In this document: positions 1 to 64,000 of the stretch, one piece after another | Layout of the letters: the number at the start of each line of letters is the position of its first letter | How positions within the stretch are numbered: position 1 is the first letter of the stretch | DNA from: Gemmatimonadota bacterium | Lineage (GTDB): Bacteria > Gemmatimonadota > Gemmatimonadetes > Gemmatimonadales > Gemmatimonadaceae | Reading direction: 5' to 3' | DNA: 64,000 nt | NCBI GenBank assembly: GCA_040388625.1 | Contig: JAZKBK010000006.1 | Location: 420,702 to 484,701, forward strand | Notes under the pieces: model-generated | What the model was told of the DNA's origin: nothing | Seen by the model: the letters and a program-made list of their open reading frames with translations, nothing else | Database searches by the model: none | Program-made: the position numbers and the translations under genes

Positions 1-768
1 GCTGAAGTTTGTGTTCGAGCACATCCCCGAGGTGCCGACTACCTGGCCTCTGTCGTTGTTCTTGAGGGCAATCCCGACCTCGTCGCCCGGGAGCGGCGGG
101 AGCTTTTGAATCTCGCCTTTAGGCCCCCAGACCACGGCCTGGAAATGGCTCTTTTGAGGCGCCATGCAGGTCGCGTCGGCTGTTCCGTCTTCCGCGGCGC
201 CCACGATCTCACCCCGATTGTTGATCTCAAGAGCTGCTGCATTGACACCACCCAACGTTGGAAGCTCGGTGAGCGCTCCATCATGCCATCGCGCGGCACG
301 ACAGATCTGGCCGCTGTGCAGCGCGCAAAAATCCTCCGCCAGTGGATCGTTCTCGCGCGTGTCGGAGAGGATCGCGAGATCCGGGCTCTCCGCTCGCCCG
401 CTCGCCTGGCTGTTCAGTCCTCCGAGGGTGCCGAGATCCGTCGTCGTTCCTTGATACCAGCGGGCCGCATGCTGGAATCCATCCGGCGTCAGACTGGAGC
501 CGACGGCTCGGCCCACGTTGTTGATGTCGAAGGCGATGCTGAACGAACCGCCCAGTGTCCCGAGATCGATGACCGTGTAATTTGACGGCGTCGTTCTTCC
601 GCGAGCACCGGCCGAGGGCGACGCGGCGAGCGCCGACGAGACAGACGTAGGTGCATCAGAGCACGCTACAGTTATTGCAGCAGCAGTGGCCGCTAATATC
701 GCCAACGACGCACCACGCCGGCCGACAATACGAGGATTGCGCGTGGGTGCAAATGGTGTGCGGGGCAT
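1..768 (-). CDS. HAF-repeat extracellular lipoprotein, truncated at window edge
   Basis: An open minus-strand frame of 256 codons runs from an ATG at 768 (AGGAG eight bases upstream) off the left edge with no stop, so the C-terminus is missing. Residues 20-36 form a hydrophobic export signal ending in a lipobox-like TVAC (Cys36), followed by a Ser/Ala/Thr-rich linker. LGTLGG recurs at about residues 69-74 and 112-117, with PTLGG near 170, each followed by an IN-N-x-G-x-VG pattern and an A-x-W segment. This is the periodicity of the HAF extracellular repeat family (TIGR02913-like), whose function is not established. An insert with several Cys residues (148, 155, 201) interrupts the repeats. 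The gene is divergent from the ECF sigma gene. Family assignment is by motif recognition only. Confidence 0.8.
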   Translation of the reverse strand, partial: MPRTPFAPTRNPRIVGRRGASLAILAATAAAITVACSDAPTSVSSALAASPSAGARGRTTPSNYTVIDLGTLGGSFSIAFDINNVGRAVGSSLTPDGFQHAARWYQGTTTDLGTLGGLNSQASGRAESPDLAILSDTRENDPLAEDFCALHSGQICRAARWHDGALTELPTLGGVNAAALEINNRGEIVGAAEDGTADATCMAPQKSHFQAVVWGPKGEIQKLPPLPGDEVGIALKNNDRGQVVGTSGMCSNTNFS

Positions 769-964
769 GAGAGGATCTCCTGGGCTACGGTTATAGGCTG
801 AAAGTCGGCACGCTGGCCAAGACCGGCGAAGTCACACGCTGCATTGCCGCGTGGATCATTCACCCGTATCTTGGCCAGTGCGTTCTTGGCCGCACAGCAA
901 ACGCGCAGAATCCACCGAAAAGACGCAACGCCCTTACGCGGGCAGCATCGTCCGAGGTGCCGAG
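769..964. promoter_or_regulatory. Divergent intergenic region, HAF lipoprotein / ECF sigma
   Basis: These 196 bases separate two divergently transcribed genes and must hold at least one promoter for each. On the minus side AGGAG sits eight bases before the ATG at 768. On the plus side GAGGTG precedes the ATG at 965. A TATAAC hexamer reads on the minus strand near 791-796, but its spacing to the nearest -35-like sequence is long, so I do not name a promoter. Confidence 0.35.
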
Positions 965-1594
965 ATGGCCGAACAGGCAGACGCGGCGGCGCGCGAAGTA
1001 GCCGCGCGGGAGACAGCGGCGGCGCTCGCCATGCTTCGCCGGGGCGCACCCGATGGGCTGGAACAACTCATTCCACTCGTCTACGCGGAGCTACGGCGCG
1101 TCGCACACCGGCAGCTCGCCGTCGAGCCGGCTGGCCACACGCTCTCCACGACCGCGCTCGTCCATGAGGCATATCTCCGCCTCGCTGACCAGACGCGCGT
1201 CGAGTGGACCAGCCGTGCACAGTTCTTCGGTCTGGCCGCACGTGCAATGCGTCGCGTGCTCGTGGATTACGCACGCCGGCATCAGGCGGCACGTCGCGGA
1301 GGACCACAACAGCGGCCGGTCGCTCTGGATGATGCTGAGGCCGATTCGGGAGCCGATGCTGACGCGCTCGCCGTCGCCGCGCGCGGCGACGAGCTGCTGG
1401 CGCTGGACGAGGCGCTCGAGCGTCTTTCGGCGCTCGACCCGCGGCTTGGCCGCGTCGTGGAATGCCGGTTCTTCGGCGGCCTTACAGAGGCTGAAACGGC
1501 CGAGGCACTCGGCGTTTCGCAGCGCACCGTCGCCGGCGATTGGTTGATGGCACGGGGATGGTTGTATCAGGCGCTTCGGGAGGAGAGCGGATGA
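965..1594 (+). CDS. ECF-type RNA polymerase sigma factor (TIGR02999-like)
   Basis: This 209-residue sigma-70-like factor has a region 2 core with the family pattern LIPLVYAELRRVAH, then TTALVHEAYLRL and FFGLAARAMRRVLVDYARR. Region 4 near the C-terminus is VVECRFFGGLTEAETA followed by the LGVSQRTVAGDW helix-turn-helix. This pattern is typical of ECF factors found beside Ser/Thr kinases in Acidobacteria, Planctomycetes and Gemmatimonadota. I chose the ATG at 965 because it has GAGGTG upstream; a GTG at 851 would add 38 residues of unlike composition. The stop overlaps the kinase start (ATGA at 1591-1594), so the two are translationally coupled and the kinase probably controls or is controlled by this factor (inference). 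No anti-sigma gene is adjacent. Confidence 0.93.
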   Translation: MAEQADAAAREVAARETAAALAMLRRGAPDGLEQLIPLVYAELRRVAHRQLAVEPAGHTLSTTALVHEAYLRLADQTRVEWTSRAQFFGLAARAMRRVLVDYARRHQAARRGGPQQRPVALDDAEADSGADADALAVAARGDELLALDEALERLSALDPRLGRVVECRFFGGLTEAETAEALGVSQRTVAGDWLMARGWLYQALREESG

Positions 1595-4017
1595 CGGCGC
1601 CGGAGCGCTGGGCGCAGGTTCGCGCCGGTGCAGAAGCGCTTCTGGCACAGTCGCGCGACGTCAGAGCCGCCTTTCTGCTGCGCGAGTTCGGTGACGACGA
1701 ATCGCTGCGTGCGGAGATCGAAGCGCAGGCGGAGGCATGCGAGCTGGCTGCGCAGTCTCCCGACTTCCTCGCGCAGTCGGCCACGTCGTTTGCCGCACCG
1801 ATCCTTGCCGATTCTCCGGACACGGAGCACAAAGGCTATTCCGAATCAGCACCTGGCGATGCGACCGAGGCAGCGCTTCGAGCGGCGCTGGCGGGACATT
1901 ACGACCTCGAGCGGCAACTGGGAAAAGGCGGGACCGCGACCGTCTATCTCGCCAGAGACCATCGGCACGGACGGCTCGTCGCACTCAAGGTGCTTGACCA
2001 GGTACTCGGTGCGGCAATGAGCTCCGAGCGCTTTCTGCGAGAGATCCGTGTCACCGCTGGCCTTACTCATCCTCACATACTACCGCTGCACGATTCCGGT
2101 ACCGCTGCGGGTTTGCTGTACTACGTCATGCCGTATATCGATGGCGAGACACTACGGGAACGGCTCGCGGGCGGGCGCAAACTTCCGCTTGATGCTGCGC
2201 GGCGACTGGTACGCGAAGTCGCGAGCGCGCTGGCGTATGCCCATCGCCGCGGAGTGATACATCGTGACATCAAGCCTGCGAACATTCTACTGGAGGACGG
2301 CCATGCTGTCGTGGCCGACTTCGGTATCGCACGAGCAATGCGTCGCGCACAAGAGCCGGCGGAGACGGAGACGTCCCACCTTCTGCCGCGACAGCCGAGC
2401 AACGTGATCGACACGCTGACACAGGCAGGCATGTCGCCCGGGACGCCGGCATACATGGCGCCAGAGCAGGCGCTCGGTACCGTTGAAGTGGACCATCGCG
2501 CCGACATTTACGCACTCGGCATCGTCGCGTATGAGTCACTGGCAGGGGTGCATCCGTTCTCTGGACGCACGCCGCGAGCCATGGCAGACGCGCACGCGAC
2601 CGAGATTCCGGCGTCGCTCGCCACGCATCGCAGCGATGTGCCACCCGCGATTGTCGCGCTCGTGATGCGCGCACTTGAGAAGGATCCGACAGACCGACCG
2701 CAGTCCGCGGCGGAGATTGTCGCGATGCTGGACCGCGCACCGAGTATCGTGGAATCTGCTGGCACACGGAAGCCCAGTCGCATCATGGCGCGGAGGATGT
2801 CGCGCGTCATGGGCGCCGCGATCGCATTGATTGTAATCGTGAGCGCGTTCGCTACCCGCTCCTGGATGGCACGGCGTGATACGGACTCGTCCCGCCGGGA
2901 GGCAGGCGTTTCGCACCGTCCGGTCGCTGCCTCAGCGGCGCCTGTAGTGGACGTCGAACGACGCGGCACATCCGATCCGGAGGCGTACGAGCTGTATCTC
3001 AAAGGCCACTATTTCTGGACTCAACGTGGCGCGGCCAATCTCGCCCGATCCATCACGTACTTCCAACAGGCTATTGCGCGTGACTCATCGTTCGCCCGCG
3101 CGTACGCAGGACTGGCTATCGCGTACAGCGCCCTGCCAGTTTACCCGCCGGACTCAGCGGACTCGACGAAACTGACCACCATGAGCGCAGATCGTGCGAC
3201 TGAGCTGACCAACGCGAGTGCGGAGCGCGCGGTGAGACTCGACTCCACGCTCGCCGATGCGCAGCTCGCGATGGGGATCGGGCTCGACATGCGCGCCCGA
3301 TTCCCCGCTGCACTGGCTCGCTATCGCGCAGCGGCGGCTCTCGATCCGTCATCCGTCACCGCTCATCACTGGATTGGGATGAGCCTGCTCAACCTTGGAC
3401 GCACCAGCGAGGCGATCATCGAGTTGCGGCACGCAACGGAGCTCGATCCGCTTGCTCCTGTGCCCGCTGCCGCGATTGGCACCGCCCTCCTGTTCGCGCG
3501 GCGGTTCCGCGAGGCCGAGGCCGCGTCGCGCCGCGCACTCGCTCGCGACTCCACGTTCGGATTTGCCATCTACACGCTTGGGCTCGCGCAAGTATTTGAA
3601 GGACAACCGGACAGCGCAGTACGCACACTCACGCGCGGCGCGCGCGTGGATCCGGATGACGCACACATCGCAGCGGCTCTCGTCCTGGCGGACGCGGCAG
3701 CTGGCCACTGGAACGACGCTGCGCGAACACGAGATCAGCTTCACAGCCGCTGGGGCAATCGCTGGGGCGATCGCTCGGGCTGGGCCGACGTCGAGGTGGC
3801 TGACATGGTGTTCGGTGACCAGGAACCAATTGTGCGCGTGCTGACGAGCAAGGCGGGCCAGCTCCGCTTTGCCGAGACCGGCGGCATGCTGGGCTGCAAT
3901 CCGTTATTCGACCCACTCCGGTCAAACGCGCGATTCCGCGCCGCGATGCGCGAACTGGGCGTGGCAACGTGCCCGGTCACTCCACGCTGGCATCTTCCCC
4001 CGCATCCCCGAATGTGA
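1591..4017 (+). CDS. Membrane Ser/Thr protein kinase with C-terminal TPR domain
   Basis: This 808-residue Hanks-type kinase has a glycine loop GKGGTATV at 111-118, catalytic Lys133 (ALKVL), alpha-C Glu151, catalytic loop HRDIKPAN at 224-231 and DFG at 243-245, so all key residues are present. The 100 residues before the kinase resemble the coupled N-terminal extension often seen next to ECF sigma genes. A transmembrane segment (AAIALIVIVSAFA) follows the kinase at about 405-420. The C-terminal 350 residues are TPR-like helices, presumably periplasmic. The C-terminus (LGVATCPVTPRW) resembles that of the kinase at 55369-57912. The start at 1591 overlaps the sigma stop by four bases. The substrate is unknown; the sigma factor is the obvious candidate partner (inference). 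Confidence 0.95.
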   Translation: MTAPERWAQVRAGAEALLAQSRDVRAAFLLREFGDDESLRAEIEAQAEACELAAQSPDFLAQSATSFAAPILADSPDTEHKGYSESAPGDATEAALRAALAGHYDLERQLGKGGTATVYLARDHRHGRLVALKVLDQVLGAAMSSERFLREIRVTAGLTHPHILPLHDSGTAAGLLYYVMPYIDGETLRERLAGGRKLPLDAARRLVREVASALAYAHRRGVIHRDIKPANILLEDGHAVVADFGIARAMRRAQEPAETETSHLLPRQPSNVIDTLTQAGMSPGTPAYMAPEQALGTVEVDHRADIYALGIVAYESLAGVHPFSGRTPRAMADAHATEIPASLATHRSDVPPAIVALVMRALEKDPTDRPQSAAEIVAMLDRAPSIVESAGTRKPSRIMARRMSRVMGAAIALIVIVSAFATRSWMARRDTDSSRREAGVSHRPVAASAAPVVDVERRGTSDPEAYELYLKGHYFWTQRGAANLARSITYFQQAIARDSSFARAYAGLAIAYSALPVYPPDSADSTKLTTMSADRATELTNASAERAVRLDSTLADAQLAMGIGLDMRARFPAALARYRAAAALDPSSVTAHHWIGMSLLNLGRTSEAIIELRHATELDPLAPVPAAAIGTALLFARRFREAEAASRRALARDSTFGFAIYTLGLAQVFEGQPDSAVRTLTRGARVDPDDAHIAAALVLADAAAGHWNDAARTRDQLHSRWGNRWGDRSGWADVEVADMVFGDQEPIVRVLTSKAGQLRFAETGGMLGCNPLFDPLRSNARFRAAMRELGVATCPVTPRWHLPPHPRM

Positions 4018-4194
4018 GACCGCGCTTGGAGATTACGAGTGTGCCAGAAGATGGCGCACGCACATTCTCAACAGACATGTAACCCGTCTCGCGAAATTCT
4101 GCTCAAGGACATGGAGCAGCGCCGACACTCGCGTCAGGGCATGTGTTATGCACGATTCTGCAGGGGCACTTCTACACGCAAACGGGAGGGCACG

Positions 4195-4476
4195 ATGCCA
4201 CGGGGCGACAAATCTGCATACACGGACAAGCAGAAAAGACAGGCCGAACACATCGAACAGGGATACGAGTCGCGCGGTGTTCCGGAGAAGGAATCGGAGC
4301 GGCGTGCGTGGGCGACGGAAAACGCGATAAGTCACGGAGGCAGAAAGGCCGGTGGATCCGGCCGAGGAACCTCCGAGAATCGCGAGCCCGAGCGCAAAGG
4401 TGGTCACTCCGAAAGTCACGCGGAGAGAAGCAGAGCCGCCAAGAAGGGCTGGGAGACTCGCAGGCACGGCCACTGA
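4195..4476 (+). CDS. Small basic hydrophilic protein (so-called plasmid stabilization family)
   Basis: This 93-residue protein begins MPRGDKSAYTDKQKRQAEHI and continues with EQGYESRGVPEKESERRAWATEN, the conserved signature of a family often annotated as plasmid stabilization protein. It ends in a Gly/Ser/Lys-rich tail with AAKKGWETRRHG, resembling KGG-type stress proteins. It is strongly charged and probably largely disordered. The start at 4195 is supported by GGGAGG seven bases upstream; an in-frame start at 4039 would add an unlike Cys/Arg-rich stretch. No partner toxin or plasmid gene is adjacent, so the family name should not be read as function. A role in stress tolerance or nucleoid binding is only a guess. 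Confidence 0.85.
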   Translation: MPRGDKSAYTDKQKRQAEHIEQGYESRGVPEKESERRAWATENAISHGGRKAGGSGRGTSENREPERKGGHSESHAERSRAAKKGWETRRHGH

Positions 4477-4516
4477 TCAGTCCGGCCAACCCGCCTGTCG
4501 AGGCAATACTGCGGCG

Positions 4517-5476
4517 CTACTTACTCCAGCGCTTTTCCGTCTCCTCGAGTTCTACACGCAGTCTGGAGTAACTATCGTATCTGGCTGCGCTCACCGCCCC
4601 GGACTGAACGGCGGCGATGACTGCGCAGCCAGGCTCCGACAGGTGTGAACAGTTCCCGAAGCGGCATTCGTGGATGAAAGGCCGGAATTCCGGAAAACAG
4701 TCCGGCAGGTCCACAGGGTCGAGACCCCACACTCCGACCTCGCGCAGTCCGGGAGTGTCCGCTACGTAGCCACCAGCCGGAAGCGGATGCATCACCGCGC
4801 CCACGGTGGTGTGACGTCCCTTGTTCACCGATTCGCTGATCGCGCCGACTCGCAAGTTGAGCCCGGGGTACAGCGAATTCATCAGCGACGACTTGCCGAC
4901 TCCTGATGGACCGCTCAGCGCGCTCGTCCTTCCATCGAACACGGCATGCAGCTCCGCGATCCCGGTCCTTTCGATCGCGCTCGTGAGGTGGACCGGATAG
5001 CCGGCTGCCTCGTAGTCGCCGAAGCGCACGCGGATCTCTTCCTCGTCTGCCAGGTCGGTCTTGTTGATCACCACGCGCGCAGCGAGGGAGTTGGCTTCGG
5101 CGATCACGAGAAAGCGATCCAGCATTCGCGGGTGCGGCTCGGGGTTGGCCGCGGCGAACACGACGATTACCTGATCCAGATTCGCAACGACGACGCGCTC
5201 GCCCGCGCGCCCACCCGGTTCACGCCGTGCGAGCTGCGACGTACGCGGGAGAATCTCGGTGATCATCCATCCGCCCCCACGCTCGCCCTCGATGACCCTG
5301 ACGTTGTCCCCGACCGAAAGCTTCACGCCTGAATCGCTCACCAGCTTGAGACGGCCACGCAACGAGGCGTCGTGCATCTCGCCGGTGCTCGTGCGCACCT
5401 GCCACACTCCACCGGTGCCCGACAGGACACGGCCGAGGTGGGATGGTCCCTCGATGCTTCGTGGTGTCCCCGTCAC
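4517..5476 (-). CDS. rsgA: Ribosome small subunit-dependent GTPase A
   Basis: RsgA is a circularly permuted GTPase that assists late 30S maturation. An N-terminal OB-fold is followed by the permuted GTPase motifs: NKTD (G4), the P-loop GPSGVGKSS and DTPG (G3). The C-terminal zinc knuckle is visible as HECRFGNCSH followed by EPGC. At about 319 residues the length is normal. The likely start is GTG at 5476, which overlaps the upstream TGA as GTGA; an ATG at 5500 would add eight residues and overlap the upstream gene by 28 bases. It is the last gene of the six-gene minus-strand run that starts with fadI. Confidence 0.95.
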   Translation of the reverse strand: MTGTPRSIEGPSHLGRVLSGTGGVWQVRTSTGEMHDASLRGRLKLVSDSGVKLSVGDNVRVIEGERGGGWMITEILPRTSQLARREPGGRAGERVVVANLDQVIVVFAAANPEPHPRMLDRFLVIAEANSLAARVVINKTDLADEEEIRVRFGDYEAAGYPVHLTSAIERTGIAELHAVFDGRTSALSGPSGVGKSSLMNSLYPGLNLRVGAISESVNKGRHTTVGAVMHPLPAGGYVADTPGLREVGVWGLDPVDLPDCFPEFRPFIHECRFGNCSHLSEPGCAVIAAVQSGAVSAARYDSYSRLRVELEETEKRWSK

Positions 5477-5850
5477 GAATCTCGCATGACGTCGTACCAC
5501 GGCCGCTCTGGCGTCTGTGCACGGGTAATCAGATCATCGAGCGTGCGTTTCGCGTCGCTCAATCGCATTGCACCGAGTGTGGTGCGCGCGGCGTCCTCGG
5601 TCTCACCGAAGGCGATGTAGTCGGTTTCGAGATGGCCGGCGGCGGATGGATCGCCGCGACGCCAGTGTACGAACAGCAGATAGGCGCCGAACCGTCCAGC
5701 GGGTTCGCGCACTTCGTCGACAACGATGTCCACGCTGTACGACGCGCCGTCCCTGCCCTCGAATGCGGCCGGTCGGGAATGCACCGCACGGTAGCCGCCA
5801 ACCGTGTTGGCGTCACCGGCGTCATGATCGGCGGGAAGAAATCGGCCCAT
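5473..5850 (-). CDS. Hypothetical protein upstream of rsgA
   Basis: This 125-residue protein has no signal peptide or membrane segment. The middle holds a beta-rich stretch (SYSVDIVVDE, GAYLLFVHW) followed by an acidic, helix-prone C-terminus (DAKRTLDDLITRAQ). I do not recognise the family. Its start lies 17 bases downstream of the proline dehydrogenase stop, and its TGA overlaps the probable rsgA GTG, so it is a genuine operon member rather than a chance frame. Its location suggests a housekeeping or metabolic accessory role, but nothing in the sequence names one. Confidence 0.75.
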   Translation of the reverse strand: MGRFLPADHDAGDANTVGGYRAVHSRPAAFEGRDGASYSVDIVVDEVREPAGRFGAYLLFVHWRRGDPSAAGHLETDYIAFGETEDAARTTLGAMRLSDAKRTLDDLITRAQTPERPWYDVMRDS

Positions 5851-5867
5851 AGGGGCTCAGTGGCGGC

Positions 5868-6803
5868 TCAACGTCGGCCGCGCACCATCTCCTTGACGAT
5901 GTTGCCCGTCATGAAGGCGACATTGGCGGGACGCTCTGCGAGCCGGCGCATGAGATAAGGATACCACTGTGTACCGAACGGGACATAGCACCGCATTCTC
6001 CAGCCCTCGCGGACGATCTTCTCCTGCAGATCGCGGCGAACCCCGTACAGCATCTGGAATTCGAAGCGATCGGGCTTGATGTCGTTCTCGCGTGCGAACT
6101 GCTTCACCTTCTCGATTATGACTTCGTCGTGCGTAGCGATACCGGGATAGGTACCGTGCAGGATGAGACTCTGCATGCACGTGATGTAATTCGCGTCCAC
6201 ATCGCGCTTTTCGGGAAACGCGACGCTCGCCGGCTCCTTGTAAGCACCCTTGCATATGCGCACGCGAGCACCGAGCGCATTCATGTGCTCGACGTCCGCC
6301 TGTGTTCGATACAGATAGCTCTGGAGCACTACTCCGACAGTACCGCGGAATTCCGGATACAGCCGATTCTCGAACAACTCGAGTGTCTTCTGTGTGTAGT
6401 TGCTCGCTTCCATATCGAGCCTGACGAAGCTGCCGTACTTGCGCGCCCGTTCAAGCACGTCGCCCATTATAGAGACGCACAGCTCTTCGGAAACGTCCAG
6501 ACCCATCGCCGTGAGCTTGACGCTCACATTCGCATCGAGCTTCTCACGCGCGATGCGATCGAGAATCTTCAGGTACTCGGCGCCGGCGGCTCGCGCCTCG
6601 GCTTCGTTGTGAACGCTTTCGCCGAGCAGGTCGAGCGACGCTGTGATTCCGCGACCGTTGAGCTCCCGAACCGCGGGAACCGCGGTCTCGAGCGTCTCGC
6701 CAGCGACGAAGCGGGAGGCGAACCCTTTGGCCAGGCGATTTGTCTTGACGAACTTGAAAACTCGCGGCTGGTTGGAAAGATAGAGCAGTGCGTTTCGGAT
6801 CAT
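5868..6803 (-). CDS. Proline dehydrogenase, monofunctional
   Basis: This 311-residue FAD-dependent enzyme oxidises L-proline to pyrroline-5-carboxylate and feeds electrons to the respiratory chain. It has the compact TIM-barrel length of bacterial monofunctional enzymes. Recognisable segments are SLDLLGESV, VSVKLTAMGLD, FVRLDMEAS, RICKGAYKEP and the C-terminal YVPFGTQWYPYLMRRLAERP, which carries the conserved substrate-binding Arg pair. The ATG at 6803 lies one base after the peptidase stop codon, so it is tightly coupled to the M14 gene. Proline released from peptides by the upstream carboxypeptidase could be its substrate (inference). No pyrroline-5-carboxylate dehydrogenase is in the window. 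Confidence 0.95.
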   Translation of the reverse strand: MIRNALLYLSNQPRVFKFVKTNRLAKGFASRFVAGETLETAVPAVRELNGRGITASLDLLGESVHNEAEARAAGAEYLKILDRIAREKLDANVSVKLTAMGLDVSEELCVSIMGDVLERARKYGSFVRLDMEASNYTQKTLELFENRLYPEFRGTVGVVLQSYLYRTQADVEHMNALGARVRICKGAYKEPASVAFPEKRDVDANYITCMQSLILHGTYPGIATHDEVIIEKVKQFARENDIKPDRFEFQMLYGVRRDLQEKIVREGWRMRCYVPFGTQWYPYLMRRLAERPANVAFMTGNIVKEMVRGRR

Positions 6804-6804
6804 C

Positions 6805-8451
6805 TTACTTGTATAAGCGGATTACTGGGAACGGTTTGCCGGTTGCGATCGACGTGTCGAAGAAATTCCAGTCGACGAGTCCGTCATCGGATTCCGGCTC
6901 CAAAAGATAAGCGGCGAGCGGGCCGAAGCGCCCTGTTGCCGGTACGGCCACGTATCCGCCGGCGGGAACGTCGCGTGCGGATGGCGTACTCCACGTTCCG
7001 GTCACACGAGTTTCCCGGTGGCCCTGGAACGGGCGTGCCGACGTGATGACTGAATCGACTGTGAATACCGACAGCCGATTGCCCGTCCCGCCGGGCGAGA
7101 ACGGTTCGACGCTCAGGCCATGGAGCTCCAGGAGCGCCACGATCTTCGCGTCGTTCGGGACCAGATACGCATCCGGATGACGCACCTCCAGTATCGGCTC
7201 GAAACGGTCGTACACCGGCATCACCTGCGTGATGAAGCGGCCAGTACGCCGTATGCCCCTGGGAACGCCGGCCTGGGTGATCGTCGAGTCGCCAGTGCGC
7301 GTCAGAACCTCGAAAGGAATTGGCGCATCGAACGGCTTGGTGGTCATCCGGGAACGGATCGGAACGTTGGCTTCCTGAACGTTGTAGGCCGTGGATCTGA
7401 TCTGCTCGAGCTGCGCCGCATGTCTCGCTGTGGCCGACAGAATCTCCTGAACGAACGCGTAGGTCGAAGCGACGCGACGCTTGAACGGATCGTGCGAAAA
7501 TGCTTCGCTCAGGATGGACACGCGGCCACGCATTCCGTAGTAGTTGGTTCCGTAGCGCGGCGTGTGCTCGTAAGTGTACCAGCCGTCCTTCACCGTGTCG
7601 GTCAGCTGGGCCTTACCGTCTTCGCGACCGAAGTTGCCGTAGTCGAACACCTCGAAGCCGCGGCCGTGCATGCGAGCGCGGATCTCGGGGAGGATCGTAT
7701 CGCGTGTGAGACCGCCAGCGAAGCCCGGCGCATACGATGCCGGATTCAACGACGGCGAGTACGTCAGCGCGAAGCCATGAAAGCTTCCGTCGGTCGTGTG
7801 GAGATCGACGTACACGTCCGGATCCCACTTGTCGAACATCGCGAGCGATGCGCGCGTTTCCGGTGCTTCCGCCTTCACGTAGTCGCGATTGAGATCGAGG
7901 CCCTGCCCTTGCGCTCTGGTGCCTACCAGCTCCGGTCCATTCTGCTCTCTGCGATTCACCGCCTGATCGGCGAACTTCTCATTGCCGTCTGCGTTGTAGA
8001 TCGGTACGGCAATCAGTACGAGCGAGTCGAGTACGTTGGGACCGCGCTGATACGTGAGATCACGCACGAGCGCGAGCAGTGCTTCCTTGCCCTCAACCTC
8101 GCCGGCGTGGATGTTCGCGTTGACGTACACGATCGGGCGACCGAGCTTGCGGGCTTCTTCTGGCGTCCTGACGACCGGCCGCGACGCAATCAGATACGGG
8201 ATGTCGCGTCCCTCCGTCGTCTTGCCGATCACTCCGTATGCCAGCGGTGCGTTACGCGAGCGAAGCCCGTTGATGAACGCCATCACGTCGCCGTAACTGG
8301 ACGTCCTGTTGTAATTGGACGCCTCGGCGCGAGTCTGAGGCATCGGGTAGATCGGCCGCGACGGATCGATTCGCGCAGCGCACGCTACGCCGAACGAGGC
8401 GATGCTGACCGCGACGACGCCGCGGATGGTGGACGTGATGGTATGACTCAT
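6805..8451 (-). CDS. M14 family zinc carboxypeptidase, exported lipoprotein
   Basis: This 548-residue protein has an export signal ending in the lipobox-like GVAC (Cys24), so it is probably a lipoprotein. The zinc site of the M14 fold is visible: NIHAGEVEG supplies His and Glu and DLHTTDG the second His. LDLNRDYVK provides the substrate-binding Asn-Arg pair. The ATG at 8451 is 17 bases after the fadJ stop and the gene ends one base before proline dehydrogenase, so it lies inside an operon. The family removes C-terminal residues from peptides; the exact specificity cannot be read from the sequence. Confidence 0.92.
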   Translation of the reverse strand: MSHTITSTIRGVVAVSIASFGVACAARIDPSRPIYPMPQTRAEASNYNRTSSYGDVMAFINGLRSRNAPLAYGVIGKTTEGRDIPYLIASRPVVRTPEEARKLGRPIVYVNANIHAGEVEGKEALLALVRDLTYQRGPNVLDSLVLIAVPIYNADGNEKFADQAVNRREQNGPELVGTRAQGQGLDLNRDYVKAEAPETRASLAMFDKWDPDVYVDLHTTDGSFHGFALTYSPSLNPASYAPGFAGGLTRDTILPEIRARMHGRGFEVFDYGNFGREDGKAQLTDTVKDGWYTYEHTPRYGTNYYGMRGRVSILSEAFSHDPFKRRVASTYAFVQEILSATARHAAQLEQIRSTAYNVQEANVPIRSRMTTKPFDAPIPFEVLTRTGDSTITQAGVPRGIRRTGRFITQVMPVYDRFEPILEVRHPDAYLVPNDAKIVALLELHGLSVEPFSPGGTGNRLSVFTVDSVITSARPFQGHRETRVTGTWSTPSARDVPAGGYVAVPATGRFGPLAAYLLEPESDDGLVDWNFFDTSIATGKPFPVIRLYK

Positions 8452-8468
8452 CTGGTGGGGTTGGCTGG

Positions 8469-10652
8469 TCAGTCCTGCGGGTAGAAGCGCGCGTTGGAGC
8501 GCGCCATCTGCAACAGGATGGGTGCGGCTTCGAACCGCCCTGGAAACCTTACGTTCAGGTCGTCCAATTGCTGCAAGAACAGCTCGATCCCCATGGTGTC
8601 CATGTAACGGAATGGGCCGCCACGGAACGGAGGAAAGCCGATTCCGAATACCCCACCGACGTCGCCGTCGCGCGGTGAGCGGATGATTCCTTCTTCAAGA
8701 CAGCGCGCTGCTTCGTTGAGCATCGCGTAAACGGTGCGACGCTGAATGTCGTCTTCGGAGATCTCCGCGCGCGGGCGACCGGGTGCGAAGATCTCGTACA
8801 CCGACTGGTCGACGCCACCCTTCTTTCCGGCTTCGTCGTAAATGTAGAATCCCTTCTTCGACTTGCGGCCGAAACGTCCCGCGTCGATCACGCTTCGCAG
8901 TGATTCCGGTTGCGAGAGACGGGCGCCGAACTCGTCGAACATGATCTGGCCCACCTTGCCGGCAATGTCGAGCCCCACCTCATCGACGAGAGTTATGGGC
9001 CCTACCGGAAATCCGAAATCCACGAGTGCCTTGTCGATCGCCTCGATCGAGCCGCCCTCGTCGAGCAACCGTCCGGCTTCACTTATGTACGGAGCGAGTA
9101 TCCGGTTCACGAAGAAGCCGGGCGAGTCCTGCACGACGATGACCGTCTTGCCCAGCTTCTTGCCATATGCGACAGCCGTTGCGGTCACCGAATCCGACGT
9201 ACGCCCGGTAACGATCACTTCCAGCAACGGCATCCTGTCGACCGGAGAGAAGAAGTGCATGCCCAGCACACGCTCGGGACGGCGCGACACTTCAGCGATT
9301 CGCGTCACGGGGAGGGTGCTCGTGTTGGTCGCGAAGATCGCCTCCGGCTTGACGACGGCCTCGACCTCACGAAGCACCGCATGCTTCACGTCCAGATCCT
9401 CGAATACAGCCTCGATCACGAGATCGACGTTCGCAAAGCCGCTATAATCGATCGTGCCGCTGACGAGCGACATGGTATCCGCGTACTGCATGCGCGTGAT
9501 CTGGCGTCTGGTCAACCGTCCCTTCAGCACCTTGCTGATCGCGCTCAAACCCTTGCCGATGTGTGGCCAATCGGCGTCCTTCATTCGTACTATCGTTCCC
9601 TGCTGAATCGCTACACTCGCGATGCCGGCACCCATGAACCCGGAGCCGATTATTCCGATCTTCTGGATGTTGAGTGCGGCGGCGGTGTGACCTGGGGGAA
9701 GTCCACTGTCCTTCTTGAGCGCGGTCGTGGCGAAGAAGAGGAAGATGAGCTGTCTCGACACATCAGTCGCAGCCATCTGGCCGAACAGTCGCGCCTCCTC
9801 GCGCAGACCAGCCGGCATTCCTCTGTTCATTCCGGCTTCGACAGCATCGATAGCCGCCAGCGCCGCGGGAAAATGGCCGTGCGTCTTCTTTTCGGTCTCC
9901 TCGCGCGCCTTCCTGAACACGACGCTGCGGCCGACCGGATTCGAATCCAGCAGCAGTCCGGACGCGCCGCGCGAGCGCGACGCGCGCTTGAGTCGTCCGT
10001 CACCCAGCGCTCTGGCTCGATCGATCGCGATGCGACGCAGGATTGCGGGATGCACCATCTCATCCACCAGGCCGGTCTGCAACGCCTTCTTGGCGCGCAC
10101 GTTCTTGCTCGTGAGAATCATGTCCAGCGCGGCACGGGCTCCGATCAGACGCGGCAGGCGCTGCGTGCCGCCTGCACCGGGAATCAATCCGAGCTGCACT
10201 TCAGGCAACGCGAGAATCGTTTTGGGGTCATCGGTCGCGATGCGCCATCTGCATGCGAGCGACGCTTCCAATCCGCCACCAAGACACGCTCCGTGAATCG
10301 CCGCGACGAACGGAACGCGCGACTTTTCAAAATGCTCGACGAGTGCCTGTCCGTCGCGACTCAGACGCTCGGCGTCCTCCGCATCACGCAGTTGCGTGAA
10401 CTCTTCGATGTCTGCGCCGGCGATGAAAGTATCCGGCTTTCCACTGATCAGGACTGCGCCCTTCACCGTGTCGTCGCGGTCGATGCGATCGAACAATTCG
10501 ACGAACGCTTCGCGCATGCCGCGCGTGATCTTGTTCACCGGCTCGCCGACCAGGTCGATCGTCAGGATCGCGATGCCATCTTCGATTTCCATGGTCACGG
10601 GAGCCTGATACCGTCCATTCGCGACCGGAGTGTTCATGCGAGGCTCCGTCAT
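8469..10652 (-). CDS. fadJ: Fatty acid oxidation bifunctional enoyl-CoA hydratase / 3-hydroxyacyl-CoA dehydrogenase
   Basis: This protein of about 727 residues has the multifunctional beta-oxidation alpha-subunit layout. An N-terminal crotonase domain carries ACLGGGLEASLAC and LPEVQLGLIPGAGGTQRLP, with both catalytic glutamates present. A 3-hydroxyacyl-CoA dehydrogenase domain follows, with the NAD-binding motif GSGFMGAGIA and the catalytic HFFSPVDRMPL, then two C-terminal HACD domains (GFFVNRILAPY, PFRGGPFRYMD). The start at 10652 overlaps the thiolase stop as ATGA; an upstream in-frame start at 10700 would overlap the thiolase by 52 bases. The pairing with a FadI-type thiolase favours the fadJ name over fadB. 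Confidence 0.95.
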   Translation of the reverse strand: MTEPRMNTPVANGRYQAPVTMEIEDGIAILTIDLVGEPVNKITRGMREAFVELFDRIDRDDTVKGAVLISGKPDTFIAGADIEEFTQLRDAEDAERLSRDGQALVEHFEKSRVPFVAAIHGACLGGGLEASLACRWRIATDDPKTILALPEVQLGLIPGAGGTQRLPRLIGARAALDMILTSKNVRAKKALQTGLVDEMVHPAILRRIAIDRARALGDGRLKRASRSRGASGLLLDSNPVGRSVVFRKAREETEKKTHGHFPAALAAIDAVEAGMNRGMPAGLREEARLFGQMAATDVSRQLIFLFFATTALKKDSGLPPGHTAAALNIQKIGIIGSGFMGAGIASVAIQQGTIVRMKDADWPHIGKGLSAISKVLKGRLTRRQITRMQYADTMSLVSGTIDYSGFANVDLVIEAVFEDLDVKHAVLREVEAVVKPEAIFATNTSTLPVTRIAEVSRRPERVLGMHFFSPVDRMPLLEVIVTGRTSDSVTATAVAYGKKLGKTVIVVQDSPGFFVNRILAPYISEAGRLLDEGGSIEAIDKALVDFGFPVGPITLVDEVGLDIAGKVGQIMFDEFGARLSQPESLRSVIDAGRFGRKSKKGFYIYDEAGKKGGVDQSVYEIFAPGRPRAEISEDDIQRRTVYAMLNEAARCLEEGIIRSPRDGDVGGVFGIGFPPFRGGPFRYMDTMGIELFLQQLDDLNVRFPGRFEAAPILLQMARSNARFYPQD

Positions 10653-11947
10653 ACGTCGCGCTCCAGCACCATCGCGAAGCCAAGGCCGCCGGCTGCGCAA
10701 ACCGTCATGAGACCATACTGCGCATCGCGGCGGCCCATCTCGTTCAGCAACGTCGTAGTTATGCGCGCGCCTGTCGCGCCGAAAGGATGGCCGAGCGCGA
10801 TCGAGCCGCCCATGACGTTCAATCGCGCGCGATCGACTTCACCGACTGGATGCTCGAAGCCGGCGCGATGCGCCCACTCCACCGACTCGAACCCCTTGAG
10901 ATTGCACAGCACCTGCGCCGCGAATGCCTCGTGCATCTCGACGAGGTCCATGTCTGCAAGTGTGAGTCCCGCGCGGTGCAGCGCAACAGGTGCAGCAAGC
11001 ACCGGGCCCATCAAGAGCTGCTCGCCGGGATCGAGCGCGGAGTATGCGTACGATTTGATGTAGCCGAGTGGCTCGTAGCCGAGCGACTTTGCCTTTGCCT
11101 CGCTCATGAGAAGGACGCAGGCACCGCCATCCGTAAGCGGCGACGAGTTGCCGGCGGTGACGGAACCGTAACGCCTGTCGAAGACAGGTTTCAGCGCAGC
11201 GAGCTTCTCGTACGATGTGTCTTCACGTATGCCGTTGTCGGTCTTCACGACAGCGTCGTACTGCGGCGGCACCAGCACGGGCGAGATTTCGGCGGTCAGC
11301 CTACCATCGGCGGTGCCGGCAGCTGCAAGCCTGTGCGAGCGCAGCGCGAAGTGATCCTGATCCTCGCGCGATATGTCGTTGATCTTCGCCATCTTCTCAG
11401 CGCTCTCGCCCATCGTCTCGCCGGTCGTTGGCTCCGCGATCGCCGGAGTGATGGGAACCAGATCCCTGGGCCGGATCCGGGAGAGTGCACCGATACGGCC
11501 GGTAAGCGATTTGGCGCGCGACGCCGCGACCAGAGCATCCGCAAAGCCTCTCGAATGCAGAACCGGCACGTTGGAGAGCGATTCAGCGCCGCCGGCGATT
11601 ATCACGTCGTGATGGCCCAGCGCTATCTGATCCGCAGCGTCGGTTATCGCCTGGTTCGCCGACGCGCAAGCGCGGCTCACACTGTAGGCCTGCACGCCCT
11701 TGGGCAACGTCGGCATCAGCGAGACTTCGCGCGCAATGTTCGGGGCCAGAACGTTTGGAACAACCGTGCCGAATATCAGCGCTTCGACCTCGGTCCCGCC
11801 CAGATTGGACCGCTGGAGCAGCTCGTTCACGCACAGCTTGCCGAGTTCGATCGCAGAGAGGCCCTTGAACACAGTGCCGGAGCGTGCGAACGGCGTTCTC
11901 ACGCCCGCCACAACCGCGACGCGGCGCCCGTTTCCAAAGGTCGGCAT
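10649..11947 (-). CDS. fadI: Acetyl-CoA acyltransferase (3-ketoacyl-CoA thiolase)
   Basis: This 432-residue thiolase catalyses the last step of beta-oxidation. The acyl-accepting Cys lies in VSRACASANQ, the His of MHEAFAAQ is present, and the C-terminal GHPFGATGAR and CAAGGLG supply the general base region. The length matches the long FadI/trifunctional beta-subunit type rather than the shorter FadA. It is the first gene of the six-gene minus-strand operon; its stop overlaps the fadJ start by four bases. A perfect 8-bp dyad lies about 90 bases upstream and may be an operator (inference). Confidence 0.95.
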   Translation of the reverse strand: MPTFGNGRRVAVVAGVRTPFARSGTVFKGLSAIELGKLCVNELLQRSNLGGTEVEALIFGTVVPNVLAPNIAREVSLMPTLPKGVQAYSVSRACASANQAITDAADQIALGHHDVIIAGGAESLSNVPVLHSRGFADALVAASRAKSLTGRIGALSRIRPRDLVPITPAIAEPTTGETMGESAEKMAKINDISREDQDHFALRSHRLAAAGTADGRLTAEISPVLVPPQYDAVVKTDNGIREDTSYEKLAALKPVFDRRYGSVTAGNSSPLTDGGACVLLMSEAKAKSLGYEPLGYIKSYAYSALDPGEQLLMGPVLAAPVALHRAGLTLADMDLVEMHEAFAAQVLCNLKGFESVEWAHRAGFEHPVGEVDRARLNVMGGSIALGHPFGATGARITTTLLNEMGRRDAQYGLMTVCAAGGLGFAMVLERDV

Positions 11948-12035
11948 TGCTTGAACTTAGGCAGCAGGCGCGCGTTGTGCTACCGAGCAGCCGCCCGGAC
12001 GGTCGTCTGCCCGCCGCGTTCATTGGGCATTGGCA

Positions 12036-12055
12036 CAGATGCGGACGCGCATCTG
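12036..12055. promoter_or_regulatory. 20-bp dyad upstream of the fad operon
   Basis: CAGATGCG and CGCATCTG form a perfect 8-bp inverted repeat with a 4-base centre, 89 bases upstream of the fadI start in the only sizeable non-coding gap before the operon. It could bind a dimeric repressor of the TetR or FadR type or fold as an RNA hairpin. No regulator gene is adjacent, so this is a suggestion from position and symmetry only. Confidence 0.35.
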
Positions 12056-12100
12056 CTCGCAACTCTGCGCGATTAACCTGGAAGTCCGGGATCCGGGCAC

Positions 12101-12123
12101 AAAAAAGCCGCCCATCGGACGGC
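12101..12123 (-). terminator. Rho-independent terminator after the NlpC/P60 gene
   Basis: Read on the minus strand, GCCGTCC, a 3-base loop and GGGCGGC form a 7-bp GC-rich stem (one G-T pair) followed directly by six T residues. It starts 20 bases after the stop of the NlpC/P60 gene. This is the clearest intrinsic terminator in the window. Confidence 0.85.
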
Positions 12124-12143
12124 AAAGCTCAGCCTGGTTCGAC

Positions 12144-12719
12144 TCAGTTCAGTACCGAGTCCGGATTCTGTGAATCATCGAAGGCGAATACGCGCCTTGC
12201 ACCCTTCCACCAGCTGCTCCTGGTGTTTGCCAGGGTTTCGACCTTCACTCGGGACCCCGGCGTTGGCGCGTGCACGTAACGGCCATCACCTATATAGATG
12301 CCGATGTGCGAGATACGCTTGCCGTGGCCAAAAGTAAGGAGGTCGCCGGGCTTGAGCGACGCGATGTCGCGCTCGATCTTCTTGCCGGCCAGCGCCTGCT
12401 CACGCGACGTCCGTGGAAGCTTCGCCCCGAAATGTTCCATCACGTACTGTACGAGCCCACTGCAATCGAAACCCGAGGACGGCGATTCGGCACCGCGCTT
12501 GTACTTGATCCCGAGCTGCGCACGCGACAGGGCAACTATCGAATCCCGGAGCGCGTGAATCGAGCTGCTGAGCTGCTGGAATGGCCTGGGCTCCGGAACA
12601 GGCTTTGGCTGCGTGATGGTCACAGTCTGGGCGCCCGCCGACGACACAAATAGAGCGCCGGAAAGAACCGCGACGCTCATAAGATTTGTGATACGGCTCC
12701 TGCCGCGGCTGTTTTTCAT
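12144..12719 (-). CDS. NlpC/P60 family cell-wall hydrolase
   Basis: This 191-residue secreted protein has an N-terminal hydrophobic signal (LMSVAVLSGALFVSSAGAQ). A proline-rich linker and a helical segment precede the NlpC/P60 domain in the C-terminal half. The catalytic Cys is in FDCSGLVQYVM, the His in SHIGIYIGDG, and the third polar residue is the His of RYVHAPTPGS. Such enzymes cleave D-Glu-gamma-meso-diaminopimelate or similar bonds in peptidoglycan stem peptides. It is followed by a strong terminator and preceded by a 76-base gap after the DUF4097 gene, so it may have its own promoter or be the end of the greA transcript. Confidence 0.92.
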   Translation of the reverse strand: MKNSRGRSRITNLMSVAVLSGALFVSSAGAQTVTITQPKPVPEPRPFQQLSSSIHALRDSIVALSRAQLGIKYKRGAESPSSGFDCSGLVQYVMEHFGAKLPRTSREQALAGKKIERDIASLKPGDLLTFGHGKRISHIGIYIGDGRYVHAPTPGSRVKVETLANTRSSWWKGARRVFAFDDSQNPDSVLN

Positions 12720-12795
12720 GCTCGGTCAAGCTAAAGATCGGCACCTCATGCTGCAACCGCGAAAAGAAACCGACAATCAGCCGACCGGCATCATA

Positions 12796-13581
12796 TTAGT
12801 GATATCTGGCTGCAGGGATCGTGACGTGACCCTTGACGTCACGGTACTCGATCGACCCGTTACCGTTGGCCCGCACTGCCAGATTGCCGCCGATTCCACG
12901 GGCTGCGACCTCTCCTGACGACTTGGATCCCACCGTCACGTCGCCGCCTATGCTGGACAGCTGGATCTCTCCCGACCCGTCCTGCGGGATGCTGACCGAG
13001 CCGGCGATGTTGTTCAAATAGATCGCGCCGCCGCCATCCACGATGTGGACGTCGCCATAGACGTTGGCGACGATCATGTCGCCGCCGCCGTCCGTTACGT
13101 CGAGCTTGCCGCCCACCGTGTCTATGTCCAGGCCACCGTCGCCGTGCCTCAGACGCATGGTCCCCACGTTGCGGAAGGTGGACTCGCCCGTGCTGTCGAT
13201 CACGTCGAGGGCCAGCGATGGCGGCAGCTGAATCACGAGATCGAGTGACGCGGTGGCTCCGGGATCGTGGCGCGAAGGCGGGAGAATCGCGGAGACGAGG
13301 ATCGTGTCGCCCGCCCTGCGGCTTGTTATCCGGATCCCGTTGAGGGTTGCGACGGTCGCCGCGTGCGCGGTCCCGGTGACGAGGACTTCCGTCGCTGAAC
13401 TCACTCCCTGAACCTTGAGATTGCCCGCACCCGCGTTCAGCACGAGCACGGTTGCTCCCGCGGCTGGAACGTGCACAGTGCGCGTCGCAGTCTGCTCCAT
13501 TCGGCGCAGCGTGCATCCACCCAACAGCACAATGGCGATACCAACGCCAAGCCTGGCCACCCGCGCAGGCACCACGGTCAC
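12796..13581 (-). CDS. Putative surface lipoprotein with DUF4097-type beta-helix
   Basis: Starting from the GTG at 13581 the protein is 261 residues and begins with a lipoprotein signal ending LLGGC (Cys23). The frame stays open to a TTG at 13650, but the extra residues would precede the signal. The rest is a series of short beta-strand repeats such as GGLDIDTVGGKLDVTDGGG and GDVHIVDGGGAIYLNNIAG. This is the DUF4097 (putative adhesin) right-handed repeat pattern, with Asp/Gly/Ser turns and no catalytic motif. Function in this family is unknown. It lies downstream of greA in the same direction, with a hairpin between them. Confidence 0.82.
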   Translation of the reverse strand: MTVVPARVARLGVGIAIVLLGGCTLRRMEQTATRTVHVPAAGATVLVLNAGAGNLKVQGVSSATEVLVTGTAHAATVATLNGIRITSRRAGDTILVSAILPPSRHDPGATASLDLVIQLPPSLALDVIDSTGESTFRNVGTMRLRHGDGGLDIDTVGGKLDVTDGGGDMIVANVYGDVHIVDGGGAIYLNNIAGSVSIPQDGSGEIQLSSIGGDVTVGSKSSGEVAARGIGGNLAVRANGNGSIEYRDVKGHVTIPAARYH

Positions 13582-13772
13582 GCTGAACGGAGAGTCATGA
13601 GCCTCGGCAACTCGACACTGTACTCGGTAATTACGTCGCAGCGAACGCAAGCGCTGTCTCGCCGCATGCGAGAGCCGTCGGAGCCCCTGTCACGAGTCTC
13701 CGGGCGGGGCGATCTGGAGTACCCTTCGGTTGAAGCCGATGTTCACTCTGAACGATTCCAGAGGGCCGTGCG

Positions 13773-13800
13773 CGGGTGCCGCCAGCATCGGTGGCACCCG
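13773..13800 (-). terminator. Stem-loop after greA, no U-tract
   Basis: An 11-bp stem (one G-T pair) with a 6-base loop, built on CGGGTGCC and GGCACCCG, begins seven bases beyond the greA stop on the minus strand. There is no T-run on either side, so it may only stabilise the 3' end or reduce read-through into the DUF4097 gene. Confidence 0.45.
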
Positions 13801-13806
13801 TGGATC

Positions 13807-14271
13807 CTACATATCGTGGATGGTCTTTATCGCGGTGACCTTGAGGTGCCGCACCGAGGTCGGAAGGCGCAGGATCGTCGTCTCTCCCAGCTTCTTGCCT
13901 ACCAGAGATCTTCCAATCGGTGATGACATCGACACGTGGCCTTCCTCGAAGTCACCATCGCCAAAGACGAGGCTGTAGACCTCTGTCTTGCCGTTCTTCT
14001 CGTCCTCCACCGTGACTTCGGAGCCGAGTCCGACGGCATCGCGCGCGATCTGTGAGACATCGATCTGCGACAACTTGGAGAGACGCTGACGCAGCTGCCC
14101 CAGACGCGCCTGAACGAATTGCTGACGCTCGAGGGCGGCCTTGTACTCCGAATTCTCACGCAGGTCGCCGAGCTCGACGGCCTTACGGATCTCATTCGGC
14201 AATACAACGTTCAACTCGTGCTGCAGCTTCTCGACCTCTGCGCCGAGCTTGAGCTTGAGCTCTTCGATCAT
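13807..14271 (-). CDS. greA: Transcription elongation factor GreA
   Basis: This 154-residue protein has the GreA layout. The N-terminal coiled coil carries the acidic tip in LGDLRENSEYKAALERQ, whose Asp and Glu coordinate the RNA polymerase active-site magnesium for transcript cleavage. The C-terminal FKBP-like domain includes VTVEDEKNGK and VSMSSPIGRSLVGKK. I chose the ATG at 14271 (MIEELKLKL); the upstream open frame to 14391 is non-coding leader that contains a terminator-like hairpin. GreA rescues backtracked RNA polymerase. Confidence 0.96.
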   Translation of the reverse strand: MIEELKLKLGAEVEKLQHELNVVLPNEIRKAVELGDLRENSEYKAALERQQFVQARLGQLRQRLSKLSQIDVSQIARDAVGLGSEVTVEDEKNGKTEVYSLVFGDGDFEEGHVSMSSPIGRSLVGKKLGETTILRLPTSVRHLKVTAIKTIHDM

Positions 14272-14313
14272 GGGAGCCTCGATGCGACGATGCCTGATGT
14301 GAGAGGGGGAGGC

Positions 14314-14346
14314 AAAAAAATGAACGCCCGGCCGGGGGGTCGGGCG
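14314..14346 (-). terminator. Terminator-like hairpin in the greA leader
   Basis: On the minus strand CGCCCGAC and GCCGGGCG pair (one G-T) around a C-rich loop, and four bases later a run of seven T residues follows. The element lies 43 bases upstream of the greA start and downstream of no visible minus-strand gene. It therefore looks like a leader attenuator that would end a short RNA, as the greA leader does in E. coli (GraL). Confidence 0.6.
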
Positions 14347-14459
14347 AACGGATGATTCGAGGAAGTTATCCGGCCGCGCTGGAAGGCGCAATCCGACGCC
14401 GGTCGGATGTGCAGGTCTGCACCGGGCAATATCCGATTGGCTATCTTGCTCCAGCTGTC

Positions 14460-14711
14460 ATGACTGGCACTCCTTCTTCATCGAATGGTGCGGCGATCGC
14501 CGCCGCCACTACCGGACCAACGCTGAGCGAGCGTGAGCGGGTGGTGGATCTGCTGCAGCTTCGATTCGCCGACGACCATCTCTCGCTGGATGAGTTCGAG
14601 CGTCGCGTAGCCGCGGCGTACCAGACGAGAACGGCGGCCGAGCTGGACGATCTGGTGGCGGATCTCACGCCGGCAACGACGCTGCCAGCCGTGACAGCGG
14701 CGCAGTCATGA
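14460..14711 (+). CDS. DUF1707 domain protein
   Basis: This 83-residue protein contains LSERERVVDLLQLRFADDHL followed by SLDEFERRVAAAYQTRTAAELDDLVADL, the DUF1707/SHOCT-like pattern of a short helical module. It usually forms an N-terminal domain of membrane proteins in actinobacteria; here it stands alone with an Ala/Thr-rich N-terminus and no membrane segment. The ATG at 14460 is preferred over an upstream in-frame ATG at 14352, which would run through the greA divergent promoter region. Its stop overlaps the next gene's ATG by four bases. Confidence 0.8.
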   Translation: MTGTPSSSNGAAIAAATTGPTLSERERVVDLLQLRFADDHLSLDEFERRVAAAYQTRTAAELDDLVADLTPATTLPAVTAAQS

Positions 14712-15283
14712 GCAGATTGATACTCGCGATCGCGGCGGTCGCCACGCTGAGTGCGTGCTCGCGCTTCGAATCGTCTCGGAAATCCGATTCTGCGACAGCA
14801 CGGTCCGATTCCAGCGTACAACACCCCGCCGACACCGCCATCACGGTAACCGCAACTGGCTACGGGCCGCTTCGCATCGGGATGACCGTCGCCGCCGCCG
14901 CGAGCGCACTCCACTCTCCTGCTCCATCGACAGTTGGGCTCGACACGGCATGCGCGTACGTTCACTTCGACGCCGCGCCGCCCGGCATGCGAATCATGGT
15001 CACCGGCGGAACAGTCGTGCGCATCGAGGTCGATTCGACCACGGTGCCGACCGGACTCGGCGTGCGTGTCGGAGACTCGGAAGCGCGCGTCAAGGCGCTG
15101 TACGGGTCGCGCGTTTCAGTCGAGCCACACAAGTACCTGCCCGGCGGTCATTATCTCGTCGTGTCTCCCATACCGCCAACCGACAGCAACTTCCGTTTGA
15201 TATTCGAGACGGACGGAAGTCGCGTTACATCCTACAGAGCAGGCCAGCTGCCACAGGTCCAGTGGGTGGAGGGATGTGCATAG
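14708..15283 (+). CDS. Putative lipoprotein of unknown function
   Basis: This 191-residue protein starts with a short signal ending LSAC (Cys17), followed by a Ser/Asp-rich linker. The mature part begins GYGPLRIGMTVAAAAS, a pattern seen in small secreted proteins where an RIGMT segment opens a repeated alpha-beta unit. A second such unit includes GVRVGDSEARVKALYG. No catalytic residues stand out. It overlaps the DUF1707 stop by four bases (ATGA) and ends two bases before the isochorismatase-fold gene, so these form one operon. Confidence 0.8.
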   Translation: MSRLILAIAAVATLSACSRFESSRKSDSATARSDSSVQHPADTAITVTATGYGPLRIGMTVAAAASALHSPAPSTVGLDTACAYVHFDAAPPGMRIMVTGGTVVRIEVDSTTVPTGLGVRVGDSEARVKALYGSRVSVEPHKYLPGGHYLVVSPIPPTDSNFRLIFETDGSRVTSYRAGQLPQVQWVEGCA

Positions 15284-15284
15284 C

Positions 15285-15872
15285 ATGGAAGCCATATCGA
15301 TAACTCCCGCGACGACAGCGCTCGTCCTCATCGATCTCCAGCGCGGAATCGCCGGCGGCACAACGGTACCGCACGGAGCGTCGCTGGTCGTGCAGAACGC
15401 GGCCAGGCTGGCACAGGCCTGTCGCGATGCAGGAGTGCTCGTGATTTTCGTGCGCGTGGACGTGGGTCCCGGTGGCATACTCTTCCCGCGCGTCAACTCC
15501 GACGTTCCACGGCCGGCGTTCAAGACTTCAGCGGGCTGGTCGGATCTCGTGCCTGAGCTTGGCGCGGGCGAGCGTGACGTGATCGTCACAAAGCATCAGC
15601 CGAACGCATTCTTCGCGACCGATCTTGAAATTCACCTGTCACGCCGCGGCATTCGCACGATCATACTCGGCGGAATCTCCACCAATATCGGTGTAGAGTC
15701 CACGGCGCGCGCTGCGCAGGAGCGCGGTTACGATCAGATATTCGTCGAGGATGCAATGGCCGCGCGTGAGGTGGACCTTCACGAGTTTCCGGTCCGTCGT
15801 TTCTTCCCGACGATCGGCAGAGTGCGCAGCACCGCGGATGTCGTTGCTTGCCTGAGCGCGGCGGCGAAGTAG
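15285..15872 (+). CDS. Isochorismatase-fold hydrolase lacking the catalytic Cys
   Basis: This 195-residue protein has the isochorismatase (cysteine hydrolase) fold. ALVLIDLQRGI gives the catalytic Asp, and DVIVTKHQPNAFFATDL the Lys. At the place where amidases of this family carry a Cys (usual T-N-V-C-V-E-S-T-A-R), this protein reads STNIGVESTAR, so the nucleophile is Gly. EntB/PhzD-type isochorismatases also lack this Cys and use the Asp. Substrate is unknown; a vinyl-ether or other non-amidase reaction is more likely than an amidase (inference). I prefer ATG 15285, with GGAGGG upstream, over a GTG at 15276. Confidence 0.88.
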   Translation: MEAISITPATTALVLIDLQRGIAGGTTVPHGASLVVQNAARLAQACRDAGVLVIFVRVDVGPGGILFPRVNSDVPRPAFKTSAGWSDLVPELGAGERDVIVTKHQPNAFFATDLEIHLSRRGIRTIILGGISTNIGVESTARAAQERGYDQIFVEDAMAAREVDLHEFPVRRFFPTIGRVRSTADVVACLSAAAK

Positions 15873-15890
15873 ATCGTCTGGAACTGGTCG

Positions 15891-15913
15891 TTCCCATTTT
15901 CGCGGGAATGACG
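15891..15913 (-). repeat. Solitary REP-like palindrome overlapping a start codon
   Basis: On the minus strand this 23-mer reads CGTCATTCCCGCGAAA followed by ATGGGAA. It matches 38402-38424 except at two positions. It contains an imperfect inverted repeat and covers the ATG (15908-15910) of the downstream glycosidase gene. Confidence 0.75.
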
Positions 15914-18037
15914 AATCGGCGCGCGGCAACGTTCACCAACGCGCTGTTGCTGCTATCGACACTGTGCGCATCGCCGCTACTCGCACAGCAGCACCGCGTC
16001 ACCATCACTGTGGATCCTCGTGATTCGATAGCCGCTTTCGATCCAATCATCGCGCTCGGCTCGACCATCGACGGGCACAACGAGGACGCGACGCGCCACA
16101 TCTTCACGCGAGCGAACGTGTCGGCGATGAAGTCGGTGAACTTTCACCCGATATCGTACCGCCTTCGCACCGAGCTCGGCATCGAGGCCTGGCACTGGAA
16201 TCCGCGCGGGCGCTGGAGCGATCCCAACCATCGACAGGGCTACTGGACGTCCGCCGATACGATCGGATCCCCGATAACGGTGTCTTATGGCTACCGATTA
16301 CCGCGGCGCGGCAATACGATCGATCAGGCCAACGACGAGGGCTATTCGCGTCTGACCGACGGCGATACCACGTCATTCTGGAAGAGCAACCCGTATCTGG
16401 ATTCGCGCTATACTCGCGAGCCAGGCGCGAGTCATCCGCAATGGGCGATCGTCGATCTCGAGCACAATGAATCGATCGACGCGGTGCGGATAATGTGGGG
16501 GACGCCGTACGCAACGAGCTACGACGTTCAGTACTGGGAAGGCGAACAGCCCAAAGGTCCGGACGACAACGCAGACGACACCGGGTGGCGCACAGTCACC
16601 GACGGAGCAATACGGGGCGGCAACGGTGGTGACGTAACGCTCGATCTGGCGCGACGTCCCACCACCACGCGCTGGATACGGATCCTGCTGCGCACGAGCT
16701 CCGGCCGCGCGCCGGCTGGCTCGACCGACGTGCGCGATGGGCTCGGCTTTGCGATGCGTGAGATCTATGTGGGTAGAATCGAACACGGAAGCTTCCGCGA
16801 GGTTACTCGACACGCTCCGGATCCGAGCGCTCAGAGTCGCACGTATGTATCCAGCACCGATCCGTGGCATCGCGAAGTTGACCGCGATGAGGGAACCGAG
16901 CAGCCTGGCATCGACCTCGTGTTCGCGAGTGGAATCACGCGCGGATTGCCGATGCTCACGCCGGTCGGCGTGCTGTACGATACACCGGCGAATGCAGCTG
17001 CGCTGCTTCGCTATGTGCGCAGGCGACGCTACCCGATCCCGCGCATCGAGCTGGGCGAGGAACCCGACGGTCAGTTCGTATCACCGCTCGACTTTGCCGC
17101 ACTGTACGCGCAGGTAGCCGACTCGTTGCGCGCAGTCGATTCGAACATCGCACTCGGCGGTCCGTCGCTGCAGGACGCGCGCACCAAGGTCATGATGGCA
17201 TGGAAGGAAGGCGATTCGGACGAGCGGTCATGGCTGGCTCGTTTCGTCGCGGCTCTTACGATGCACGGGCATGCGCGCGACCTCGGCTTCGTTTCGTTCG
17301 AGTTCTATCCATTCGATGACGCGTGCTCCGGAAGCGCCCCGCAGCTCGCGCAGGTAGCGCGAAAGATACGCACCGCTGTGGCGCAGTTCCGCAGTGACGG
17401 CGTACCCGAAGACGTCCCGCTATTGATGACCGAATACGGCTACTCGCCGTTCTCGACGGCGTCCGAGATGAATCGCGCTGGCGCCCTTCTCAACACGATG
17501 GCGGTCGCCGAGTTCCTCGCTGACGGAGGCTCACAGGCATTCTTCTATGGAACTGAGCCAAGCAGTCTCGATCGTGGTGCAGCCTGTGATAGCTGGGGAG
17601 ACAATACGCTGTTTGTCGCGGACGACGACCGTCACATCCTCGCGAAGAACTCGACGTATCATGCGGCGCACATGCTCACAACACTATGGGCAGACTCGGC
17701 CGGCGGCCGACATAGCGTACTCGCGACGAAGGTGACGGCGGCGGCCGCTACTGCACCGCCGATCGCTTCGTACACGTTGCGTCGTCCTGATGGACGGATC
17801 GCGGTGCTGATCACGAATCGCGATCCCGCGAATTCCTGGACCGCCGACATTCGCGGAGTCGGCGACGCGCACGCGACATTCGACGTATGGCGATTCTCTG
17901 CCGCGGAATACACGTGGCACCCGAATGGCGCCGACGGGTTCGCGAAGCCCAACACAGGACCGCTGAAGATGAGTGTCAGCGCGGGTGAGACGCTGACGTT
18001 GCCGCCGTATTCGATTGTAGTGGTGCGTCAGCGCTGA
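15908..18037 (+). CDS. Secreted clan GH-A-like glycoside hydrolase with discoidin-like insert
   Basis: This 709-residue exported protein begins with a signal peptide (TNALLLLSTLCASPLLAQ). Residues of about 130-270 look like an F5/8 type C (discoidin) module: DEGYSRLTDGDTTSFWKSN, QWAIVDLEHNESIDAVRIMW and RWIRILLRT. The TIM-barrel part has GEEPDG at 383-388 in the place of the clan GH-A acid/base NEP motif, and MTEYGYS with Glu509 as candidate nucleophile. A beta-sandwich follows at the C-terminus. The organisation recalls GH39/GH51/GH79-type enzymes, but the family and substrate are uncertain. The chosen ATG lies inside a REP-like repeat; no good Shine-Dalgarno is seen. Confidence 0.78.
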   Translation: MTNRRAATFTNALLLLSTLCASPLLAQQHRVTITVDPRDSIAAFDPIIALGSTIDGHNEDATRHIFTRANVSAMKSVNFHPISYRLRTELGIEAWHWNPRGRWSDPNHRQGYWTSADTIGSPITVSYGYRLPRRGNTIDQANDEGYSRLTDGDTTSFWKSNPYLDSRYTREPGASHPQWAIVDLEHNESIDAVRIMWGTPYATSYDVQYWEGEQPKGPDDNADDTGWRTVTDGAIRGGNGGDVTLDLARRPTTTRWIRILLRTSSGRAPAGSTDVRDGLGFAMREIYVGRIEHGSFREVTRHAPDPSAQSRTYVSSTDPWHREVDRDEGTEQPGIDLVFASGITRGLPMLTPVGVLYDTPANAAALLRYVRRRRYPIPRIELGEEPDGQFVSPLDFAALYAQVADSLRAVDSNIALGGPSLQDARTKVMMAWKEGDSDERSWLARFVAALTMHGHARDLGFVSFEFYPFDDACSGSAPQLAQVARKIRTAVAQFRSDGVPEDVPLLMTEYGYSPFSTASEMNRAGALLNTMAVAEFLADGGSQAFFYGTEPSSLDRGAACDSWGDNTLFVADDDRHILAKNSTYHAAHMLTTLWADSAGGRHSVLATKVTAAAATAPPIASYTLRRPDGRIAVLITNRDPANSWTADIRGVGDAHATFDVWRFSAAEYTWHPNGADGFAKPNTGPLKMSVSAGETLTLPPYSIVVVRQR

Positions 18038-18046
18038 GCCGACGGG

Positions 18047-19015
18047 CTACTCCATGTCGAATTCGCGTGCAAAGGCGACGGCAAAGACGAACGTCTTCGC
18101 GCGGTTGCGGCTTTCCATCGCGTCGGCGACACGTTCGAGGCGGGCGGGAACCGACATGATCTTCTCCTGCGCCTTCTTGCCGATCTCGTTGAGCCCCTCG
18201 ATCGCGTCGATGGCCCAGTAGCGGATCTGCTCTTCGACGATCCTGAGATAGTCGCGCGGCCCGTAGATGCCAGCTCGCCGAATGACATCCGCCATCTCGC
18301 GGAAGTGCGGCATGTTCACACCGGGCATGTCGATCGACGGCATGATGGCCGCAGCCGACTCGAGCGCACGATTGGGGTCGCGGGCGAGCACTTCCTGAAA
18401 GACATTGCGGTAGAACACGTAGTGACGCGCTTCTTCCTTCGCCACGTTCGCCAGCACTGTGCCGATCATCGGCTCGTATTCGCTTGCCAGCTTGCCGGTA
18501 TTGGCGTGACTGACCTGTGTCGCGCGCTCCTGGAGCGTGGTGTACACGAAAACGCGATACGGGTCCTTGTCCCACGTCGGCTCGAAGCCGGACTTGAGAT
18601 ACTCGAACTGCATCCTCTCGAGCACAGGATTGTCCAGCACCAGGCTGTCGCGCGAATAGTCGTGAAGTACCGCACCGTGCCGATCTTCTTCAGCGGTCCA
18701 CAGATTGGTCCACTTGGACCAGAATGTGTCGCCGCCGAGGTATGCGGCGAGCAGACGGTGAAAGTGCGGCAGTCCCTCTTCAGTGAGAAGATTGAGGGCC
18801 AGCGCGACTCGCGCTGGCGTGCTGATTCCCTCGGCCCGGCGCCGGAGGTCCCGGATGTGCTTGTCCGGGTCCGTGTCGGGGGCCGCGGAGAGCAGCTCAC
18901 TCGGAAACCAGAGTATCCGCTTGGACTCATGAGCCACCATGAGCTGGCGCACCTCTTCCTCGAGATCCGCCAGAACCTCTACTTTGGCCAGCGTCTCTGC
19001 CTCTGACATGTTCAT
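18047..19015 (-). CDS. Acyl-ACP desaturase (ferritin-like di-iron)
   Basis: This 322-residue soluble desaturase has two EExxH di-iron motifs, AEEDRHGAVLHDYS and KEEARHYVFYRN, spaced as in plant stearoyl-ACP and mycobacterial DesA proteins. Further family segments are WTNLWTAEE and YTTLQERATQVSHANTG. It introduces a cis double bond into an ACP-bound acyl chain using O2 and ferredoxin. I chose the ATG at 19015 (MNMSEAETLA) because the longer frame to 19081 has no matching N-terminus. It is divergent from the helicase gene and convergent with the glycosidase, with nine bases between their ends. Confidence 0.93.
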   Translation of the reverse strand: MNMSEAETLAKVEVLADLEEEVRQLMVAHESKRILWFPSELLSAAPDTDPDKHIRDLRRRAEGISTPARVALALNLLTEEGLPHFHRLLAAYLGGDTFWSKWTNLWTAEEDRHGAVLHDYSRDSLVLDNPVLERMQFEYLKSGFEPTWDKDPYRVFVYTTLQERATQVSHANTGKLASEYEPMIGTVLANVAKEEARHYVFYRNVFQEVLARDPNRALESAAAIMPSIDMPGVNMPHFREMADVIRRAGIYGPRDYLRIVEEQIRYWAIDAIEGLNEIGKKAQEKIMSVPARLERVADAMESRNRAKTFVFAVAFAREFDME

Positions 19016-19208
19016 GCTGGGTTGGTGCTCATGACTGGAACTTACAAGAAAGCAGACTTGATGCCAATTCGGCAGAATCACGTTTAATGCGGGAACAGGG
19101 CCACAGGGCAGCGATCGCAGTCACTCAGAGAGCGTTCAATCACACGTTTAGCGCGATTGGCCGGTATTCCGCTAACTTTCAGGATTGCCCTAAAAAAACG
19201 GACTTCGC

Positions 19209-20585
19209 GTGTCATTTAGCAGTTTCAAGCTGGACCCCAATCTTCTCAAAGGCCTTAAGGAACTGGGCTTCGTTCGTCCGACGCCAATTCAGATGGACGC
19301 CATCCCGCCCGCGATGGAGGGGCGCGACGTGCTTGCGTGCGCCGCGACCGGAAGTGGAAAGACGGCGGCGTTCCTGCTTCCAATACTTCACAAGCTGATC
19401 GAGCGGCCGCGCGGAACTACGCGCGCACTCATCGTCACGCCCACACGCGAGCTTGCGGCGCAGATCGCGGAGCATCTCAATGAGATCGCCGTTCACACAC
19501 CGATAACGAGCGCAGCAATATTTGGCGGCGTCGGCATGTCGCCGCAGGAACACGCATTCCGCAGCGGCGTGGACGTGCTCGTTGCAACGCCAGGGCGGCT
19601 GCTGGATCACCTGCGGCATCCGTACGCGAAGCTCGACCGGCTGGAGTTTCTGGTTCTGGACGAAGCCGATCGCATGCTGGACATGGGCTTCCTTCCGGAG
19701 ATCCGGAAGCTTCTGCGCCTGCTTCCGGCGCGGCGCCAGACGCTCTTCTTCAGCGCGACGATGCCGCCTCCAATCGCGGCGCTCACGCGCGAGATGTTGA
19801 CCAACCCCGCGATGCTCCGCATAGAGCGAAACGCGGCGCCGCCGACTGGAATCACGCAGGCCGTTTATCCCATTTCGCAGGAGCTCAAGGCTCCGCTGTT
19901 CCTCGCGCTGCTGAATCGCGGCGAGATGAAGCAGGCGCTCGTGTTCACGCGCACCAAGCATCGCGCCAACCGTCTCGCGGACTTTCTCGTGAAGAACGGC
20001 GTCAAGGCTGATCGCATTCATGGCAACCGGTCGCAGACTCAACGCACGGCGGCACTCGCCGGATTCAAGAACGGCACGTACAAAGTGCTCGTCGCGACGG
20101 ACATCGCAGCACGCGGAATCGACGTCGAAGAGCTGGGTCACGTAGTCAATTTCGACGTGCCGTTGGTCGCGGAAGATTACATCCACAGAGTGGGCCGTAC
20201 CGGGCGCGCGGATGCGACGGGTGAAGCATTCACCTTCGTGGCACCGGACGAGGAAGGCGATCTTCGCACGATCGAGAAGGCAGTGGGCAAGCGGCTGCCG
20301 CGCGTAACCGTACCGGATTTCGATTACGATGCGCGTCCCACGCAGAAGCTCGAGGTACCGCGCGGCGAGCGCATCGCGGCGATCCGCGCAAAGAAAGCCG
20401 AGGATCGTGCGCGCGCCGCTGCCAAGGCGGCGCGGCGGTCGACGGGCGGTGCCGGACAGTCCGGACCATCCGGCGGGCGGGGGAGGCCTTCCAAACCGGC
20501 GCGACCGGGAGTGCCTGGCACCAATCGGCCGAAAGCCGGAAGTTCTCCGCGGCGTCCCGGCGGCGACAAAGGGCGCGCACGGTAA
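19209..20585 (+). CDS. DEAD-box ATP-dependent RNA helicase, RhlE-like
   Basis: This 458-residue helicase begins with a GTG. Motifs in order are the Q motif (GFVRPTPIQMDAIPP), motif I (AATGSGKTAAF), PTRELA, TPGRLLD, DEADRMLDMGF, SATMPP, ATDIAARGIDV and HRVGRTGRA. The C-terminal 80 residues are rich in Arg, Lys, Gly and Pro, a basic tail typical of RhlE-type proteins that may bind RNA. It probably remodels ribosomal or mRNA structures, often in the cold. No good Shine-Dalgarno precedes the GTG. Confidence 0.95.
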   Translation: MSFSSFKLDPNLLKGLKELGFVRPTPIQMDAIPPAMEGRDVLACAATGSGKTAAFLLPILHKLIERPRGTTRALIVTPTRELAAQIAEHLNEIAVHTPITSAAIFGGVGMSPQEHAFRSGVDVLVATPGRLLDHLRHPYAKLDRLEFLVLDEADRMLDMGFLPEIRKLLRLLPARRQTLFFSATMPPPIAALTREMLTNPAMLRIERNAAPPTGITQAVYPISQELKAPLFLALLNRGEMKQALVFTRTKHRANRLADFLVKNGVKADRIHGNRSQTQRTAALAGFKNGTYKVLVATDIAARGIDVEELGHVVNFDVPLVAEDYIHRVGRTGRADATGEAFTFVAPDEEGDLRTIEKAVGKRLPRVTVPDFDYDARPTQKLEVPRGERIAAIRAKKAEDRARAAAKAARRSTGGAGQSGPSGGRGRPSKPARPGVPGTNRPKAGSSPRRPGGDKGRAR

Positions 20586-20643
20586 CCCCTCGTAACGGGC
20601 CGGCCAGCTGCCGGGCCCTCAATTCGTAAGGAGAAAAGGCGCT

Positions 20644-21378
20644 ATGAAGATGGAGCAGTCGACAGTACCCGCCATCCTCCTGGCACTAGGAGTAGCGATC
20701 GGCGGCCTCCTGATAGGAAACGGTTTCGCGCGCGGTCGCTCCGCCGACCGGTTCGTGACCGTGAAGGGCGTCGCGGAGCGCGATGTCCAGGCCGACCTCG
20801 CCATCTGGCCATTGCGAGTGGTAGCCGCCGATAATGATCTGACCGTCGCGCATACCAAGCTCCAGACGAGCGTTCAGAAGATCATGCAGTTTCTCGCGGC
20901 ACAGAAGATCGATACGACTCAGGCGACGCTCGCGAATTTCCAGGTTTCGGACGCATTCACCAATCAGTACGGTGGAAGCGATCGCGCGCCGACGCGCTAC
21001 GTAATCCATCAAACGATCGTCGTGCGGTCGAACGATCCGGCGACGGTGCTTGCAGCGAGCCAGCATGTGGCGGAGCTGGTGAATTCTGGCGTGGTTCTGT
21101 CCTCGGGCGGCGAGTATGGAAACGGCGGCCCGACCTTCGTCTTCACCGGTCTCAACAAGCTCAAGCCGGCGATGATCGGCGAAGCCACAGCACGAGCCCG
21201 CGAAGCCGCCGCCAAGTTCGCCACCGACTCCAGGAGCGAGCTCGGCGGCATTCGTCAGGCTAGTCAGGGAGTGTTCGAAATCCTCCCGCGCGATCAGGCC
21301 CAGGGAATCACTGAAGAGAGCCAGGTCGCGAAGACGGTCCGCGTGGTTTCGACCGTGGATTATTTCCTGAAGAACTGA
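20644..21378 (+). CDS. SIMPL domain (DUF541) periplasmic protein
   Basis: This 244-residue protein has an N-terminal hydrophobic anchor (ILLALGVAIGGLLIGNGFA) followed by the DUF541/SIMPL domain: FVTVKGVAERDVQADLAIW, LQTSVQKIMQFLAAQKI and the C-terminal VAKTVRVVSTVDYFLKN. The pattern matches the YggE/BP26-like group, which forms oligomeric periplasmic assemblies and has been linked to oxidative stress and immunogenicity in other bacteria. The start is supported by AAGGAG nine bases upstream. It follows the helicase after 58 bases that contain a GC-rich inverted repeat without a T-run. Confidence 0.9.
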   Translation: MKMEQSTVPAILLALGVAIGGLLIGNGFARGRSADRFVTVKGVAERDVQADLAIWPLRVVAADNDLTVAHTKLQTSVQKIMQFLAAQKIDTTQATLANFQVSDAFTNQYGGSDRAPTRYVIHQTIVVRSNDPATVLAASQHVAELVNSGVVLSSGGEYGNGGPTFVFTGLNKLKPAMIGEATARAREAAAKFATDSRSELGGIRQASQGVFEILPRDQAQGITEESQVAKTVRVVSTVDYFLKN

Positions 21379-21487
21379 GTGCGTCCGGGCCCGCGTACCC
21401 GCTTCCGGCCCGAGCCTTACGACCGCCGCTAGTACCGATCTTGCAACACGGACGTTTTCAATCCAGCCCAACCTGAGCCGGCCCGAC

Positions 21488-21760
21488 TTGTCGCGAGCAT
21501 TTGTCAACGAAGATGCAGGTGGAACCGTACCGCGCCGCAACTACGCACTCCCCGAGCGTGACGATCCCACGTTTGACGCAGCTGCCGCGGCCGCTCTGCT
21601 CGAAGCTGCGCGAGCCGGCGAGACTCCGAGCGCGGAGGAAGCGACGGGCTACTACTGGGGGGAGCCAAGATTGCACGAACACGTTCGCCGGATTCGCGAC
21701 AGAGCGGAAGCCACAAACGATGACCGTCTGGTGCAGCTGGCAGACCGTTTTCTACGATAG
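21488..21760 (+). CDS. Small conserved-type hypothetical protein
   Basis: This 90-residue protein starts at a TTG and begins MSRAFVNEDAGG, an N-terminus also seen at the front of some GreA/GreB-like nucleotide-regulator proteins, but the coiled coil and FKBP domain of that family are absent. The remainder is acidic and helical (ADRFLR end, RRIRDRAEATNDDRLVQLA). A role in transcription is only a hint from the first dozen residues. It could equally be an independent family. Confidence 0.6.
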   Translation: MSRAFVNEDAGGTVPRRNYALPERDDPTFDAAAAAALLEAARAGETPSAEEATGYYWGEPRLHEHVRRIRDRAEATNDDRLVQLADRFLR

Positions 21761-21810
21761 CACCCCAGCCAACCCATTGCGCCCATGACCATCGTTACCC
21801 GGATTGCTGC

Positions 21811-22341
21811 ATGAACGCGAGGCCGACGCTGTGGCTTGCTGCTCTTACCGACTACGTGCTGCCACTTGCGCTCGTGTCGGAGCTCGGACGCAATGCGTGG
21901 CCGCAACGCGATAAACAGCGCCACAGGGCGCTCCAGGCGGTTGCGAACTCGCTGTGCAACATGGTTGCGGTGGATCGGCGCTATCCCAATGAGGTGCGGC
22001 TCAACCATCCGCAGGGTGGATTGCTCGTTCTCGATGTCCTCGCGCGCCGCTGCACGCTCAACGCCGCCGACGTGACCGCGATCGGGCTGGTCGACCGTCT
22101 TGGGCTCTGGCTGCATGCGCAGCTCGACAGTGCGCGTATTCCGGAAGACCGGATCTGCGGCGTCCGACTCGAGATGGAGTACACAGCGAGCGAGCGGACG
22201 TACCTCGCAAGCGGGCGCGTGTGGGAGATGCAATTCTCGCTGCGATCGGAAGTCGTTACCTTGGACCAGAGCTACGTCGGCACCGCGCCGCCGTGCACGG
22301 CGGCGGTGCCGTACGGCGTCGGGGCGCTGATGCCGTGGTAA
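21811..22341 (+). CDS. Hypothetical protein
   Basis: This 176-residue protein shows no signal peptide, membrane segment or known motif. The N-terminal half contains LWLAALTDYVLPLALVSELG, amphipathic rather than clearly membrane-spanning. The middle holds RLNHPQGGLLVLDVLARRC and VRLEMEYTASERTYL, an alternating pattern that suggests an alpha-beta fold. I do not recognise the family. It sits in a plus-strand row of short genes with no overlap to its neighbours; the next gene (DinB) starts 25 bases downstream. Confidence 0.65.
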   Translation: MNARPTLWLAALTDYVLPLALVSELGRNAWPQRDKQRHRALQAVANSLCNMVAVDRRYPNEVRLNHPQGGLLVLDVLARRCTLNAADVTAIGLVDRLGLWLHAQLDSARIPEDRICGVRLEMEYTASERTYLASGRVWEMQFSLRSEVVTLDQSYVGTAPPCTAAVPYGVGALMPW

Positions 22342-22366
22342 CCCAACCCGAACTGACAGGGAACTG

Positions 22367-22897
22367 ATGACGACTCAGGTACTCTCGCATCCCGGCGCCG
22401 ACGAATACGCGCCCTACTACAACACCTACATAGCACCGGTCGCGGGCACGAACGCGCTCGAGACTCTCGTCACCCAGCTCGGAGCTCTGGATCCGCTCCG
22501 ATCGCTCGGCGACGCGCAGACGCTGCACCGCTATGCGCCGGACAAGTGGAGCGTGAAGGAAGCTGTCGGCCACATCACGGACGCCGAGCGAATCTTCGCG
22601 TGCCGGATGCTCCGCATCGCGCGCGGCGATAAGACGCCGCTACCGGGCTTCGACCAGCAGCCATACGTCGATGCAGCGCATTTCGATAGTCTGCCGATCG
22701 GCACTCTCGTCGATTCGTTTCGCGCAACTCGCGCAGCAACGATCGCGCTCACAAAGGAGATCGACGGTGACGCTTGGCTGCGAACGGGGACAGCCAGCGG
22801 ATTCACGGTGAGTGCGCGGGCGCTGGCGTACATCATCACCGGCCACGCCGCGCATCACATCGGAATACTGAGAGATCGTTACGGGATGCCGGTGTAG
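22367..22897 (+). CDS. DinB-fold protein
   Basis: This 176-residue four-helix-bundle protein is of the DinB/YfiT superfamily. The three histidines that would bind a metal are in VGHITDAERIF and TGHAAHHIGILRDRYG, and WSVKEAVGHI is the family pattern. Members include thiol-dependent transferases and stress proteins; the exact reaction cannot be told from sequence. It is followed after 14 bases by the TRIC-type channel gene, with a second, more distant DinB gene beyond that. Confidence 0.9.
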   Translation: MTTQVLSHPGADEYAPYYNTYIAPVAGTNALETLVTQLGALDPLRSLGDAQTLHRYAPDKWSVKEAVGHITDAERIFACRMLRIARGDKTPLPGFDQQPYVDAAHFDSLPIGTLVDSFRATRAATIALTKEIDGDAWLRTGTASGFTVSARALAYIITGHAAHHIGILRDRYGMPV

Positions 22898-22911
22898 CTC
22901 GCGGGAAACGC

Positions 22912-23541
22912 GTGACGCTACCTGCAGTACTCGACTTTATAGGCGTATCGGTGTTCGCTGTCAGCGGCGCGCTTGCCGCTGGGCGAAAGCAGCTCGATCT
23001 ACTGGGCGTGGTGGTGCTCGCGCTCGTCACTGCGATCGGCGGCGGCACCATTCGCGACGTGCTGCTGGATCGCAGCCCGATCTTCTGGCTCGCCAACGGG
23101 TCGTACATTCTGGTGATCGCTGCATCGGCGTTGCTTACAGTCGCCTATGCGCGCTGGCGGCGGCCACCCCGGTCAGCACTTCTCCTCGCCGATGCGCTCG
23201 GACTCGCGCTGTTCAGTATTACCGGGGCACAGATCGCCGAGCGAACGGGGCTTCCGCCGGTGAGCTGCGTGGTGCTCGGCACGATAACCGGATCCGCTGG
23301 CGGAATTGTCCGCGACGTGCTGAGTGCCGAGATCCCGCTGGTGCTCAAGCGCGGAAACCTGTACGCGACCGCCGCGATCGCCGGCACGGCAACCTACGTC
23401 ATACTCGAGGAACTGAGCGTCCCGCGCCCCATTCCGTCGTTCGCCGGAATGGCGGTGATCGCGGGGGTACGTCTAGCGGCAATCCTCTGGGGGCTGCAGC
23501 TTCCCGTGTTCGAGCTCGACTCTTCGGCGGAGAAGCGTTAG
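22912..23541 (+). CDS. TRIC-type cation channel family protein (UPF0126)
   Basis: From a GTG at 22912 this 209-residue membrane protein has about seven hydrophobic segments and the two-fold repeat of the UPF0126/TRIC family. The first half has FAVSGALAAGRKQLDLLG and AIGGGTIRDVLL; the second has FSITGAQIAERTGLPPV and SAGGIVRDVLSAEIPLVL. The paired GGG/GG-x-RDVL motifs mark the kinked pore helices of prokaryotic TRIC channels, which conduct K+ or Na+. An upstream in-frame start at 22774 would overlap the DinB gene extensively and is rejected. Confidence 0.92.
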   Translation: MTLPAVLDFIGVSVFAVSGALAAGRKQLDLLGVVVLALVTAIGGGTIRDVLLDRSPIFWLANGSYILVIAASALLTVAYARWRRPPRSALLLADALGLALFSITGAQIAERTGLPPVSCVVLGTITGSAGGIVRDVLSAEIPLVLKRGNLYATAAIAGTATYVILEELSVPRPIPSFAGMAVIAGVRLAAILWGLQLPVFELDSSAEKR

Positions 23542-23576
23542 ACAATTCTCCGTCGCAACTCTGTCAGGAGAATGAG

Positions 23577-24077
23577 ATGTCGATTGCCGGAAGCGTGCTT
23601 CCAGAGTTCGATCAGGAGATGGCGACAACACGCACGATGCTCGAACGCGTGCCCGAGACTCGCGCGCAGTGGACACCGCACATCAAGTCACGGACTCTGG
23701 GCCAGCTCGCGTCGCACATCGGCAATCTGCCGCGGCTTGGGCTCATAGCGATGGAAGCGGACGAGCTGGACCTGAACGAGACGGGGAGCGGCAGAAGTCC
23801 GGAATTCGATTCCACGGCAAATCTGATTCGCACTTTCGACGAGAATGTACGGCGTGCCCGAGCAGCAATAGAGTCGGCTTCGGATTCCGACATGATGGAG
23901 CCGTGGACGCTCCGACGGGCCGGCCGGACCGTCTGGACCCTTCCCCGCGCCGCCGTTCTGAGATCGTTCATCCTGAGCCACATGATCCACCACCGTGGCC
24001 AGTTGAGCGTCTATCTCCGTCTCAACGACGTCCCCTTACCATCTGTTTACGGGCCTTCGGCCGATACAAAGGTATAA
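23577..24077 (+). CDS. DinB-fold protein, second copy
   Basis: This 166-residue DinB-superfamily protein has candidate metal ligands in LASHIGNLPRLG and SHMIHHRGQLSVYLRLNDVP, the latter a typical C-terminal DinB signature. CAGGAG lies just upstream of the ATG. It shares fold but little sequence with the DinB gene at 22367-22897, so it belongs to a different subfamily. It follows the TRIC gene by 35 bases in the same direction. Confidence 0.92.
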   Translation: MSIAGSVLPEFDQEMATTRTMLERVPETRAQWTPHIKSRTLGQLASHIGNLPRLGLIAMEADELDLNETGSGRSPEFDSTANLIRTFDENVRRARAAIESASDSDMMEPWTLRRAGRTVWTLPRAAVLRSFILSHMIHHRGQLSVYLRLNDVPLPSVYGPSADTKV

Positions 24078-24174
24078 CGCCTCCCTGGCGGTGACCTCGA
24101 CGGCCGAGGCACGTCTATAACTGGGCTGCCTCCTGAGCCCCATCGAGCGACAGAACCTTTGCACGGAGCGAGCG

Positions 24175-24351
24175 ATGCACGTCAATCCGAATGACAATCG
24201 CGGCCGCTGGATCATCATAGGCGGTGCCATGGGCGCCACCTTCGCCGCCAACACCCACCATCTTCCGATCGCTCTCGCGCTCGGAATCGCGGCCGGAATG
24301 ACGATCGGCACGCTGATCAACCGGATGGCGCCGAACAGGGGCGGCAAGTAG
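24175..24351 (+). CDS. Small membrane protein, 58 residues
   Basis: A short frame begins at an ATG with CGGAG upstream and encodes 58 residues. After a polar N-terminus (MHVNPNDNRGRW) come two Gly/Ala-rich hydrophobic stretches, IIIGGAMGATFAA and IALALGIAAGMTIGTLI, and a basic tail ending APNRGGK. This is the layout of a small integral membrane protein with a hairpin topology. The gap it occupies between two larger genes would otherwise be 337 bases of silence. I do not recognise a named family. Confidence 0.6.
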   Translation: MHVNPNDNRGRWIIIGGAMGATFAANTHHLPIALALGIAAGMTIGTLINRMAPNRGGK

Positions 24352-24414
24352 CAGGCACTTCCCCGCACTGCATGCCAGCTGGACAGCCCCAGCGCCGCCA
24401 GCGAAGTTACGATC

Positions 24415-25038
24415 ATGTTGGGCGACCTCGTTGAAAGGTGGCGCGTACAGGCGATGCGCGCGTTGCAGGGTTGGGCCACCGAGAAACGCACCCTGCGCGG
24501 TCTCCCGGTCACGCTCATCAACACGCGTCCCGACATCGACTCCGAGCTCGTGTTCAGGCGACTGGACACCGCGCTGGGGCTCATCCAGCAATACCGGCCC
24601 GCCACTTTCGCACAGCTGACGCAGGACTTTTCCCGCATCCACGTCGTGCGTTATCCTTGCCGTGCGGCGTTCTACCCTGATTCGCGCACCTGCCTGGTCG
24701 AGCTCACCTTCAGCGTGAATCCGGAATTCACTGAAGCGCAGATTGCATCGTCCATCGTGCACGAGGGAATGCACGCGCACGTGTTCGCGACCGGAAAATC
24801 AGATCCTGCTGAACGACCCGACGAAGAGAGGCTGTGCAGGCAGGCCGAGCTCGAGTTCGGATTGGCGATCCCGAATGGCGAGGCGATAGTTCGGCGCGCG
24901 ACCGAATCGCTGCAGCTGGATGACGAGGACGTCGCCCCCGTGATCGACTGGCAACAGGCGCAACAGGCGATCGCGGAGGTGGATGCGCGCGCGACATCGC
25001 GTGGGCGAGATGAGGGGAACCCGTCATCCCGCTCGTGA
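24415..25038 (+). CDS. HExxH-motif protein of unknown function
   Basis: This 207-residue protein carries SIVHEGMHAHVF, an HExxH zinc-peptidase motif embedded in a helix-like stretch, preceded by a beta-strand TCLVELTFSVNPEF. A downstream Glu in DEERLCRQAELEFGL could be a third ligand, as in gluzincin-type sites (inference). There is no signal peptide, so it would act in the cytoplasm. The gene's last codons overlap the LysE exporter start (GTGA), suggesting coupled translation. I do not recognise a family; a non-peptidase metal protein is possible. Confidence 0.72.
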   Translation: MLGDLVERWRVQAMRALQGWATEKRTLRGLPVTLINTRPDIDSELVFRRLDTALGLIQQYRPATFAQLTQDFSRIHVVRYPCRAAFYPDSRTCLVELTFSVNPEFTEAQIASSIVHEGMHAHVFATGKSDPAERPDEERLCRQAELEFGLAIPNGEAIVRRATESLQLDDEDVAPVIDWQQAQQAIAEVDARATSRGRDEGNPSSRS

Positions 25039-25664
25039 TTCCTCCGCTGCATTCGCTGCTGCTCTTCATGGCGGCGGGCCTCGCTCTCAATGTGACACCT
25101 GGACCGGACATGCTTTACGTCGCGGCGCGCAGTACCAGCGAAGGGCGCGCCGCCGGCATCGTTTCGTCGCTCGGCATCGCGACAGGCACACTGTTTCACA
25201 TTTCCGCGGTCGCACTCGGCCTTGCCGCCCTGCTCGCGGCGGTGCCGATCGCATATACGGCAGTGCGCATCGGCGGCGCGATCTACCTCATGTACCTGGG
25301 TGTGCGCGCATTCGCGACGCAGTCACCGGTCGCAACACGAGAGGTCGCGCGCGCATCTCTCGCGACGATCTTTCGTCAGGGTGCGATCACCAACATTCTG
25401 AATCCGAAGGTCGCGCTTTTCTTCCTCGCGTTCCTGCCGCAGTTCGTCGACCCCGCACGCGGAAGTGCGGCGGCCCAGATCGTCGTGCTCGGCCTGATCT
25501 TCGACACGTCCGGTACCGCGGTCAACGCGATCGTCGCGCTCGGCGCGAGTCATGCGGCGGAACGCGTGCGCGCCAACAGCAGGTCGGCCGATGTCCTGCG
25601 CAAGATCACGGGCGTGATATTCATCGGACTCGGACTTCGGATCGCGCTGGCAAGCCGGCGTTGA
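25035..25664 (+). CDS. LysE/RhtB family amino-acid exporter
   Basis: This 209-residue membrane protein with six predicted helices has the LysE signature ALNVTPGPDMLYVAARS in the first helix region, GGAIYLMYLGVRAF in the middle, and ITNILNPKVALFFLAFLPQF. The family exports amino acids, homoserine lactones or related small molecules with proton coupling. The GTG start overlaps the upstream stop (GTGA at 25035-25038). The substrate cannot be predicted from sequence. Confidence 0.94.
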   Translation: MIPPLHSLLLFMAAGLALNVTPGPDMLYVAARSTSEGRAAGIVSSLGIATGTLFHISAVALGLAALLAAVPIAYTAVRIGGAIYLMYLGVRAFATQSPVATREVARASLATIFRQGAITNILNPKVALFFLAFLPQFVDPARGSAAAQIVVLGLIFDTSGTAVNAIVALGASHAAERVRANSRSADVLRKITGVIFIGLGLRIALASRR

Positions 25665-25704
25665 GCGGCAGCCGGATCCACAGATCATCAATTAGACTGA
25701 TCGG

Positions 25705-26178
25705 ATGGCTTACCAGATAAGGCATGCGACCCGCGACGACGTCGCACAGCTGGCCCAGCTTCGCTACGACTTTCGCTCCAATCTCTCGGCGCCCGTCGAA
25801 GATGAGCCGGATTTTGTCGACCGCTGCCGGTCGTGGATGATGGAGCGGCTGGGTGACGGTCGCTGGTATTGCTGGGTCGCTGAAGATGGCGACCAGCTGA
25901 TCGGAAACGTCTGGATTCAGTTAGTAGAAAAGATCCCGACTCCGACCGACGAGCCGGAAGAACATGCGTATCTCACCAACTTCTTCGTACTGGAGGCCGC
26001 GCGTGGGCAGGGTATCGGGTCCCGCATGCTGTCCCAGGTTCTGGAGTGGAGCGCGCGAAGGCAGGTTCATGCCGTGTTTCTCTGGCCGACCATCCGCACG
26101 CGCGCGATGTACGAGAGGCATGGATTTCTGGCGGACGGCGACGCAATGCAGTTACTGTTTGCCCCGAGAGCGCAGTAG
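25705..26178 (+). CDS. GNAT family N-acetyltransferase
   Basis: This 157-residue acetyltransferase begins with IRHATRDDVAQLAQLRYDFR and has the beta4-beta5 region YLTNFFVLEAARGQGIGSRM, containing the acetyl-CoA pyrophosphate-binding R-G-x-G-I-G loop. It ends with MYERHGFLADGDAMQL, the typical motif near the C-terminus. The acceptor substrate is not identifiable. It stands alone between LysE and Nudix genes. Confidence 0.94.
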   Translation: MAYQIRHATRDDVAQLAQLRYDFRSNLSAPVEDEPDFVDRCRSWMMERLGDGRWYCWVAEDGDQLIGNVWIQLVEKIPTPTDEPEEHAYLTNFFVLEAARGQGIGSRMLSQVLEWSARRQVHAVFLWPTIRTRAMYERHGFLADGDAMQLLFAPRAQ

Positions 26179-26315
26179 CACGGAATGAGTGCGTAGTACA
26201 GATACGCGGACCAAATGAATACAGCGCGGCGTAGATATAGATTACGACGGAGCGCGGCCTGGCTTCAAATCGAACTGCTGTAATCCTACGCACCTATCAA
26301 ACCATCCAACCCCTC

Positions 26316-26828
26316 ATGAGTCCACAGGGTCGCCGCCCCAACCTCAGTGCGGGACTACTTCTGTTTCGCCGCGGCGCAGGGTCGGCCGCGCTCGAATTCT
26401 TCCTGGCGCACCCGGGCGGTCCGTTCTGGGCAAACCGGGACGACGGCGCGTGGACGATCCCCAAGGGCGGCGTGGAAGCTGGCGAGGCAATCCTGGATGC
26501 TGCTCGCAGAGAATTTCAGGAAGAGACCGGCATCGCGCCTGAGGGCCCGTTCATCGATCTGGGCAGCATCCGGCAACGCGCGGGCAAGATCGTGCACGCA
26601 TGGGCGTTCGAGGGGGACGCGGATCCCGACACGATTGTCAGTAACAGCATGACAACCGAATGGCCGCGCGGATCGGGTCGTATGATCACCTTTCCGGAGG
26701 TGGATCGTTGCGGCTGGTTCGATCCGGCAGCGGCGCGCGGGCGAATCAACGCTGCGCAGGGGGAGTTGCTGACTCGTCTGGAACAGACGCTCGCCGCGGG
26801 TGACAGTGCGGGACGGAAGTCCGGCTAG
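26316..26828 (+). CDS. Nudix hydrolase
   Basis: This 170-residue protein contains the complete Nudix box, GGVEAGEAILDAARREFQEE followed by TGI, with the REFQEE metal-binding glutamates intact. AGLLLFRR and WTIPKGG mark the N-terminal strand and the loop before the box. The layout resembles diadenosine or nucleotide-sugar hydrolases of about 150-170 residues. No clear Shine-Dalgarno precedes the ATG. Its TAG stop shares the palindrome CTAG with the stop of the convergent DUF423 gene. Confidence 0.94.
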   Translation: MSPQGRRPNLSAGLLLFRRGAGSAALEFFLAHPGGPFWANRDDGAWTIPKGGVEAGEAILDAARREFQEETGIAPEGPFIDLGSIRQRAGKIVHAWAFEGDADPDTIVSNSMTTEWPRGSGRMITFPEVDRCGWFDPAAARGRINAAQGELLTRLEQTLAAGDSAGRKSG

Positions 26829-27211
26829 ACGGTCGCGCGCATCGCGGCGTAGGCCAGCACGACCCACGCGGCGATGAATGCCACACCGCCCAACGGTGTG
26901 ACGGCGCCGAGCCAGGTAACGCCGGTTACCGCGAGGATGTAGAGGCTGCCGGAAAACAGTACGATGCCAGCGAGCATCAGGAACCCCGAAAGTTGCAGCG
27001 CTCCAGAAGTCCGAAACTGGCTTGCGAGCGCGCCAATGAGCAACATGCCGAGCGCGTGATAGAAATGATATTGCGACGCTGTGTGATACACGGACAACAT
27101 CTCCGGCGAGAGCCGCGCTTTGAGCGCATGTGCTCCGAATGCGCCGAGGATTACGGCTAGCGCGGCGTTGATGCTACCGAGTGCGATGAAGGTGCGCGCG
27201 ACAGGTTGCAT
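26825..27211 (-). CDS. DUF423 (YgdD-like) small membrane protein
   Basis: This 128-residue protein has four hydrophobic helices and the family's N-terminal signature LGSINAALAVILGAFGAHAL followed by the conserved YHTASQYHFYHALG. GSLYILAVTG and the final LAYAAMRA complete the pattern. DUF423 proteins are inner-membrane proteins of unknown function. The start is three bases past the stop of the upstream deoxyhypusine-synthase-like gene, so it is the last member of that operon. Confidence 0.93.
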   Translation of the reverse strand: MQPVARTFIALGSINAALAVILGAFGAHALKARLSPEMLSVYHTASQYHFYHALGMLLIGALASQFRTSGALQLSGFLMLAGIVLFSGSLYILAVTGVTWLGAVTPLGGVAFIAAWVVLAYAAMRATV

Positions 27212-27214
27212 CGG

Positions 27215-28204
27215 TTACTGCCCCATGATCATCGCGAACATCAGCGGGGCGACGATGGATGCGTCGCTCTCGATGATGTACTTGGGTGTGTCGATGCCGA
27301 GCTTGCCCCAGGTGATCTTCTCGTTCGGGACGGCGCCGGAATAGGATCCGTAGCTTGTAGTCGAATCGCTGATCTGGCAGAAGTAGCCCCACAGCGGCAC
27401 TTCCGGCCGCTGCAGATCCTGGTGCAGCATGGGAACGACGCAGATCGGAAAGTCGCCGGCTATGCCTCCGCCGATCTGAAAGAATCCCAGCGATGTGGAC
27501 TTCGTGAGCTTGGTATAGAAATCGGCGAGGTCGATCATGTACTCGATGCCGGTACGAACCGTGTGGACGTTCTTCACGTCGCCGGTTATCACGTGTCCGG
27601 AGTACATGTTGCCGAGCGTGGAGTCTTCCCAGCCCGGAACGAACATCGGGAGGTTCTTCTCCATCGCCGCCAGCATCCACGAATTCTTCGGACCGATCTG
27701 ATATTCGCCTTTGAGCTTTCCGCTGCGAAGGATCTTGTACATGAATTCGTGCGGGAAGAAGCGTTCCTTCTTCTGATCCGCCGCGACCCACTCTTCCAGC
27801 ACCACGCTCTCGATGCGGCGCATCGCCTCCATCTCGGGAATGCACGTATCGGTGACGCGATTCATGTGGCGGCTGAGCAGCGCGTGCTCGTCCGCCGGAG
27901 TGAGATCGCGGTAGTGCGGAACGCGCTCGTAATAGTCGTGCGCCACGAGGTTGAAGATATCTTCTTCGAGGTTCGCGCCCGTGCAGCTGATCGCGTGTAC
28001 CTTGTCCTGCCGGATCATGTCGGCGAGCGACCTTCCGATCTCGGCCGTGCTCATCGCACCAGCGAGTGTGACGAGCATCTTGCCACCGCTATCGAGATGC
28101 TTGCTGTACGCATCTGCGGCGTCTATTACCGTCGCGGCATTGAAGTGACGGAAATGCTCGCGGACGAACGCAGTGATCGGTGAAGTGGAAGGCTTGTCGG
28201 TCAT
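27215..28204 (-). CDS. Deoxyhypusine synthase-like enzyme
   Basis: This 329-residue protein belongs to the deoxyhypusine synthase superfamily, NAD-dependent enzymes that transfer an aminobutyl group from spermidine. The C-terminal region reads VPNEKITWGKLG with Lys301 aligned to the catalytic lysine of the human enzyme (its SWGK), followed by ESDASIVAPLMF, parallel to the human ADASLVFPLL. AGAMSTAEIGRSLADMI and ISCTGANLEEDIFNLVAHDYY form the NAD-site region. In bacteria such proteins may be homospermidine-synthase-like or act on other acceptors, since eIF5A is absent; the acceptor here is unknown. ATG 28204 is chosen over an upstream start at 28300 that overlaps the LOG gene. Confidence 0.93.
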   Translation of the reverse strand: MTDKPSTSPITAFVREHFRHFNAATVIDAADAYSKHLDSGGKMLVTLAGAMSTAEIGRSLADMIRQDKVHAISCTGANLEEDIFNLVAHDYYERVPHYRDLTPADEHALLSRHMNRVTDTCIPEMEAMRRIESVVLEEWVAADQKKERFFPHEFMYKILRSGKLKGEYQIGPKNSWMLAAMEKNLPMFVPGWEDSTLGNMYSGHVITGDVKNVHTVRTGIEYMIDLADFYTKLTKSTSLGFFQIGGGIAGDFPICVVPMLHQDLQRPEVPLWGYFCQISDSTTSYGSYSGAVPNEKITWGKLGIDTPKYIIESDASIVAPLMFAMIMGQ

Positions 28205-28235
28205 TGTAGTCACGTTGGAATTGATTGCGAAATTG

Positions 28236-29288
28236 CTACTTGCCCACTGAGTGGGACGGGCCGATCCTACGCCTCTCCACCGTGCGCGTCTCGGCGACAT
28301 ACGCCTGCGAAATCGTGGCCACTACTTCGCGCGGATCGTCGGTCAGTATGAGCAGATCCAGATCCGTGGGCGAGATCTTGCGCTCGACCAGTACTTTCGA
28401 CTGAAGCCAACGCACGAGTCCGGCCCAGTACGCGCGACCGAACAGAATGACCGGAAACTGATAGATCTTGCCGGTCTGGATCAGCGTTATCGCCTCGAAC
28501 ATCTCGTCGAGCGTGCCGAATCCGCCGGGAAAGATGACGAACGCGTTGGAGTACTTCACGAACATCGTCTTGCGCACAAAAAAGTAGCGGAAGTTCACGA
28601 GCGTGTCGACGTACGGGTTCGCACCCTGCTCGAATGGAAGCTCGATGTTGCAGCCGACCGAGTGTCCACCGCCTTCCTTCGCGCCCTTGTTCGCCGCTTC
28701 CATCACGCCCGGTCCCGCGCCGGTCACAACCGTGAAGCCGGCCGCGGCGAGCAGGCGGCCGGTCTCTTCAGCCGCCTGGTACATCGGATCGTCGGGCGCG
28801 GTGCGCGCGGAACCGAATATCGCGACGCCGCGCCTGACATCCGCGAGCGCATCCATCCCCTCGACGAACTCGGCGGTGATACGCATGACGCGCCACGGAT
28901 CCGTCTTGGTATAGTCCTCCTCCGCGGAGCGTGGCGCCTGGAGCAGCTTCTCGTCCTCGGTTACACTTGAAGCCGAGACGTACTCAGGTGTATCGCGGAT
29001 CGACTCGTCGATCTTGCGCGTGGCACCGGACTGACGCTGCGGCGTTACCTGGGATGGAGGGGTCCGCCCGGCCATCCTGTGGCCGGCCTCGGTCCGCTCC
29101 TTGGTGCCCTCGAGTGCAGTCTTGCTCGCCTGCTTGAGCAGTTGCGGGTTCACCCGCTTGCCCGAAGCGGTCCTAGGCGCCTTGGCAGGCTTCGTGGGAA
29201 GGGGCTCGGTAGAGACGGTATCCTGAACAAGCGTCGGTGTGGCGCGCTTCTTGGTCTTCGTAGATTGTCTGGCTGCAGTTTTTGCCAT
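28236..29288 (-). CDS. LOG family protein with long basic N-terminal tail
   Basis: This 350-residue protein has the Rossmann-like LOG/TIGR00730 domain in its C-terminal two-thirds: FGSARTAPDDPMY, VVTGAGPGVMEAANKGAKEG and the diagnostic PGGFGTLDEMFEA. Such proteins hydrolyse nucleoside 5'-monophosphates (cytokinin riboside phosphate phosphoribohydrolase activity). The first 100 residues are Lys/Thr/Pro-rich and basic (MAKTAARQSTKTKKRA), unlike the short family N-terminus, and may bind nucleic acid or be disordered. ATG 29288 is only 11 bases from the divergent GTG at 29300. The gene is 31 bases upstream of the deoxyhypusine-synthase-like gene. Confidence 0.92.
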   Translation of the reverse strand: MAKTAARQSTKTKKRATPTLVQDTVSTEPLPTKPAKAPRTASGKRVNPQLLKQASKTALEGTKERTEAGHRMAGRTPPSQVTPQRQSGATRKIDESIRDTPEYVSASSVTEDEKLLQAPRSAEEDYTKTDPWRVMRITAEFVEGMDALADVRRGVAIFGSARTAPDDPMYQAAEETGRLLAAAGFTVVTGAGPGVMEAANKGAKEGGGHSVGCNIELPFEQGANPYVDTLVNFRYFFVRKTMFVKYSNAFVIFPGGFGTLDEMFEAITLIQTGKIYQFPVILFGRAYWAGLVRWLQSKVLVERKISPTDLDLLILTDDPREVVATISQAYVAETRTVERRRIGPSHSVGK

Positions 29289-29299
29289 AACCGAATCTA

Positions 29300-30709
29300 G
29301 TGCCCCCTTCTCCCTCTGTAATAATTCTGCTTGCCGACGGCGCACGCCCGGATGTACTGGGCGCGGCGCTGCAATCCCGCGAGCTTCCCGCGCTCGCACA
29401 ACTTGCCGACGATGGTGGATTCCACACCGTCACTACCGCGTTCCCTTCGGTAACAGGGCCGGCGTATACTCCGTTCCTGACGGGGCAGCATCCCGGCTCC
29501 GTCGGCCTGCCGGGCCTCAGATGGTACGATCGCGCCCACTCGACGTGCAGATGGCCGAGCTATGCGCGCAGCTATATCGGGCCGCAGTGCCGCTTTCTGG
29601 ACGGCGATCTGGATGAGGACGCCGAGACAATGTTCGAGCTTGCCGATTCGAGCATCGGCGCGCTGAGCGTCATTCGGCGCGGACTGCCACCGTCCAGGCA
29701 GATCGGGAGCGGCACCGCGTTCGTCGCGCGCACCGCGATCACACACTTTCGCGGCCGGGTTTCCGGCTGGCTGGACATCGATCGCAACGTTGGCGACAGA
29801 TTCGTGCAACGCGTGCGCGATGAGGGACCGGAGTTCGCGTTTGCCGCGTTCACTGGAATAGACAAGGCGTCGCACGCGTTCGGCCACGACTCGCCGATGG
29901 TGCGCGATGCGATGCGGGTGGTGGACGACGTGTGCGGGCGAATTCGCGCGGACGCTGAGCGCGCCGGCAATTGGGATTCGACGCACCTGTGGATCGTGAG
30001 CGATCACGGACACTCACCCGTCAGGACACACGAGGATCTCGCGGGTGTTACGGCGTCGCTTGGTTTCAAGGTCGTAGCGCATCCGTGGACCGTGCGGCGT
30101 GGCGCGCAGATCGCGGTAGCCGTGAGTGGCAACGCAATGGCCCACATCTATACGGGGCTCACGAGCCGAACGCGGAGCTTCTGGCCGTCGCTCAGCAGCG
30201 AGTGGGATTGTGTTGCAGACATGCTGCTTAGCCGACAATCGGTGGACGTGATGCTGCTTCCGCTGTCGTCCACGTCGTGCGAGGTGCGCACGAGCGACCG
30301 GGGCCGTGCTGTCGTCTCATGGGACGGCGCGCGATACGCGTACCGCCCAGTAACGGGCGATCCCCTTGGAATCGGTGAGTGCGATGACATGAGCGAGAGC
30401 GACGCATTCGATGCAACGGTTGGTAGTTTCTATCCTGATTCGATCGTACAAATAGCGCGCATCTCGTCGTGCTCGCGAAGTGGCGACATGATACTGTCCG
30501 CGGCTCCGGATTGGGATTTCCGCGCGCACTACGAGCCGATTCCGCACGTATCCTCGCACGGCGCGTTGCACAGAGAGCACATGCTGGTGCCGCTCATTAC
30601 GAATCGGCCAATTCATGGACCGGTGCGTCGCACCGTGGACGTCATGGCGTCGGCGTGCGCGGTGTTGGGGGTTACGGCGCGCAAGATGGAAGGGTTGTCG
30701 TTCATCTGA
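29300..30709 (+). CDS. Alkaline phosphatase superfamily / nucleotide pyrophosphatase-type enzyme
   Basis: This 469-residue protein starts at a GTG with SVIILLADGARPDVL, giving the metal-binding Asp. TAFPSVTGPAYTPFLTG supplies the candidate Thr nucleophile, and IVSDHGHSPV the Asp-His metal site. FTGIDKASHAFGHDSP provides the other conserved Asp and His. The family (type I phosphodiesterase / nucleotide pyrophosphatase) cleaves phosphoesters. No signal peptide is visible, so it may be cytoplasmic. It is divergent from the LOG gene with 11 bases between the start codons, and convergent with the metallohydrolase gene. Confidence 0.88.
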   Translation: MPPSPSVIILLADGARPDVLGAALQSRELPALAQLADDGGFHTVTTAFPSVTGPAYTPFLTGQHPGSVGLPGLRWYDRAHSTCRWPSYARSYIGPQCRFLDGDLDEDAETMFELADSSIGALSVIRRGLPPSRQIGSGTAFVARTAITHFRGRVSGWLDIDRNVGDRFVQRVRDEGPEFAFAAFTGIDKASHAFGHDSPMVRDAMRVVDDVCGRIRADAERAGNWDSTHLWIVSDHGHSPVRTHEDLAGVTASLGFKVVAHPWTVRRGAQIAVAVSGNAMAHIYTGLTSRTRSFWPSLSSEWDCVADMLLSRQSVDVMLLPLSSTSCEVRTSDRGRAVVSWDGARYAYRPVTGDPLGIGECDDMSESDAFDATVGSFYPDSIVQIARISSCSRSGDMILSAAPDWDFRAHYEPIPHVSSHGALHREHMLVPLITNRPIHGPVRRTVDVMASACAVLGVTARKMEGLSFI

Positions 30710-30800
30710 CTCGAGAGGCACGCGAGTCGAATGGCGCCGTCCCGCCCAGCGCGCGCCGCCCCCGCCCCCGCCGCGCAACCGGGGACCAGGCGCCCCGACC

Positions 30801-33281
30801 CTACCGTTTCGCCTGATCCTCGAGCCGCTGATAGACCGCGCGTGCACGCACGATCTCATCATGAAAACGATCGCGCTCTGCGTCCGTACGCCAGGGTGCG
30901 TGTTCTTCCTTCGTCCACACGGCGTCCACAGCTTCTCCCAGGAAGTGTGCATCTTCGGCTGAGATGTACTGATGTCCTCCGCGAACGACGTACACAGGAC
31001 TTGTCTGCGCGAACGAGTAGCCGTCGCCTATGTAGCGCGACGATGGACCGATCACTCTCGCCGCGATCCATCCTCCTTCAGGAATCGCAACCGTATCACT
31101 GAACGCCAGCTTGAGCGAATCCGCCGCGTTGGACGGGGTGATGCTGCGCACGACCTTGCCGTTGACCAGAATGTCCAACTGCGACATCGGTGCGATCGAC
31201 ACTGCGTTGGCGCTCACCTTGAGCGTGCGCGCAGCGCTGGATGCGAGCGCAATCTCGTCGCCTGGCTCGTGGCCAGCGACGTCGAGGAACAGTAGCGGAC
31301 CTGTCGAGCCGAAAGTGTGTCCTGCCTTGATTCCCGCGAACCAGCTGGCGAGAGTCAGCGGACCCTTCACATGCACATACGTACGGTCGGTTCCTGGCGG
31401 TGGATCACGCCAGACATCAGAGAAGTTATCCGTGCCGGACGTTGCCGGAATTCGGAATCCGCAATTCAGCAAACGGTAATACATCTCCGCGGACGAATAC
31501 TCGTCCGACCACACCGCACCTATGTCGTAGTAATCACCCTTGCCGAGTGCCGCGTCGACGGGGATCAGCGTGCTTGCGGCCTGCGCTGGTGTCTTCACGA
31601 GCGAGTAATACGGATGCGGGAATCCGGCGATGCCGCCCTGCGCGTGTGCCGAATCGATGTACATCGCGTCGAGCGTCGGCTGCGCGTAGGAAGTATTGGG
31701 CACTCCGCCTGTGAGCGGCATGATGAAGCGCTTGATGCCGAGTATCGAGATGTGTCCCAGCAGACCGCGAAACTCTTCGGCGTATTGCAGGATGTACTGC
31801 GGTGTCGACAACGGGCTTGGCTTTCCCGTCAAATCATCCCATCGACCCATGAGGCGCGTGCCGTCCATGTGGATCAGCGCGTTGGTGACGTGTAGATCTT
31901 CCGCACGCAGCTCATCGAAGAACGTCTGATGCGTGAGACCGAAACGTCCCTGGTGCAGATCGTGGATGTGCGTGTCGCCGGAGTACCAGCCGCGCGCCGG
32001 AAGATCTGCCAGACGGGCGAGCCGGATCGTTGCGCTCTTCGTTCCGCCGGCTGTCACATCGAGCTTCACCGAAGACGGATGATATTCGTAGCCCTTGAGA
32101 GCTTCGATCTGCGTCTGTCCGGCGGGCACATTGACGTCGAACGTACCGGTGGTCTGGAAGTATTGCGTCCCTGTTGCAGCGATGGACCGTTGGAAGCCGC
32201 CCTCCGGTGCGTAGCCGCGCCCATCGCTCGCCGTTATGTAAATGCGTGCCGGCGTCGGCTTGCCATCGGGTCCGAGGACAGTGACATGAATTCGGCCGTT
32301 CGGTATCACCGGCTTACGACTGCGGATCGGCACTGCCGACCAGGATGAGAACGGCCCTCCGCCGATGCCGGCAGTGTAGAGCACCGTTGCGCCGGCGCGA
32401 TTCGACACGAACGCAAACCTGTTACCATGCGGACTTGGCGAAGGCTCGTACTCGTCGCGTGCATCGGCGGTGAGGCGCTCTGGATTTCCGCCAGCGACCG
32501 GAACGATCATCACGTCGTTGCTTCCGCCTTCATCCGACACGTACATCAGCGAAGTGCCATCCGGAGTCCAGACAGGCCTCATCCGGTACTCGCTCTCTTC
32601 GTAATGCACGAGACGCGGCTCGCCCGACGGAAGCTGCTTCACCCAGATGCCACCGCTGCCAAGACGCCCGCGCTGTGGCGCAACGTAAGCCAGCTGATTC
32701 CCGTCGGGTGAGACAGAGGGCTGGATTCCGGCGACGACCTGCTCATCGGTGTTGCTCGCGAGATCGTGCCGGTAGATGTGGAACGACTCGCCGCGCCCCG
32801 GGCCGCGCGGACTTACGAAGTAGATACTCTTTCCGTCGTGACTCCAGACGGGCTCGACATCCACCGCCGAATCGGTAGTGATGCGCTGCACGGTCCCGCC
32901 ATCGACGCTCACTATCCCGATGTCGAGATTGGCGTTGCCGGTGTCCATCGCTAGCGCGATGCGCTTGCTATCCGGACTCCACGCCGGCTCGAAGTAGTCA
33001 CCGGGTCCGGACGTGAGCGCGATCGCTTCACCGCCCTCGGCCGGAATCTTCCAGATGTCACCGCGCATGGAAAACGCGATCCAGCGTCCGTCCGGACTCC
33101 ACACGGGAGCCATCGGTCCAGTGGAGACCGCAGGAAGCATGTGACGCTCGATACGGTCAGAGTGGCCGTAGCGGCTGGGGTCGGAGTGACCTGGCCCCTG
33201 CGGACGGGCATTTCCGATCGAGACGAGCGCCGTCAATCCAGCGACAACGATTCCTGCACCGAGCCAGATACGTGCTTTCAT
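30801..33281 (-). CDS. PD40 propeller / CehA-McbA-type metallohydrolase, membrane-anchored
   Basis: This 826-residue protein has an N-terminal hydrophobic anchor (WLGAGIVVAGLTALVSIG). Residues of about 50-310 form a TolB-like propeller with six PD40 blades (PVWSPDGRWIAFS, PAWSPDSKRIALA, PVWSHDGKSIYFVS and others). A carboxypeptidase-regulatory-like beta domain follows, and then a metal-dependent hydrolase with GDTHIHDLHQGRFGL, AEDLHVTNALIHMDG and SGTDNFSDVW, matching CehA/McbA family sites. That family includes carbaryl hydrolase, but homologues in this combination are uncharacterised. It is downstream of the SusC/SusD genes in the same direction and separated by a long hairpin. Confidence 0.9.
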   Translation of the reverse strand: MKARIWLGAGIVVAGLTALVSIGNARPQGPGHSDPSRYGHSDRIERHMLPAVSTGPMAPVWSPDGRWIAFSMRGDIWKIPAEGGEAIALTSGPGDYFEPAWSPDSKRIALAMDTGNANLDIGIVSVDGGTVQRITTDSAVDVEPVWSHDGKSIYFVSPRGPGRGESFHIYRHDLASNTDEQVVAGIQPSVSPDGNQLAYVAPQRGRLGSGGIWVKQLPSGEPRLVHYEESEYRMRPVWTPDGTSLMYVSDEGGSNDVMIVPVAGGNPERLTADARDEYEPSPSPHGNRFAFVSNRAGATVLYTAGIGGGPFSSWSAVPIRSRKPVIPNGRIHVTVLGPDGKPTPARIYITASDGRGYAPEGGFQRSIAATGTQYFQTTGTFDVNVPAGQTQIEALKGYEYHPSSVKLDVTAGGTKSATIRLARLADLPARGWYSGDTHIHDLHQGRFGLTHQTFFDELRAEDLHVTNALIHMDGTRLMGRWDDLTGKPSPLSTPQYILQYAEEFRGLLGHISILGIKRFIMPLTGGVPNTSYAQPTLDAMYIDSAHAQGGIAGFPHPYYSLVKTPAQAASTLIPVDAALGKGDYYDIGAVWSDEYSSAEMYYRLLNCGFRIPATSGTDNFSDVWRDPPPGTDRTYVHVKGPLTLASWFAGIKAGHTFGSTGPLLFLDVAGHEPGDEIALASSAARTLKVSANAVSIAPMSQLDILVNGKVVRSITPSNAADSLKLAFSDTVAIPEGGWIAARVIGPSSRYIGDGYSFAQTSPVYVVRGGHQYISAEDAHFLGEAVDAVWTKEEHAPWRTDAERDRFHDEIVRARAVYQRLEDQAKR

Positions 33282-33300
33282 GCGGATAACTCTCCATTAC

Positions 33301-33337
33301 GCAAACCGGGGACGGTGGAACACCGTCCCCGGTTTGC
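33301..33337 (-). terminator. 17-bp perfect hairpin between SusD and metallohydrolase genes
   Basis: GCAAACCGGGGACGGTG and its exact complement surround a 3-base loop. The structure lies 15 bases past the SusD stop and 19 bases before the metallohydrolase start. No T-run follows on either strand, so it is either a stabilising or partially terminating element that separates the level of SusCD mRNA from the downstream gene. Confidence 0.6.
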
Positions 33338-33351
33338 TGTCATGATCAATA

Positions 33352-34839
33352 CTACGGCTTGTCCCACCATACGCGGCCGTTCAGCGTTGCTCCGCCTTGC
33401 GCGGCGCTCGCCGCCTGCCATGCGGCATTGTTGAAGGACTGCTCCGACACCGGGTATGTCAGGCGGCGCGGCACAACCTGCGGCGACGTGATCGCGGCCG
33501 GGCCGGGTTTGAGATCCGGCACGCCAGTGCGGCGCCACGAACTGTATGCTTCCGTTCCTTCGGAGAACAGGGCGATCCAGCGTTGCAGCGCAATCTGCTG
33601 CAGACCGGTTGCCGGCGAGTACGCAACGCGAGGCGAGGCGACGTACGCCGCTGTCACGTTGTCCGCGATTCCGTTGTACTGCATCGACGCCTGAATACCG
33701 GCGTTGTACAGCGCAGCGGGATCGCCCGGTGCCCAGCCACGCGCGGCTGCTTCTGCTTCATCGAACAACACTTCGGAGTACGCCATCAGGATCGATGGAG
33801 TCGCCTTGCCGCGATATGCAATTCCAACGCGCGATGTGTTGTTGATCCCGATTGCGATTGCAGCATCGTCCTGCAATCCGTTCGGCGCACCGACGTAGAG
33901 CTTCTTGCTCGGGCTCGAGATTATCGGGTCGGCGTAGACCGCGAGACGGGGATCGAACACCGTATCTGCCGGCGTCGGCCCGATCGAGATATACAGGCTC
34001 TTCAGGATATTCACCAGCGTCTGGCTCATGTGCTGGTCGTCGCGCGTCACGAAGTTGGCGTAGATCGGATTGTTGTTCGTGCCGTCACCAGGCCACTTGA
34101 GCAGCGCGTTGTCGGCGTTCGATGTGAACACGCCGGCTGCGATCGCTGCCGCGACTTGCGTCTGCGCCGTGGTCGGATCGACCTTGGACAGGCGCAGCGC
34201 ATAACGCAGGCGCAACGAGTTGGCGAACTTCTTCCACTTCGTCGCGTCGCCGTTGTAGATCAGATCGGCGGTTCCATAATTCGCACCGCCGGGTGCGCTG
34301 ATGTCGCTGGCCGTCTTGAGGTCGGCGAGTATTCCCGCATAGATGTCCTTCTGGGCGTCGTATTGCGGGGGTGCCGAAGGATCGGATTTGTTGGCCTGCG
34401 AGTATGGGATGTCACCCCATATATCGGTCATGATTCCGAACGTCCACGACTTCATCACGAGCGCTGGAGCGACGATGTTCGCACTGTCCTTCTGACTCGT
34501 GTGCGCGAGAATCGTCGCGAGATCCTGCAGACCTCCAGCGTAGAAACCGGACCAGTATCCGTTGATGTTGTCCGGACGAATCGAATACGTGTCCTCGTCC
34601 GTGAAACGGTCCATTGCGATGTGCTGCGCCCAGAGCGAAGTGAGCGTCAGATCGAAGCTTCCCCCGCGCGCGCGCCCGACGACGTCTGTTATGGCCGTCG
34701 GAAACAGGAACTGAGGAGTTACACTGCCTGGCGCGTTCGGATTCTTGTTGATTCCGGTAAGGCCGCTGTTGTCGCATCCGCTTGCCAGTAGTGCAAGAGC
34801 AAGCGCGGACGTCACGCCGATTGTTGTTGAGAGTCTCAT
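33352..34839 (-). CDS. SusD/RagB-like outer-membrane lipoprotein (SusD-like 2 type)
   Basis: This 495-residue protein has a signal ending LLASGCDN (Cys22) and continues with TGINKNPNAPGSVTPQFLFP, the N-terminus of the SusD-like_2 family. YSQANKSDPSAPPQYDAQKD and YYGTAD-type segments plus WKKFANSLRLRYALRLS, the TPR-like helices, are family features. SusD proteins are surface lids that capture substrate for a SusC porin. The gene follows SusC after 34 bases. No glycan-degrading enzyme is adjacent, so peptide or other oligomer import is possible. Confidence 0.94.
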   Translation of the reverse strand: MRLSTTIGVTSALALALLASGCDNSGLTGINKNPNAPGSVTPQFLFPTAITDVVGRARGGSFDLTLTSLWAQHIAMDRFTDEDTYSIRPDNINGYWSGFYAGGLQDLATILAHTSQKDSANIVAPALVMKSWTFGIMTDIWGDIPYSQANKSDPSAPPQYDAQKDIYAGILADLKTASDISAPGGANYGTADLIYNGDATKWKKFANSLRLRYALRLSKVDPTTAQTQVAAAIAAGVFTSNADNALLKWPGDGTNNNPIYANFVTRDDQHMSQTLVNILKSLYISIGPTPADTVFDPRLAVYADPIISSPSKKLYVGAPNGLQDDAAIAIGINNTSRVGIAYRGKATPSILMAYSEVLFDEAEAAARGWAPGDPAALYNAGIQASMQYNGIADNVTAAYVASPRVAYSPATGLQQIALQRWIALFSEGTEAYSSWRRTGVPDLKPGPAAITSPQVVPRRLTYPVSEQSFNNAAWQAASAAQGGATLNGRVWWDKP

Positions 34840-34873
34840 ATGCTCATCTCATTCTGAGAGTATTGGGTGGCGG

Positions 34874-37800
34874 TCACGGCGTGACGTTGACGGAAAAGCC
34901 GAGGCTCTTCGTGGATGGGACACCGATGAACTCGATTCCCTGAACATTGCTGTTGTCGAACGCAGTCTCTGGATCGATGTTCGGAGCCGCGGCGTGCAGC
35001 CACAGATTCCGTCCAACGAACGCCACGTTCATCGCCGAGACGCGGAACCGGCCGGCCACCGACTGCGGCACCTCGTAGTTGAGTCTCACTTCACGCAGCT
35101 TGGTGAAGGTTGCACTCACTATGTTGGCTTCGTGGTTCTGGAACAGGGAGTTGAAATACGCCTGTGATGTAACCTTCGTCGTATTCGGACTTCCATCCGC
35201 ATTCACACCACTGACGATCAGTCCGCCACCATCGGCGAGCGACTCGGCCGTCTCGCGGCCGAGCAGCGAGGACTTGAGTACTCCCGACTCCTCGCCGAAC
35301 ATCTTGGTGGTGCTGAAGATCTGACCACCCTGCTTGGTGTCGAAGAGGAAGCTGAAATCCCAGTGGCCATAGTGGAACTTGTTCTGCAGGCCACCGATCC
35401 AGTTCGGCGAATAGTGTCCGAGCACACGCTGTGTCGGATCGGTCTGCGGAAGGCCATTGAGCGTGATCAACTGGCCCTGTGCGTTGCGCAGATACGGATT
35501 CCCGTACAGGGTCCCGTAAGGCTGATTCGCGCGAGCCTCGACGCTGAGTCCCCAGTAGGTGCCGAGCACGACGGTCTGAAGTCCCTTGTACAGACTTACG
35601 ACCTCGCTCCGGTTTCTCGCATAGTTCCCCGTGACATCCCACTGGAAGTTGCCGCGCTTGATGGGTGTGACGTTGAGCTGGCCTTCGATACCGTGGTTAC
35701 GCAGCGATCCGGCGTTGACGACCGCCGATGTGTATCCGATGGTCGAGGTGATCTGGGCGGGAATGATCTGATCGCTCGTGAGCTTGTTGTAGTACGATCC
35801 ATCGAACGAAACGCGATCGTCCAGGAATCGCAGCTCTGCACCGGTCTCCCACGAGCGTGTGCGCTCGGGCTTGAGATTCGAATTCGGAATCTGATCCGGC
35901 ACGGTGAACCGCGGAATCGATCCGAACGGAGTGCCGGGCGAATACGTCACGGCGAGCTGGTATGGATCGGCGTCGTTACCGACCTGTGCCCAGCTTGCGC
36001 GCAGCTTTCCATATGAGAGCAACCCGCCCATGTGAAGCGCCGGCACTGCGTCGGTGAAGACGAAGCTGCCCGACACCGAGGGATAGAAGTACGAGTTGTT
36101 TCCCTGAGGGAGCGTGGACGACCAGTCGTTGCGGCCGGTTGCGTCCAGGAACAGGTAGTTGTCCCACGAGAACTGCGCCTGGCCGTACAAGCTGTTGGTC
36201 TGGCGAGACGATGCGAACGACGACACCAGAGGCGTTACTGCGGAGTTCCCGATGTTGAACGTGCCGGGAATTACGAGGTGCGGCGTACCGTCGTTGTAAT
36301 TGCTGTTGGCGTTGTCGCGGCGGTTACCACCGAAATTGAACGTCATTCCGAGCTTGCCCGTCGGCTTCTTCTCCGCGGTCAGCAGGAAGTCGCTGTTCGT
36401 CTCGCGAACGAAGAGATTCTGCTCGAAGAACGCGCCGCCTGCGTAATCGACACCGATGTTGCCATTGGCGTATTCCTGCTTGCGCCAGTCGCGGTGCCAG
36501 TCGGTTCCGGTTCTGGCCATACCAGTCAACCAGTCGTTGAACTTGTACGTCACGTCGCCGGAGCCGATCACGCGATCGCGCGTGTCAGCATTGGGGTCCG
36601 CGTAAACATCCCAATACGGATTGTTGGTGGTGGTGTGGTTCGGTCCGTTCTGCGTACCGTCAGGATTGATGTAATTCTTCATGTGCGGGAGATCGCGCTG
36701 GCGACCGCCCCAGATCATGAGGTTGAAGATCGCGCTGTTGGCGTTGTAACCCGTCTGCGGTCTGTTCTGATTCCGATCCTGGATGTACTGCACGTTCGCG
36801 CGCGTGCTCAGTTTGGACGTGATCTGCGCACCGCCGTTCATGCTGAGATTGAGGCGCTGGAGCGTGTTGGTTGGATAGATCGACTTCACGTCCAGATTGG
36901 TCGCGCTGATGCGGATGTCCGAGCGCGGGCCAGCTGCGGTGACCGCGACGTTCGTCGTGGAGGTGCGGCCGGTATTGAAGAAGTCAGATACGTTGTTCGG
37001 GGCCGGAACCCATGGCTCTGGAACTCCGTTGCTCCACCATTGGACGATCGGCCGGCCATCCATCTTGGGACCCCAGCTGCGGTTGACGTTGTCGCTGATT
37101 CCGCCGCCCTTGCCATCCTTGTAGGCGAAATTGCCACCGGAGCCCTGACCGTACACGTTCTGAAACTCGGGCAGCCGGAGCGGTGTCTCGAAGGTGAGAT
37201 TCTGGCTCACCTTGACGCCCATCCCCTGGGTGCCCTTGCCGGTCTTCGTCGTGATGACGATCGCCCCGTTCGCGGCGCGTGCGCCGTACAGCGCGGCTGC
37301 GTTGGCACCGGCGAGAACGCTGATCGACTCGATGTCGTCAGGGTTGATGTCCGAAGCCGCGTTGCCGAAGTCGAATCCGCCAAACCCGCTGTTGGTGCTG
37401 GCGGAGTTGTCGATCGGAATACCATCCACCACGAAGAGCGGCTGGTTGTTGCCGGTGATGGAGTTCTCGCCGCGTATCACGATGCGGGACGATCCGCCTG
37501 GCGGACCATCATTCGTGACCTCGACGCCGGGCACCTTGCCCGCGAGCGCGTTGACGATATTGGGCTCACGCGCTGCGGTGAGCTCACTCGCGTTAACGCT
37601 GGTCTGGGCCACACCGAGCGATCGCTTGTCGCGCTGAATGCCGAGCGCGGTGACGACGACGCCCTCGAGCGCGGTAGTGGTCGCGGTGAGCGTGAAGTCG
37701 TGTGTGTTCGTTCCCGCGGTGAGAACAATCGAGGCGGTTCCGATCTTGTATCCGATGCGTCGCGCCGTAAGCGTGACGGCCCTGCCGGTGATCCGGTCAG

Positions 37801-38008
37801 CGGAGACGGTGAACGAGTAACGCCCGTCCTCCCCCGTCGTGGACCCGATGTTCATTCCGGTGACAAAGACGCTGGCACCCGGCAGCGGCGCGCCGCCCAC
37901 GGCTGTCACGCGCCCGGTGACCTGGGCGCTACCCTGAGCGTGTGACCAGCTCGGCAATAGCGCCAGCGCACCCGTGAGCACGGTGGTGAGTCGAACGAGA
38001 CGTCCCAT
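34874..38008 (-). CDS. SusC/RagA-type TonB-linked outer-membrane transporter
   Basis: This 1044-residue protein has a signal peptide ending SWSHAQG, a carboxypeptidase-regulatory-like domain (VTGRVTAVGGAPLPGASVFV), a plug domain with LAGKVPGVEVTNDGPPGGSS and the SusC plug motif YGARAANGAIVITTKTGKG, and a 22-strand barrel ending LGFSVNVTP. This is the RagA/SusC layout. The ATG at 38008 has AAGGAGG about ten bases upstream; a start at 38197 would include the promoter. It is cotranscribed with the SusD gene at 33352-34839. Confidence 0.95.
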   Translation of the reverse strand: MGRLVRLTTVLTGALALLPSWSHAQGSAQVTGRVTAVGGAPLPGASVFVTGMNIGSTTGEDGRYSFTVSADRITGRAVTLTARRIGYKIGTASIVLTAGTNTHDFTLTATTTALEGVVVTALGIQRDKRSLGVAQTSVNASELTAAREPNIVNALAGKVPGVEVTNDGPPGGSSRIVIRGENSITGNNQPLFVVDGIPIDNSASTNSGFGGFDFGNAASDINPDDIESISVLAGANAAALYGARAANGAIVITTKTGKGTQGMGVKVSQNLTFETPLRLPEFQNVYGQGSGGNFAYKDGKGGGISDNVNRSWGPKMDGRPIVQWWSNGVPEPWVPAPNNVSDFFNTGRTSTTNVAVTAAGPRSDIRISATNLDVKSIYPTNTLQRLNLSMNGGAQITSKLSTRANVQYIQDRNQNRPQTGYNANSAIFNLMIWGGRQRDLPHMKNYINPDGTQNGPNHTTTNNPYWDVYADPNADTRDRVIGSGDVTYKFNDWLTGMARTGTDWHRDWRKQEYANGNIGVDYAGGAFFEQNLFVRETNSDFLLTAEKKPTGKLGMTFNFGGNRRDNANSNYNDGTPHLVIPGTFNIGNSAVTPLVSSFASSRQTNSLYGQAQFSWDNYLFLDATGRNDWSSTLPQGNNSYFYPSVSGSFVFTDAVPALHMGGLLSYGKLRASWAQVGNDADPYQLAVTYSPGTPFGSIPRFTVPDQIPNSNLKPERTRSWETGAELRFLDDRVSFDGSYYNKLTSDQIIPAQITSTIGYTSAVVNAGSLRNHGIEGQLNVTPIKRGNFQWDVTGNYARNRSEVVSLYKGLQTVVLGTYWGLSVEARANQPYGTLYGNPYLRNAQGQLITLNGLPQTDPTQRVLGHYSPNWIGGLQNKFHYGHWDFSFLFDTKQGGQIFSTTKMFGEESGVLKSSLLGRETAESLADGGGLIVSGVNADGSPNTTKVTSQAYFNSLFQNHEANIVSATFTKLREVRLNYEVPQSVAGRFRVSAMNVAFVGRNLWLHAAAPNIDPETAFDNSNVQGIEFIGVPSTKSLGFSVNVTP

Positions 38009-38078
38009 CCTTTTTCCTCCTTGGCGACCTGGTATTGGGAAATGGTACGAACTTGATACAGATCTGTTTCCCACGGAT

Positions 38079-38106
38079 AAAGTATCCAGTATGCGGTTAT
38101 TGACAA
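38079..38106 (-). promoter_or_regulatory. Candidate promoter of the distal SusC/SusD operon
   Basis: On the minus strand TTGTCA (38106-38101) and TACTTT (38084-38079) are separated by 16 bases, 5/6 and 4/6 matches to the sigma-70 -35 and -10 hexamers. They lie about 70 bases before the SusC start, in the non-coding gap. Position supports it; the motif match is moderate. Confidence 0.4.
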
Positions 38107-38398
38107 GCAGGAACCGGTGAACGGTCACATTTGAGGCATGAACGGCGCATTCGCGGTGAAAAGACCCTCCAGGCCACGCGGATTCCGCCGTTCCCATCCT
38201 CGCACGGCCTGAATCGGGTCGCCATCGTGCCTAACCCCCTGCACGGCATATGGCCCGAATCGCTCGTTAAACATTTGGCGCGGGGCACCGCTTGGGTGCC
38301 GACCGCTTCCATTACATGGCTCGCCATGGAGTCTTCGACGGCGAGCGAAGCGGACTGCGGGCTGGCAAACTGGGCGTCATTCGCGAGTGATGCCCAAT

Positions 38399-38529
38399 AA
38401 ACGTCATTCCCGCGAAAGCGGGAATCCATCTGCTGCCGACCCACACGACGCTGCCATCGCGTCCAGAGATCGATAACATGGATTCCCGAGGCGCGGATGC
38501 ATCCGCGCCCTACAGCGGGAATGACGTTT
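38399..38529. repeat. REPIN-like element, two inverted REP units
   Basis: The element is bounded by perfect 15-base inverted ends, AAACGTCATTCCCGC (38399-38413) and its complement (38515-38529). A second inner pair, CGGGAATCCAT (38419-38429) and ATGGATTCCCG (38478-38488), is also an exact inverted repeat. The left unit is a compact GAAA-loop hairpin; the right unit has a 26-base loop containing the 18-base palindrome at 38491-38508. This matches the REP doublet (REPIN) pattern mobilised by RAYT transposases, none of which is in the window. Confidence 0.8.
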
Positions 38530-38569
38530 ACCTGGAATTACTTACCTCAAATCCTGTTCACCAGACGAC

Positions 38570-41338
38570 TTACTGTTTCAACAACGGATCCGGCTGCATT
38601 ACAATACTTCCGTTCGACGTGCTTCCGCCGTAAGTGAGCTTGAGCTTGTAGACTCCCGGGGTAATGACGGCTGGCGGCGCGCGGCGTGCACGTGCACCCG
38701 GAGCAGCAGTTGGCGGTGCTTCCATCCGACCGTCCCACGCGTAACGCGTAATTCCTGGCCTGGCTGGCACTGACAGCGTGCGCGAACGTCCATCCGGGCT
38801 CGTTATCTCGAGCGTCGCAGTCCCCGATGCGCCGGCGCCGAGGCTGAACGTGATCAGCGGCGTGTTCACGATGTGCGAGCGGTCACGCATCTGATAATTG
38901 ACTGGTTCGATGTACGGAGGATTCCCACCTGCGTACGTGTTCTCGCCCATCTGCCCACTGCGACTCTCGTCCACCCATATCGTGGCCGGGCGCTGCACGA
39001 ACAGATGCGCGGCAGTCGTAGCCAGAGCCGGCTTCCATTCTTCGAGCGCTGTGATGTCGTCCAGGATGTAGATGCCGCGGCCGTGCGTGCCGAGTATTAC
39101 GTCGCGATCCCGCGGATGAATGACTATGTCATGGACGGCGACGACGGGCAGGCCATTCTGCATCGGCCGCCACGTGTTGCCGCGATCGAGAGAAACCTGC
39201 ACGCCGTGCTCGGTGCCCACGAACAGCAGATTCGGGTTTCTCGAATCTTCCTCGATTACGTACACTGGCGAATTCTGTGCGAGTCCGGCAGACAGGTTCT
39301 TCCATGTCTTGCCGCCGTCGGTCGTTCTGAACAGCCACGGAGCGCGGTTATCGCTGCGATGGCCATCGAACGAGACGTACGCGGTATTCGCGTCCGTCGC
39401 CGACGCGACTATGCGACTCACCCACGTCCCCTTCGGTACGTCGGGGATGTTTGCGTCGACTTGTGTCCAGGTAGCACCGTCATTGCGCGTCAGCCACACA
39501 TTTCCGTCGTCAGTGCCGGCCCATATCGTTCCCTTCGCAATCGGAGATTCGGATACGGAAAAGATCGTCGCGTAGCTTTCCGCACCTGTTTCGTCAGGAG
39601 TGAGGCCACCAGTTCCGACTCCGTTCTTCGAGAGGTCGTGTTTCGACAGATCCTTGCTGATCGCCTTCCACGTCACGCCCTTGTCGGTCGACTTGAGCAG
39701 ATAGTTGGATCCGTAGTACAGAACGTCGGGATTGTGCGGCGAGAGTATGTACGGCGAGGTCCAGTTGAAGCGAAGGCGTGGAAGTGGATCGCCCGCCTTT
39801 ACAGGTGGAGCGACGTTCTTGAAGTTGACGATGTTCGCTTCCGTTATTCGCCGCTCGGTATCGGTGTGGCCGATGGGATCGACGACGCGAAACGATGCCT
39901 GGGTGCCTTCCGAATACACGGTGCGCCAGTCGCGTGGATCGACTGCTACGTACTGGCCATCGTCCCAGTGCAGCTTCCATGCGGCGTCGTTGCGAATGCC
40001 GAGTGCGTCGCGTGTGAAGCTCATCGTCCCGACCGTGCCGTTGTCCTGCAGCCCGGCATAGATCGCGTACGGCGTGCGCATGTCGACGGCGACCTTGTAC
40101 GCCTGCATGATGGGCAGATTGTCGAAGAAGATGAACGACGATCCGTTATCGTGCGTGAGCGTCAGACCCTTGTCCTTGCCAAGATAGAAGCGATCCTTGT
40201 GTGCCGGATCGATCCACATCGCATGATGATCGTAGTTGGGTCCGAACGGCGCGCGCGCCGCCTCGAATGTCCTGCCGCCGTCGGTCGACCACTGGAAGCT
40301 GGTCGTGAGCACGTACACGAGCTGATCGTCGGACGGGTTGATGCGAATTTGGCTGTAATAGAAAGGTCGGTTGTTGTAGCGATTGAGGTACCGCCACGTT
40401 GCGCCGCCATCCTCGCTGCGATAGATGCCGGAGCCGGCCGTTGCGAGATCCTCCGAGCCAGGCTTCGCCTCGACAATCGCCATGAGAATCTTCGGATTCC
40501 TGTGATACACGTCGAGCCCGATGCGTCCGGTTTCTCCCGTCGGCAATCCGTTCGCCAACCTGGTCCACGTTCTGCCGCCATCGGTCGTCTTGAAGATTCC
40601 GCCGTCGGTGCTGCCAGCGTTGTAGCGCCACGGAAGACGCTCGCGCTGATAGAACGCTGCGTAGAGAACGTTCGGGTCGCTGGGATCCATGACGACATCG
40701 GTGGCGCCGATCCTGGGATCGTTCGGCAGTCCACCGCCTAGCTTCTCCCAGTTCTTTCCGCCGTCGGTGGTCTTGAATACGCCACGATCGCCGGTTGACG
40801 CCCAGAGATTTCCGATCGCCGCAACGTAAACAGTATCCGGACTTCTGGGATGCGTGACGATGCGCGCAATCTGGAACGTGTTGCGCAGTCCGACGTTGGT
40901 GAACGTTTCGCCACCGTCGGTCGACTTGTAGATCCCGTCGCCCCACGCAACGCTGTTGCGGTTGTTCGCCTCACCGGTGCCGACCCACAGGATGCGTGGA
41001 TCAGGCTGGTATATCTTGATGTCGCCGATCGACGACGATCCGTAATGGTCGAAGATCGGCGTCCATGTCGTTCCTGCATTGGTGCTCTTCCAGACTCCGC
41101 CGGAGGCTGCGGCCGCGATCACGAAACGGAAATCGGTATCCAGCGCCTCGACGTCGGTGATGCGTCCGCCGGGCGAGCCGGGCCCGATGCTGCGCCACTG
41201 ATAGTCCGCAAGCACCGAACCGGTTTGGTCGGGCGACGTCGCCTGAGCGCGTGCAGTGACGGGTGATAGCAGACCGGCGCCTGAAACAAGCGTGCCGGTC
41301 AGCAGGAATCGCCGCGCTCTGAAAAGCATTACTGGCAT
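38570..41338 (-). CDS. Sortilin-like (VPS10/BNR) beta-propeller protein, secreted
   Basis: This protein of about 922 residues has a signal peptide (LLTGTLVSGAGLLSPVTARAQ). It is a large propeller with repeated S-T-D-G-G/A-x-T-W (BNR/Asp-box) motifs such as GVWKSTNAGTTWTPIFD, GIYKSTDGGETFTNV and GVFKTTDGGKNWEKL, the Sortilin N-terminal type. A C-terminal beta domain begins near GSGTATLEITSPDGRSRTL. Function in bacteria is unknown; homologues are annotated as glycosyl hydrolases without proof. The start could be ATG 41338 or 41329, overlapping the upstream SusD stop (TAATG). It is the last gene of the SusC/SusD operon at 41329-46064. Confidence 0.9.
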   Translation of the reverse strand: MPVMLFRARRFLLTGTLVSGAGLLSPVTARAQATSPDQTGSVLADYQWRSIGPGSPGGRITDVEALDTDFRFVIAAAASGGVWKSTNAGTTWTPIFDHYGSSSIGDIKIYQPDPRILWVGTGEANNRNSVAWGDGIYKSTDGGETFTNVGLRNTFQIARIVTHPRSPDTVYVAAIGNLWASTGDRGVFKTTDGGKNWEKLGGGLPNDPRIGATDVVMDPSDPNVLYAAFYQRERLPWRYNAGSTDGGIFKTTDGGRTWTRLANGLPTGETGRIGLDVYHRNPKILMAIVEAKPGSEDLATAGSGIYRSEDGGATWRYLNRYNNRPFYYSQIRINPSDDQLVYVLTTSFQWSTDGGRTFEAARAPFGPNYDHHAMWIDPAHKDRFYLGKDKGLTLTHDNGSSFIFFDNLPIMQAYKVAVDMRTPYAIYAGLQDNGTVGTMSFTRDALGIRNDAAWKLHWDDGQYVAVDPRDWRTVYSEGTQASFRVVDPIGHTDTERRITEANIVNFKNVAPPVKAGDPLPRLRFNWTSPYILSPHNPDVLYYGSNYLLKSTDKGVTWKAISKDLSKHDLSKNGVGTGGLTPDETGAESYATIFSVSESPIAKGTIWAGTDDGNVWLTRNDGATWTQVDANIPDVPKGTWVSRIVASATDANTAYVSFDGHRSDNRAPWLFRTTDGGKTWKNLSAGLAQNSPVYVIEEDSRNPNLLFVGTEHGVQVSLDRGNTWRPMQNGLPVVAVHDIVIHPRDRDVILGTHGRGIYILDDITALEEWKPALATTAAHLFVQRPATIWVDESRSGQMGENTYAGGNPPYIEPVNYQMRDRSHIVNTPLITFSLGAGASGTATLEITSPDGRSRTLSVPARPGITRYAWDGRMEAPPTAAPGARARRAPPAVITPGVYKLKLTYGGSTSNGSIVMQPDPLLKQ

Positions 41339-42903
41339 CGTGCCAGCGCAACTGGACACTTCTCAGGTGCAGGCGCAGGTGCGCTGCCCGGATTACCCGC
41401 ACCGCCGTAACTGTACAGTGCGCGGCGCAGCGTCGCCAGCTCCGCACCAGGAACCGGCAGTTGAACGATGCTGTTCTCCGGCAACGTCTGCCATCCGCGC
41501 GCGTCGAAGAATGCGATGACTCCGTTCACGCCGTAGTTCTCGATTCCCTTCTCATAGCGAAGTGCGTCCCACAGGCTGCCGCACTGCCCGTTCAACTTGC
41601 GCGGCACGCAGCCGGCCTCGTCCGGCGGTCCATCGACGGTAACCGGCGGGAGTTGTCCGTTCGCGACGCGCGTCTTGTTGATGAGTGGCACGGCCTCGCT
41701 GGCGCGACCGAGGCGGATCAACGCCTCTGCTTTCAGCAAGTCCATCTCGGTGCGCGTCATGTCCGGCGTCGGGCCGTTCTGCCAGCTCGTGCCGGTACCG
41801 TTTCGAATGTAGTAGTAGTACGAGTAGCGATACGTGCCGCGGCTCGCGGCTCCAATCGACGACGCATTGTAACCGATATACTTGCCGGTGGCCGTCGGAC
41901 CCGCTGCGCCCTGTATGCGACGATCCCTGGTACGCATCTGGAATGGCTGGCGGCTCGTCAACGGTGTGTTGATCCAGTTCTGATATCCACCACTTGAGTC
42001 CGCCGGTCCCAGCAGCCAGTAGCTCGGACGCCCATAATCACTCGGCGGCCCGCTCCGTACGCGTGCGGCGAGACGCTGCCAGTCATCCCACAGAATGTTC
42101 GGTTGCGCCACGGGTGCAAAGTCTGTCGTGATGCCGGCGTCGATTCTACGGATCACCTCGTTCCAGTCCACTGCCGCGCGCTCCGCGCTCGTGCGCGGTG
42201 AGTATGCGAGCAATCGCGCTGCGAACGAATTCGCCAGCCTCGCAAAACCATTCTGATCCATCGCTGCGAACATCCACGAATCACCCGGCAACGTGAAGTT
42301 GGCGGTTTTGGAAATCGCGATCGCGCTATCGAGCTGGCCGATCGCCGCCTTGATCACCGCGGGATACGGCTGAAATTGCGGCGTCGTGATCGTATCCAGC
42401 GCGAGCTTCTCGGTGGCGACGAAGGCCGAGTCGTAATAGAGGCCGAGATATCCGTGCGACACTCCCTGCATGAACTTGCCAACGGCGCGGGTGCGCGTAG
42501 TGCGCGCCGCGTCACCGATTACCAGACCACCGTCGATCGCGATGAGCGCGTCGTTGACAGTCGAGATCGTACTGTACAGATCGTACCACGGCCGCTGATT
42601 GACGCTATTCTGCGTGTTGACAGGGCTGTTGTTCCACGCCGAGCGCGGCTCTGTCGAGATCTCGAGCTGGCCGAAGTCGGCGAATCCCGATGTAACGTCG
42701 TGCGCGACTGTGGAAAATGCCCACGACGGATAGTTCCCGTGGCCAGCAACGGGCCACCAGGTGCGGAACGAGCTCGCGACGAACGTCTCCGCGGATACCG
42801 GAGCCTTGGTCGCACGGGCGCGGTCCGGCGCATTCGGATCAGTGACCGCGAGGTCCTGACATCCTGCAATCAACAGCGCGAACGCTGGAATGAGTTTTCT
42901 CAT
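41329..42903 (-). CDS. SusD/RagB-type outer-membrane lipoprotein, second copy
   Basis: This 524-residue protein starts with MRKLIPAFALLIAGCQ (lipobox Cys15) and DLAVTDPNAPDRARA, the RagB/SusD N-terminus. Helical repeats follow, with RTRAVGKFMQGVSHGYLGLYYDSAF and an acidic C-terminal region ending in PVPGAELATLRRALYS, typical of the family. GGAG lies upstream of the ATG at 42903. It is placed 20 bases after SusC and one to ten bases before the VPS10 gene, so all three are one operon. It is not closely similar to the SusD at 33352-34839. Confidence 0.93.
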   Translation of the reverse strand: MRKLIPAFALLIAGCQDLAVTDPNAPDRARATKAPVSAETFVASSFRTWWPVAGHGNYPSWAFSTVAHDVTSGFADFGQLEISTEPRSAWNNSPVNTQNSVNQRPWYDLYSTISTVNDALIAIDGGLVIGDAARTTRTRAVGKFMQGVSHGYLGLYYDSAFVATEKLALDTITTPQFQPYPAVIKAAIGQLDSAIAISKTANFTLPGDSWMFAAMDQNGFARLANSFAARLLAYSPRTSAERAAVDWNEVIRRIDAGITTDFAPVAQPNILWDDWQRLAARVRSGPPSDYGRPSYWLLGPADSSGGYQNWINTPLTSRQPFQMRTRDRRIQGAAGPTATGKYIGYNASSIGAASRGTYRYSYYYYIRNGTGTSWQNGPTPDMTRTEMDLLKAEALIRLGRASEAVPLINKTRVANGQLPPVTVDGPPDEAGCVPRKLNGQCGSLWDALRYEKGIENYGVNGVIAFFDARGWQTLPENSIVQLPVPGAELATLRRALYSYGGAGNPGSAPAPAPEKCPVALARCQ

Positions 42904-42923
42904 GTGGTGTCTCCGGGTCGCCA

Positions 42924-45900
42924 TCAGAAGTTGATCTCGACACTGGTGGTGAATGTTCTGTAGCGCGGGTAGTCGAAGCTGTCGAGGCGCACGTTCGGAG
43001 TACCAACCTCGGGATCGTAGCCCTTGTACTTGGTCCATGTGAGCACGTTGCGGCCGATGAGCGACAAGGATGCGCCCGAAGCGCCGACCTTGGACAACGC
43101 TCCCGAGAAGCTCGGGGGGAGCTGATAGCGCATCGAGATCTCGCGCAGCTTCACGAATCCGGCGTCCTCGACGAAGTAATCGACCGGGTTGTTCGCGGAA
43201 TACAGATTCACGTAGTAGTCCACGATCTTCTTGTCTTCCTGCGGCTTCCCTGCCTGATCGACGTCGCTGCTGCGACCGTACTGGTACATGCGCTGATTCG
43301 TCTGGTTGTAGGCGTTGCCGCCCATGTTGACGTCAAGAAGCGTGTAGAACGTCAGATCGTGCCAGCCAACGTTGTTCGAGATTCCGTAGTGGAAGCGCGG
43401 TGTGCCGTCGCCGATCTTCCGGACCGCGGTGTTGCCGTTGGCGTCCTGCTGCAGGATCGGCATTCCCCATCCGTAATTGTTGGTGCCGATCGTCGTGCTC
43501 GTTCCCCACAGCTTCTTTGTTTCGCCTTCCTTGTACGTGTTGCCGGGACCAACCCAGACGAGCAGGCCATCGTCGTTGGTTTGGAACTCCGCCGCTCGCG
43601 CCTGCGAGCCGGTTGGAAGTCCGGCGGGCTGCTTGAGGAAGGCAAAACCGTACATCGAGCCGAGCGTCGAGCCCGCGCAGCGATACGCAATCGTGTTCGT
43701 CGTGAAGCAGGAGCGATCGAACTCGGTGATCCTGTTACGCGAGCGATCGGCGACGAGCCCGAGCTGCCAGGTGAGCTTCGGACCGCGAAGGATCTGGGCC
43801 TGGAACGTTGCCTCTACAGTGTTCCCTTCCACAGTTCCGGCGTTCTGCCATTGAGTCGTGTAGCCGTAGAAACCCGGCAGCGGAATCTGAATCAGTTGGT
43901 CGGTAACCCTGTTCTTCGCGTACGACAACTGCACCGAGTAGCGATCCTTCATGATCATGTCGAGACCGAACTCGGTCTCCGTCGACAGCTCGGGCTTGAG
44001 CGCCTTGTTGCCGAGCGTGTTCTTCTCGAGACCGCCGCCGGTGGTGAAGTCGAATGTCTCGAACTGGTCGGCGAAGCTGGGGCGGCCGCCGGCCGTTCCA
44101 CGCGAGATGCGCGGCTTGAACTCGTTGATCAACCCCTTGAACGGCCACCACGATTCCGACGCCATGCGCCACGCGCCGCTCCAGCGGTAATACTTGTGCC
44201 AGCGCTCTTCCGGTCCGAACAGCGAACTGCCGTCATGACGGATGAGGCCGTCGAAGATGTAGCGGTCGCCGTAGTTGGCGCCCAGCGTTCCGAAGTATCC
44301 TGTCGAGCGCACGCTCTCGAGCGTGGATGACACGAACCGATTCTGCGCGTTGTCGAGGCTGCGAACGCCAGGTGCGGCGAAGTTGGTTCCATCAGCAATC
44401 ACGACAGAGTTGTCCTCACGCTCTATCAACGCGCGCAGCGTGCTGCGCAGTGTCAACGCCTTGAAGTGGCCGAGCAGGTTCGCGCTGGTCGATGCATTGA
44501 GTGCGTCGGTTGTGCCCTGCGTCTGTGTGATCTGACCCGGATCGCCCGCCGACCCGAACGTCGGCGACTTGAGACCCTGATCGAGGAAGTACGACAGGTT
44601 GCGGTCAGATCTGTCGTAGCTGACGTCGGCGTCGAAGCTCAGCCATGACAGCGGGCCGTAGTGGCTCGCGAGACTTCCGAGTGTGCGCGCGCTCTTGCGC
44701 TCTCTGAATTGCGTTGCGAGCACGTACAGCGGATTCGGCTCGCGGCCCTCGGGGTCGGGCTGGAAGATGTATGGCGTTCCGTCCGGATCCGGCTGCAGCA
44801 GATTCACGTCCGGTGCCTGATTGATGAGCTGGAAGAACGTGTTGCCGTTGAGATCGCGGCGCTTGGATCTGCTTCCGAATCCGCTGAACGATATGCGCCA
44901 GTCGTCACGAAGCTGGTGATCCAGATTCAATCTCACGTCGTTCTGGCCGTATGTGCCTGCGTTCAGCACGACGCCGTCCTGATTTGAATTCACGAGCGAC
45001 AGCAGCCAGTTCGTGCGACCGCCATTCTGCGCCATCGTCACGGAGTTCTTGTACGTCTGACCCGGATCGAAGAAGCGCTGGATCTGGTCGTAGGTAGGGT
45101 CCGGATAGCGGCTGTCCTGGAATCTCGAGAAGATCGGCTTCGGGACGCGCGTTGCGCGAGTTACGGGTGCGCCCGCGGCGTTGAGATACGTCGTCGCCGC
45201 AGAATCGACCATGTAGTAGTTGTACTTGGCCCAGTGCTTCTTGTTTGCGATCGAGCTCGTTCCGATCTCGGAGCGCACCGTTATGTGTGTCGGTCCTTCC
45301 GGCAGGCTCGCACCACGCTTGGTGCGAATCTGGATCACGCCCGAGGAGGCGCGCGAGCCGTACAACGACGCCGCGGCGGCACCCTTGACGACTTCCACGC
45401 TCTCGATGTCGAGCGACTCGAGATCTGCGGTCGATCCGTCGAATGCCTGGCTGAGGATCACGCCGTCCACCACGATGAGCGGTGAATTGGACTTGTTGAT
45501 GCTCGTCGGCGAACGCAGAACGATGTTCGTCCCCGTCCCAGGCTGGCCACTCGGCACCACCGTCACGCCGGCGATCTTGCCCTGAATCGTTTCGACTGCG
45601 TTGGCCGACGGTACTGGCGCGTTCTCCGCGTCCACTCGTCCGACCGTGAACGGAACGCGTGTGCCGCTCGTCGGATCGACGACGCCCGTGCTCACGACCG
45701 CTTCGAGCATGAGCGGCACGGATACGATGTGAAGATTCAGCGTTGTGGTGGCGCCCTCGTTCACGGCAATTCCTGGCCGCGTGAGTGGCTTGAACCCGAG
45801 GCGACGCGCGTCGATCGTGTGCGTTCCGGGTGCAACACCGTTGATGGTGTAGCGGCCTTCGGAATCGGTTATCGCCCCCAGGCGTCCACCAGTCACCGTC

Positions 45901-46064
45901 ACCTGGACTCCGGCAACGGGGTGATTTCCCAGAGAATCAGTGACGACACCCGTGATGCGTGAATTGGGGTTGGTAGCCCCCTGCGCGCGGGCCGACCCGG
46001 AAGCAAGTACGGCGAACAACGACATCGCGAGGCCGGAATACCACGCTCGACGATACAACTTCAT
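42924..46064 (-). CDS. SusC/RagA-type TonB-linked outer-membrane transporter, second copy
   Basis: This 1046-residue protein has a signal peptide ending SGSARAQG, a carboxypeptidase-regulatory-like domain (RITGVVTDSLGNHPVAGVQV), a plug with IQGKIAGVTVVPSGQPGTGT and LYGSRASSGVIQIRTKRG, and a C-terminal barrel ending TFTTSVEINF. The start at 46064 has AGGAGC upstream. The leader carries a 13-bp hairpin and an AT-rich stretch with a TATAAT box. It heads a three-gene operon (SusC, SusD, VPS10). Confidence 0.94.
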   Translation of the reverse strand: MKLYRRAWYSGLAMSLFAVLASGSARAQGATNPNSRITGVVTDSLGNHPVAGVQVTVTGGRLGAITDSEGRYTINGVAPGTHTIDARRLGFKPLTRPGIAVNEGATTTLNLHIVSVPLMLEAVVSTGVVDPTSGTRVPFTVGRVDAENAPVPSANAVETIQGKIAGVTVVPSGQPGTGTNIVLRSPTSINKSNSPLIVVDGVILSQAFDGSTADLESLDIESVEVVKGAAAASLYGSRASSGVIQIRTKRGASLPEGPTHITVRSEIGTSSIANKKHWAKYNYYMVDSAATTYLNAAGAPVTRATRVPKPIFSRFQDSRYPDPTYDQIQRFFDPGQTYKNSVTMAQNGGRTNWLLSLVNSNQDGVVLNAGTYGQNDVRLNLDHQLRDDWRISFSGFGSRSKRRDLNGNTFFQLINQAPDVNLLQPDPDGTPYIFQPDPEGREPNPLYVLATQFRERKSARTLGSLASHYGPLSWLSFDADVSYDRSDRNLSYFLDQGLKSPTFGSAGDPGQITQTQGTTDALNASTSANLLGHFKALTLRSTLRALIEREDNSVVIADGTNFAAPGVRSLDNAQNRFVSSTLESVRSTGYFGTLGANYGDRYIFDGLIRHDGSSLFGPEERWHKYYRWSGAWRMASESWWPFKGLINEFKPRISRGTAGGRPSFADQFETFDFTTGGGLEKNTLGNKALKPELSTETEFGLDMIMKDRYSVQLSYAKNRVTDQLIQIPLPGFYGYTTQWQNAGTVEGNTVEATFQAQILRGPKLTWQLGLVADRSRNRITEFDRSCFTTNTIAYRCAGSTLGSMYGFAFLKQPAGLPTGSQARAAEFQTNDDGLLVWVGPGNTYKEGETKKLWGTSTTIGTNNYGWGMPILQQDANGNTAVRKIGDGTPRFHYGISNNVGWHDLTFYTLLDVNMGGNAYNQTNQRMYQYGRSSDVDQAGKPQEDKKIVDYYVNLYSANNPVDYFVEDAGFVKLREISMRYQLPPSFSGALSKVGASGASLSLIGRNVLTWTKYKGYDPEVGTPNVRLDSFDYPRYRTFTTSVEINF

Positions 46065-46105
46065 GGACCTGCTCCTGGCTATGGCTGGTTCGGGTCCGGA
46101 TGCGC

Positions 46106-46139
46106 GAGCAGGGAGAAACAAATGTATTTCTCCCTGCTC
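46106..46139 (-). repeat. 13-bp perfect hairpin in the SusC leader
   Basis: GAGCAGGGAGAAA and its complement surround an 8-base loop, 42 bases upstream of the SusC start and downstream of the candidate promoter. On the plus strand the stem is followed by only three T residues. It may be a leader structure that protects or regulates the SusC mRNA, or a terminator with a poor tail for the upstream VPS10 gene. Confidence 0.55.
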
Positions 46140-46196
46140 TTTGCGGCCGGCGGGACTCAGCGCTCAAACTTCACCAGGGTACCACCAAAGGGCAAG

Positions 46197-46202
46197 ATTA
46201 TA
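46197..46202 (-). promoter_or_regulatory. TATAAT box upstream of SusC operon
   Basis: TATAAT reads on the minus strand in an AT-rich island (46190-46215) unlike the surrounding GC-rich DNA, between the VPS10 stop and the SusC start. No good -35 lies at the usual distance, so it is a possible -10 only. Confidence 0.4.
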
Positions 46203-46221
46203 TAAAGATTTAATGGACAGG

Positions 46222-49200
46222 CTACCGGTGGGCACCTCCGGCCGGCGCGGGACCGAGCAGCCTGTTCAGGTCGGCGAGCTGGAGATCGAGCGCGGAACGC
46301 AGCGTGCGATAACGCTCGACCGCGTCGCGGCCGATCTTCTGATCGGCGCCGTTGGTCATGCCGTACAGGTAGGTGATGTTGCCTTGCAGCTCCGGCTTGC
46401 TGTAACGGATCGGCGGCGTTTCGAGCGTGGCCGCGATGGCGTTCAGACGTTGCAACGTGTCGGCGGCGGCGCCGGTGGCGCCGGTGGCGCCCTTGAGTCT
46501 CGTACGCGCTTCGCGAATGCGCGCGACTGCAAGATTGACGTCAGTTACGAGGTCGCGTACGCGCATGTTGTGATCGAACTGCTGTTGCATGTCGGCGACG
46601 GTCACGCCGTCGCGCGTGATGCGCGGATCCGGCTTCACGACGAGAGGCTGCGTTTCCGTCCACGCTGCGTCGCTCCCCGATGCAGCAACGGTGAGACGAA
46701 CCCTGTACTCACCCGGCACAGCCGTGGGGCCGCCGCCACCCGCGGGACGCGAAGCACTCTGGCGCGGACCGGGATAGGAAAGATCCCACGTGAAGCGGTT
46801 CAGCCCCTGATGCTTGGTGATGTTGACGGGACCGGAGCGCCGGCGCGGCGCATCCTCGTCCTGTTCCTCACGGGCCTGCGATTCGCGCGCGCGCTCATTC
46901 GCGGCAGCGGTCGTGAACGTGCGCACAACCTTCCCGCTTGCGTCGAGTATGTCGAGCTTCACTTCGCCCTCGGGCTCCTTCGCGAAGTAGTAGTCGATCA
47001 TCGCGCCAGGCTGCGGGTACTGCGGCGCAGATGCGCTGTTCCCGCGTGCAGATATCGAAACGGGATTGGCCCTGTAATGCATGCGATACGCGTCACGCGG
47101 CTTGAAGAGATGCGCGCTGGATGTGGCGATCGCATCGCTCCACTGATGCAACGGAGTCAGATTGTCCATGATCCAGAACGACCTGCCCTGTGTCGACAAC
47201 ACCAGATCCTTCTGGTGCACGTTGATGTCGGTGATCGGGGTCGCCGGGAGATTGAACTGGAACGGCAACCAGTGGCCTCCGTTGTCGAGCGACACGTACA
47301 TTCCGAATTCCGTGCCGGCGTAAAGCAGGCCGGCGCGCGACGGATCTTCACGCACCACGCGCGTCGGCTCGTCCTTCGCGATTCCGTTGGTTCCGTCGGT
47401 GAGACGCGTCCATGACTTGCCGTAATCATCGGTGCGATAGATATATGGCGCAAAATCACCGAGCAGATAACGATAGACCGCGATGTACGCCGAGCCGGGG
47501 CGATGCGGTGAGGGATCGATCGTCTGTACGCGGCCACCAGGCGGCAGATCCTTCGGCGTGACGTTGGTCCACGTCTTTCCATCGTCACGCGTTACGTAGA
47601 CCGGACCGTCGTTGGAACCGGTCCATATCAGACCCTTCTGCAGCGGAGATTCGCGGATCACGTACAGTGTCGCGTAAACTTCCTCGCCCGTCACGTCGCG
47701 CGTGATGGGGCCGCCACTCACTGCATTGAGATAGCGCGGGTCGTGCGCCGTGAGATCCGGACTTATTCGTTCCCACGTCACTCCCTCGTCGCGCGTGCGA
47801 TGTACGTACTGCGATCCGTAATAGATGACGTGCGAATCGTGCGGCGAAAGCTCCAGTGGCGACACGCGCTGAAAACGATAGATGAGATCGCCCGGCACGC
47901 TTCCATACAGCGACTGCGCTCCGACCCAGTATTGCTTTTCCTGACCGGTCCGCAGCGACATCCGGCTGAACTGTCCCTTGCACGACCCGTAAACCGTATC
48001 GGGATTTGTGATGTGCGGCATGATGGGTCCGGTCTCGCAACCCGGTCCGCCGCGCCACTCCTCCTCCTGCCCACTGTTGAGCGGCAGACTCGGCACGATC
48101 AACGTCGTATTGTCCTGCTGCGCCCCGTACAGTCGATACGGGAACTGGTTGTCGATCGACACCGCGTAAATCTCGGCGGTCGGCTGATTGAACTGCGTGG
48201 ACCACGTGAGTCCGCCATCGAGCGAGACGTTCGCGCCGCCGTCGTTCGCCTGGATCATCACGTTGCCGTCCCTGGGGCTGATCCACATGTCGTGGTTGTC
48301 GCCGTGAGGAACGCGCACGGACTTGAAATTTCTGCCGCCGTCGGTGGACTTGTAGAAATTCTCGGCGCCGCCGTAGACAACATCTGCGTTGGTGGGATCC
48401 GCGGCGAGCGTGACGTAATAGAACGGGCGCGTGATGAGCTGAGGGTTTGAGCTGGTGAGTGACCAGTGCTCGCCCGCGTCATCGGAACGATACAGACCGC
48501 CGCCCGGCTTCGCCTCGATCAGCGCGTAGACTCGATTCGGATTCGCCGCTGTCACGGCGATGTTGCTCTTGCCGAACAGACCGGACGGAAGACCGCCGGT
48601 CATTTTTGTCCAGTGATCTCCGCCATCGGTGCTCTTGTAGAGACCACCCTCGTGGCCGCCGCTCAGAATTGCCCACGGCTTGCGCACGCCCTGCCAAATC
48701 GAAGCGTAGATGACCCTGGAATTACCAAGCTGAAACTCCACGTCGGCTGCACCCGTGCTGTCGGAGATGAAGAGCACCTTGTCCCACGTCTTGCCGCCGT
48801 CCCTGGTGCGAAAGACGCCGCGCTCCGCGTTGGACGTGAAGGCGTTCCCGATTGCTGCGACGTACACGATATCCGGATTGGATGGATCGATACGCACACC
48901 ACCGATCTGTCCCGCGTCGCGCAGTCCCGCGAAGCTCCAGGTCGCGCCAGCGTCGGTCGACTTGTACACACCGCGTCCCGTCGAGACGTTGCTGCGTATG
49001 TCGTCCGATCCGGTGCCAACGTAGATGACATTCGGATTCGATTGCGAGACGTCTATCGATCCCATCGAGCCGACAGGAATCTTTCCGTCGGAAATGGGAA
49101 TCCACGTTGCGCCTGCATCAGTGGTCTTCCAGAGGCCGCCGCTCGCGACGCCCATGTAGAAAGTGCGCGGCTCGGAGGCGACGCCCGTTACGGTGGTTAC

Positions 49201-49344
49201 GCGTCCGCCGCGATCCGGTCCAACCATGCGATAGCGCAGATCCGAGTGCGCGTTGTCGAATATCGCGGGTGACTGGGCAACAGCGGTTGTGCCGAGCGCC
49301 GCGGCTGCAAGCGCGGCAATAAGGAACGACGTGATACGGGGCAT
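46222..49344 (-). CDS. Sortilin-like (VPS10/BNR) beta-propeller protein, second copy
   Basis: This 1040-residue secreted protein has a signal peptide (SFLIAALAAAALGTTAVAQ) and the same propeller layout as the protein at 38570-41338, with LWKTTDAGATWIPIS, GVYKSTDAGATWSF, GVFRTRDGGKTWDKV and VYVTRDDGKTWTNVTPKDL. A C-terminal region of about 150 residues (MQQQFDHNMRVRDLVTDVNLAVARI) is helical and may be a coiled coil. The two copies share motifs and order but differ clearly, so they are paralogues rather than recent duplicates. The activity is unknown. ATG 49344 is used because the longer frame to 49428 would precede the signal peptide. Confidence 0.9.
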   Translation of the reverse strand: MPRITSFLIAALAAAALGTTAVAQSPAIFDNAHSDLRYRMVGPDRGGRVTTVTGVASEPRTFYMGVASGGLWKTTDAGATWIPISDGKIPVGSMGSIDVSQSNPNVIYVGTGSDDIRSNVSTGRGVYKSTDAGATWSFAGLRDAGQIGGVRIDPSNPDIVYVAAIGNAFTSNAERGVFRTRDGGKTWDKVLFISDSTGAADVEFQLGNSRVIYASIWQGVRKPWAILSGGHEGGLYKSTDGGDHWTKMTGGLPSGLFGKSNIAVTAANPNRVYALIEAKPGGGLYRSDDAGEHWSLTSSNPQLITRPFYYVTLAADPTNADVVYGGAENFYKSTDGGRNFKSVRVPHGDNHDMWISPRDGNVMIQANDGGANVSLDGGLTWSTQFNQPTAEIYAVSIDNQFPYRLYGAQQDNTTLIVPSLPLNSGQEEEWRGGPGCETGPIMPHITNPDTVYGSCKGQFSRMSLRTGQEKQYWVGAQSLYGSVPGDLIYRFQRVSPLELSPHDSHVIYYGSQYVHRTRDEGVTWERISPDLTAHDPRYLNAVSGGPITRDVTGEEVYATLYVIRESPLQKGLIWTGSNDGPVYVTRDDGKTWTNVTPKDLPPGGRVQTIDPSPHRPGSAYIAVYRYLLGDFAPYIYRTDDYGKSWTRLTDGTNGIAKDEPTRVVREDPSRAGLLYAGTEFGMYVSLDNGGHWLPFQFNLPATPITDINVHQKDLVLSTQGRSFWIMDNLTPLHQWSDAIATSSAHLFKPRDAYRMHYRANPVSISARGNSASAPQYPQPGAMIDYYFAKEPEGEVKLDILDASGKVVRTFTTAAANERARESQAREEQDEDAPRRRSGPVNITKHQGLNRFTWDLSYPGPRQSASRPAGGGGPTAVPGEYRVRLTVAASGSDAAWTETQPLVVKPDPRITRDGVTVADMQQQFDHNMRVRDLVTDVNLAVARIREARTRLKGATGATGAAADTLQRLNAIAATLETPPIRYSKPELQGNITYLYGMTNGADQKIGRDAVERYRTLRSALDLQLADLNRLLGPAPAGGAHR

Positions 49345-49438
49345 GAGATCTCGCTGACAGGTGGAACATGAACAGTCTGCATACGGCTTGCGTCGGGAAG
49401 TATGGAACACAACGCACGCCCTGTCCATGCTGATCGGT

Positions 49439-50005
49439 CTAGAGAGCTACGATGTCCGTCACAGAAATGTTGTACTGTGTGATCGTCCACGCAGGACTGG
49501 CAACCGCCGCGGAGGCGGCAAATCCATCTGGCGCATGCAGCGCGCGGACTGTCGTATGCGGATCAGGCGTCGCCGCTTCCCAGATGCTTGCGCCGCGCAC
49601 CTTGACACGCGCTTCCGATCGCGTCCACGCTTCAATGAAGCGCAGATCGCGATTGTCATCGGTGAGAATCGTCTCGATTTCTTCGTGCGTGAAAAAACGC
49701 TTGAGGATCGTCTCCGCATTCGGCACGGCACGCAGCTGCTCTATGTCCACACCGACCGGAGCCACGCGTGTCACCGCGATCATCGATACGTCGTGCGAGT
49801 GCGAGATGGAAAAGTGCAGCGCCGGATCGTTGCGCAGTAGCGGCTTTCCCTTGGGCGCATCGTACAATTCTATCTTTTCCAGTGGCGCATAGAGCAGTGC
49901 AGCGAGCACGCGTCGCGTCGCGTCGCGAACCGTTGCGCTGTCTCCGCTGTCGAGTGTGAGAACACGCACCTCATCGTCGCGTAACGGCCGCACAGCATCG
50001 TTCAC
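49439..50005 (-). CDS. 4'-phosphopantetheinyl transferase
   Basis: This 188-residue protein has the Sfp-type signatures HFSISHSHDV, VGVDIEQL (magnesium-binding Asp-x-Glu) and FIEAWTRSEARVK (the W-x-x-x-E-A lysine region). It transfers phosphopantetheine from CoA to an acyl- or peptidyl-carrier protein. It starts at a GTG with GGAG at a good distance. It is downstream of the phosphoesterase gene by 28 bases. No carrier-protein gene is in the window, so the target could be the general fatty-acid ACP or a distant pathway. Confidence 0.92.
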   Translation of the reverse strand: MNDAVRPLRDDEVRVLTLDSGDSATVRDATRRVLAALLYAPLEKIELYDAPKGKPLLRNDPALHFSISHSHDVSMIAVTRVAPVGVDIEQLRAVPNAETILKRFFTHEEIETILTDDNRDLRFIEAWTRSEARVKVRGASIWEAATPDPHTTVRALHAPDGFAASAAVASPAWTITQYNISVTDIVAL

Positions 50006-50033
50006 GCAATGACTCCCTCGATCACTCTCGCAA

Positions 50034-50504
50034 TCACTCGAGCTCGATCAGTTCGACGGCGACTCGACCATCGGTAATCATCATGATTGCGACACTGGGA
50101 GCGAGGTCGAATCTTCGGGCACCTGCGGCGCCCGGATTGACCGCCACGCGGCCGGCAAGGTCGAGGATCAGTTGTTTGTGCGTATGGCCATATACTATGA
50201 TATCCGCGTTCGGGTAGGCTCTGAGCAGTTGCTCCGGTTTGGGCCGGCCAAGCTCGTTGCCATGACTCATGTGAAGGCGGAGACTCTCGAACGTTTGTTC
50301 GAAAGACACTGGAAGATTCGGATCGCCAACGGGATCGCAATTGCCGGCGACCGCGTGGACCGGGGCGATGGTCCTCAGTTCATGGAGGATGTCGTCACCG
50401 CACACATCGCCGGCGTGAAGGATCAGGTCGACCCCGGTGAAGGCCGAATGAACTGCCGGCCTCAGAAGGCCGTGCGTATCGGAGATGAGCCCCAGCCTGA
50501 TCAC
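50034..50504 (-). CDS. YfcE/MJ0936-type metallophosphoesterase
   Basis: This 156-residue calcineurin-like phosphoesterase has the metal site in order: LISDTHG (Asp, His), HAGDVCG (Asp), AGNCD (Asn), SHGN (His) and YGHTHKQ (two His). The length fits the small YfcE-like group, which cleaves phosphodiester model substrates in vitro. The GTG at 50504 gives the standard start; the longer frame to 50558 has an unusual N-terminus. It is divergent from the small-protein cassette that starts at 50619. Confidence 0.93.
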   Translation of the reverse strand: MIRLGLISDTHGLLRPAVHSAFTGVDLILHAGDVCGDDILHELRTIAPVHAVAGNCDPVGDPNLPVSFEQTFESLRLHMSHGNELGRPKPEQLLRAYPNADIIVYGHTHKQLILDLAGRVAVNPGAAGARRFDLAPSVAIMMITDGRVAVELIELE

Positions 50505-50618
50505 GGTCGCACTCTGTGGCGGTACATCGACGAAAGCTAGGCGGAAGTGTACGCCCACGAGAAGGGCTGCCGGCGGGGCAGTCGTCTCATCGAGCCCCGT
50601 GCATGTCTAAATTGGGGC

Positions 50619-50864
50619 ATGTCAATGCTGAGACTGGCCCTCGCGCTCGGCGCCCGTTCGCTGCGTCGCCCGACGCTCGCGGTCGATCTCGCGCGGGTGA
50701 GTTGGCGCTTCCGGAACCGGCACTGGTACCGCCGGCCGCCATTTCTACCCATCCCGGACCGGGAGTATGTACGCTGGCGTATGGATACAGCGTACGGATC
50801 ACCAGATTTCCTCCCACCCGCCGACGACGTGGAGCGATACGTCCGGTGGGCGTCACGAGATTGA
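50619..50864 (+). CDS. Small arginine/aromatic-rich protein at the head of the cassette
   Basis: This 81-residue protein is basic in its first half (LGARSLRRPTLAVDLARV, SWRFRNRHWYRRPPFLPIP) and acidic in its second (REYVRWRMDTAYGS, DDVERYVRWASRD). The REYVRWRM-x-TAYG segment looks like a conserved core, which I associate with small proteins beside NoeA-like methyltransferases (unverified). No signal or membrane segment is clear. GGGGC precedes the ATG. It is followed by a 94-base gap before the 46-residue micro-protein. Confidence 0.65.
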   Translation: MSMLRLALALGARSLRRPTLAVDLARVSWRFRNRHWYRRPPFLPIPDREYVRWRMDTAYGSPDFLPPADDVERYVRWASRD

Positions 50865-50958
50865 ATGGGTACGGTAACAACGTTGTGATCCCGGCGGGAT
50901 CATTGTACGTTATCTTCCCGCTCGGACCTCGAAACTCCACCACGAATCGGGAGTTCTG

Positions 50959-51099
50959 ATGTATATCGATCCCGCTGCAGGCAGTCTCGTGCTCCAGGTA
51001 GTAATCGCTGGCGTGATCTCGGCGCTGGCCTTCATGCGTCGTGCGCGCAGAGCAACCAAGGCGTTCTTCGTCTCGCTCTTCAACAGGCACCACCGATAG
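50959..51099 (+). CDS. MYIDP-type small membrane protein, 46 residues
   Basis: A very short frame begins MYIDPAAGSLVLQVVIAGVI, continues SALAFM and ends with a basic tail (RRARRATKAFFVSLF). MYIDP-x-x-GSL-x-x-Q followed by one membrane helix is a recurring micro-protein pattern I recall next to methyltransferase or sulfatase-like genes (recognition, not searched). GGAGTTCTG lies just upstream. The stop is one base before the TTG of the methyltransferase, so translation is coupled. It is well below usual gene-calling lengths. Confidence 0.7.
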   Translation: MYIDPAAGSLVLQVVIAGVISALAFMRRARRATKAFFVSLFNRHHR

Positions 51100-51100
51100 C

Positions 51101-52489
51101 TTGACGCGACTCGGAGCGTCGTTCCGAGACCCGAGTGGATTTGTTTTCGACCGGAACGGTGTGCTTTACCGGCAGGTCAACCGGGTCTTTGCAGATGAAT
51201 TCGATGCATGCTCGTCATCCGGCCTGTACGACGAGCTCATGGCCGATCGCCTGCTGGTACCGCATGCATCGGCTGATGTAGCGCTGGCGCTGACGACGGA
51301 TGCGTACGCCGTGCTCGAGCCGGAGCGCCTCCCATTCATATCGTATCCCTACGAATGGTGCTTCGGGCAGCTGAAGGACGCCGCACTGTTGACGCTCGCC
51401 GTCCAGTCGCGCGCGCTCGAGCGGGGCTTCGTTCTGCGAGACGCCAGTGCATACAACGTCCAGTTCGTCGATGGGCGGCCGGTGTTCATGGACACGCTGT
51501 CGTTCGAGCGTTATCGCGACGGGGAACCGTGGATCGCATACAAGCAATTCTGCCAGCACTTTCTGGTGCCGCTCATGCTCATGGCGCGCCGCGACATTCG
51601 CTTCGGCCTGCTCTTGCGCGAATATCTCGATGGGATCCCGCTCGATTTCGGGAGCGAGATGCTGCCGAGGAGAAGTTGGGCGGACATACGGGCGTTGCTG
51701 CACATCCACATGCACGCCCGCGCGCAGCGAAAGTATTCGGAAACGAAAGTCTCGTCGGCTGTCGGCACGCGCCGGATGACAAAGCAGGCACTCGTCGCGC
51801 TCAGCGAAAACCTGAGCGAGGCGATCGAGCGGCTCACCTGGCAGCCGGATGGCACGCAGTGGGCGAACTATGTCCAGGACACGAACTACAGTGACGCAGC
51901 GGTCGCGAGCAAGCAGGACACCATCCGTCGCTACCTTCGCGAATCGAATCCTGCGATAGTTTGGGACATCGGCGCCAACACCGGAGTATACTCGCGCATC
52001 GCGAGAGAGATTGCGCCGCTGGTAATATCGTTCGATATCGACCCCGCTGCCGTCGAGCGAAACTACCGAACCGTGCGACTGCAGCGGGAGACGGGGATTC
52101 TGCCGCTTCTCATGGACCTCACGAATCCATCGCCCGCCCTGGGCTGGGCGCACGCGGAGCGGATGTCGCTGGAGGAGCGAGGTCCCGCCGACGTCGTGAT
52201 GGCGCTCGCTCTCGTGCATCATCTGGCGATCGGCAACAACGTGCCACTGGGTCACGTCGCGGCATTCATGGCGCAACTGGGACACAATCTCATCATCGAG
52301 TTCGTTGACAAGGAGGACTCACAGGTCGTGCGTCTGCTTCGCAATCGCGCCGACATCTTCGACGATTACACCCGGGACGGCTTCGAGAGGGCGTTCGCGG
52401 CGCACTTCGATATCGACGAATGCGAGCAGGTGGGCGACGCGCGCAGATGGTTGTACTCGATGAGGGGTCGAAGAGAGCTCCTGACATGA
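51101..52489 (+). CDS. NoeA-like class I SAM-dependent methyltransferase
   Basis: From a TTG at 51101 this 462-residue protein has an N-terminal region with ISYPYEWCFGQLKDAALLTL, VLRDASAYNVQFVDGRPVF and IDTL-like FMDTLSFERY, a pattern shared with NoeA-type proteins. DASAYNVQF-x-DG-x-P resembles the catalytic loop of aminoglycoside-kinase-like folds, but without the His-Gly-Asp. The C-terminal half is a Rossmann methyltransferase: VWDIGANTGVYSRIA is the SAM-binding motif and ISFDIDPAAVERNYR the acidic loop. The substrate is unknown. The TTG lies one base after the micro-protein stop; the ATG at 51041 would overlap it by 59 bases. The stop overlaps the next ATG by four bases. Confidence 0.85.
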   Translation: MTRLGASFRDPSGFVFDRNGVLYRQVNRVFADEFDACSSSGLYDELMADRLLVPHASADVALALTTDAYAVLEPERLPFISYPYEWCFGQLKDAALLTLAVQSRALERGFVLRDASAYNVQFVDGRPVFMDTLSFERYRDGEPWIAYKQFCQHFLVPLMLMARRDIRFGLLLREYLDGIPLDFGSEMLPRRSWADIRALLHIHMHARAQRKYSETKVSSAVGTRRMTKQALVALSENLSEAIERLTWQPDGTQWANYVQDTNYSDAAVASKQDTIRRYLRESNPAIVWDIGANTGVYSRIAREIAPLVISFDIDPAAVERNYRTVRLQRETGILPLLMDLTNPSPALGWAHAERMSLEERGPADVVMALALVHHLAIGNNVPLGHVAAFMAQLGHNLIIEFVDKEDSQVVRLLRNRADIFDDYTRDGFERAFAAHFDIDECEQVGDARRWLYSMRGRRELLT

Positions 52490-54108
52490 GGTGGTTGCGC
52501 ACCACATATCCGGCGATGTTCGCGATCTTCCCGATTATCGGAGTCGCGGCCAACAATCCCGGGTATTACAGATTGATCGACGTTGTCGTGCTGTGCATGG
52601 TTGCGATAGCAGCTGTCGCGGTGCTGTACGGCATCACATACGCGATCATTCGCATCCTGACGCGCGTGGCGTCAGGCCCGGACGTAGCTGCGCTGGTAAC
52701 TCTGGTCGCGGTCGCGCTGTTCTATTTCTACAAGCCCCTCCCGCTCGGCGCCATCAAGGGCTGGCCACTTGCACATCCCGTGTACGCTCTGGTGGTCGTC
52801 GTCGCTATCGCCGCCGCGTATTCCTTCGCGAAGAAGCGTGGGATAGCGCGGAAGCTTCCGTCGATGGGTACCGTCAGTCGCTTTCTTGCGCTCACGGGCG
52901 GCATTCTGGTTTGCGTCTCCGTCTGGCGATTGGCGTACGACGAGATCAGCGACATGATTGCGCTACACCGCAGCGACATGGTCCGGGACTTCGAGCGCCC
53001 CGTTCCGATGCGTGTCGCCGACGCGCGGTCAGATGGAGGATCGACGAGTGCGGCTCGCGCACCGAAGCGTGACATCTACATCATTGTTCTCGATGAATAC
53101 GCCGCGACCGACGTATATCGCGAGCGGTATGGCTACGATAACGGCCCGTTCGAGGATAGCCTGCGCGCACTGGGATTTCAGATTCCGCGCGATCTGCGCA
53201 GCAACTACGCGAATACGCTTCTGTCGATCACGTCGTTTCTGAACTTCGCGCATGTGCAGCCGATCAGCCAGGTCATGAGTCCCGGTTCGAAGGACTTCAC
53301 GCCAGTAGCATACCTGATGGAGCACAACAGGGCCGAGCGATTCCTCAAATCGCAGGGATACAAGTTCGTGTTCTTTCCGTCAGCATGGTACTCGCCGACA
53401 TTGACGAACAGCGATGCCGACGAGCAGTACGATCCGTACAAGCACTTCAGCCTCGCGCGCGCCATACATCGTTCGTGGCTCGCGCAATACTTCGCCGACA
53501 TGACGATGTTCAGCAAGTTCATGCCACGCATGGCGAGCGAGAACAAGGTGGACGCCGACCATGAAATGCTGGACGTCGCGGGCGTTCCGTCGATCGCGGC
53601 AGACCCACGTCCTACCTTTACCTTCGTGCACGTGCTGATGCCGCATCTGGGCTTCAAGGTCGATTCCGCGTGCGCGCCGCTGGTCAGGTCTCCTGGAACT
53701 ACCGGGCTTTCTGGGGAGCTCAAGTGTCTCAACAGACAGACGCTCAAGATGGTGCATGCACTGATTGCCCGGTCGTCGGTGCAGCCGATCATCATTCTCC
53801 AGGGCGATCACGGGTCACAGTCGCTGAAGCAGTTCGTAAGCTACACCGCGCTTCCAAACACGGACCAGGCCAGAGAACGGTTCAGACCTTTCGGCGCATA
53901 CTACCTCCCGGGCAGCCCTGCTGGCGTGATTCCGGATTCGACCAGCATCGTGAACGTGTTGCGTTACGTATTCGATTACTACTTCAACACCGACCTCAAG
54001 CCGCTGCCGAACACGATGTACTATTCCCACTGGATGTATCCGTACCGAATGACGGAAGTGGACGCCAACTTCCACGTGGTCAGGCAGCAGCCAGCGCGTA
54101 GTAGGTAG
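52486..54108 (+). CDS. Membrane-bound sulfatase-like / alkaline phosphatase superfamily protein
   Basis: This 540-residue protein has an N-terminal half of about four to five membrane helices (LVTLVAVALFYFYKPL, VYALVVVVAIAAAY, VSRFLALTGGILVCVSVW), then a soluble domain. IYIIVLDEYAATDVYRERYG gives the metal-binding Asp, and LRSNYANTLLSITSFLN the candidate Ser/Thr nucleophile. FTFVHVLMPHLGF and ILQGDHGSQS supply further metal ligands. Such proteins are usually listed as sulfatase-like without known substrate; lipid or glycan headgroup transfer in the envelope is plausible (inference). The start overlaps the methyltransferase stop (ATGA). Confidence 0.85.
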   Translation: MRWLRTTYPAMFAIFPIIGVAANNPGYYRLIDVVVLCMVAIAAVAVLYGITYAIIRILTRVASGPDVAALVTLVAVALFYFYKPLPLGAIKGWPLAHPVYALVVVVAIAAAYSFAKKRGIARKLPSMGTVSRFLALTGGILVCVSVWRLAYDEISDMIALHRSDMVRDFERPVPMRVADARSDGGSTSAARAPKRDIYIIVLDEYAATDVYRERYGYDNGPFEDSLRALGFQIPRDLRSNYANTLLSITSFLNFAHVQPISQVMSPGSKDFTPVAYLMEHNRAERFLKSQGYKFVFFPSAWYSPTLTNSDADEQYDPYKHFSLARAIHRSWLAQYFADMTMFSKFMPRMASENKVDADHEMLDVAGVPSIAADPRPTFTFVHVLMPHLGFKVDSACAPLVRSPGTTGLSGELKCLNRQTLKMVHALIARSSVQPIIILQGDHGSQSLKQFVSYTALPNTDQARERFRPFGAYYLPGSPAGVIPDSTSIVNVLRYVFDYYFNTDLKPLPNTMYYSHWMYPYRMTEVDANFHVVRQQPARSR

Positions 54109-54117
54109 ATTTCACAT

Positions 54118-55101
54118 GTGACCGAGCATGGGGTGGAAGCGCCGAGGGACATCGAAAGTCGCGTCAAGGCGCGCGCGCGGCAGCTCGGCTTCGATCTCGT
54201 CGGAATCGCGACGCTGGGCGAAGTCGAAACTGCGGATCACTTCGACGAATGGATCGCCGCCCGTTACGCCGGCGAGATGGGATATCTGGAGCGCGGCGCC
54301 GAGAAGCGTCGCGACACGCGGAGGCCGTTCGAGGGAGTACGGAGCGCAGTCGTCGTCGCGATGAATTACGGCGGGACGCAGCCGCCCGGTCCCGTAGCGC
54401 GCTACGCGCGCGGCGACGATTACCACGATCTGATGATCGGCAGGCTGAACGAGCTGCACCGCTGGATCGAGGTTGAGACAGGTCGCCCTGTCCGCGGCAA
54501 GCCGTATGTCGATACTGGCCCGATACTCGAGCGCGATCTCGCGCGACGCGCTGGACTCGGCTGGTTCGGAAAGAACACAAATCTCATCAATCCGGAGATT
54601 GGCTCTTTCTTCTTTCTGGGCGAGCTGTTGCTGGATCTCGAGCTGCGTGCTGACGATCCATTCGAGATGGACCGTTGCGGGAGTTGCACGCGATGTCTCG
54701 ATGCGTGCCCGACCGACGCGTTCGTCGCGCCGCGGGTGCTGGACGCGACGAGATGTATTTCATATCAGACGATCGAGCAGAAGGGGCCGATTGCGGAGAC
54801 GCTACGCGAAGCGATCGGCGAGCACCTGTACGGGTGCGACGTGTGTCAGGAGGTGTGCCCGTGGAACGTGAAGTTCTCGAGGGATGCGACGGAGCCGTCG
54901 TTTGCGGCGCGTGAAGTCATCGCGGGTAAGGATGCGCAGACGTTGGCGACGGAAGTGCTCGCGATGGAGCAGGAGGAGTTCAGCGCGGCGTTTCGGAAGT
55001 CGCCGATGAAGCGTGCGAAACTCGCGGGTTTGCAGAGGAATGCGGCGGTGGTGCTTGAGAACGGGGACGGAGTGGGGACGGACTCCGCACGGGATTCATG
55101 A
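54118..55101 (+). CDS. queG: Epoxyqueuosine reductase
   Basis: This 327-residue enzyme performs the last step of queuosine tRNA modification, reducing epoxyqueuosine with a cobalamin cofactor and two [4Fe-4S] clusters. The clusters are seen in CGSCTRCLDACPTDAF with RCISYQTIEQ, and in GCDVCQEVCPWN. GLGWFGKNTNLINPE and YVDTGPILERDLA are family motifs. The GTG start lies nine bases after the upstream stop. The end of the protein (GDGVGTDSARDS) falls inside one arm of a 25-base inverted repeat, so the last few residues may have been altered by its insertion. A second, broken copy of the C-terminal part lies at 58167-58415. Confidence 0.95.
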   Translation: MTEHGVEAPRDIESRVKARARQLGFDLVGIATLGEVETADHFDEWIAARYAGEMGYLERGAEKRRDTRRPFEGVRSAVVVAMNYGGTQPPGPVARYARGDDYHDLMIGRLNELHRWIEVETGRPVRGKPYVDTGPILERDLARRAGLGWFGKNTNLINPEIGSFFFLGELLLDLELRADDPFEMDRCGSCTRCLDACPTDAFVAPRVLDATRCISYQTIEQKGPIAETLREAIGEHLYGCDVCQEVCPWNVKFSRDATEPSFAAREVIAGKDAQTLATEVLAMEQEEFSAAFRKSPMKRAKLAGLQRNAAVVLENGDGVGTDSARDS

Positions 55102-55355
55102 TACCCGTCGGTAAACGCTAGGCCCGCCGTGGAACGTTCTGTGCGATACAGGTACGGTGCGTGGTGAACCACCGCATGACGTTCATCAGTGGATTCCTGT
55201 GATCCTTGGCGCGACGAACTCGCAAACGTAAATTGCCCGCGGAGCAACGCCTCACAGATCGCGAGCGCTGCTGCTGACCGGCGAGATTGGAGTCGAATTC
55301 GGTTGAATTCCGAAACCGGAGCCGCGAGTTCGGAGTCCGTCCCTACTCCGTCCCC
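55063..55355. repeat. 25-base inverted repeat flanking the queG 3' end
   Basis: The arms are 55063-55087 (GGGGACGGAGTGGGGACG then GACTCCG) and 55331-55355, reverse complements with one mismatch. Between them lie 243 bases without a gene, the gap between queG and the convergent kinase. The core GGAGTCCGTCCC also recurs near 58079 and in reverse near 58045-58060, so it is a small local repeat family. No target-site duplication or transposase was seen. Confidence 0.7.
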
Positions 55356-55368
55356 TGGCGGGTCGGGA

Positions 55369-57912
55369 TCACGTGCGAGGCTTGATTGGCCACGGCGTGC
55401 CATACGGGCACCCCGATACACCCATGCGACGCTCCGCGGCGATGAACGCAGGCTCATCTCTGAGTGAATCGAATATCGGAACGCACGGACCGAAGGCCCC
55501 ACCGGCCTGCACGCTCTCCCAGTCGATTCGTTGAATGAGAGTCGCTCGCTGGGCCGGCGGAATCCCGAACGCGAGCGCTGCATCGAGATCATCAAGACTC
55601 ATTGCGTCCCCATGGTGACGCACCCGCTGTTCGTGCGCCAGCTGGATCGCTGCACGCACCCGCTCGGCGTCGCTCCAGCGTCCGGCTGCCGCGTATGCCA
55701 ACACGAGATCGCCCTGAACGTTTGGCAGGGAAGGGTCGCGTCGACGTGCCATCTCCATAGCTGTGACCGCCGAGTCCGCGTGGCCGGTGAACATTTCGGC
55801 CATGGCGATGTCGTGATATGCAGGTGTGAAGGACGAGTCGAGCGCGATCGCTTCACGCGCGGCATTGAGTGCTCCCCGAAAATCGCGCGATGCATAGAGC
55901 GCCTGGTCTACGGTTGCCACAATCACGGGCGAGAGCGGGTCGAGCGCGGCCGCACGCCGTGCCTCCGACAGCGCTTCCGGAATTCTGCCGAGCCACGAGA
56001 GGCTTTCGGCATGCCACTGCAGCGCGGTCGGATCGTTGGGCGCGATGGCCAACGCCGCGCGGCATTGCGGCTCCGTTTCCGCGACACGCATCAACAACGG
56101 CCCTGCACCGCACAGCGCGATGTGCGCGTCAGCGAGCGTGGAATCGAGCGTCAAGGCATGTCGTGCGCTGGCGATGGCGAGGCCGCCGAGCGAATCGGGG
56201 TCCATTGGCACGTAGTCGGGAAGGACGGCGTATGCCATACTGAGCCCGGCGTAGGCCCGCGCGAAGTGCGGATCGCGCGCGATCGACTGCTTGAAGTAGC
56301 CGATCGAGCGGAGAAGGTTCGCACCGCCGCGCTTCTCCCAGAAGAAGCGCCCCTTGAGGTAGAGATCGTACGCGGCCAGGTCGGTCGTTCCGCGGCTCGA
56401 GTCGGCGACTGTCGCCGCAGCCGTGCCGCGAAGCGCCGGCTCCAGCGCTTGCACAATCTGCTTTGTGAACTGGTCCTGCACCTGGAACACGTCGGTTGCG
56501 CGGCTCTCGTACGTGTCCGACCACACGACGAGCCCATCCTTCGCGCTCGTCAGTTGCGCGGTGATGCGGAGCCGGTCGCCCGAGCGCTGCAGGGTACCCT
56601 CAACTATGCCGCCGACGTTCAATGTCCGACCGATCTGCTGCGCTGGCAGCTCCTTCCCCTTGAACGCATACGACGAAGTTCTCCCCGCAACGCGGAGCGA
56701 CGGCAGCCGCGACAGAGCGTGCGCGAGTTCGTCCGTCATCCCGTCCGAGAAGTATTCGTCACTCGCGGCACCACCGACATTCACGAAAGGGAGGACCGCG
56801 ACCGTCGTGATCGCGCGCGCAGCTCCCGCACTCGCGGAATCGGTGGCCGAGGACGCGGGCACAGAGGTGTGATTCAGCGCCTGCGTACGGCGGCTCCATC
56901 CAAGCAGCAGGACGCCGGTGAGGACCAGCGCGCCCAGGGCCGCAACTGCCACGCGCCGTCCGTAGCTCGCGCGCGGCGCGTCCCCGGATCTGCGCACACC
57001 CGCAGACGCCGTACGTTGCACATCCGGCATTTCAATCAACGCTGGAGATTCGAGTGCAGTGACAATCCCGGTTGCGCTCGCGACACGTGCACCTGGATCC
57101 TTCTCGATGCAACGCATCACGAGCGCTCCGAGCGATGGCGGGACGCCCGGTGCGCGCACGGACAGCGGCACCGGCGCTTCGGCAATCTGCGCAGCGATGA
57201 GCTGCTGCGCGGTCGCCTTCCCCGCGAACGGATGCACACCCGCGAGCAACTCGTACGCAACGACGCCCCACGCATAAATGTCCGCGCGCGCATCCACGGG
57301 ATCCCCCACGGCCTGCTCCGGCGCCATGTACGCGGGAGTGCCGAGCGAGGTGCCGACCACGGTGAGTGTTCCACCAGGCGCCTGCGTCTTCGATGCGCTG
57401 ACTGCCTTGGCGATTCCGAAATCCGTGACCACCGCGGCTCCGCCTGAGAGCAGCACGTTTTCGGGCTTTATGTCGCGATGCACAACTCCGCGTGCGTGCG
57501 CGTAGGCGAGCGCGCGCGCCACATCACGCAGAATCGCGACAGATTCACCGAGCGGGAGTGGCGCTGCTGCCGCACGCGCGACGAGCCGCGCGCGGAGCGA
57601 CTCGCCGTCGACGTAAGGCATCGTATAGTACGGGAGCGCGGGATCGCCGTCGCTCGGCGCAATCTCGCCTGCATCAATGACGGGGACAATGTTGGCCTGC
57701 TGCAACTGCGCGGCGAGTTTGATCTCGCGCTCGAACCGCTCGGCGCTCAGGCCGACGGCCAGCTCATGGGTGAGAACCTTGATAACCACGGTGCGGCCGA
57801 AGCGCGTCTCTTCGGCCACAAAAACGCGCGACATTCCGCCACCACCGAGCTCGCGGTCGATGCGGTAGCGTCCGGCGAGCGCGCCGAGCAGACGATTCTC
57901 AACAGATGTCAA
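55369..57912 (-). CDS. Membrane Ser/Thr protein kinase with TolB/FlgO-like and TPR domains
   Basis: This 847-residue kinase has a glycine loop GGGGMSRV at 23-30, Lys45 (VVIKVL), HRDIKPEN at 145-152 and DFG at 164-166. A transmembrane segment (ALGALVLTGVLLLGW) follows the kinase. The outer part begins with a TolB-like/FlgO domain (TVAVLPFVNVGGAASDEYF, SDGMTDELAHALSRLPSLRV) and then TPR helices (IARDPHFARAYAGLSMAYAV). The C-terminus (MGVSGCPYGTPWPI) resembles that of the kinase at 1591-4017. It starts at a TTG with GGGAG upstream. It is convergent with queG and has no adjacent sigma gene. Confidence 0.95.
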   Translation of the reverse strand: MTSVENRLLGALAGRYRIDRELGGGGMSRVFVAEETRFGRTVVIKVLTHELAVGLSAERFEREIKLAAQLQQANIVPVIDAGEIAPSDGDPALPYYTMPYVDGESLRARLVARAAAAPLPLGESVAILRDVARALAYAHARGVVHRDIKPENVLLSGGAAVVTDFGIAKAVSASKTQAPGGTLTVVGTSLGTPAYMAPEQAVGDPVDARADIYAWGVVAYELLAGVHPFAGKATAQQLIAAQIAEAPVPLSVRAPGVPPSLGALVMRCIEKDPGARVASATGIVTALESPALIEMPDVQRTASAGVRRSGDAPRASYGRRVAVAALGALVLTGVLLLGWSRRTQALNHTSVPASSATDSASAGAARAITTVAVLPFVNVGGAASDEYFSDGMTDELAHALSRLPSLRVAGRTSSYAFKGKELPAQQIGRTLNVGGIVEGTLQRSGDRLRITAQLTSAKDGLVVWSDTYESRATDVFQVQDQFTKQIVQALEPALRGTAAATVADSSRGTTDLAAYDLYLKGRFFWEKRGGANLLRSIGYFKQSIARDPHFARAYAGLSMAYAVLPDYVPMDPDSLGGLAIASARHALTLDSTLADAHIALCGAGPLLMRVAETEPQCRAALAIAPNDPTALQWHAESLSWLGRIPEALSEARRAAALDPLSPVIVATVDQALYASRDFRGALNAAREAIALDSSFTPAYHDIAMAEMFTGHADSAVTAMEMARRRDPSLPNVQGDLVLAYAAAGRWSDAERVRAAIQLAHEQRVRHHGDAMSLDDLDAALAFGIPPAQRATLIQRIDWESVQAGGAFGPCVPIFDSLRDEPAFIAAERRMGVSGCPYGTPWPIKPRT

Positions 57913-58044
57913 ACAGAGATCTCCCGTGCCGCCGTCGCCACGCCGTCTGTGGGATGGGCACGACGGGTGGGAGTGCCCCGCGCACTCGCGTGGAAGTTAC
58001 GATCCCATGATGGGTGCGGCAACTGGACAATCCCGACGCGCGGT

Positions 58045-58095
58045 GGGAACGGACGGCTCCGCCGCATCGCCGACGGCTGGAGTCCGTCCCCTGGC
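58045..58095. repeat. Further copies of the GGAGTCCGTCCCC motif
   Basis: GGAGTCCGTCCCCTGGC (58079-58095) matches the forward arm near 55345-55359 in 14 of 15 shared bases, and a degenerate reverse copy lies at 58045-58060, so the pair could form a stem-loop. They sit in the upstream region of the kinase at 55369-57912. Confidence 0.5.
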
Positions 58096-58166
58096 TGGTG
58101 GCAGCGAGCTAAACCTCTGTCGTAGAAAGAGTTCGGCGCCCGCTCGAGAGCGGGATTTCAAAATGG

Positions 58167-58415
58167 GTGTATCGGCACACGTCCCAGGACGTGTGTTCGT
58201 GGAATGTGAAGTTTTCGCGGGATGCGACGGAGAGTGGGTTTGCGGCGCGTGAGGTGATCGCCGGGAAGGATGCGCTTGCACTCGCGACAGATCTGCTCGC
58301 GATGTCGCAGGAAGAGTTCAGCAGCGCGTTCCGTAAATCACCGATGAAGCGTGCGAAGCTCGCAGGGCTGCAGCGCAATGCGCGCGTGGTGGTCGATGGC
58401 GCTGACCACATCTGA
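58167..58415 (+). pseudogene. Remnant of a second queG C-terminus
   Basis: From SWNVKFSRDATE to AGLQRNA the frame matches the C-terminal part of the queG product: 54 of 63 aligned residues are identical by my count, from CPWN of queG onward. The cluster-binding cysteines upstream (GCDVC) are replaced by RHTS with one residue lost, and nothing homologous precedes about 58165. It has no Shine-Dalgarno and no catalytic part, so it cannot work as QueG. Many codon differences to queG are silent, which indicates divergence while still functional, before truncation. Like queG it faces a kinase gene tail to tail (58541-61222), in the same arrangement as queG and the kinase at 55369. Confidence 0.85.
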
Positions 58416-58540
58416 GTCCACGCTCCGGAGTGTAGCCAGAGCGAGCGGGGCAGACCTTGCGCGATACACATTCGGAGTTCGCATCGCGAGAGCCCGAACA
58501 GTTGCTGGGGGAGATTAGCTGCCTGTTGCGGACATCGCTC

Positions 58541-61222
58541 TCATTGTTTCGCGAGTTGCGTCCAGTCCTGGATCAGCGTGAGCGGCACCGGACCGGCCGC
58601 ATTGCCGGAGACCAGCAGCAGTCGCCCGTCAGCCGCGACGTCGACGCTTGTGAGGTTTCCCGGGGCACCAGGAACAGCTTTGGGGATTCCTGCGCGCAGC
58701 TCCGGCCCGTCATCAATTGACGAGGACATGAGCGTGCCTGATGCGGAGATGAAATACAGCGTGCGTCCATCAGGACTCCAGGCGGCGCCATTTAGCGTTG
58801 GTTTGTTGAGGAAAGACTCCGACACCTGCACGCTGGCTGTGCCTGATCCCAGCCGGGCGACGCAAAGCCGAGGCTGAGCGTCGTTCTTCATGGTCAGGTA
58901 GTAAGCGATCAACCGCCCGTCAGGCGATGCACGCTCTCCGATCTCGTCTGCGGGCGTTACAATGACCGGGGACGGCGTGACGGTGTTGCCCGAGATGTCC
59001 AGTCGTTCAATGTCCCACCCGGTTCCCGCCACCTGCACATCGGCAACGATGGACCTGCCGTCGGGCGACCAGTCTATGAGGAAGTGCGCCGAGCCGTGCG
59101 TGAACCTGAGCTGCTTTGGCGGCGAGCCATCGACCGGCGTGATCGCGATAGTTCGCTCGTCCGGCCCTGGTGTCGCCACCGTGCGACCGTCGTGCGACCA
59201 CAGGCCCAGATAGTCAGCGGGTACGTCGCCAACCAGCTGGTTCCACATCGCGCCATCAGCCCTGAACAGCGACAGCGCGCGCGTCTGGCCGGGCTCTGGC
59301 TGTCTGATGCCCACGACATATTGTCCGTCGGGCGAGACGCGTGCATTTCCAACGGCGGCATGCGCAACCAATACCGTGGTCGTGTTCACTTTCGGATCGA
59401 ACCAGTCGAGGCTGGCGTCCACGAGCCCCAATCCACGAAAGACGAGCATACCCGACGTCGACGCAGTAAAGTTGCCGTCGATGCGGAACTCGTTCGTCTC
59501 CAGTTCGGGCACCACCGCAGCCGGGCGGCCCGACAGCTTGATGCGCCCGGGATCAAACGGCTGAGCCATCAGCAGCCCGCCGCGCGTATACAGCAGGCGT
59601 CCGTCGGCGTATGTCACGTTGGAAGGCACATCGAGCAGTTGCCGGCTCGTCAGGCTGCCCAGCTCAGCCACACGCTCAACGCCAGCCCAAGCGGCGCCAT
59701 TTCCTTCGGCGTAGAGGAAATGACGGCCATCTGGAAGGAAATAGGGATTGCGGTCGGTCACGATCCCGCCAGGCGCAGCGGTGATGACGGGCTTTGTAGC
59801 GGGCTTCGCGGCACCACCGTCGGCGGCGACCTGATACAGAGGACCGCCGACGTCGGGAGCAAACACGATGGTACCGTCGCTGCCCCAGCTCCCGCCGCGA
59901 CCGTTTGCGGCTGGTGCCAGGTCGCGAACGGCGCCGCTCTCAACGTCGATACGCTTGAGATGCGCGCCACCAAAGAAGCCGAGACTGCGGCCGTCCGGCG
60001 ACCAGAAGAAGTAGACCGCGCCCTCGGTGCCGGGCAGCTCCCGCATGCGCCCGGTGCTGATCGTGCGCACCCACAGCGCGGTCACGCCGTCGCAGGTCGC
60101 TGTGAAGGCGAGCGATGCGCCATCGCTGGTCAATTGAACGACATTGCCGCCGGCCAGCTCAACGAAGGTGCAGGCGGCGGGCGGGAGAAAGCTGGATTGA
60201 ACTGGCGTACGCGGCTGCGTGCGCGTGAGGGAGCGCGCTGCTACAAAAGCAATGAGCAGAAGCGCGAGCAGCGCGGTGCTGAGTATCCATGGCAGCGCAC
60301 CGTGCCGCTTCGCGAACCGCGAACTGGCTACAGTGCGGCGGCTGCCGGCGCGCGGTTGAACTTCGCCTGCGCCACCCATTGCGGCGGCGAACTCGCTGGC
60401 GGTCGCGAAGCGATCGGCGGGAAGCTTTTCGAGTGCCGTCATTACGGCGTCGTCCGCCGCGGGCGGAATGCTCCTGCGCTGCGCGGTGAGCGCGCGTGGC
60501 TCGGTAGTGATCACCTGTGCTACAATCGCCTGCGCAGTTGATCCAGTGAATGGCGGATCACCGCACAGCATCTCGTACGTCACGGCGCCGAGCGAGTAGA
60601 TATCGGAGCGCGGACCGATCTCACGCTCACCCATTGCCTGCTCGGGCGACATGTACTGCGGCGTGCCGAGCGAGAGACCCGTCTGCGTCATTCGCTGTCC
60701 GCCAGCCTGCTCCACAGCGATCGCGATTCCGAAGTCGGCGACGAGTGCGCGGCCGTCGTGCAGGAGGATGTTTTCGGGCTTGATATCGCGATGCACGACA
60801 CCCCGTTTGTGCGCGTACTCCAGTGCGTCGGCGACCTCGCTCGCGATGCGTATCGCGTCGGCAATCGGGAGCTGGTGCTCGCGCTCGAGCCGGCGCCGGA
60901 GCGTTTCACCCTCCACGTACGGCATCACGTAGTACAGCAGCCCGTCAGCGGATCCTGAGTCGAACAAAGGCAGAATGTGCGGATGCTGCAGGTTCGCCGT
61001 GAGCTCGATCTCTTTCAGAAAGCGTTCGGGCCCGAGAATGGCGGAGAGCTCTGCGTGCAAAACCTTTATGGCAACTTTACGGTGATGCTTGACGTCCTCG
61101 GCGAGATACACCGTGGCCATACCGCCCGCACCCAGCTCGCGCTCGATCCGGTATCTGCCGTCAAGGGACGGCTGGAGCCTCGCTGATAACTGGTCGGTTG
61201 CCGGCTCGGACATGTCGCGCAT
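58541..61222 (-). CDS. Ser/Thr protein kinase with C-terminal PD40 propeller (tandem copy 1)
   Basis: This 893-residue kinase has a glycine loop GAGGMATV at 31-38, Lys53 (AIKVL), HRDIKPEN at 144-151 and DFG at 163-165. A membrane helix (ILSTALLALLLIAFVAARSL) is followed by a TolB-like propeller with PD40 blades (WSPDGRSLGFFG, VSPDGQYVVGI, ASPDGRLIAYY, WSPDGRTLYFIS and others). In the family such propellers are periplasmic and may bind ligands or proteins. The start may be ATG 61222 or 61213. The kinase half is very similar to that of the next gene upstream while the propeller has diverged, indicating tandem duplication followed by sensor divergence. Confidence 0.95.
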   Translation of the reverse strand: MRDMSEPATDQLSARLQPSLDGRYRIERELGAGGMATVYLAEDVKHHRKVAIKVLHAELSAILGPERFLKEIELTANLQHPHILPLFDSGSADGLLYYVMPYVEGETLRRRLEREHQLPIADAIRIASEVADALEYAHKRGVVHRDIKPENILLHDGRALVADFGIAIAVEQAGGQRMTQTGLSLGTPQYMSPEQAMGEREIGPRSDIYSLGAVTYEMLCGDPPFTGSTAQAIVAQVITTEPRALTAQRRSIPPAADDAVMTALEKLPADRFATASEFAAAMGGAGEVQPRAGSRRTVASSRFAKRHGALPWILSTALLALLLIAFVAARSLTRTQPRTPVQSSFLPPAACTFVELAGGNVVQLTSDGASLAFTATCDGVTALWVRTISTGRMRELPGTEGAVYFFWSPDGRSLGFFGGAHLKRIDVESGAVRDLAPAANGRGGSWGSDGTIVFAPDVGGPLYQVAADGGAAKPATKPVITAAPGGIVTDRNPYFLPDGRHFLYAEGNGAAWAGVERVAELGSLTSRQLLDVPSNVTYADGRLLYTRGGLLMAQPFDPGRIKLSGRPAAVVPELETNEFRIDGNFTASTSGMLVFRGLGLVDASLDWFDPKVNTTTVLVAHAAVGNARVSPDGQYVVGIRQPEPGQTRALSLFRADGAMWNQLVGDVPADYLGLWSHDGRTVATPGPDERTIAITPVDGSPPKQLRFTHGSAHFLIDWSPDGRSIVADVQVAGTGWDIERLDISGNTVTPSPVIVTPADEIGERASPDGRLIAYYLTMKNDAQPRLCVARLGSGTASVQVSESFLNKPTLNGAAWSPDGRTLYFISASGTLMSSSIDDGPELRAGIPKAVPGAPGNLTSVDVAADGRLLLVSGNAAGPVPLTLIQDWTQLAKQ

Positions 61223-61284
61223 AATGTACGTTCCCGCGTGTAGCGCCGCTCGCTCGCGACGCGGACCTGCCTACGTAATCCTGT

Positions 61285-63915
61285 TCAGCGCGGAGTCACG
61301 TGCATCACCCACACGTCGCTCTGGCGGTCGTCCACAGTGAAGTACATCCGGCCCGCTCTCAACGCCCACTCGGGCCGGAACGAGCTCTGCGCGGGGTTGT
61401 TCAGCGTCAGCATCAGCCTTGCTGCGCCGCCAGCAACGGGAACGGACCAGAACTGCGCCCTGCCTGCTGCATCGTGTGCCTTGAAATACAGCTCGCGACC
61501 GTCGCTGCTCCAGAACGGCTGCTCGCCGAGCATTCCGTGAGACTTCGCGGGATCGAACACCACCCGCGGTGCGCCTGAATCGGCGTCGACAATGTCCAGC
61601 GCGCCGCCTGTGAAGGTACTTGTAGTGTACGCGATAGAGTGTCCGTCGGGTGACCACGTTGCGTAGCCGCCCTGGCGCGTACGCTGCACGGGTTTGCCCC
61701 AGATTCCGTTGTGGCGCCGCACCACCCAGACGCTTCCCTGCGGACCGAATATGGAGAATGCGAGCGCGTTGCCGTCGGGTGACCACGATGGCTTGGATTC
61801 CTGGAGCGGCGACGACGTGACGCGCTGCACCGCACCTCCGTCCAGCGGCAGCACGTAGATGTCGCGCGATCCGTAACGCCATGAATGAAAGGCGAGCTCG
61901 CGTCCGTCCGGCGACACCGTTGGTGAGAAGTCGTCCGTGGAGTCGAAGGTGAGTTGTTCCGGTGCGCCGCTCGGCAGTCGCTGGCGATACAGCTCCGACG
62001 TCCCGCTCACGTTCGAGTCATAGTACACCCATTTCCCGTCAGGCGAGCCGTCGAACTCCTCGATCACCTGCTGGCCTGTCGTGATCGGCAACGCCGACCT
62101 CGCGTCGACACCGTTCGGAGGGAATGGCAGTGACTGCAGGTTGGCGGTAGCGCTGTACACGTCGTACGCGACCGACTTTCCCTCTGACGAGATGGAAACG
62201 GAGTGCGCGCCGAGTCCGGTGGTGATCCGGATTGCGCGGCCGCTCGCGCGGCCGTCGCGCGCCGTGGGAAGTGCATAGATGTCGAGCGGGCCGAGGCGGT
62301 CGGAGACGAAATACAGCCACTTGCCATCCGGCGACCAGAACGGACTCTGGTTGACGGAGCTGCTGTCGGTGACGGTGGACACCGCGCCGTCGCTCACATC
62401 AACGGTGACGATGCGGCTTGGCGAGAGGTTGCCGAGGAAGCGGCCAAGCTGCGAGTACTCGCGGTTTCCCGAGGCGCAGGCGATCGTTGCGCCATCAGGT
62501 CTCCACTGGCAAGCTGACACCTCTCTGAGACGTGCGAGGAGCCGCGAATGTCCGTCCGCGTCGCGCAGGTACAGCGAGTCGCCGTGTGCGTAAGCAATTC
62601 GCCGGTCGTCGGGTGACCACACGGCATTGGTGATCCGACCATCCGGAGCGGCGCGCATTTCCGGTCGCGGCGATCCGCCCGACGATGGTGCGCTGAACAC
62701 TGCGCCGCCAGCAAGGAACAGGATTCGCGATCCGTCTGCCGACCATTGCGGGTTGGTTTCGACGCTCGTGGAATCATCGGTGAGCTTCACGGCGCGGCCG
62801 CCCGCGACCTGCCGCACGTATATGTGCGTGAGCACGGTGCTGCCACCTGCGTACGCCACGTACTTGCCATCGGGGGAGAGTGCAGGCTGGATCTCGAGTC
62901 CCGGCTCCCACGTCACCTTCCGCGCATTGCCGAACGCGGCGATCGGTGCGTTCGGTCTGTAGTGCTGTCGCGCGATCAGAAATCCGGCGCACCCGAGTGC
63001 GACTGCGCCGACCGCGACAGCAGCGACCCAGAGCGCGGGCATTCCACTCGCCACGTCGGTGCTCGTGCGTCTTCGTACAGCGCCCGTTGTCGTTGTGCCG
63101 GACATTGCGCGCGCGAATTCGGCGGCGCTGTCGAATCTGTCGGCCGGCAGCTTCTCGAGCGCCGTGAGCACCGCATCCTCGACCGCGGGCGGTACGCTGC
63201 GTCGCTGCGGTATAATCGGCGCGGGATCCTGTGTCACGACCTTCGCGACTATTGCCTGCGCACTCGGGCCCGTGAATGGCGGCTCACCGGTGAGCATCTC
63301 GTACGTTACTGCGCCGAGCGAGTAGATGTCCGAGCGCGGACCGACCTCGCGCTCGCCGGTCGCCTGTTCCGGGCTCATGTACTGCGGCGTGCCGAGTGAC
63401 AGTCCCGTCTGCGTCATCCGCTGACCGCCTGCCTGCTGCACGGCCAGTGCAATGCCGAAGTCAGCTACAAGGGCATGTCCGTTCTGGAGCAGAATGTTCT
63501 CAGGCTTTATATCGCGATGCACTACGCCGCGACCGTGTGCGTACTCCAGTGCGTCGGCAACTTCGCTCGCTATTCGAACGGCGTCCGCGATGGAGAGCTG
63601 CTTGTCGCGATCGAGCCGTCCGCGCAGCGTCTCACCATCCACATACGGCATCACGTAGAACAGCAGCCCGTCTGCGCTCCCTGAATCGAATAGCGGAAGA
63701 ATATGTGGATGCTGCAGATTCGCGGTGAGCTCGATCTCCTTGAGGAAGCGCTCGGAGCCGAGGATCGCGGACAGCTCTGCGTGTAGCACCTTGATCGCAA
63801 CCTTGCGATGGTGCTTGATGTCTTCCGCGAGATACACCGTCGCCATGCCACCCGCGCCAAGCTCGCGCTCGACACTGTATCGATCTCCAATTGTCGCTGC
63901 GAGACGAGCTAACAC
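61285..63915 (-). CDS. Ser/Thr protein kinase with C-terminal PD40 propeller (tandem copy 2)
   Basis: From GTG 63915, with GGAG five bases upstream, this 876-residue kinase begins MLARLAATIGDRYSVEREL. It has GAGGMATV at 20-27, Lys42 (AIKVL), HRDIKPEN, DFG and the activation segment LGTPQYMSPEQA. A transmembrane segment (VAAVAVGAVALGCAGFLI) and about ten PD40 blades follow (LSPDGKYVAYAG, WSPDDRRIAYAHG, WSPDGNALAFS, WSPDGHSIAYT). The frame is open to a TTG at 63969, but this has no Shine-Dalgarno and would place a strong hairpin inside the coding region. It is 62 bases upstream of the other PD40 kinase. Confidence 0.93.
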   Translation of the reverse strand: MLARLAATIGDRYSVERELGAGGMATVYLAEDIKHHRKVAIKVLHAELSAILGSERFLKEIELTANLQHPHILPLFDSGSADGLLFYVMPYVDGETLRGRLDRDKQLSIADAVRIASEVADALEYAHGRGVVHRDIKPENILLQNGHALVADFGIALAVQQAGGQRMTQTGLSLGTPQYMSPEQATGEREVGPRSDIYSLGAVTYEMLTGEPPFTGPSAQAIVAKVVTQDPAPIIPQRRSVPPAVEDAVLTALEKLPADRFDSAAEFARAMSGTTTTGAVRRRTSTDVASGMPALWVAAVAVGAVALGCAGFLIARQHYRPNAPIAAFGNARKVTWEPGLEIQPALSPDGKYVAYAGGSTVLTHIYVRQVAGGRAVKLTDDSTSVETNPQWSADGSRILFLAGGAVFSAPSSGGSPRPEMRAAPDGRITNAVWSPDDRRIAYAHGDSLYLRDADGHSRLLARLREVSACQWRPDGATIACASGNREYSQLGRFLGNLSPSRIVTVDVSDGAVSTVTDSSSVNQSPFWSPDGKWLYFVSDRLGPLDIYALPTARDGRASGRAIRITTGLGAHSVSISSEGKSVAYDVYSATANLQSLPFPPNGVDARSALPITTGQQVIEEFDGSPDGKWVYYDSNVSGTSELYRQRLPSGAPEQLTFDSTDDFSPTVSPDGRELAFHSWRYGSRDIYVLPLDGGAVQRVTSSPLQESKPSWSPDGNALAFSIFGPQGSVWVVRRHNGIWGKPVQRTRQGGYATWSPDGHSIAYTTSTFTGGALDIVDADSGAPRVVFDPAKSHGMLGEQPFWSSDGRELYFKAHDAAGRAQFWSVPVAGGAARLMLTLNNPAQSSFRPEWALRAGRMYFTVDDRQSDVWVMHVTPR

Positions 63916-63931
63916 ATCTTCTCCAGAAGGG

Positions 63932-63954
63932 GTCACGGCGCGGTACGCCGTGAC
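63932..63954 (-). repeat. 9-bp hairpin in the leader of the last kinase
   Basis: GTCACGGCG and its exact complement flank a 5-base loop, 17 bases before the proposed GTG start. Such a stem next to the ribosome-binding site could affect translation. It supports rejecting the upstream TTG start, since it would lie within codons 6-13. Confidence 0.5.
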
Positions 63955-64000
63955 AAAAGGCCGGGCCAATCGGCCACAACGCGTAGGTCGGTATGCGCGT

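Follow-up and report, generated by a model that had tools for sequence, protein, structure and literature searches.

The locus considered here raises the question of whether four consecutive genes on a contig assigned to the Gemmatimonadota (JAZKBK010000006.1; the window is the whole stretch of 64,000 nucleotides that was analysed) constitute one functional system and, if so, what chemistry such a system would perform. The original prediction had placed two small proteins, a methyltransferase with a kinase-like N-terminal region, and a membrane sulfatase in a single uncharacterised cassette.

Gene Layout and Insertion Site

The coordinates, the one-base gap, and the four-base overlap are all as they had been described. 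On the plus strand, an 81-residue frame (orf81) occupies positions 50619–50864, a 46-residue frame starting with MYIDPAAGS positions 50959–51099, a 462-residue frame with a TTG start positions 51101–52489, and a 540-residue frame positions 52486–54108. The stop codon of the 46-residue gene ends at 51099, leaving one base before the TTG at 51101, while the last two genes, of the NoeA and NoeB types, share the bases ATGA at 52486–52489. Relative to the congener G021, orf81 carries 28 base differences, 24 of them at codon position 3, and the 46-residue frame carries three, all at codon position 3. Sequence conservation supports the assignment of all four frames as coding. The chromosomal flanks are a metallophosphoesterase gene on the left (50034–50558, minus strand, Pfam Metallophos_2) and, on the right and outside the cassette, a gene for a QueG-like iron–sulfur protein (54118–55101, plus strand, Pfam QueG_DUF1730 and Fer4_16).

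Homologues of orf81 are present in 129 of 150 genomes of the phylum, nearly all as a single copy, compared to 13 genomes for NoeA, and the QueG-like gene directly follows orf81 in nine of the ten relatives examined. The two genes also adjoin each other in genomes devoid of the cassette, and the metallophosphoesterase gene adjoins orf81 at two loci (L165 and L168), both without the cassette. In addition, orf81 and the QueG-like gene flank an unoccupied site in two congeners: G150 matches the window at 50034–50852 and 54154–55067, with 29 bases between the matches, and G151 at 50034–50852 and 54164–55055, with 52 bases between them. The phylum-wide presence, the adjacency to the QueG-like gene, and the empty sites rule out orf81 as a cassette member; it is a chromosomal gene at the left border of an insertion of ca. 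3.25 kb (50865–54117). The cassette is composed of three genes, not four, namely those of the microprotein, the NoeA-type protein, and the NoeB-type protein. The grouping originally put forward is thus retained for these three, which form a unit widespread in many phyla, and abandoned for the 81-residue gene. Horizontal acquisition of the cassette at this site is part of the explanation that we favor.

Gene Order and Co-occurrence

Eighty NoeA loci, spread over ca. 18 phylum-level groups, were compared for gene order. The order recurs well outside this strain: the microprotein gene immediately precedes NoeA in 67 of 77 loci, and a NoeB-like gene immediately follows it in 37 of 74. The NoeA unit is found across many phyla and also in an archaeon. 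About half of the NoeA loci lack an adjacent NoeB, and a strong, full-length NoeB-like gene is present elsewhere in 9 of the 13 such genomes tested.

Co-occurrence of the three cassette genes in the 150-genome sample of the phylum has Fisher p values of 4e-13 to 8e-17, or 1e-7 to 4e-9 when counted by genus. In the same sample, NoeA is also present in 11 of the 13 genomes with NoeB and in all 12 with a confident microprotein. This strict co-occurrence of the cassette members, even when unlinked, is a new observation. Since the order recurs in many phyla and the members co-occur across the 150 genomes, the gene order is well beyond chance.

NDP-sugar pyrophosphorylases and glycosyltransferases are over-represented among the neighbors of NoeA in other phyla, and in Anaerolineales a noeA-type gene is found beside topA, greA, and NDP-sugar genes. 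Neither glycan genes nor nod genes were seen adjoining the cassette in the window. Two other identities were considered and rejected: an anti-phage defence system, as none of the four proteins was matched by PADLOC, and a phage-borne cassette, as no NoeA match was found in 50,697 phage records.

The NoeA-Type Protein

The protein encoded at 51101–52489 is a true relative of NoeA, as had been suspected: 98% of its length aligns with NoeA of Sinorhizobium meliloti at 38% identity (E 6e-75), and it carries kinase-type catalytic residues. It comprises a kinase-like N-terminal domain (residues ~1–245) and a class I SAM methyltransferase domain (residues ~249–459). All of 61 sequences keep the kinase-type residues R24 (an Arg at the usual Lys position), D114, N119, and D131, along with the SAM-binding motif DxGxNxG. 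In the AlphaFold2 model (pLDDT 90.9), the order of strands and helices in the N-terminal domain fits a kinase C-lobe. The methyltransferase domain, which dominates the fold-match lists, matches NodS, a methylphosphate-capping enzyme, and WbdD at Z 16–19, with many other methyltransferases statistically close. A profile of the N-terminal domain gave nothing significant against the PDB and Pfam, the best Pfam hint being RIO1 in 3 of 24 members (E 0.15), and no NCBIfam family was above the cut-off for NoeA or the small proteins. The putative kinase identity is derived from the motif, the topology, and a published model (PMC9758233), which supports a protein-kinase fold for this domain.

The NoeB-Type Protein and Its Exchange

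The predicted multi-helix architecture and alkaline-phosphatase type of the protein encoded at 52486–54108 are borne out by the structural matches. Its model (pLDDT 83) consists of an N-terminal bundle of four to five transmembrane helices followed by an alkaline-phosphatase-superfamily domain (residues ~165–540), for which the best matches are EptC (Z 22.0) and YejM (Z 21.7), then sulfatases and LtaS, with many sulfatases within 2 Z units. The putative catalytic residues D203, T244, H382, H387, D441, and H442 are almost invariant in two sets of 19 and 35 sequences. T244, conserved in 19 of 19 and 34 of 35, begins a helix (residues 244–252) in the model. The arrangement is that of EptC, EptA, and LtaS, with T244 as the probable nucleophile and the Asp and His residues as metal ligands, the choice among the Thr and Ser residues being inferred, since the EptA-type spacing is two residues off relative to NoeB. 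Pfam Sulfatase matches 24 of the 35 NoeB-like members, but the sulfatase motif [CS]xPxR is found in none of the 35 (set A5), in one of the 19 (set A2), and not in the NoeB of the window, and an invariant Thr occupies the nucleophile position. A formylglycine-type sulfatase is therefore unlikely, and with it the sulfatase label originally given to this gene.

The NoeB gene is the changeable part of the cassette. Between two congeners, the identity is 100% for the microprotein, 95% for NoeA, and 49% for NoeB. In BLASTN, the window and G021 match at ~94% up to 52463, show essentially no DNA match through the NoeB gene, and match again at 87% from 53863. The mosaic segment (52463–53862, plus strand), exchanged relative to that congener, covers the N-terminal part and most of the catalytic domain of NoeB, and its boundary is sharp, an observation that is also new here. 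That NoeA and the microprotein stay constant while NoeB is swapped gives a lead to what varies, probably the group on the cell surface that hosts, phages, or competitors encounter.

The Microprotein

The 46-residue protein is predicted to be a single-pass membrane microprotein, with an extracytoplasmic-type N-terminus (YIDPAAGS), a hydrophobic segment at residues ~8–26, and a basic C-terminal tail. A comparison with the PDB gave no meaningful match, and a literature search for the motif found no paper. All 15 confident microprotein genes of the phylum sample are located directly 5′ of NoeA (11) or NoeB (4), none standing alone, and in S. meliloti a 71-residue microprotein with the N-terminus YLDPGTGS precedes noeA. 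These results suggest that the microprotein is a near-constant and largely overlooked third member of noeA units, which has to our knowledge not been proposed before.

Proposed Mechanism

The observed basis covers the members of the cassette and their order, their co-occurrence, the site of insertion, the domain architectures, and the conservation of catalytic residues; from it, we infer the enzymatic steps as follows. The cassette may be a horizontally acquired glycan-modifying unit, a tentative proposal that we consider to have somewhat less than an even chance of being correct. NoeA, as a soluble cytoplasmic protein, would phosphorylate and then O-methylate (or otherwise methylate) a sugar or lipid-linked glycan prior to export, in the manner of WbdD, and the modified product would then be carried across the membrane. 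On the outside, the Thr-nucleophile metalloenzyme domain of NoeB would transfer or remove a phosphate-linked group on the exported molecule, in the manner of EptC or LtaS. The microprotein, which would cross the membrane once with its N-terminus outside and its basic tail inside, could hold the two enzymes together or gate the substrate. NoeB, as the exchangeable part, would set the exact surface chemistry. A stronger version, which we regard as rather doubtful, makes the microprotein an indispensable link across the membrane between the cytoplasmic kinase-methyltransferase and the extracytoplasmic phosphotransferase. The three would then act in many phyla as a single membrane-spanning machine for glycan decoration, with NoeB as a specificity module exchanged by recombination and the other two proteins held fixed.

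Two other readings concern the role of NoeB. It could act by hydrolysis, as a phosphatase, phosphodiesterase, or sulfatase, and take off a group that NoeA or some other enzyme had added. The close sulfatase matches and the Pfam hits speak for this; the sulfatase form is at odds with the lack of [CS]xPxR in 35 of 35 and 18 of 19 sequences, phosphohydrolysis would be compatible with it, and we judge the reading as a whole unlikely. It is less probable still that NoeB is a sensor or regulator like YejM/PbgA, the lipopolysaccharide monitor, in which case NoeA would modify a lipid or protein used in signalling, and the microprotein would pass the signal on. YejM is nearly tied with EptC as the best match and has the same membrane bundle and periplasmic domain, but the near-invariance of the six putative catalytic residues is expected of an enzyme, and the fast divergence and swapping of NoeB suit substrate tailoring better.

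An equally improbable reading is that the substrate of NoeA is a protein or small metabolite unrelated to surface glycans (NoeA being, for instance, an atypical protein kinase and methyltransferase), the rhizobial Nod-factor link being a late co-option. The occurrence of the family in Legionella species, for which effector roles are suggested in PMC9758233, and the topA and greA neighbors in Anaerolineales are in line with it; the strict pairing with an outward-facing membrane enzyme and a membrane microprotein, the glycan genes among the neighbors, and the host-range phenotype of S. meliloti argue against it. Finally, one could regard the genes as chance neighbors without a common function, given that supporting pathway genes are absent at the cassette in the window and that NoeB is unlinked in some genomes. 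This reading is already refuted by the co-occurrence (p no higher than 4e-13 over the 150 genomes and no higher than 1e-7 when genera are counted) and by the order conserved in many phyla, and its probability is negligible.

Comparison with Known Systems

WbdD (PMC3482155), the chain terminator of the O9a O-antigen, unites kinase and class I methyltransferase domains in a single chain and installs a methylphosphate cap at the cytoplasmic membrane. NoeA resembles it in joining a kinase-like domain to such a methyltransferase and in its presumed action on a glycan at that membrane. In WbdD, however, the methyltransferase comes first and a coiled-coil tail follows, with no microprotein or NoeB-type membrane partner, whereas the NoeA of the window has the reverse domain order and ends after the methyltransferase domain. 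By analogy, NoeA would work like WbdD without being a member of that family. NoeB has in common with EptC, YejM (PbgA), and LtaS the membrane bundle, the extracytoplasmic domain, and the conserved D/T/D/H set of metal ligands and nucleophile, but the identity is only 10–14%, and the obligate association with NoeA and a microprotein is foreign to those families.

Closer relatives have been described in a 2022 study of the Legionella kinome (PMC9758233), which already presents the NoeA/NoeB neighborhood as conserved: the NoeA/Lani_1194 kinase family has conserved neighbors in 65% and 38% of 816 neighborhoods, and an alkaline-phosphatase fold is predicted for NoeB/Lani_1195. The neighborhood Lani_1193-1194-1195 resembles the window in its kinase-like and methyltransferase protein and in its conserved neighbors. 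In the sections of that study considered here, the small neighbor is not described as a membrane microprotein, and the insertion site, the NoeB exchange, and the phylum-level co-occurrence are not reported.

The nodL-noeA-noeB host-range nodulation operon of S. meliloti (Ardourel et al. 1995, referred to in PMC9758233, PMC9048898, and PMC4053727) shares with the window full-length NoeA homology, a NoeB-like next gene, and the upstream microprotein. Its NoeB is a distant member, matching the NoeB-like profile at E ~1e-19 in two pieces, and the operon stands in a nodulation context with nodL, whereas the window is non-rhizobial and apparently from the Gemmatimonadota. The papers considered here still term the action of noeA and noeB hypothetical. 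The description of the locus as an uncharacterised system is therefore accurate as to biochemical function and too strong as to novelty, the pair being known genetically in S. meliloti, conserved in the Legionella study, and not unique to the window; the cassette is a member of the known NoeA/NoeB unit, whose biochemistry is uncharacterised. As rhizobial host-range genes, noeA and noeB have been known since 1995. Their spread over many phyla and to an archaeon points to a general system of envelope modification as the source of the rhizobial version, and for the S. meliloti operon, the conserved microprotein encoded 5′ of noeA offers a concrete missing component that can be tested.

Insertion Site and Gene Content of the Cassette

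The four reading frames of the original prediction are present in the window sequence exactly as claimed, including their tight spacing: the stop codon of the 46-residue microprotein gene (50959..51099, +) ends one base before the TTG start of noeA (51101..52489, +), which in turn overlaps noeB (52486..54108, +) by four bases (ATGA, 52486-52489). The 81-residue protein (50619-50864, +), which had been counted with them, is ruled out as a member, since it is a core protein of the phylum, with homologues in 129 of 150 genomes, in single copy in nearly all, and a QueG-like gene as its usual neighbor. It matches no family in Pfam, NCBIfam or PADLOC. In cassette-free relatives, the QueG-like gene lies within a few bases after the 81-residue gene at 9 of the 10 loci examined, and the same gene (54118..55101) follows the cassette in the window. 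Both flanks are also matched in two congeners, where only 29 (G150) and 52 (G151) bases separate the matches. Because the flanks adjoin in these congeners and the two genes adjoin in the relatives, the cassette (50865-54117, about 3.25 kb) is an insertion of exactly the microprotein, NoeA, and NoeB. Palindromic stretches (ACAACGTTGT; GATCCCGGCGGGATC) at 50870-50915 (+), between the 81-residue gene and the microprotein, are possibly a promoter, an operator, or an insertion scar.

The source genome is 3.84 Mb and 99% complete. NoeA is found with a strong E-value in 13 of the same 150 phylum genomes, and any NoeA match in 19 of 179 genomes of the family, a patchy spread that either horizontal transfer or repeated loss could explain.

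Co-occurrence of the Three Genes

The NoeA profile picked up more than 578 relatives, of which the top 80 span about 18 phylum-level groups, as judged from record titles, plus one Methanoculleus. Among these 80, the microprotein lies directly upstream of NoeA at 67 of the 77 loci where there is space for it, and a NoeB-like gene directly downstream at 37 of 74, the order being thus kept well beyond this strain. Only five further microprotein matches occur across 833 kb, some adjoining a NoeB. Nine of 13 genomes lacking NoeB next to NoeA have a NoeB-like gene at another site, a strong match over the full length, and in G282 this distant gene adjoins a microprotein. In the 150 phylum genomes, NoeA and NoeB (13 each) share 11 genomes (p 4e-13; 1e-7 by genus), while NoeA and the microprotein (13 and 12) share 12 (p 8e-17; 4e-9 by genus), shared ancestry being only partly corrected in these values. 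All 15 confident microprotein genes there are directly 5' of NoeA (11) or NoeB (4).

In Anaerolineales (L052, L059, L060, L073, and L097), the microprotein-NoeA pair sits in a stable locus near NDP-sugar pyrophosphorylase and GreA-type genes, with topA upstream as read in L052, and so resembles a core unit of that lineage more than an accessory one.

NoeA

The encoded protein is 38% identical to S. meliloti NoeA (pSymA) over 98% of its length and, by this similarity, is a NoeA, bearing out the predicted NoeA-like methyltransferase. In the predicted model (pLDDT 90.9), structure matches identify residues 249-459 as a class I methyltransferase. The closest folds are NodS (Z 18.7), a methylphosphate-capping enzyme (17.8), and WbdD (16.4), with dozens of other methyltransferases within 2 Z units, so that the likeness to NodS or WbdD does not fix the substrate. 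The kinase-like N-terminal region is upheld in part: Arg24, Asp114, Asn119, and Asp131 are invariant in 61 homologues, together with the SAM-motif residues, and correspond to the kinase residues described for the Legionella Lani_1194/NoeA in PMC9758233, but profile searches of this domain against PDB and Pfam reached no kinase fold.

NoeB

The last gene encodes a membrane protein that resembles NoeB; its family profile matches the S. meliloti NoeB in two pieces (E about 1e-19). The predicted model (pLDDT 83) consists of a membrane bundle and a domain nearest to EptC (Z 22.0) and YejM (21.7), followed by sulfatases and LtaS, in line with the multi-helix alkaline-phosphatase-type protein originally proposed. 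The further claim of a sulfatase fares less well. Sulfatases are among the structural neighbors, but the family alignment lacks the sulfatase motif and conserves Asp203, Thr244, His382, His387, Asp441, and His442, which makes a phosphotransferase or phosphohydrolase with a Thr nucleophile the more likely assignment.

NoeB is also the variable part of the cassette. Between the window and the congener G021, identity is 100% for the microprotein, 95% for NoeA, and 49% for NoeB, with tree distances of 0.05 for NoeA and about 0.96 for NoeB. The DNA match of about 94% extends up to 52463, is lost across noeB, and resumes at 87% from 53863, within its 3' end. The loci L074 and L077 behave similarly (NoeA 82%, NoeB 45%), whereas the control pair L084/L103 has 94% and 89%. 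Genome G008 encodes five NoeB and three microproteins against a single NoeA. The simplest reading of these sequence comparisons is that NoeB was replaced through recombination. At one locus of G008 (L034:7941-11542), a microprotein precedes two tandem NoeB-like genes with no adjoining NoeA, the single NoeA lying elsewhere.

The Microprotein

The microprotein is a single-pass protein with its best plasmid match in Gemmatirosa kalamazoonensis, from which the source genome is probably one of the Gemmatimonadota. The conserved motif Y(L/I)DPG(T/S)GS immediately follows a signal-peptide-like stretch bearing an AxA-type site in 44 of 72 homologues, and it therefore probably forms the N-terminus of the mature protein, outside the cytoplasm. 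The window version has its start codon immediately ahead of the motif. In S. meliloti, a 71-residue homologue precedes noeA. In strain ml46 (pSymA, L120:4757-4972) it has a signal peptide, overlaps the noeA 5' end, and is labelled "hypothetical"; for strain 1021, the PLSDB table, itself incomplete, lists no such gene. An Anaerolineaceae homologue (L061:5483-5992) is extended at its C-terminus, on the side facing the cytoplasm, by a zinc-ribbon-like sequence (CPTCGTAV...CQYCG).

Proposed Mechanism and Relation to Known Systems

Beyond the observed architecture, conserved residues, linkage, and insertion, a mechanism can be envisaged in which NoeA would phosphorylate and methylate a glycan, or a lipid-linked glycan, inside the cell, NoeB would act on the product after export, and the microprotein would couple the two. 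Such a role is supported by the neighbors of NoeA loci elsewhere, which include NDP-sugar pyrophosphorylases (10 of 144) and glycosyltransferases, and by the S. meliloti noeA and noeB, host-range genes hypothesized to modify Nod factors (PMC9048898); a naturally truncated noeA goes with poor nodulation (PMC4053727). WbdD offers a precedent for a kinase and methyltransferase acting on a glycan (PMC3482155).

The suggestion of an uncharacterized system holds only as regards function. PMC9758233 already describes the NoeA family in 1201 species, conserved neighbors in 65% and 38% of 816 neighborhoods, and the alkaline-phosphatase fold of NoeB, and the cassette therefore belongs to this known but functionally unassigned unit, in which Lani_1193 is likely the microprotein. 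The following seem new relative to that description: an account of the microprotein, a co-occurrence that stays strict even where the genes are unlinked, a cleanly defined insertion site, and NoeB exchange.

Follow-up and report, generated by a model that had tools for sequence, protein, structure and literature searches.

A second queG 3′ end in the window

The 64,000-nucleotide stretch of DNA analysed here (the window) carries an intact queG, encoding tRNA epoxyqueuosine reductase (54118-55101, + strand; TIGR00276 at 316 bits, PF08331 and Fe-S domains), and, further along the same strand, a second copy of the 3′ end of that gene. How a gene end comes to lie apart from its gene is the question that this locus raises. 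The initial annotation had described the QueG C-terminus as repeated 3.3 kb away at about 86% identity without its catalytic part, and both points are borne out. A direct repeat of 212 nt, the longest among 25 direct-repeat families between window positions 52 and 62 kb, joins 54847-55058 and 58185-58396 with 79% nucleotide identity and a spacing of 3338 bp, and the 82-aa ORF at 58167-58415 matches TIGR00276 (QueG) at positions 237-302 only (E 7.9e-6), that is, over the C-terminus alone. The displaced 3′ end (58185-58415, +) spans queG codon 244 (CAG) through the stop, with the repeat beginning exactly at CAG in both copies (54847-54849 and 58185-58187); directly upstream of the fragment lies a conserved arm that is not queG sequence.

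Separately, a REP-like palindrome (GGGGACGGACTCC and relatives) occurs at window positions 55063-55090, 55328-55355 and about 58072-58099. At ≤1 mismatch it has 24 sites in the genome versus 4 for a reversed control, and one copy overlaps the end of queG, giving the gene its last codons and stop.

The two window tails differ mostly in silent positions. Over 64 aligned codons, 35 are identical, 20 carry silent and 9 replacement changes (86% protein identity), giving dN 0.117 and dS 0.870 (NG86) and a dN/dS of about 0.13, not near one; a 21-codon segment that had been described as mostly silent shows, read by eye, 9 silent changes and 1 replacement. The earlier view of divergence under function thus stands, and applies to both tails. 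If the queG end had been duplicated in place as a segment and the copy had then decayed, this would explain why the copies share a contig and an orientation and lie 3.3 kb apart. A local copy in decay should, however, neither have diverged this far (dS) nor be under such constraint (dN/dS), and an identical breakpoint and upstream arm recur across many genera. We regard this explanation as extremely improbable.

Tail homology starts at one codon, behind a conserved arm

The queG-tail searches covered 60 relatives and 89 genomes of the family Gemmatimonadaceae, 36 of them in both sets, which makes 113 genomes; many of the genomes compared are drafts. Wherever a C-terminus-only match shares a contig with queG, it lies downstream of queG and on the same strand (29 of 29). 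With 46 displaced tails aligned against 40 intact queG sites, tail homology starts at CAG (Gln 244 of the window protein) within the cysteine motif CxxCQxVCPWN. This breakpoint is common to the aligned relatives, and scattered breakpoints along queG were not seen. Upstream of it, intact genes typically read CTGTACGGGTGCGACATCTGC-CAG and displaced tails have the non-coding consensus ATCTCAAAACGGTTATACCGACACATCTCC-CAG. Judged by column conservation, this arm extends to about position -83, a length of about 80 bp, and in the window it occupies 58108-58187 (+), ending in CAG (modelled part 58131-58187).

We built an arm model on positions -60 to -4, which hold no queG sequence, from 39 sites, none of them in the genus of the window. 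It gives 62.9 bits at window position 58131 (+) and no more than -7.0 at any other of the roughly 128,000 positions scored in the window; in 20 mononucleotide shuffles of a 66-kb region no score exceeds -3.5. Across 837 kb of regions, which were chosen for queG or tails and include the model's own building sites, 54 sites above 15 bits fall on the queG strand and 0 on the opposite one. Each of the four genomes in the window's genus has exactly one match to a 30-nt arm pattern (≤3 mismatches), the one in the window with 0 mismatches, and the reversed control gives 0 matches. Three displaced tails have no recognisable arm: G018b:6931 (-44), G019:44389 (-29) and G006:37294 (-5.7). Visibly degenerate arm sites were left out of the symmetry and RNAalifold work (6 of 45) and of the arm model (4 of 45, still scored). 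RNAalifold on 39 ungapped arms found no structure, hairpin or attC-like, though small indels could hide one.

A short arm pattern applied phylum-wide with one mismatch matched 14 of 298 genomes; this pattern misses many real sites, that of the window included. A short-pattern scan of named genomes gave ten stretches from assemblies of Gemmatimonadaceae or Gemmatimonas, and another from Oscillospiraceae. Matches in G032, G136, G158, G233, G273, G282 and the Oscillospiraceae stretch we take to be chance or unrelated, with no queG tail in the stretches checked.

The initial annotation had proposed recombination within queG. Recombination inside the gene is upheld; its homologous version, with exchange at an arbitrary point, is not, since the breakpoint is fixed, and the aligned sites point to site-specific recombination at codon 244. 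Exchange with related DNA at an arbitrary queG position, whether by homologous recombination or by gene conversion, would accord with mostly silent divergence, and conversion of tails within a genome is possible, given that the displaced tail of G112 groups with that genome's own queG in a tail tree. A fixed CAG breakpoint next to a conserved non-queG arm would be unexpected from such exchange, however, and as the origin of the fragment we find it improbable; homologous exchange may have a secondary effect on tails.

Large serine recombinase genes face queG in relatives

In G006, G019, G029 and G033, large serine recombinase (LSR) genes face queG directly, accounting for 4 of 22 PF07508 matches in the 60 genomes and the same 4 of 25 in the overlapping 89. 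The gene in G033 is truncated, its product matching the G029 protein only from residue 226 on. A Pfam scan of three queG-facing LSRs found PF07508 in all three and a passing PF00239 match in two; the three proteins align with conserved RYxRKSTE and SRFGR motifs, which we take to be catalytic, and the nearest solved structures are those of SPbeta YokA, a weak match (E 5e-4). An LSR scan of named species genomes gave 32 candidate stretches, none confirmed, and viral contigs yielded one distant LSR (25% identity) with no arm. A recombinase gene at one end, as expected of an LSR island, is thus present in these four relatives and absent from the window genome. That genome has 0 PF07508 matches, so that we infer the agent at the window scar from the relatives.

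At the four LSR loci the adjacent queG reads CPYN instead of CPWN, and because of this replacement the site there is symmetric: with CA at the centre, 20, 19, 18 and 17 of 23 positions of the arm consensus agree with the right half read as its reverse complement. By the same count the displaced G033 tail (CPYT) reaches 16, and others range from 7 to 16. We read the arm plus CPYN tail, an inverted repeat around CA, as a putative attP; with the CAG core, it supplies the common core and the inverted repeat around a dinucleotide (17-20 of 23 around CA) that mark LSR islands. In the window, a perfect 9-bp inverted repeat read from the sequence, CACACGTCC-CA-GGACGTGTG (58176-58195, no strand), covers the arm/tail junction, and the predicted crossover core is codon 244 of queG (CAG, 54847-54849, +), where the direct repeat starts, the breakpoint of aligned relatives falls and the CA (54847-54848) is the centre of symmetry.

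The LSR ORFs run antisense into the queG tail (L031:2619-4787, L035:1567-4035 and L037:15693-17966) and end at different points (722, 822 and 757 aa, respectively); since the frames pass antisense through the tail, the predicted LSR C-termini would change on integration. In G033 and G141 a CPYT or CPYN displaced tail lies beside a recombinase C-terminal remnant (two in G141), an arrangement of sequences which indicates that some displaced tails, at least, derive from earlier recombinase elements.

Tyrosine integrases typically insert at gene 3′ ends and repair the gene, as would suit a tyrosine recombinase using the queG 3′ end. We consider such an enzyme very unlikely here: between queG and the tail on queG's contig there is no PF00589 match in 12 tail-bearing genomes, and LSR genes adjoin queG in four. 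As a counterpoint, a queG-tail-like match (49%) on another contig of G002 (G002:C25:334382-334564), a doubtful tail, lies about 1.5 kb from a partial PF00589 (tyrosine integrase) match.

A model of integration at codon 244

The fragment is, in our judgement, very probably the attR scar of site-specific integration into queG at codon 244 by recombinase-borne islands. A circular element would carry attP embedded within its own copy of the queG 3′ end, and the LSR would join attP to attB at codon 244 (CAG, core CA). The 5′ part of queG would gain the element's tail of roughly 75 codons and the gene would stay intact; cargo would follow the new tail, and the old tail would land downstream, behind the element's left arm. 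With queG rebuilt, the site could be used again and elements would stack, leaving displaced tails in a row. For the window, the kinase at 55369-57912 would owe its place between queG and the scar (58108-58415) to the last event, and we read the present queG as a 5′ body with a replacement tail, presumably the attL side. The fragment had earlier been taken for the arriving copy; this is probably reversed, the fragment being the former queG end and the current tail (54850-55101, +) the newer one.

The features on which this model draws are the common breakpoint, the conserved arm, the orientation, LSR adjacency in relatives and the attP-like symmetry, together with a nested order of units and a discordance between tail and body that are described below. 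From them we infer that this LSR family made the window scar, in which direction the event ran and that the site is re-used. Counted against the model are the lack of a PF07508 match in the window genome, the CPWN motif of most displaced tails, two results of the comparison with G002 given below (tail identities that do not order the two window tails, and no arm at the edge of the common block), the absence of an expected cassette B in G112, the three armless tails, the truncated LSR of G033 and the draft state of many genomes.

Kinases around the scar and comparison within the genus

The queG end meets a kinase gene tail to tail in both places, just as first annotated. The PknB-type kinase with a TPR region (55369-57912, -; PF00069 138 bits, TPR matches) is the sole large gene between queG and the scar, and downstream of the scar lies a PknB-type kinase with beta-propeller repeats (58541-61222, -; PF00069, PF07676). 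A second kinase of the beta-propeller type (61285-63969, -; PF00069, PF07676) belongs to the same kinase run. The suggestion that a kinase had travelled as the fragment's partner did not survive comparison with relatives. G001, which like the sister genome G002 belongs to the genus of the window genome (G000), has no kinase-domain match between queG (end about 9974) and its scar (12350), the contig's only match lying at 17456, and no kinases of the window's kind were matched in the regions read of G006, G029 and G033. The intervening kinase is cargo, not partner, and would have arrived with the last insertion; kinases of this kind are cargo in G000 and G141. We read the kinase at 58541-61222 as older cargo or a local paralogue. 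In the regions read, tblastn gives seven kinase-domain matches for G000 and three for G002, with a single partial one for G001. Several kinase domains of the run that extends from window 58541-63969 onward are 64-84% alike, a hint of local amplification within the island.

In G002, the DNA from about 200 bp after queG (7.6 + 2.7 kb, about 95% identity) corresponds to G000 DNA about 11.6 kb downstream of queG, and the stretch that G000 has in addition contains the TPR kinase together with the scar and other kinases. Where the block common to both genomes begins on its left side, the arm model detects no arm. The two queG genes are 94% identical over the 240 bp before the tail and 83% within it; over a longer span there are 61 mismatches in 727 body positions and 36 in 210 tail positions (Fisher p 0.0005), although control pairs attribute part of this excess to generally faster tail evolution. 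The displaced window tail is no nearer to the G002 tail than the current one (identity 0.79 and 0.83, respectively), and it is therefore integration geometry that decides which window tail we take for the older. Behind the G001 arm only the final codons of the tail remain, which on reading the sequence is an internal deletion.

Stacked tails and the histories of tail and body

Several genomes carry rows of displaced tails. The search of 60 relatives found six C-terminal queG matches in G006, and G141, which came from the short-pattern scan and was then read, has queG and seven displaced tails within about 71 kb of one 5.18-Mb contig. The fragmented draft G062 has 17 C-terminal matches on six contigs, about 16 separate tails, none of them on queG's contig; several of its tail-bearing contigs start or stop at a tail. 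Within one genus the units are nested (queG-B in G076, queG-1-A-B in G027 and queG-A in G112), which implies that newer units adjoin queG. A simple series does not explain G112, where another cassette occupies the place expected for B.

Two further observations concern queG itself. About 450 bp directly 3′ of the gene is common to G021, G030 and G076, which represent three genera, at 74-85%. G068 has two full-length queG matches (G068:C17 and G068:C31), the second equal in bit score to that of G024; this second gene may be contamination or transfer.

Ratios of tail to body divergence were taken from aligned sequences, as one-codon indels inflate an ungapped comparison. The 29 'no tail' control pairs span 0.95-2.03; two of these include scar genomes (G001-G003, 1.43; G017-G068, 1.21), both inside the range. 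Three of the eight both-tail pairs fall outside the controls (G000-G002, 2.95; G027-G112, 0.48; G076-G112, 0.61), and the other five range from 0.88 to 1.89, one of them just under the control range. By this measure of sequence divergence, tail and body of queG have different histories. In the tail tree, where support values are modest and fragments short, the tails of LSR-adjacent queG genes cluster across four host genera, together with G024, G068 and the displaced G033 tail, and most displaced tails group with their host genus.

Most displaced tails read CPWN and LSR-borne tails CPYN. From one event to the next queG may return to a CPWN tail, or else LSR-less CPWN cassettes may move in trans. 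A reversion to CPWN would fit the queG of G141, where CPWNHKF differs little from the CPYNHKF found in G029 and G033.

Cargo and the possibility of movement in trans

The LSR-bearing islands carry methyltransferases (G029, G006); that of G006 also encodes a DndH-like protein and matches GajA at 880 bits. G019 and G033 have cargo blocks of 1.5 and 3 kb in common (87-88%), presumably type I restriction genes, judged from protein starts. Small cassettes in G006 and G027 hold genes for alginate export, a multicopper oxidase, pRiA4b ORF-3, a sulfate permease and FkbM methyltransferases, among others, and one gene-pair cassette is common to G006, G062 and G112 (72-85%).

These small units suggest a variant of the integration model, differing in who moves what: integron-like cassettes without an LSR, each comprising a few genes, the arm and a CPWN tail, would be moved into queG in trans by an LSR that is often absent. 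Most cassettes have no LSR sequence in the non-overlapping part compared, displaced tails are mostly CPWN, the gene-pair cassette recurs in three genomes, and the tails of genus g25 resemble one another more closely than the queG bodies do (0.48 and 0.61). Against it, the LSR remnants beside displaced tails (one in G033, two in G141) point to decayed autonomous elements, and an arm followed by CPWN would be attR-like, whereas serine integrases recombine only attP with attB unless a further factor is present (PMC3783163). We hold this variant to be possible, with the odds against it.

Relation to known systems

In integrons, new units enter beside one fixed end, as small cassettes that each carry a recombination site. 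The queG locus resembles them in all of these respects and differs in its recombinase, serine and not tyrosine, in line with the absence of PF00589 between queG and tails on queG's contig (12 genomes).

The mode of integration is known, from SCCmec at rlmH and from the Dehalococcoides ssrA islands. As in the latter (PMC3146451), a serine recombinase gene (DsiB) lies beside the target on the reverse strand with antisense overlap, direct repeats of the target's 3′ end are stacked downstream (theirs within about 100 kb) and some islands have no integration genes. Their target is a tmRNA gene with a 20-bp repeat (PMC3146451). Here the target is a protein gene, queG and not ssrA, and the repeat, about 230 bp long, replaces some 75 codons; the phylum and cargo also differ. 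SCCmec and the Enterococcus cassette chromosome (PMC6222049) likewise employ large serine recombinases to insert into the 3′ part of a conserved gene for RNA modification, with inverted-repeat att sites, several attR in one genome and restriction genes as cargo. Their att repeats are about 50 bp and their recombinases the pair CcrA/CcrB (PMC6222049); here the repeat is roughly 230 bp, one LSR gene is seen per queG and there are up to seven or more scars. The likeness is in mode: the target is queG and not rlmH, and we claim no membership. Other LSRs are aimed at a single conserved coding site (PMC10083194); the targets named there include magnesium chelatase and prolyl isomerase, and its main text mentions neither queuosine nor Gemmatimonads. 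For an attachment site in queG, a replacement tail of ~75 codons or this host family we found no report in the literature searched, which mostly excluded subscription papers.

Implications

More tentatively, and as something we think may well not hold, queG could be a self-renewing cassette platform in Gemmatimonadaceae, each integration regenerating the site and swapping the C-terminal quarter of the enzyme, with LSR-less cassettes of arm and CPWN tail stacking by means of a serine recombinase in trans. If true, such a platform would keep past acquisitions on record in their order. As integrases, the LSRs are candidates whose genomic target is defined, and a codon-embedded attP that turns CPWN into CPYN in QueG would imply a testable trade-off between enzyme function and site symmetry. 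For this little-studied phylum, the arm with its displaced tail would mark a hot spot for horizontally acquired genes, among them methyltransferases, a GajA match, a DndH-like protein and kinases, and the order of the tails suggests the relative order in which they were acquired.
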